Shown here piece after piece: positions 1 through 12,931 of a DNA stretch of 12,931 bases (positions are counted from its first letter, which is position 1; the number at the start of each line of letters is the position of its first letter). Under the pieces are notes generated by a model. The model was not told where the DNA came from. It worked only from the letters and a program-made list of their open reading frames with translations, and did no database searches. The stretch is from an uncultured Nitrosomonadales bacterium (lineage in GTDB: Bacteria; Pseudomonadota; Gammaproteobacteria; Burkholderiales; Gallionellaceae): contig CAIZNF010000462.1 of NCBI GenBank assembly GCA_903934275.1, positions 1 to 12,931 of the forward strand, given 5' to 3'. Position numbers and translations under genes: made by a program.

Positions 1-126
1 AAGAACCGACGGCAATTTAGCGCGAAGATTTCAGACAAAACCTATGCCTTGCCACATAAATCTGTAGTAGAAAGCCTGCACATTCAGTTTTTCAGCGAAT
101 CTTCGATCCAATTAAAGTCTGCATGA
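1..126 (+). CDS. Possible 3' end of an unrecognised gene entering from the left edge
   Basis: Frame 1 of the plus strand is open from the first base to a TGA at 124-126, giving 41 residues that end in SSIQLKSA. The other two plus frames close within 70 bases. The composition (many K, S, Q and aromatic residues) is compatible with the C-terminus of a real protein, but I recognise no family and see no motif. If real, it converges on the truncated methyltransferase, whose stop lies only 10 bp away. An open run of 42 codons can occur by chance, so this is a weak call. The stretch may equally be non-coding debris beside a rearrangement. Confidence 0.2.
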   Translation, partial: KNRRQFSAKISDKTYALPHKSVVESLHIQFFSESSIQLKSA

Positions 127-136
127 AACCGCGCAG

Positions 137-577
137 TTATTGAGAAGTGGAGGTTTTCTGGCAAACACTATTTAACGCATCCATTTGCATAAATTTAGCA
201 CCTGGAACTCGACGCGAGGCATATTGCAGGCCTGCGCCGTAAATCTCCGCGCCGGTCAGAGCAGAGGAGGGGAAGGCGGCTGCGATACCCGCAAGTACAA
301 AACCGGTACCGCAGCCTATTTCCAGAAATGATCCCAAATTTGGGATATGCTTTTCGAGCAGATACAGGATCAGGGTATTGCGCGACTGGAACCAGAAATT
401 GCCGGTTTCCAAGCTGGACAGCTGCTCAAAATATTCAGGATGGAACCCCTCGCTGGAATCTGCCGATTCTGCGGCCAGTGCCGGAAAACCGTTTATTTCG
501 GGCGGCGTATACTCACATTTCGGACATGTCCACCCGCTGCTTTCAAATCGTGCGTTACATGAGCTGCAAATCTTCAT
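137..577 (-). CDS. Truncated zinc-ribbon class I SAM-dependent methyltransferase
   Basis: The product is 146 aa from the ATG at 577. That ATG overlaps the wecE stop (ATGA, 574-577), which decides the start over the longer open frame reaching 679. Residues 4-21 form a CxxC...CxxC zinc ribbon (C4, C7, C18, C21). A middle stretch around HPEYFEQL (46-53) is typical of zinc-ribbon methyltransferases in polysaccharide clusters. Residues 84-92 are the SAM-binding motif I (FLEIGCGTG), followed by strand 2 (GAEIY). Family members usually run to about 250-300 aa, continuing after the MQMDA stretch into motifs of the FDVIEH and LKPGG type. Here the sequence becomes unrelated after residue 133 and stops at 137-139. 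Both other frames also hit stops just after this point, so one frameshift does not explain it. It lacks half the Rossmann fold and is probably inactive. It is the last gene of the acyl-glycan operon. Confidence 0.75.
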   Translation of the reverse strand: MKICSSCNARFESSGWTCPKCEYTPPEINGFPALAAESADSSEGFHPEYFEQLSSLETGNFWFQSRNTLILYLLEKHIPNLGSFLEIGCGTGFVLAGIAAAFPSSALTGAEIYGAGLQYASRRVPGAKFMQMDALNSVCQKTSTSQ

Positions 578-1719
578 ATCGAACGGGATCGGGCGGCGAA
601 AAATTCGCCGATGGCGGCACAGACGCGCGCGATCTCCGCTTCGCCCATTTCGTAGAACAGCGGCAGGCGCAACAGACATTCACTCAATTCCTTGGTCACT
701 CGCATAGTGCTGCCTTCCCGCCCGTATTGGCGACCCGCAGGGGCAGAGTGCAACGGTACATAATGGAATACCGGAAGAATGCTTTTTGCTTTGAGATAAC
801 TGATCAGCTCGCTGCGCGTGGTCAGGCTATCCAGCAGGATGTAGAACATGTGCCCATTGCTGTCCTCGTCAAAATCGGGCAGGCGCAAGCATCCTGCCCG
901 CTGTAGCCCGACAAGCTGCGTGGCGTATCCGGTGCAGAGGCTGCGCCGCTTGGCGACTATCTCATCGGCATGTTCCAGCTGCGCATAGAGGAAGGCGCTG
1001 ACCAGTTCGCTAGGCAGATAAGACGAGCCAATATCCACCCAGGTGTATTTATCCACTTCGCCACGAAAAAACTGGCTGCGGTTGGTGCCTTTTTCGCGGA
1101 TGATTTCGGCACGCGCGGCAAAGCGTGCATCATTCACCAGTAGCGCGCCGCCTTCGCCGCTGATGATGTTCTTTGTCTCGTGAAAACTCAGGCAACCGAA
1201 ATGTCCGATACTGCCCAGCGCCCGCCCCCGATAGGTGGAGAGCAGCGCCTGCGCCGCATCTTCGACGACCAGCAGATTATGCTGGTCGGCAATCGCCATA
1301 ATGCGCTCCATCTCGCACGGCACACCCGCATAATGTACCGGCACAATCACTTTTGTCTTGGCGGTGATGGCCGCTTCGATCAGCTTTTCGTCGATGTTCA
1401 GCGTATCGGGGCGGATATCCACAAACACCGGCACTGCGCCGCGCAGCACGAAGGCATTGGCGGTGGAAACAAAGGTGTAAGAAGGCAGGATGACTTCGTC
1501 ACCGGGCTGAATGTCGCAGAGAATCGCGGCCATCTCCAGCGCACCGGTGCAGGAATGGGTGAGTAGCGCTTTGTGGCAACCTAGTTTTTCCTCGAACCAG
1601 CGATGGCACAACTTTGTGTAAGTACCGTCGCCGGAAAGATGCCCCTGCGCCACGGCATCGGCAATCAGCGCTAACTCGCGGCCAATGATGAACGGTTTAT
1701 TGAATGGGATGGGTTTCAT
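574..1719 (-). CDS. wecE: dTDP-4-amino-4,6-dideoxygalactose transaminase (WecE/RffA type)
   Basis: This 381-aa DegT/DnrJ/EryC1-family aminotransferase is PLP-dependent. WecE converts dTDP-4-keto-6-deoxy-D-glucose plus glutamate to dTDP-4-amino-4,6-dideoxygalactose (dTDP-Fuc4N). The match to Enterobacteria WecE is close along the whole length: PFN..I.G.EL near the start, LSGDG (28-32), PSYTFVSTANAFVLRGA (79-95), DIRPDTLNID (101-110), VPVHYAGVPCEM (126-137), VVEDAAQ (151-157, with D154 expected to contact the pyridine nitrogen), SFHETKN (178-184, with K183 the Schiff-base lysine), and REKGTNRSQFFRG. Length is normal for the family. It starts 25 bp after the GT-C gene and its stop overlaps the methyltransferase start (ATGA). 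Genes for the dTDP-sugar precursor (rmlA, rmlB) are not in the window. The specificity assignment is strong by resemblance; another 4-keto-sugar substrate cannot be excluded. Confidence 0.9.
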   Translation of the reverse strand: MKPIPFNKPFIIGRELALIADAVAQGHLSGDGTYTKLCHRWFEEKLGCHKALLTHSCTGALEMAAILCDIQPGDEVILPSYTFVSTANAFVLRGAVPVFVDIRPDTLNIDEKLIEAAITAKTKVIVPVHYAGVPCEMERIMAIADQHNLLVVEDAAQALLSTYRGRALGSIGHFGCLSFHETKNIISGEGGALLVNDARFAARAEIIREKGTNRSQFFRGEVDKYTWVDIGSSYLPSELVSAFLYAQLEHADEIVAKRRSLCTGYATQLVGLQRAGCLRLPDFDEDSNGHMFYILLDSLTTRSELISYLKAKSILPVFHYVPLHSAPAGRQYGREGSTMRVTKELSECLLRLPLFYEMGEAEIARVCAAIGEFFAARSRSI

Positions 1720-1740
1720 CGAAGCGACGCAAAAAATTGA
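1705..1740 (-). repeat. 36-bp start-region sequence shared with 9411-9446 (copy A)
   Basis: The 21 bases before the wecE ATG plus its first five codons match 9411-9446 (same strand) at 27 of 36 positions without gaps. The shared pieces are TTTTTG, GTCGC, GATGAAA and CCATCCC. In both copies an ATG sits at the same place, and both lie directly upstream of, or at the start of, genes of the same cluster. It may be a duplicated translation-start region, a shared regulatory site, or coincidence. Confidence 0.4.
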
Positions 1741-1744
1741 GATG

Positions 1745-3157
1745 TCATTTTATAGGCAATCCGGCTGTGCAGGCAGCTCCTCGGCACAGCAAATACAGCT
1801 TGTCTCCCCCGAGTTTGTATTCTTTAACGGCTGTTTCCGGTTGCGAGCCGCTATCCATCGCGATGATGAATCCGGATTCCATATCCTGGGGTGGATATTG
1901 CAACGCTTGCTGCGGATAGCGTTGTTGGTTGATGTAGGCGGACACATTCAAGCCTGTGGCAGTCGAATTTGTCACATATAGCGGTTGCCCGGCGGTGCGG
2001 GTAATAATGTCGGTGGCGGTCTGCGCGTAATTTTCACCACGAAATTTGTGCTGGTAATAGGGGAATACCACCAGCCCCAGCACAAAGCTGAGCGCGATGG
2101 TGGAGGCGAACCAGCGGCGTGCGATGTGAACCGCCGGGCTGCCCGCGCGCCAGATCAGCCGCGCCGCGATCAGCGCAAACAGCGGATAAATCGGCATCAG
2201 GTAGCGCACACCGCTGTGCGGCGCAAACCAGTAAGGAAGGAAGTTCAGTGCAGCGATCAGCAGCGCATTGCGGAAGTGTTCCGGCTGGGTCTCGTCTTGC
2301 GCGATGCGTCCGCGCCAGATGAAGTAAATCACCAGTGCAGCGGCGGGCAGCAGGCCGGACAATATCTCCAGCGGGTACAACAGAAGCTTGGCGAGATAAT
2401 CGCCGATATTGGAGGGTGCAAGCTTGGCGAGAATTTCATCGAACATGCGTCCGCTCTGGCTGTGCCCAGCAGGCACCAGCGCAAACCAAGCTAACGGCGC
2501 AAGTAGCATCGCGGTATGTGCTGCCAGAGACATCGGGCTGAACAGCAAACGGCGATAACTGCGCTCACGTACCAGCACCAGCCAAGTCGCAGCGTAAAAA
2601 ACGTAGGCGGTGAACGCTTTGCTAAGCAGGGCGCAGGTCAACGCGATGGCCGCCGCCCACAACAGATTACTGCTCTGTTCGGCGCAGGCGATCCACAGCG
2701 CGGCGATGGCAGCGAAGATGCATAGTGCGAATAGCGGGTCAACGTAAGCCAGCCAGCCGCGGTACATCAGCACATCATTGAAGGTCAGATAAGTCAGCGC
2801 GGCAAAAGCCGCGAAACTGCGCTCACGAAATAGCCTCCACACCAGCCATGACAGCACCGCAGCGGTGGCGAGCGTGGCGCAAATAGTCAGGCTGCGCGCC
2901 ACCTCCAGTACATGCGACCAGCCGAATAAATTGGCGAATACGATGATCAGCCAGTTGAACAAAGGATTGTGCTGGACATCGCCGCCATACAGGTATTGCT
3001 TGAGCCATGCGCCGTGCTGCCACATTTCCATGGAGGTGATCGGGAAGATGGCCTCTTCGCCGATGTAGTAAAGATTCAGCATTGGCAGAAAGCTCAATGC
3101 CGCCGCGATCAACAGTAAGCGAAAGGAATGAGGTTCAGTTGTCGTTATGGCTTTCAT
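1745..3157 (-). CDS. GT-C fold glycosyltransferase, ArnT/PMT-like (GT39/GT83 type)
   Basis: This 470-aa protein is strongly hydrophobic, with an N-terminal membrane segment (about 13-31) and many further segments up to about residue 370, then a soluble C-terminal tail. After the first segment, the loop has an acidic pair in YIGEEAIFP (31-39) and then QHNPLFNWL (62-70). This matches the layout of ArnT/PMT enzymes, which carry an acidic pair near the end of helix 1 and a proline-containing motif before helix 2. Such enzymes use undecaprenyl-phosphate-linked sugars on the periplasmic side of the inner membrane. The donor here is unknown; an amino sugar made through the WecE step is a reasonable guess. 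The ATG overlaps the SGNH gene stop (ATGA, 3154-3157) and is preceded by AAGGG five bases upstream (3163-3167), a good ribosome binding site. Assignment to the family is firm; substrate is inference. Confidence 0.8.
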   Translation of the reverse strand: MKAITTTEPHSFRLLLIAAALSFLPMLNLYYIGEEAIFPITSMEMWQHGAWLKQYLYGGDVQHNPLFNWLIIVFANLFGWSHVLEVARSLTICATLATAAVLSWLVWRLFRERSFAAFAALTYLTFNDVLMYRGWLAYVDPLFALCIFAAIAALWIACAEQSSNLLWAAAIALTCALLSKAFTAYVFYAATWLVLVRERSYRRLLFSPMSLAAHTAMLLAPLAWFALVPAGHSQSGRMFDEILAKLAPSNIGDYLAKLLLYPLEILSGLLPAAALVIYFIWRGRIAQDETQPEHFRNALLIAALNFLPYWFAPHSGVRYLMPIYPLFALIAARLIWRAGSPAVHIARRWFASTIALSFVLGLVVFPYYQHKFRGENYAQTATDIITRTAGQPLYVTNSTATGLNVSAYINQQRYPQQALQYPPQDMESGFIIAMDSGSQPETAVKEYKLGGDKLYLLCRGAACTAGLPIK

Positions 3158-4353
3158 CGCAACCCTTCATCGGGCAGTGCAATCGTACCATCCGGGCGCA
3201 GCAAGCCACGCCAGAATGGCTGGAATATCTTGTTGTAGCATGTCGCAGCGGCATGGTGTTCGTCAATGAATTCCTCAGCGCCGCAGCCAAAACGTTCCGC
3301 CTGCCCGGCATCCAGTATCGCCAGATGTTGCGCGCGCGCCCATTCGTCGAGTATGCGCTTGGTATTTTGCAGGCGTGCGGCGAGTTGCGGATGGCGCAGA
3401 AATTCTGCTTCCATGCCGGGCAGCAGCGGCGGTAAGAATAGCACCACACTGCCGCCCTGTTGTCTGGCGCGCTCGCCCAGTGCCGCGAGGCGTTGCAGCA
3501 GCAATGTGTCCGGCACACCTTGGGTCGAGGCCAAATTCTGGTGATATTTTGAACTGGAGGCGGTCGCCAATAGGATCAGCGAACGCGCATTGCCGACGCG
3601 CGACGAGTTGGCGAACGTGGCGCTACCGTCGAAGCGGAAGCCGGTGCAGGTGTCGCGATGGATAGTGTCAAAATCCTTGCCTGGCGTGCCATCCGGGCAG
3701 CGGTAATCATCGCTGCTATCTTGCAGGAAGTAGCCGCGAAAGGTAGCCGACTTGTTTTCGGCGCGCAGGATGGTTTTGGAAATCTCCAGCAGGCTGACGA
3801 TGCGCGGGTAGGAAAGCGCGTCGCGCATCTTGTCCAGCAAGGGAATCTGCTTGGACGCAGACTGCGATTGCCGCATGGCTGTGGTGGCTGAGAGATCGGC
3901 AGCGTATGGCGCGGCGTGCTCATAGAGGAAGCCGATCGACCAGTCCAGCGGGATCAGCAACCGCTTGATGTGCGGTGCATGTTGTTGAATATATTCCGCC
4001 TCACCGATCACAGTGCTGAGCGGATGCCCGGTTTGTGCGAAATTGTAAATATGCAGAGCACCTGGAAAAGCCTGCTGGCTGATACCCATCGCAGTGGAAG
4101 AACCGAACACCACCGTATCGATTTCAGGTAAGCGGTCATTCAGGCGCAGTGTCTTGAACAGACCGATATCGCTCAGCGTCGGCGCGTAAGTGATGCCGCG
4201 CGTCTGCTGCTGCCACAGGCTGGCGAGCAGCACCTTCCGGTAGTTGCCCAGCGTGTCGTTGAGCAGGATCAGGTTAAGGATGAGAATAGGCAGCAGCGTC
4301 GCGCCGAAGCAGGTTATCAGTATCCAGAAAAAGTGTTTGTGCTGTTTACCCAT
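3154..4353 (-). CDS. Membrane-anchored SGNH-like acyl transferase partner of the MBOAT (AlgJ/DltD-like role)
   Basis: The product is 399 aa. A single hydrophobic segment (about 8-32) anchors it, leaving a periplasmic domain. Residues 80-90 (TVVFGSSTAMG) are a block-I type nucleophile motif, with S85 or S86 the expected acyl-accepting serine. HIYNFAQTGHP (101-111) follows where block II is expected, VVLFLPPLLP (303-312) resembles the later beta-strand seen in AlgJ/AlgX/DltD-like proteins, and FIDEHH (362-367) supplies a D-x-x-H pair, D364 and H367. These features fit the extracytoplasmic transferases that work with MBOAT proteins and deliver acyl groups to a polymer. It lies 3 bp after the FkbH gene and overlaps the GT-C gene by ATGA. 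I do not recognise a named orthologue. The SGNH reading is from motifs only; the polymer acceptor is unknown. Confidence 0.7.
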   Translation of the reverse strand: MGKQHKHFFWILITCFGATLLPILILNLILLNDTLGNYRKVLLASLWQQQTRGITYAPTLSDIGLFKTLRLNDRLPEIDTVVFGSSTAMGISQQAFPGALHIYNFAQTGHPLSTVIGEAEYIQQHAPHIKRLLIPLDWSIGFLYEHAAPYAADLSATTAMRQSQSASKQIPLLDKMRDALSYPRIVSLLEISKTILRAENKSATFRGYFLQDSSDDYRCPDGTPGKDFDTIHRDTCTGFRFDGSATFANSSRVGNARSLILLATASSSKYHQNLASTQGVPDTLLLQRLAALGERARQQGGSVVLFLPPLLPGMEAEFLRHPQLAARLQNTKRILDEWARAQHLAILDAGQAERFGCGAEEFIDEHHAAATCYNKIFQPFWRGLLRPDGTIALPDEGLR

Positions 4354-4356
4354 ACT

Positions 4357-6234
4357 TCACACAACGTTTTTAACTGTCATCGGCACGGACAGGCGTTTGG
4401 CCTTGTTAATATTAAGCTCCCATGTTTCCGTACCGTTCTCGTCGCGGGTAGTTTTTGTAAAACCAAGTTTTTTGTAATGTTCCTTGACGATGATATTGCG
4501 CGAGGTGGGAATGTAGGTGCCAATGAGTTTGCTTGCACCCGCTTTTCTCGCATTTTCGATGATGTTTTGAATCACGGCCTCTTCTACGCAGCGCCCCAAA
4601 ACACGACAGCTCATGAGCCATGTATCGATTTCCCATGCCTCCGAAAAAATACGGCAGACAATAACGCTGATCATGCCGTTGTCCCCGAACGTGTCGGCGA
4701 GGCGAATCTGGCGGGCGAAAATATTTTTATCTTCCTCCAGTTGTTTTATATCGAGTTCGCTGTAACGTTTGGTGGTCAAGTTAAACTGGTTTGATTTGCT
4801 GATAAGCTGGGCGATGCGCGCCCGGCCTGTTGCATCAAAAGGTGTGAAGGTGATCTCCATATTGAGCGAGCGCAAGTATCCTTCCATGTCGGATTGATTA
4901 AGCAGCTCAGCTCGTTGTGTATTTTGCTGGTAAAACGCGGAGCGTTTCCTGTCTTCCTCGGAAAATGAGATGGCCTCGAAATATCCGGCGGCAAGCAAGG
5001 TTCGGCCATAAAGCGCTGGGTCGGACGGCAGTTCGGGAACCGCGACTTCGGGAATTTCCGTTCGCACCTGCAAGCGTTCGGCAGGGTTGTCATCCATGAA
5101 CACCATGCTATCCAAGCCGAGGGATAAGGTCTCTGCAATCGCTCTGATGTTGGATGCCTTGTCCGACCAGTTGGCCTGAAAAACGGCGATATGCTCCTCC
5201 CGCAGCAGCATATCAGGATGCTCCCGGAACGGCTTGCGGGCAACAGCATCTTCATTTTTTGACGACACGGCGAGCACTACACCCCGGTCGCGCAATCCGA
5301 GTGCCACCTGTTGCACATACAAATGTGCCTCGCCGGTGGCATCGCCGTGACCGATCAAGATACCCTCCAGGCCGTCATCGCCAATGACACCGCCCCAGAG
5401 CGTATTGTCGAGATCAAGAATCAGGCAGCGACGACTTTTGCCGCGCCGCGCCGCGATTATGCGGCAGACGTAATCCGAATAAATGGGTACGTAGTTTTGC
5501 GCGAAAGGCAGTTTTGCCATATTCCACAGCGTGGCATCGTGCCAGTTGGTCAATCCGACATTTGCCGCGAGGCCAGCCGCGTCAAGAATAGCAAGATCAA
5601 CGGATGCAAGCGCGTCCAGCTCAAGATTTATCCGCGCGATTAGCCATGAAAGCGTTCCGGGCAGTCGCCCTTCAAAGCTGCCCGAAAAACTCTCCACGGG
5701 TGGAACAATATTCTGCAGAATGATTTGAGTGCCCATCCTTGAGCAAATATTGTTGGCAATAGTTTTGATATAGGAAATGCAGCCCACCACGTTTTTATCC
5801 GCTGCGACCTTATCGCCAGGAGTAGAAATAAGCGGCAGGCCGCGGTAATCAATGCCTAAAAGCACCGCATCGGGTTTATGCCCACCAAAAACAGAATGCT
5901 CGGAAAACGCCGCTTGAGCCACCTGGTTATACTCGGCCTCAACCACGCTAAGCGCAATACCAGCGCGAAGCGTAGTGCCGATCAGCGCGGGCGTGATGAG
6001 CTTGGTGGTTGCGTTGCTGATGATGCCAAGACTGAATGGCGCAAGCGCTGACAGATCGGCATCGGCGCTTTGTAGTGCAACAAGCTTTTTTGCAAGACGG
6101 TTCAGCTGATTACTATCCAGCGCGTAGTTCGCCAGCGCACAGAGATGCTCACCCGTGGATGCCTTGGCCAACCGGCTCGCAAAATCCTGCGGCGCAGCGG
6201 GCAACCAGGAAAGATTTTCATAGGGATTGGTCAT
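4357..6234 (-). CDS. FkbH-like HAD-superfamily (IIIC) protein, probable glyceryl-ACP synthase
   Basis: The product is 625 aa. The N-terminal region (about 1-260) is the SGNH-like part usual in full-length FkbH proteins, opening with NLSWLPAAPQDF (7-18). The HAD core follows: motif I LDLDNTLWGG (273-282, nucleophile D274 and D276), SSKN (324-327), WSDKASN (356-362) with K359, and the acidic motif FMDDNPAE (379-386). The C-terminal part (about 450-600) resembles a GNAT-like domain, including SKSNQFNLT. Characterised FkbH-type enzymes take D-1,3-bisphosphoglycerate, dephosphorylate it and load a glyceryl group on an acyl carrier protein thiol. The ACP is encoded three genes upstream. The ATG overlaps the SDR stop (ATGA, 6231-6234) and has a strong Shine-Dalgarno GGAAGAG eight bases upstream (6243-6249). 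Family call is firm; that the loaded unit is glyceryl here is inferred. Confidence 0.9.
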   Translation of the reverse strand: MTNPYENLSWLPAAPQDFASRLAKASTGEHLCALANYALDSNQLNRLAKKLVALQSADADLSALAPFSLGIISNATTKLITPALIGTTLRAGIALSVVEAEYNQVAQAAFSEHSVFGGHKPDAVLLGIDYRGLPLISTPGDKVAADKNVVGCISYIKTIANNICSRMGTQIILQNIVPPVESFSGSFEGRLPGTLSWLIARINLELDALASVDLAILDAAGLAANVGLTNWHDATLWNMAKLPFAQNYVPIYSDYVCRIIAARRGKSRRCLILDLDNTLWGGVIGDDGLEGILIGHGDATGEAHLYVQQVALGLRDRGVVLAVSSKNEDAVARKPFREHPDMLLREEHIAVFQANWSDKASNIRAIAETLSLGLDSMVFMDDNPAERLQVRTEIPEVAVPELPSDPALYGRTLLAAGYFEAISFSEEDRKRSAFYQQNTQRAELLNQSDMEGYLRSLNMEITFTPFDATGRARIAQLISKSNQFNLTTKRYSELDIKQLEEDKNIFARQIRLADTFGDNGMISVIVCRIFSEAWEIDTWLMSCRVLGRCVEEAVIQNIIENARKAGASKLIGTYIPTSRNIIVKEHYKKLGFTKTTRDENGTETWELNINKAKRLSVPMTVKNVV

Positions 6235-6914
6235 GACACAATCTCTTCCAGAATCAGGCGGGCAACATCCTCCGGGCGTGCAAACGGTGTTTTCGTCTGC
6301 ATCTGTTCCAGATAACGCTCGTCAAACACCTCCAGCATCCTGGTTTGGGTAAATCCGGGACTCACGGTACGCACATACAGCCACGGATATTCCGCCGCGC
6401 ATACGGCAAGCATCCCGCGCAATGCAGTCTTGGCAATGACGTAGGCACCCATGCCGGTCACAGGCGGGTGGCTTGAGTCGCCCATCGCTTCGCTCAGTAT
6501 GCCAATCACCACGCCGGATTTGGTTTTACGGAAATAAGTTTTAATAAGACCGGCAAGCAATAATTGCGACCCCACTACATTGATGCGCAATTGATACGAC
6601 AGTATTTCCGGAGTGAGCTTGCCGAATGGCAACAAATCCGGCGGCGGTGAGGCAGCGAGCACTACGCCGGAGATGTTTCCCGCGCCTACCAATTGTTCTG
6701 ATATTTGCGCAAGTGCCTGTGCGATTGATTCATCGTGCGCCAGATCAAGCTTCACTGCAAACCCGCCGCATTCCAGCGCCAGCATTTCAGCCTGTTCCCG
6801 GTTGCCACGGTAACCTACGATGGGCTTAAAACCGCTAGACGGCAGTAACCGGCATAAGGCCGAACCGATGCCGCCGGAGCCGCCTGACACTAGTATGTAA
6901 GACGGGTAAGTCAT
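6231..6914 (-). CDS. SDR-family oxidoreductase, FabG-like ketoreductase
   Basis: The product is 227 aa from the ATG at 6914, which overlaps the MaoC stop (ATGA, 6911-6914); the open frame extends further upstream but inside maoC. The nucleotide-binding motif is SGGSGGIG (10-17), of the TGxxxGIG type. The active site has S141 (GILSEAMG), Y158 and K162 (YVIAK), and N112 in INVVG. SPGFTQTRM (185-193) is the usual PG-motif region. The NNAG motif that normally follows beta-strand 4 is replaced by LAASPPPD (86-93), so it diverges from housekeeping FabG. In this operon it most likely reduces a keto group on an ACP-bound acyl chain. A role in sugar-nucleotide reduction is possible but less likely given its place between maoC and fkbH. 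No strong ribosome binding site is visible, consistent with coupled translation. Confidence 0.85.
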   Translation of the reverse strand: MTYPSYILVSGGSGGIGSALCRLLPSSGFKPIVGYRGNREQAEMLALECGGFAVKLDLAHDESIAQALAQISEQLVGAGNISGVVLAASPPPDLLPFGKLTPEILSYQLRINVVGSQLLLAGLIKTYFRKTKSGVVIGILSEAMGDSSHPPVTGMGAYVIAKTALRGMLAVCAAEYPWLYVRTVSPGFTQTRMLEVFDERYLEQMQTKTPFARPEDVARLILEEIVS

Positions 6915-7330
6915 GCGCGCCACACTGCATTCGCCGTGCCACGGCAGAGCGTTTTGCCTGCGCGGGTGATGTGGCATTTGAAACCAAGCGCATGTGCCGC
7001 GTCGGATTTGGTGACCAGTTCCGCATTAAACCGCAAATCATCGTCGGCGAATGCCGAGCTGACGAAATTCATCGTGATACCGGTGAGGATGGCATGATTA
7101 TCCGGCAGTTCCTGTCCTATCAGGCGCGACAGCTGGCTGGCGAGCAGCAAGCCAAAGACAAGGGGGGCATCGAAACCTTTGGCTTTGGCGAAAGCTGCAT
7201 CGGTATGAAGGGGGTTGTGATCGCCGCTTAACTGCTCGAAGGCGCGCATATCTTCGCGTGAAAAGCGAAAATCCCAGCCACGCTGCAGGCCCTCGGAGTA
7301 AGCATCCCAGCCGGAGCCTGTCTCAGCCAT
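6911..7330 (-). CDS. MaoC-like (R)-hydratase/dehydratase, hot-dog fold
   Basis: The product is 139 aa from the ATG at 7330, which lies 8 bp inside the end of the ACP gene. A longer frame up to 7477 would read through the ACP gene and gives unrelated residues, so the inner start is preferred. FSREDMRAFEQLSGDHNPLH (23-42) is the hydratase-2 motif. D37 and H42 are spaced five apart, as in the catalytic Asp/His pair of PhaJ-type enoyl hydratases, and N39 is also kept. The downstream HG of the classic motif reads FG here (59-60). MaoC enzymes add or remove water across C2-C3 of a CoA- or ACP-bound acyl chain. With FkbH and the SDR in the same transcript, dehydration of an ACP-bound glyceryl group is an attractive proposal, labelled as inference. 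Function on a fatty 3-hydroxyacyl chain is the alternative. Confidence 0.85.
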   Translation of the reverse strand: MAETGSGWDAYSEGLQRGWDFRFSREDMRAFEQLSGDHNPLHTDAAFAKAKGFDAPLVFGLLLASQLSRLIGQELPDNHAILTGITMNFVSSAFADDDLRFNAELVTKSDAAHALGFKCHITRAGKTLCRGTANAVWRA

Positions 7331-7586
7331 TGGCCTGTTTTTTGATGATGAGAGCGGCCAGATCGCCGACATTTTCCAGCGAGGAAACTTCCTCAGCAGA
7401 AAAGCGCATGCCAAGCGCTTTTTCGATTGAAACGACAAGATGTATGTGCGCCAGACTATCCCAGCCATCGATATCATCGGCCTTGGTGTCGTGGGTAATG
7501 ATCAAATCGTCATCATCCAGCACATTGCGGAAGATCGGCGTTAGCCGCTGGATGATCTCTGAAGAATCTTGATTTTGGTTAGGCAT
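7323..7586 (-). CDS. Acyl carrier protein dedicated to the FkbH/MBOAT cluster
   Basis: The product is an 87-aa, acidic, four-helix-type carrier. GWDSLAHIHL (41-50) is the phosphopantetheine attachment motif, with S44 the modified serine. The residues before it (DDIDGWDSL) resemble stand-alone ACPs of FkbH, D-alanyl and flagellin-glycan systems more than housekeeping AcpP, which has a DSLD/ELV pattern. It is the first gene of the tightly packed block; its end overlaps maoC by 8 bp. Upstream, the frame closes at a TGA (7614-7616), limiting the start to this ATG. The Shine-Dalgarno is poor (GGAA about 12 bases away). No phosphopantetheinyl transferase is in the window. It should carry the acyl group from FkbH through the MaoC/SDR steps to the cytoplasmic face of the MBOAT. 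Confidence 0.92.
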   Translation of the reverse strand: MPNQNQDSSEIIQRLTPIFRNVLDDDDLIITHDTKADDIDGWDSLAHIHLVVSIEKALGMRFSAEEVSSLENVGDLAALIIKKQANG

Positions 7587-7679
7587 GGCTTGGCTAAATT
7601 CCGATATATTTTGTCAAAAACTACAGTCCCGGGTTGATTCAATGGCAGCGCAGGTAGTTACCGGGGAAGGTGGTAAACA

Positions 7680-7778
7680 CTACATGGCGGATTTTACAAC
7701 ACCTGCCGATGATGTGTGCCGCAAAGCATTGCCGGACGACAGGTATGAAATAAGTATTAACAATACGGTGGACACCAT
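7680..7778 (-). CDS. Possible 32-aa hydrophobic microprotein after the MBOAT gene
   Basis: The 193-bp gap between the MBOAT and ACP genes holds no gene of normal size. A 32-codon frame begins with an ATG one base after the MBOAT stop (stop TGA 7782-7780, ATG 7778-7776) and ends TAG at 7680. Its N-terminus, MVSTVLLILISYL, is hydrophobic, and the rest is polar. The location beside an MBOAT recalls DltX-type transmembrane microproteins, but it is shorter than those and lacks the C-terminal aromatic motif, which is instead on the MBOAT itself. No clear ribosome binding site is seen beyond coupling to the MBOAT stop. A chance frame is more likely than not. A small 13-base palindrome (GTATT AAC AATAC, 7754-7766) lies inside it. 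Confidence 0.15.
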   Translation of the reverse strand: MVSTVLLILISYLSSGNALRHTSSAGVVKSAM

Positions 7779-7779
7779 T

Positions 7780-9366
7780 TCAGAACTGAAAATACAGGAA
7801 AACCGACTGCTTATTCAGATTGATAACGGCGATGAAGCCGAGCAGCCAAACCAATGCGGCGGCCTTGACTGTTGGTCGCCAAGCTAGGCGGGTGGCAGTC
7901 ATGGCTGGCACACCGAGCGCCGGTTTAAAGTGTTGCATGATCTGCTGCGTGTTAGGTGCCAGCAATACGATCAGCATCAGTATCCATATCCAGTTAATCG
8001 CACCGCCGCCGATCAAGCCGTTGGTCGCGCCGAAAACCATGCCATGCGCTGCCAGCCATTGTCCGAAAATACCCCACTTGAGCAACCACGCATCCGGCAT
8101 CACAAAGCCGTTTAAGCCCAATGCACCCTGATAAATAGAGGTGGCAGTGACGACACTATCGGCGCGAAACATCACAAAAGTAAGGCTCACGCTGAAAAAG
8201 GTCACCGCCCAGCCAAGTGCGCGCGTGAAAAAGGACGGCGGAGTTTTTTTATGGCTCTGCCAGAAACCGCGTTTGCGCCAGAGATGGTTGATAACCAGCA
8301 ATACGCCGTGCATACCGCCAAAGATGACATAGTTCCAGTTTGCCCCGTGCCAGAGCCCGATAACAAGAAAAATGGCAATCGTTGGAATGATCAGGCTGTA
8401 CGATATCTCCACCCAGGCCGGTTTGCCGAAGCCGATCCGCGTGCCTGCCAGTGTGATGGGTATATATAAATATTCCCTGATGTATTTGGTAAGTGAAATA
8501 TGCCAGCGCTGCCAGAACTCGATAATGCTCACCGACTTGTAGGGGGAATGGAAATTGAGCGGCAAAATAACGCCGAACATGCGCGACAAGCCGATGGCCA
8601 TGTCGGAATAGCCGGAGAAGTCGAAGTACAGTTGCAGCGCGTAACACAGCGCCCCCCCCCACGCCTCGATGAAGGTGAGCGATACCCCCGCCGCCGGTGC
8701 GCTGAATACAGGTCCGACGTATTCGGCGATACCATCGGCCAGGATGACCTTTTTGAACAGCCCGATGAAAAAGATGGTCAGACCCACCGCCATGTTTTCG
8801 TAGCTAAAGCGGTAAGTGGACGCATGCGCAAACTGCGGCATCATATCCCGATGGTGCAGTACCGGCCCTGCGATGAGGTGCGGAAAATAGGTAACGAACA
8901 GCAGGTAGTGAATAAAATTATATTCCTTCACCTTGCCCTGGTAAGTGTCCACCAAAAAGGATATTTGAGTGAAGGTAAAAAAGGAAATGCCCAGCGGCAG
9001 GATGATTTCACCCAGCGTAAGTTGCGTGCCTGCCACGGCGTTAATGTTGCCGAGAAAAAAATTGGCATATTTGTAATAACCGAGCAACAGCAGGTTGGAG
9101 GTAATGGCGACAATCAACAGCTGCTTCTTGAGTCTCTGCTCATGCCGTACTCCCGCCTTGGCGATCCACAATCCGAACGCGTAGTTGCAGATGATCGAGC
9201 CGAGCAGCAGGCCTACATAGGCCGGGTTCCAGTATCCGTAAAAGAACAGCGAGGCCAGCGCCAGCCATCCTGCGGCAAAGGCGTGGCTTATCCGCGCCAG
9301 CCAGAAAAACCCTAGCAACACGGCGGGTAAATAAAGGAAAATGAAGCCGTATGAGTTGAACAGCAT
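7780..9366 (-). CDS. MBOAT-family membrane O-acyltransferase with C-terminal acyl-shuttle hexapeptide
   Basis: The product is 528 aa from the ATG at 9366; MLFNSYGFIFLYLP is the usual family start, so the 24 extra upstream residues of the open frame are left out. It has many membrane segments and the AlgI/DltB signatures: LPLGISFFTFTQISFLVD (123-140), YFPHLIAGPV (160-169), LQLYFDFSGYSDMAIG (245-259), FWQRWHISLT (284-293) and IGLWHGANWNYVIFGG (336-351), where H340 is the invariant catalytic histidine and H289 the second conserved one. The protein ends exactly in FLYFQF (523-528), with Y525. In the Dlt pathway and related systems, an MBOAT moves an acyl group from a carrier thioester to the tyrosine of such a C-terminal motif, from which a serine transferase takes it. 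A run of nine G (8652-8660) lies in codons W236-A239. It is followed by the ACP operon in the same direction. Confidence 0.93.
   Translation of the reverse strand: MLFNSYGFIFLYLPAVLLGFFWLARISHAFAAGWLALASLFFYGYWNPAYVGLLLGSIICNYAFGLWIAKAGVRHEQRLKKQLLIVAITSNLLLLGYYKYANFFLGNINAVAGTQLTLGEIILPLGISFFTFTQISFLVDTYQGKVKEYNFIHYLLFVTYFPHLIAGPVLHHRDMMPQFAHASTYRFSYENMAVGLTIFFIGLFKKVILADGIAEYVGPVFSAPAAGVSLTFIEAWGGALCYALQLYFDFSGYSDMAIGLSRMFGVILPLNFHSPYKSVSIIEFWQRWHISLTKYIREYLYIPITLAGTRIGFGKPAWVEISYSLIIPTIAIFLVIGLWHGANWNYVIFGGMHGVLLVINHLWRKRGFWQSHKKTPPSFFTRALGWAVTFFSVSLTFVMFRADSVVTATSIYQGALGLNGFVMPDAWLLKWGIFGQWLAAHGMVFGATNGLIGGGAINWIWILMLIVLLAPNTQQIMQHFKPALGVPAMTATRLAWRPTVKAAALVWLLGFIAVINLNKQSVFLYFQF
8652..8660 (-). 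repeat. Poly-G(9) tract within the MBOAT coding sequence
   Basis: Nine consecutive C on the plus strand read as nine G on the coding strand, in codons TGG GGG GGG GCG (W236, G237, G238, A239). The glycine codons could be written many other ways. A gain or loss of one base would shift the frame less than halfway through the 528-aa protein and remove the catalytic H340 and the terminal FLYFQF motif. Tracts of this length are prone to slipped-strand mispairing. Whether it switches in this organism cannot be seen here. Confidence 0.9.
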
Positions 9367-9425
9367 CAGGCAGCGCAGCCTTTCAGTGCGGAGCGGATAG
9401 CAGACAATAAAGGGATGGATTTCAT
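9366..9425 (-). CDS. Possible 19-codon upstream reading frame coupled to the MBOAT start
   Basis: An ATG at 9425-9423 opens a frame of 19 residues (MKSIPLLSAIRSALKGCAA). Its TGA (9368-9366) overlaps the MBOAT ATG by one base (TGATG), the classic arrangement for translational coupling. The start of this frame is the part that resembles the wecE start region. No Shine-Dalgarno is seen before its ATG. The MBOAT has a modest site of its own (GAAAGG, about 12 bases before its ATG). It may be a leader peptide, a remnant of a lost gene, or chance. Confidence 0.2.
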   Translation of the reverse strand: MKSIPLLSAIRSALKGCAA

Positions 9426-9483
9426 CAGGGCGACACAAAAATCTGTTACGCTATTTTACAGGTAAATACGGCGGGAAAACGCG
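9367..9483. promoter_or_regulatory. Divergent intergenic region between the MBOAT gene and apaH
   Basis: This 117-bp stretch must hold the 5' signals for apaH (+) and, very likely, for the MBOAT gene and perhaps the whole acyl-glycan operon (-). A TA-rich core at about 9443-9468 (TTACGCTATTTTACAGG) contains TATTTT on the plus strand and TAAAAT on the minus strand, either of which could act as a -10 element. No convincing -35 element at normal spacing is present for either. The call rests on the gene arrangement, not on a clear promoter match. Confidence 0.35.
9411..9446 (-). repeat. 36-bp start-region sequence shared with 1705-1740 (copy B)
   Basis: This is the partner of the wecE start-region sequence, identical at 27 of 36 aligned bases on the same strand, with the ATG of the short upstream frame at the position of the wecE ATG. 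It sits in the regulatory region upstream of the MBOAT gene. Confidence 0.4.
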
Positions 9484-10305
9484 ATGGCAATTTATGCGGT
9501 GGGCGATGTGCAGGGCTGTTATGCGGAGCTGGCGCGACTGCTGGACGATGTCCGTTTCGACGCGGCGGCGGACAAGCTCTGGCTAGTCGGCGACCTGGTG
9601 AACCGTGGACCGGAATCGCTTGAGGTGTTGCGGCTGGTCAAATCTTTGGACGATAGCGCGATCACCGTACTCGGCAACCACGACTTGCACCTGCTCGCGG
9701 TCGCGGAAGGTGCGGGGGAACTGCATCGCAGCGACACGCTGGATGAAATTCTCAACGCGCCGGATCGCGACGAGCTGCTGAATTGGCTGCGTAACCAGCG
9801 TCTGCTGTATGCGCAAGACGGCTATGTGCTGGTACACGCCGGGCTGCTGCCGCGATGGAGCGTAGCGCAAGCCGAGGGCTTGGCGCGCGAAGTCGAAGTT
9901 GCGCTGCGCGCTGACAGTTACGCCACCTTCCTCGCGCGCATGTACGGCAATTCCCCGCATGGCTGGGACGACAGCCTTTCTGGCTACAAACGCCTGCGCG
10001 TTATCGTCAACGCCTTCACCCGCATGCGTATTTGTACCAAAAATGGCGAGATGGAATTCAAGTTCAAGGGCGAGATAAAAGACACCCCGCCCGGCTACCT
10101 GCCGTGGTTCGATATCCCTGGACGAGCTAGCGCCAATTCAACAGTAATCTTCGGTCACTGGTCGGCACTCGGCCTGCTGCTCAAAAAGAACGTCATCGCG
10201 CTCGACACCGGCTGCCTATGGGGTGGCCCGATGAGCGTCATCCGGCTGGATGATCGCCAGCTCTTTCAAGCAGCCTGTAATAACCCGGTGGCGAAACATT
10301 GGTGA
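9484..10305 (+). CDS. apaH: Symmetrical bis(5'-nucleosyl)-tetraphosphatase (diadenosine tetraphosphatase)
   Basis: The product is 273 aa, the normal length. ApaH hydrolyses Ap4A to two ADP in the cytoplasm and also removes Np4 caps from RNA in Escherichia coli. Metallophosphoesterase motifs are all present: GDVQGC (7-12; the usual H of GDxHG is Q here, a variant I believe is common in ApaH), GDLVNRG (36-42), GNHDLH (63-68), LVHAGLLP and the late FGHW. The internal stretch NAFTRMR and the near-terminal ALDTGCLWGG are diagnostic of ApaH as opposed to general serine/threonine phosphatases. The ATG is preceded by a modest purine stretch (GGCGGGAAAA). It stands alone, divergent from the MBOAT gene and convergent with queG. 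It is not in the ksgA-apaG-apaH arrangement of enterobacteria. Confidence 0.95.
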   Translation: MAIYAVGDVQGCYAELARLLDDVRFDAAADKLWLVGDLVNRGPESLEVLRLVKSLDDSAITVLGNHDLHLLAVAEGAGELHRSDTLDEILNAPDRDELLNWLRNQRLLYAQDGYVLVHAGLLPRWSVAQAEGLAREVEVALRADSYATFLARMYGNSPHGWDDSLSGYKRLRVIVNAFTRMRICTKNGEMEFKFKGEIKDTPPGYLPWFDIPGRASANSTVIFGHWSALGLLLKKNVIALDTGCLWGGPMSVIRLDDRQLFQAACNNPVAKHW

Positions 10306-10322
10306 GGGGCTTCTTGCCCCTC
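10304..10322. terminator. Hairpin between apaH and queG, possible bidirectional terminator
   Basis: A perfect 7-bp stem, GAGGGGC / GCCCCTC, encloses the loop TTCTT and begins inside the apaH stop codon. There is no following T run on either strand, so it is not a standard intrinsic terminator. An overlapping alternative stem, CCCCT / AGGGG (10317-10331), and the following GATGAGGGC resemble dispersed GC-rich repeat remnants. It sits between convergent genes, where a terminator would be expected. Confidence 0.4.
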
Positions 10323-10361
10323 GGATAGGGGATGAGGGCTTGTGAGCTTATACAATTCAAC

Positions 10362-11450
10362 TTAAACAGCGTGCCGTTTCAACGCCCATTTAACGTGTTC
10401 TCGCACCAACCCGGACGGATGCTCGAAGTGAGATTGTAGCGCGGCAATGATGGCTGCGCTTCTGGGGGCATTGCCCAGCGCCACGGCGATATTGCGCAGC
10501 CATTGTTCGTGCCCGATGCGATAGATCGCGCTGCCTGCCAGCTTGCTGTTGAATTCAGCCTCATCCCATGCAAATAATTCAATCAATCCCACATCATCCA
10601 GCCCGTGGCGCACGGCAAAATCCGGCTCGGTGCTGGTCCGCGCAAAACCGTTCCACGGGCAGACCAGCTGGCAATCGTCGCAGCCGTAGATGCGGTTGCC
10701 GATCAGTGGGCGAAATTCAACGGGAATGCTGCCCTTGAGTTCGATGGTGAGATAGGAAATGCAGCGGCGCGCATCGACGCTATAAGGTGCGATGATGGCT
10801 CGGGTCGGGCAAATATCAATACAGCGCGTGCAGGTTCCGCAATGCTCCTGCTGTGGTCCCTCAACTGGCAACGGCAGGTTCACATAAATTTCACCGAGAA
10901 AAAATTGCGAACCGTGTTCGCGCGACAGCAGCAGGGTGTGCTTGCCGCGCCACCCCAATCCGGCCTTGCGCGCCAGCTCCACCTCCAGCACTGGCGCGCT
11001 GTCGGTAAATACGCGTCCCTCAAATCCGGCGGCACCGGTAAATTTCACCGCCGCAGCGCGAATTTTTTCGGCCAATTTAGCCAAGCGGTTGCGCATCACC
11101 TTATGGTAATCGCGCCCCAATGCATAGCGCGAAATAAAGGCGCGGTCACCCTCCGCCAACACCTGCCAACCGTCGCGCGCGTCGGGCGGCGCGCAGTTCA
11201 TGCGCAACGAAATTACCCGTAGCGTGCCAGGAAGCAGCTCTGCCGGGCGACTACGTTTTATGCCATGTTTTGCCATATAATCCATCTCACCATGCAGGCC
11301 GAGCGCGAGCCATTTCAGCAATCCGTTTTCCGCCGCTGAAAGATCAGTATCGCTGATACCCACGGCCTGGAAGCCAAGTTCGTGCGCCCATGCGCGTATC
11401 TGCGTGACGAGTGTGGCGTAATTCACCTGTTGAGGATTTTTATTTTGCAT
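10362..11450 (-). CDS. queG: Epoxyqueuosine reductase
   Basis: The product is 362 aa from the ATG at 11450; the open frame continues to 11537, but the extra residues are not family-like and overlap the tsaE leader. QueG reduces epoxyqueuosine to queuosine in tRNA, the last step of Q biosynthesis, using cobalamin and two 4Fe-4S clusters. Ferredoxin-like motifs are HCGTCTRCIDICP (203-215: C204, C207, C210, C214) and YGCDDCQLVCPWN (255-267: C257, C260, C264), with C230 between them. The sequence SRYALGRDYHKVMRNRL (107-123) is a strong family signature. D150 in FTDSAPVLE is the likely proton donor by comparison with characterised QueG. A HEAT-like C-terminal region (about 320-358) is present. It is divergent from tsaE with about 51 bp between starts, a neighbourhood often seen in proteobacteria. 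Confidence 0.95.
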   Translation of the reverse strand: MQNKNPQQVNYATLVTQIRAWAHELGFQAVGISDTDLSAAENGLLKWLALGLHGEMDYMAKHGIKRSRPAELLPGTLRVISLRMNCAPPDARDGWQVLAEGDRAFISRYALGRDYHKVMRNRLAKLAEKIRAAAVKFTGAAGFEGRVFTDSAPVLEVELARKAGLGWRGKHTLLLSREHGSQFFLGEIYVNLPLPVEGPQQEHCGTCTRCIDICPTRAIIAPYSVDARRCISYLTIELKGSIPVEFRPLIGNRIYGCDDCQLVCPWNGFARTSTEPDFAVRHGLDDVGLIELFAWDEAEFNSKLAGSAIYRIGHEQWLRNIAVALGNAPRSAAIIAALQSHFEHPSGLVREHVKWALKRHAV

Positions 11451-11501
11451 AGCCGTGATGATAGCCGAATCACCCCGCAGGCACAGTAAAGAGCCACTTT
11501 G

Positions 11502-12056
11502 ATGATGGTATCTACCATGCGCGCCCATCTCCCACAAGCGGGAGAAAGGACAAACGAGAAAGATAATCTTGAACCCTTAGGAGAGGGAACAAACGACCGC
11601 TGCGCGAATTTTTCATGCCACCTCGCCGATGAGGATGCGACCAACGCGCTGGCTCAACGCCTCGCTGCGCGGCTTAAACCCGGCATAGTGATTTATTTGC
11701 AAGGCGACCTGGGCGCGGGCAAAACCACGCTGGTGCGTGGCATGCTGAATGCGCTGGGCTATGGCGGGCGTGTAAAAAGCCCTACCTACACACTGGTTGA
11801 GACGTATCACGTCGCCGGATTAGAATTTCGCCACTTCGACCTGTATCGTCTGCGCGATGGGGAAGAATGGGAGGCGGCCGGCTTCCGTGACGAATTCGAC
11901 GGACATAATATATTTCTTATCGAATGGCCGGAAAATGCTCAAGGATTAGTTCCACAGGCCGATATGGAAATTACGTTTGAAATTCTGGAGAATGGCCGCA
12001 AAGTGGAAATTCTCGCCAATACGGAAATGGGTGGGCAATGCTTAACGCAGTTGTAA
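11502..12056 (+). CDS. tsaE: tRNA threonylcarbamoyladenosine biosynthesis ATPase TsaE
   Basis: The product is 184 aa from the ATG at 11502; TTG 11499, ATG 11505 and ATG 11517 are alternatives in frame. AAAGAG eight bases upstream favours 11502. TsaE is the ATPase that works with TsaB and TsaD to make t6A37 in tRNA. The Walker A motif is GDLGAGKTT (68-76), followed by KSPTYTLVE (92-100), HFDLYRL (111-117) and FLIEWPE (138-144). TsaE proteins are usually about 150 aa and begin a few residues before the NFSCHL stretch (37-42 here). The first ~36 residues are therefore extra and are encoded by a REP-like repeat; no start codon lies in frame between the repeat and the Walker A motif. The 3' end overlaps amiC by 19 bp. 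Confidence 0.93.
11528..11587. repeat. REP-like palindromic element inside the 5' part of tsaE
   Basis: TCTCCCACAAGCGGGAGA (11528-11545) is a near palindrome with a 6-bp perfect stem, TCTCCC/GGGAGA. About 30 bases later CCCTTAGGAGAGGG (11574-11587) repeats the CCCT/AGGG theme. This layout resembles the dispersed GC-rich intergenic repeats common in betaproteobacterial genomes. It falls in the extended N-terminal coding part of tsaE, so it would be translated ([14 protein letters not shown]...). Family membership cannot be tested within one window. Confidence 0.55.
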
Positions 12057-12931
12057 AATTCGCAGTGCTCTCAATTTTATGCTGGCTGCCGCAGGCGCAC
12101 GCCGCCATTGCTGTCGACTCGGCACGCGCATGGCCTGCGCAGGATTACACGCGTCTGACGCTCGAATCCAAACAGGCCATCAGCCATAATATGTTCACCG
12201 TGAACAACCCGGAACGCCTGGTCATCGATTTGGAGGATGTTGAACTTGGCAGCACACTCGGCGAGTTGACCAAACTGATCGGCAACGACGACCCCTACAT
12301 CAAGAGCGTGCGGATTGGACGTTTCAAAGCCGGCGTGGTGCGCATGGTGCTCGACTTGAAGGGCGAGGTTAAGCCGCAACTATTCGCCCTCAGACCGGTC
12401 GGCGAATATGGTTACCGTCTGGTGTTGGACGTATACCCCGCCAAGCCGCTTGACCCGTTGATGGCCTTGCTCGAAAAATCAAAAGTAACTGCATCCGAAG
12501 CCATCAGCGCGCCCGCTGCAACCATGCAGCCTCCGCAAGAACTGCCTGTCGCAAAAGAACCATCTGCCGAAGAAAAACCAAAGTTGGTTCCCGGCATGAG
12601 TATCGGTAAAATTGACGCGCAACCGTCATCCGTACCGCTCAAAAATATACCCGAACTGCGGGCGCGCACGCTGATTATTGCAATCGATGCCGGACACGGC
12701 GGCGAAGATCCCGGCGCACGCGGAAAAAAAGGTTCCTACGAAAAAAATGTCACGTTGGCGATTGCGCGAAAGGTAAAAGCACTGGTGGATGACACGCCGA
12801 ATATGCGCGGTGTGCTGATTCGCGACGGCGATTATTTTATCCCTCTCATTGTGCGCGTCACCAAGGCGCGCAAGGTAAACGCAGATTTGTTCATCTCTAT
12901 TCACGCTGATGCCTTCATCAAGCCGGATGCG
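12038..12931 (+). CDS. amiC: N-acetylmuramoyl-L-alanine amidase AmiC, 3' truncated by the window
   Basis: 298 residues are present and the frame stays open to the last base, so the gene continues outside. It cleaves the amide bond between MurNAc and the stem peptide during daughter-cell separation, in the periplasm. Residues 1-23 are a signal peptide ending in PQAHAA. An AMIN domain follows (about 35-133), expected to bind peptidoglycan or target the septum, then a proline/lysine-rich linker (about 140-205). The amidase_3 domain starts at [17 protein letters not shown] (211-227). Zinc ligands visible are H220, E235 (GSYEKN) and H289 (SIHADAF). The later catalytic glutamate is beyond the edge. 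The ATG lies 19 bp inside the end of tsaE, and tsaE-amiC, often followed by mutL and miaA, is a familiar proteobacterial order. Confidence 0.93.

Follow-up and report, generated by a model that had tools for sequence, protein, structure and literature searches.

Among pathways that pair an MBOAT with an SGNH protein, Dlt D-alanylation (DltA, DltB, DltC, DltD, and DltX) is described as the one employing a carrier protein, which the others are said to lack (PMC12148441). The locus described here lies in a window of 12,931 nucleotides (the whole stretch of DNA analyzed) and shares with Dlt a carrier protein, an MBOAT, an SGNH partner, and a C-terminal tyrosine shuttle motif. It has FkbH where Dlt has DltA, its shuttle motif is fused to the MBOAT while Dlt uses DltX, MaoC and SDR genes are additional, and the host is Gram-negative-like. 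The window MBOAT scores 194 bits on the DltB model TIGR04091, below the cutoff of 375. AlgI/PatA-type, acetyl-CoA-fed MBOAT-SGNH pairs resemble the resident gene pair of the locus and share the shuttle motif. Close relatives have MBOATs of this kind, with YLYIPLGGNR and a His-His spacing of 40, whereas the donor-side segment in the window is longer and different (spacing of 51) and is adjoined by an ACP/FkbH block. We infer that a short spacing (about 40) marks CoA use.

FkbH with a stand-alone ACP is also found in methoxymalonyl-ACP and tetronate glycerate operons, for which PMC7489565 gives 1,3-bisphosphoglycerate as the presumed source. In contrast to those operons, the receiver in the window is an MBOAT/SGNH pair, and the window ORFs scanned include no polyketide synthase, FabH-like enzyme, or FkbI/FkbK-type dehydrogenase. 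The bryostatin-type D-lactyl loading module comprises FkbH, dehydratase, ketoreductase, and ACP, the same four activities as the window cassette, which consists of separate proteins without a polyketide synthase. PMC7901079 describes a pathway tool in which FkbH loading modules are assigned D-lactate-ACP. Aeruginosin-type clusters (suomilide and varlaxin) likewise combine FkbH with an MBOAT, but there a peptide synthetase is what FkbH loads, and the MBOAT acts separately in tailoring (PMC10143770).

Gene order and the four-gene block

The features of the locus are as follows.

7780..9366, minus strand: MBOAT acyltransferase, mosaic, 528 aa (PF03062, E 3e-24; H340 and H289; segment trees; DltB the sole PDB sequence match)
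8092..8517, minus strand: MBOAT residues 284-425, exchanged donor-side segment (first part aligned with the DltB DltC-docking helix and tunnel)
7783..7800, minus strand: MBOAT C-terminal FLYFQF (fits the acyl-shuttle motif FXYXXF)
7587..7779, no strand: spacer of 193 bp from MBOAT stop to ACP start (ORF positions)
7323..7586, minus strand: acyl carrier protein (PF00550 over cutoff; Ser44)
6911..7330, minus strand: MaoC-type dehydratase (PF01575, E 1e-16; D37/H42)
6231..6914, minus strand: SDR, ketoreductase-like (PF00106, E 1e-18; Y158/K162)
4357..6234, minus strand: FkbH-type glyceryl transferase/phosphatase (TIGR01686 over cutoff; D274/D276/C543)
3154..4353, minus strand: SGNH-fold membrane-anchored protein (S86/D364/H367)
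1745..3157, minus strand: PMT_2-type glycosyltransferase (GT), resident locus (PF13231 just over cutoff; synteny)
574..1719, minus strand: WecE-like dTDP-4-amino-4,6-dideoxyhexose transaminase, resident locus (NF008687, 602 bits, cutoff 375; synteny)

An earlier note on this DNA had proposed six genes, from MBOAT to SGNH, with intact catalytic residues, and profile matches and residue checks confirmed both. FkbH reached 294 bits on TIGR01686 (cutoff 147) and carries the HAD aspartates D274 and D276. S86, D364, and H367 of the SGNH protein are invariant, and its model aligns with DltD and PatB. No AMP-binding enzyme (DltA-type D-alanine ligase) was found among the 13 window ORFs scanned, and a plus-strand ORF across the 193-bp spacer had no Pfam match. 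To call the candidate pathway complete, as the note did, was too strong, as the contig stops shortly beyond wecE.

Four close relatives (L139 to L142) have MBOAT-SGNH-GT-wecE without ACP-MaoC-SDR-FkbH, with apaH adjoining in L140 to L142. The four-gene block thus lies between the resident MBOAT and SGNH genes, and the six proposed genes are not a single ancestral unit but a resident locus with this block inside it. These comparisons suggest that, in a Gallionella-like bacterium, an otherwise ordinary locus for acylating surface sugars acquired four genes that would build a small C3 acyl group on a carrier protein.

Donor-side segment of the MBOAT

In segment trees, MBOAT residues 1-280 and 430-528 cluster with the relatives lacking the block, while residues 284-425 cluster with FkbH-linked MBOATs from other genera (support 91, unstarred; groups were named only once the trees had been seen). 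An AU test rejects placing residues 284-425 with the relatives (p = 0.0003); the test of the alternative grouping for residues 1-280 is borderline (p = 0.055). Of the 16 discriminating columns, 14 lie in residues 286-352, which align with the part of DltB where DltC docks. A His-His spacing of 51 is shared by the window MBOAT and its 12 closest homologues listed, and the remaining 108 homologues among the matches listed have 40. The spacing is 47 in DltB and 47 to 60 in 54 FkbH-linked MBOATs. Exceptions include L230, with a spacing of 43 despite a full gene set, and L260 and L265, with 53 yet no ACP found. The window segment thus appears to be of a donor-docking type otherwise found next to FkbH-type genes. 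That the ACP would hand its acyl group to the MBOAT, as the earlier note suggested, gains support from this segment by sequence comparison. The shuttle motif FXYXXF occurs in 51/57 FkbH-linked frames (several of the remainder are truncated) but also in 77/81 MBOATs of the survey, and it is therefore no guide to donor type.

We put roughly even odds (about 0.5) on a carrier-fed, Dlt-like MBOAT/SGNH system in which lactyl-ACP from the FkbH-ACP-MaoC-SDR cassette would esterify an exported glycan. FkbH would transfer the glyceryl group of 1,3-bisphosphoglycerate to the ACP, MaoC would dehydrate glyceryl-ACP to 2-hydroxyacrylyl (a tautomer of pyruvyl), and the SDR would reduce this 2-hydroxyacrylyl/pyruvyl group to lactyl-ACP. 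The loaded ACP would dock at the exchanged MBOAT segment, and the MBOAT would pass the acyl group to its own C-terminal tyrosine (FLYFQF), from which the SGNH protein would pick it up and esterify the glycan. The overall logic would be that of DltC, DltB plus DltX, and DltD, with FkbH replacing DltA. We infer each chemical step, the lactyl product, and the glycan; the delivered group is probably lactyl, which MaoC plus SDR would make likelier than plain glyceryl.

Recurrence of the gene set and alternative readings

In a set of 80 FkbH relatives, all retrieved from named genomes, an MBOAT lay within 3 kb of FkbH in 56 loci, and both ACP and MBOAT were present in 51. This bears out the co-occurrence anticipated by the earlier note, for which the genes never being found together would have been damaging. 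The SGNH partner recurs alongside FkbH, ACP, and MBOAT, and by sequence comparison the recurrence extends into other phyla. A full ACP-FkbH-MaoC/SDR-MBOAT set (L230) came from an MBOAT survey not selected for FkbH. Sinorhizobium meliloti (L082) carries a related gene set, with a gene for capsule export about 7 kb away. No MBOAT occurred inside 8 kb in 24/80 loci, though contig ends interrupt many; with 4 kb on each side, the count was 10/47. FkbH and a 40-spaced MBOAT stand on opposite strands in L210 and L268, where no ACP was found.

MaoC occurs without SDR in L004 and others, which counts against the lactyl reading. Many FkbH-ACP-MBOAT loci lack MaoC/SDR, and plain glyceryl transfer is likely in those loci. 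They favor a less probable account of the window, in which the system remains carrier fed but would deliver glyceryl, pyruvyl, or some other C3 acyl, with MaoC and SDR acting differently. For example, the SDR could oxidize glyceryl-ACP, as on the methoxymalonyl-ACP route proposed in PMC7489565. Against this, no FkbI/FkbK-type gene was seen among the window ORFs scanned, and 12 of the 14 loci (of 80) with MaoC plus SDR encode them as a single fused protein, as a dehydration-reduction pair would predict.

It is unlikely that the cassette serves to N-acylate the amino sugar made by WecE in the cytoplasm and is a mere neighbor of an acetyl-CoA-fed MBOAT/SGNH pair. WecE does lie within the locus, the MBOAT/SGNH pair occurs in relatives that lack FkbH, and FkbH-ACP modules can serve other purposes: in L063 (and L057, by clustering), ACP-FkbH-MaoC/SDR adjoins exosortase-A hydrolases with no nearby MBOAT. 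However, WecE also occurs in relatives lacking the block, WecE-like matches appear in 7/80 FkbH loci, far fewer than nearby MBOATs, and the scan of the window ORFs turned up no N-acyltransferase. By divergence comparison, the change accompanying the cassette is in the MBOAT donor-side segment, not in SGNH or GT. A chimeric assembly of the block or segment is very improbable: the genome is fragmented, with 5.7% contamination, and within the family is the only one of its genus with FkbH, but other contigs carry FkbH homologues (78 to 97% identity), P328 and F349 of the segment occur in 20/20 aligned FkbH-linked MBOATs and its length is typical of them, and, judged by equal size, five contigs are apparently common to FkbH and window-type MBOAT matches (the one of length 4010 may be chance), six to FkbH and SGNH, and none to FkbH and the other 108 MBOAT matches listed.

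Implications for surface acylation

Beyond the lactyl reading of this locus, we tentatively suggest, at somewhat less than even odds, that bacteria reprogram surface O-acyltransferases they already have: a set of genes that builds acyl groups on a carrier protein is added, and in the MBOAT only the segment where the donor docks is swapped. FkbH cassettes, whose tailoring genes would be interchangeable (none, MaoC plus SDR, methyltransferase, or VOC), might then produce a large unrecognized class of glyceryl, lactyl, and O-methylglyceryl glycan esters, and the inter-histidine segment might predict carrier-fed versus CoA-fed MBOATs. If true, carrier-fed systems would include a second, widespread class that draws on glycolysis, and hydroxy-acid esters would join the expected surface chemistry of bacteria. 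The mosaic MBOAT, as a natural experiment, points at the donor-selecting segment and renders donor choice directly testable, and S. meliloti offers a tractable organism for such a system.

Gene content and catalytic residues

The source genome comprises 722 contigs (94% complete, 5.7% contamination), of which the window is one entire contig of 12,931 bp. Its genes, in minus-strand order, are as follows:

7780..9366, minus strand, MBOAT
7323..7586, minus strand, ACP
minus strand, MaoC
minus strand, SDR
minus strand, FkbH
3154..4353, minus strand, SGNH-like protein
minus strand, PMT_2-type GT
minus strand, WecE-like transaminase
137..679, minus strand, partial methyltransferase
opposite side of the window, apaH-like, queG, and tsaE genes

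The methyltransferase-like open reading frame (180 aa) lies near the contig end; related proteins in family regions L151 and L152 have 291 and 296 aa, respectively.

The earlier note had proposed that the genes from MBOAT to SGNH form a six-gene route for an FkbH-derived acyl group with apparently intact catalytic residues, and a residue check found the claimed residues in all six proteins. D274, D276, and C543 of FkbH are each conserved in 79/79 FkbH sequences (window counted), and S86, D364, and H367 of the SGNH protein are invariant in 40/40 homologues picked among the 120 listed. A family-model search with the SGNH protein gave no match above the cutoff; its predicted structure (mean pLDDT, 90) aligns with SGNH enzymes, including PatB and DltD. 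Several of the closest SGNH and MBOAT proteins are labeled Gallionella sp., which makes a betaproteobacterium resembling Gallionella the likely source. FkbH-linked ACPs carry SLxH[IV]R after the phosphopantetheine serine, with Arg at serine+5 in 54/61; the window ACP has His at this position.

Absence of the block in relatives and the mosaic MBOAT

A scan of 158 genomes from the source organism's family, its own among them, gave 5 with FkbH, 26 with the SGNH protein, and 91 with a window-type MBOAT; within its genus, only the source genome has FkbH. In the 20 family MBOAT/SGNH regions fetched, the two genes adjoin in 20/20 by match coordinates (open reading frame calling recovers 17/20, missing L138, L151, and L153). 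Regions L140, L141, and L142 show a divergent apaH followed by MBOAT-SGNH-GT-wecE, which is the window order without ACP-MaoC-SDR-FkbH. L139, on a short contig, has MBOAT-SGNH-GT-wecE, and the remaining regions keep the pair in varying surroundings. With up to six genes listed per side, no gene in these regions is labeled ACP, FkbH, MaoC, or SDR. Few bases separate the MBOAT stop from the SGNH start among the relatives' regions listed; in the window, a 193-bp spacer and then the block follow MBOAT, with FkbH and SGNH 3 bp apart. Gain of the block in the window's lineage is a simpler reading than loss elsewhere, because the window MBOAT is mosaic.

Compared with its nearest relative (L139), the window is 81% identical in SGNH, 82% in GT, and 86% in WecE but only 73% in MBOAT. 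The MBOATs of the eleven other relatives listed are 80 to 88% identical to that of L139, though their SGNH proteins are only 47 to 71% identical. Mean identity of the window MBOAT to 48 cassette-lacking homologues is 76 to 91% in windows up to residue 300, drops to 34 to 49% for those lying within 281 to 420, and is 60 to 65% beyond. In 68-sequence trees, residues 1 to 280 (support, 0.99) and 430 to 528 (0.97) fall among the relatives' MBOATs, while residues 284 to 425 group with those of FkbH loci L002 to L009 (0.96). With groups named once the first trees had been seen, holding window-type and relatives' MBOATs together was rejected for the central segment (48 sequences; AU P = 0.00029); for residues 1 to 280 (48 sequences), this grouping has a support of 97, and the alternative is borderline (P = 0.055). 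Sixteen columns discriminate the window MBOAT and 11 close homologues from 48 others, and 14 of them lie within residues 286 to 352 (14/32 conserved columns inside versus 2/217 outside; Fisher P = 1.8e-12, which bears on column location only, as the changes sit on one branch). For 5/12 of the closest MBOAT homologues, the contig is equal in length to one with an FkbH match, and presumably identical to it, versus 0/108 of the others listed.

Recurrence of FkbH and ACP with MBOAT

Scanning named genomes retrieved 87 FkbH relatives. We retained the 80 best, which come from Proteobacteria, Acidobacteria, Eremiobacterota, Myxococcota, and a small number of other taxa. Neighbors were counted within 8 kb of FkbH using HMMs built from loci inside this set, so the counts describe that set. 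ACP occurs in 65/80 loci and MBOAT in 56/80, always within 3 kb of FkbH. Both occur in 51/80, contrary to the refuting case named in the earlier note, in which MBOAT and the ACP/FkbH genes would never be neighbors. MBOAT is present in 37/47 FkbH loci flanked by 4 kb or more on each side; for scale, 58/150 evenly drawn Pseudomonadota genomes contain any MBOAT. An SGNH partner was found in at least 48/80 loci, a lower bound given that the partners in L004 (ALGX family) and L007 (DUF1574-like) lie outside the modeled families.

Tailoring genes vary among these loci. A fused MaoC-SDR protein of ∼480 aa occurs in 12/80 (Pfam-checked in L008, L021, and the MBOAT survey locus L230), separate window-like MaoC and SDR genes in 2/80, MaoC without SDR in 4/80, a methyltransferase in 17/80, and a VOC protein in 18/80 (L007 by Pfam); some loci have no such gene. 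MaoC-type genes are accompanied by MBOAT in 15/18 loci. The fusion found elsewhere suggests that the window MaoC and SDR may act one after the other. We infer that the pattern fits glyceryl as the base acyl group, optionally converted to lactyl or methylated forms; bryostatin offers a parallel for glyceryl-to-lactyl tailoring.

Other arrangements were also observed. In L063 (9728 to 16162) and L057 (9728 to 16235), ACP, FkbH, and fused MaoC/SDR adjoin exosortase-A hydrolases 1 and 2 (L063, TIGR03100 above and TIGR03101 slightly below the cutoff; L057, assigned by clustering), and MBOAT is absent within 8 kb. Sphingomonas loci L026 and L027 (about 9600 to 14440) hold an ACP-FkbH-SGNH-MBOAT set; gellan from Sphingomonas bears glyceryl. 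In S. meliloti (L082, CP140944.1, 9990 to 15875; L086, strain 1021 pSymB), VOC, MBOAT, a 409-aa protein annotated as a TonB-dependent receptor, ACP, and FkbH lie in a row, with rkpR ∼7 kb downstream. There, Asn replaces the first MBOAT His, the segment is long, and the FkbH frame is interrupted in the 1021 record, with a single-piece match in the 2011 record.

Donor-side segment and proposed acyl route

DltB was the sole match in a PDB sequence search with the window MBOAT, residues 286 to 352 of which align with about DltB 286 to 348. This DltB stretch includes the DltC-binding horizontal helix (Met302, Val305, Ile306, Met309, and Lys312, plus Arg317 from the helix that follows) as well as Ser293 and Met332 of the tunnel (PMC11035591). 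The two conserved His residues are 51 apart in the window MBOAT and its 12 closest homologues, 40 apart in the other 108 listed and in 19/19 frames from fetched family relatives, and 47 apart in DltB by alignment with the window MBOAT. Spacing is 47 to 60 in 54/56 FkbH-linked loci, the other two being unmeasurable. We also surveyed 80 loci with an MBOAT, taken in order from the start of the 150-genome Pseudomonadota scan after exclusion of the source genome. In the 79/81 measurable frames, spacing was 37 to 42 in 74 and at least 43 in 5; ACP was found with 3/5 of the latter versus 1/74 of the former. One of the five, L230, has the full ACP-FkbH-MaoC/SDR-MBOAT set and a spacing of 43. Exceptions are L260 and L265 (spacing of 53, no ACP found) and L210/L268 (FkbH beside a 40-spaced MBOAT on the opposite strand, no ACP found).

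In L260 (3980 to 5611), L265 (3484 to 5661), and L263 (1895 to 5701), the MBOAT has a spacing of 53 residues, and no FkbH is visible nearby. The L263 MBOAT neighbors an ACP and a radical SAM protein, and that of L260 a pyridine-nucleotide oxidoreductase; these three perhaps represent other carrier-fed acyl routes.

The window MBOAT ends in FLYFQF, matching the FXYXXF shuttle motif; in PatA and DltX, the Tyr of this motif becomes acylated (PMC12148441). Both donor types share the motif (77/81 survey frames and 51/57 FkbH-linked frames). We propose that FkbH would load the ACP, that MaoC and SDR would convert glyceryl to lactyl, and that the exchanged MBOAT segment would be the docking place of the ACP. 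MBOAT would then carry the acyl group to its own C-terminal Tyr, and the SGNH protein would pass it to a glycan. This scheme is established in its genomic and sequence parts alone; the rest is proposed. The system would work like Dlt teichoic acid D-alanylation yet is not a Dlt member, because DltA has no counterpart among the window open reading frames scanned and the MBOAT scores under the DltB model cutoff. No description of FkbH/ACP supplying an MBOAT/SGNH pair was found in the open-license literature, and an earlier mention elsewhere is possible. Finally, the presence of WecE in the locus suggests that the acceptor glycan may contain a 4-amino-4,6-dideoxyhexose.
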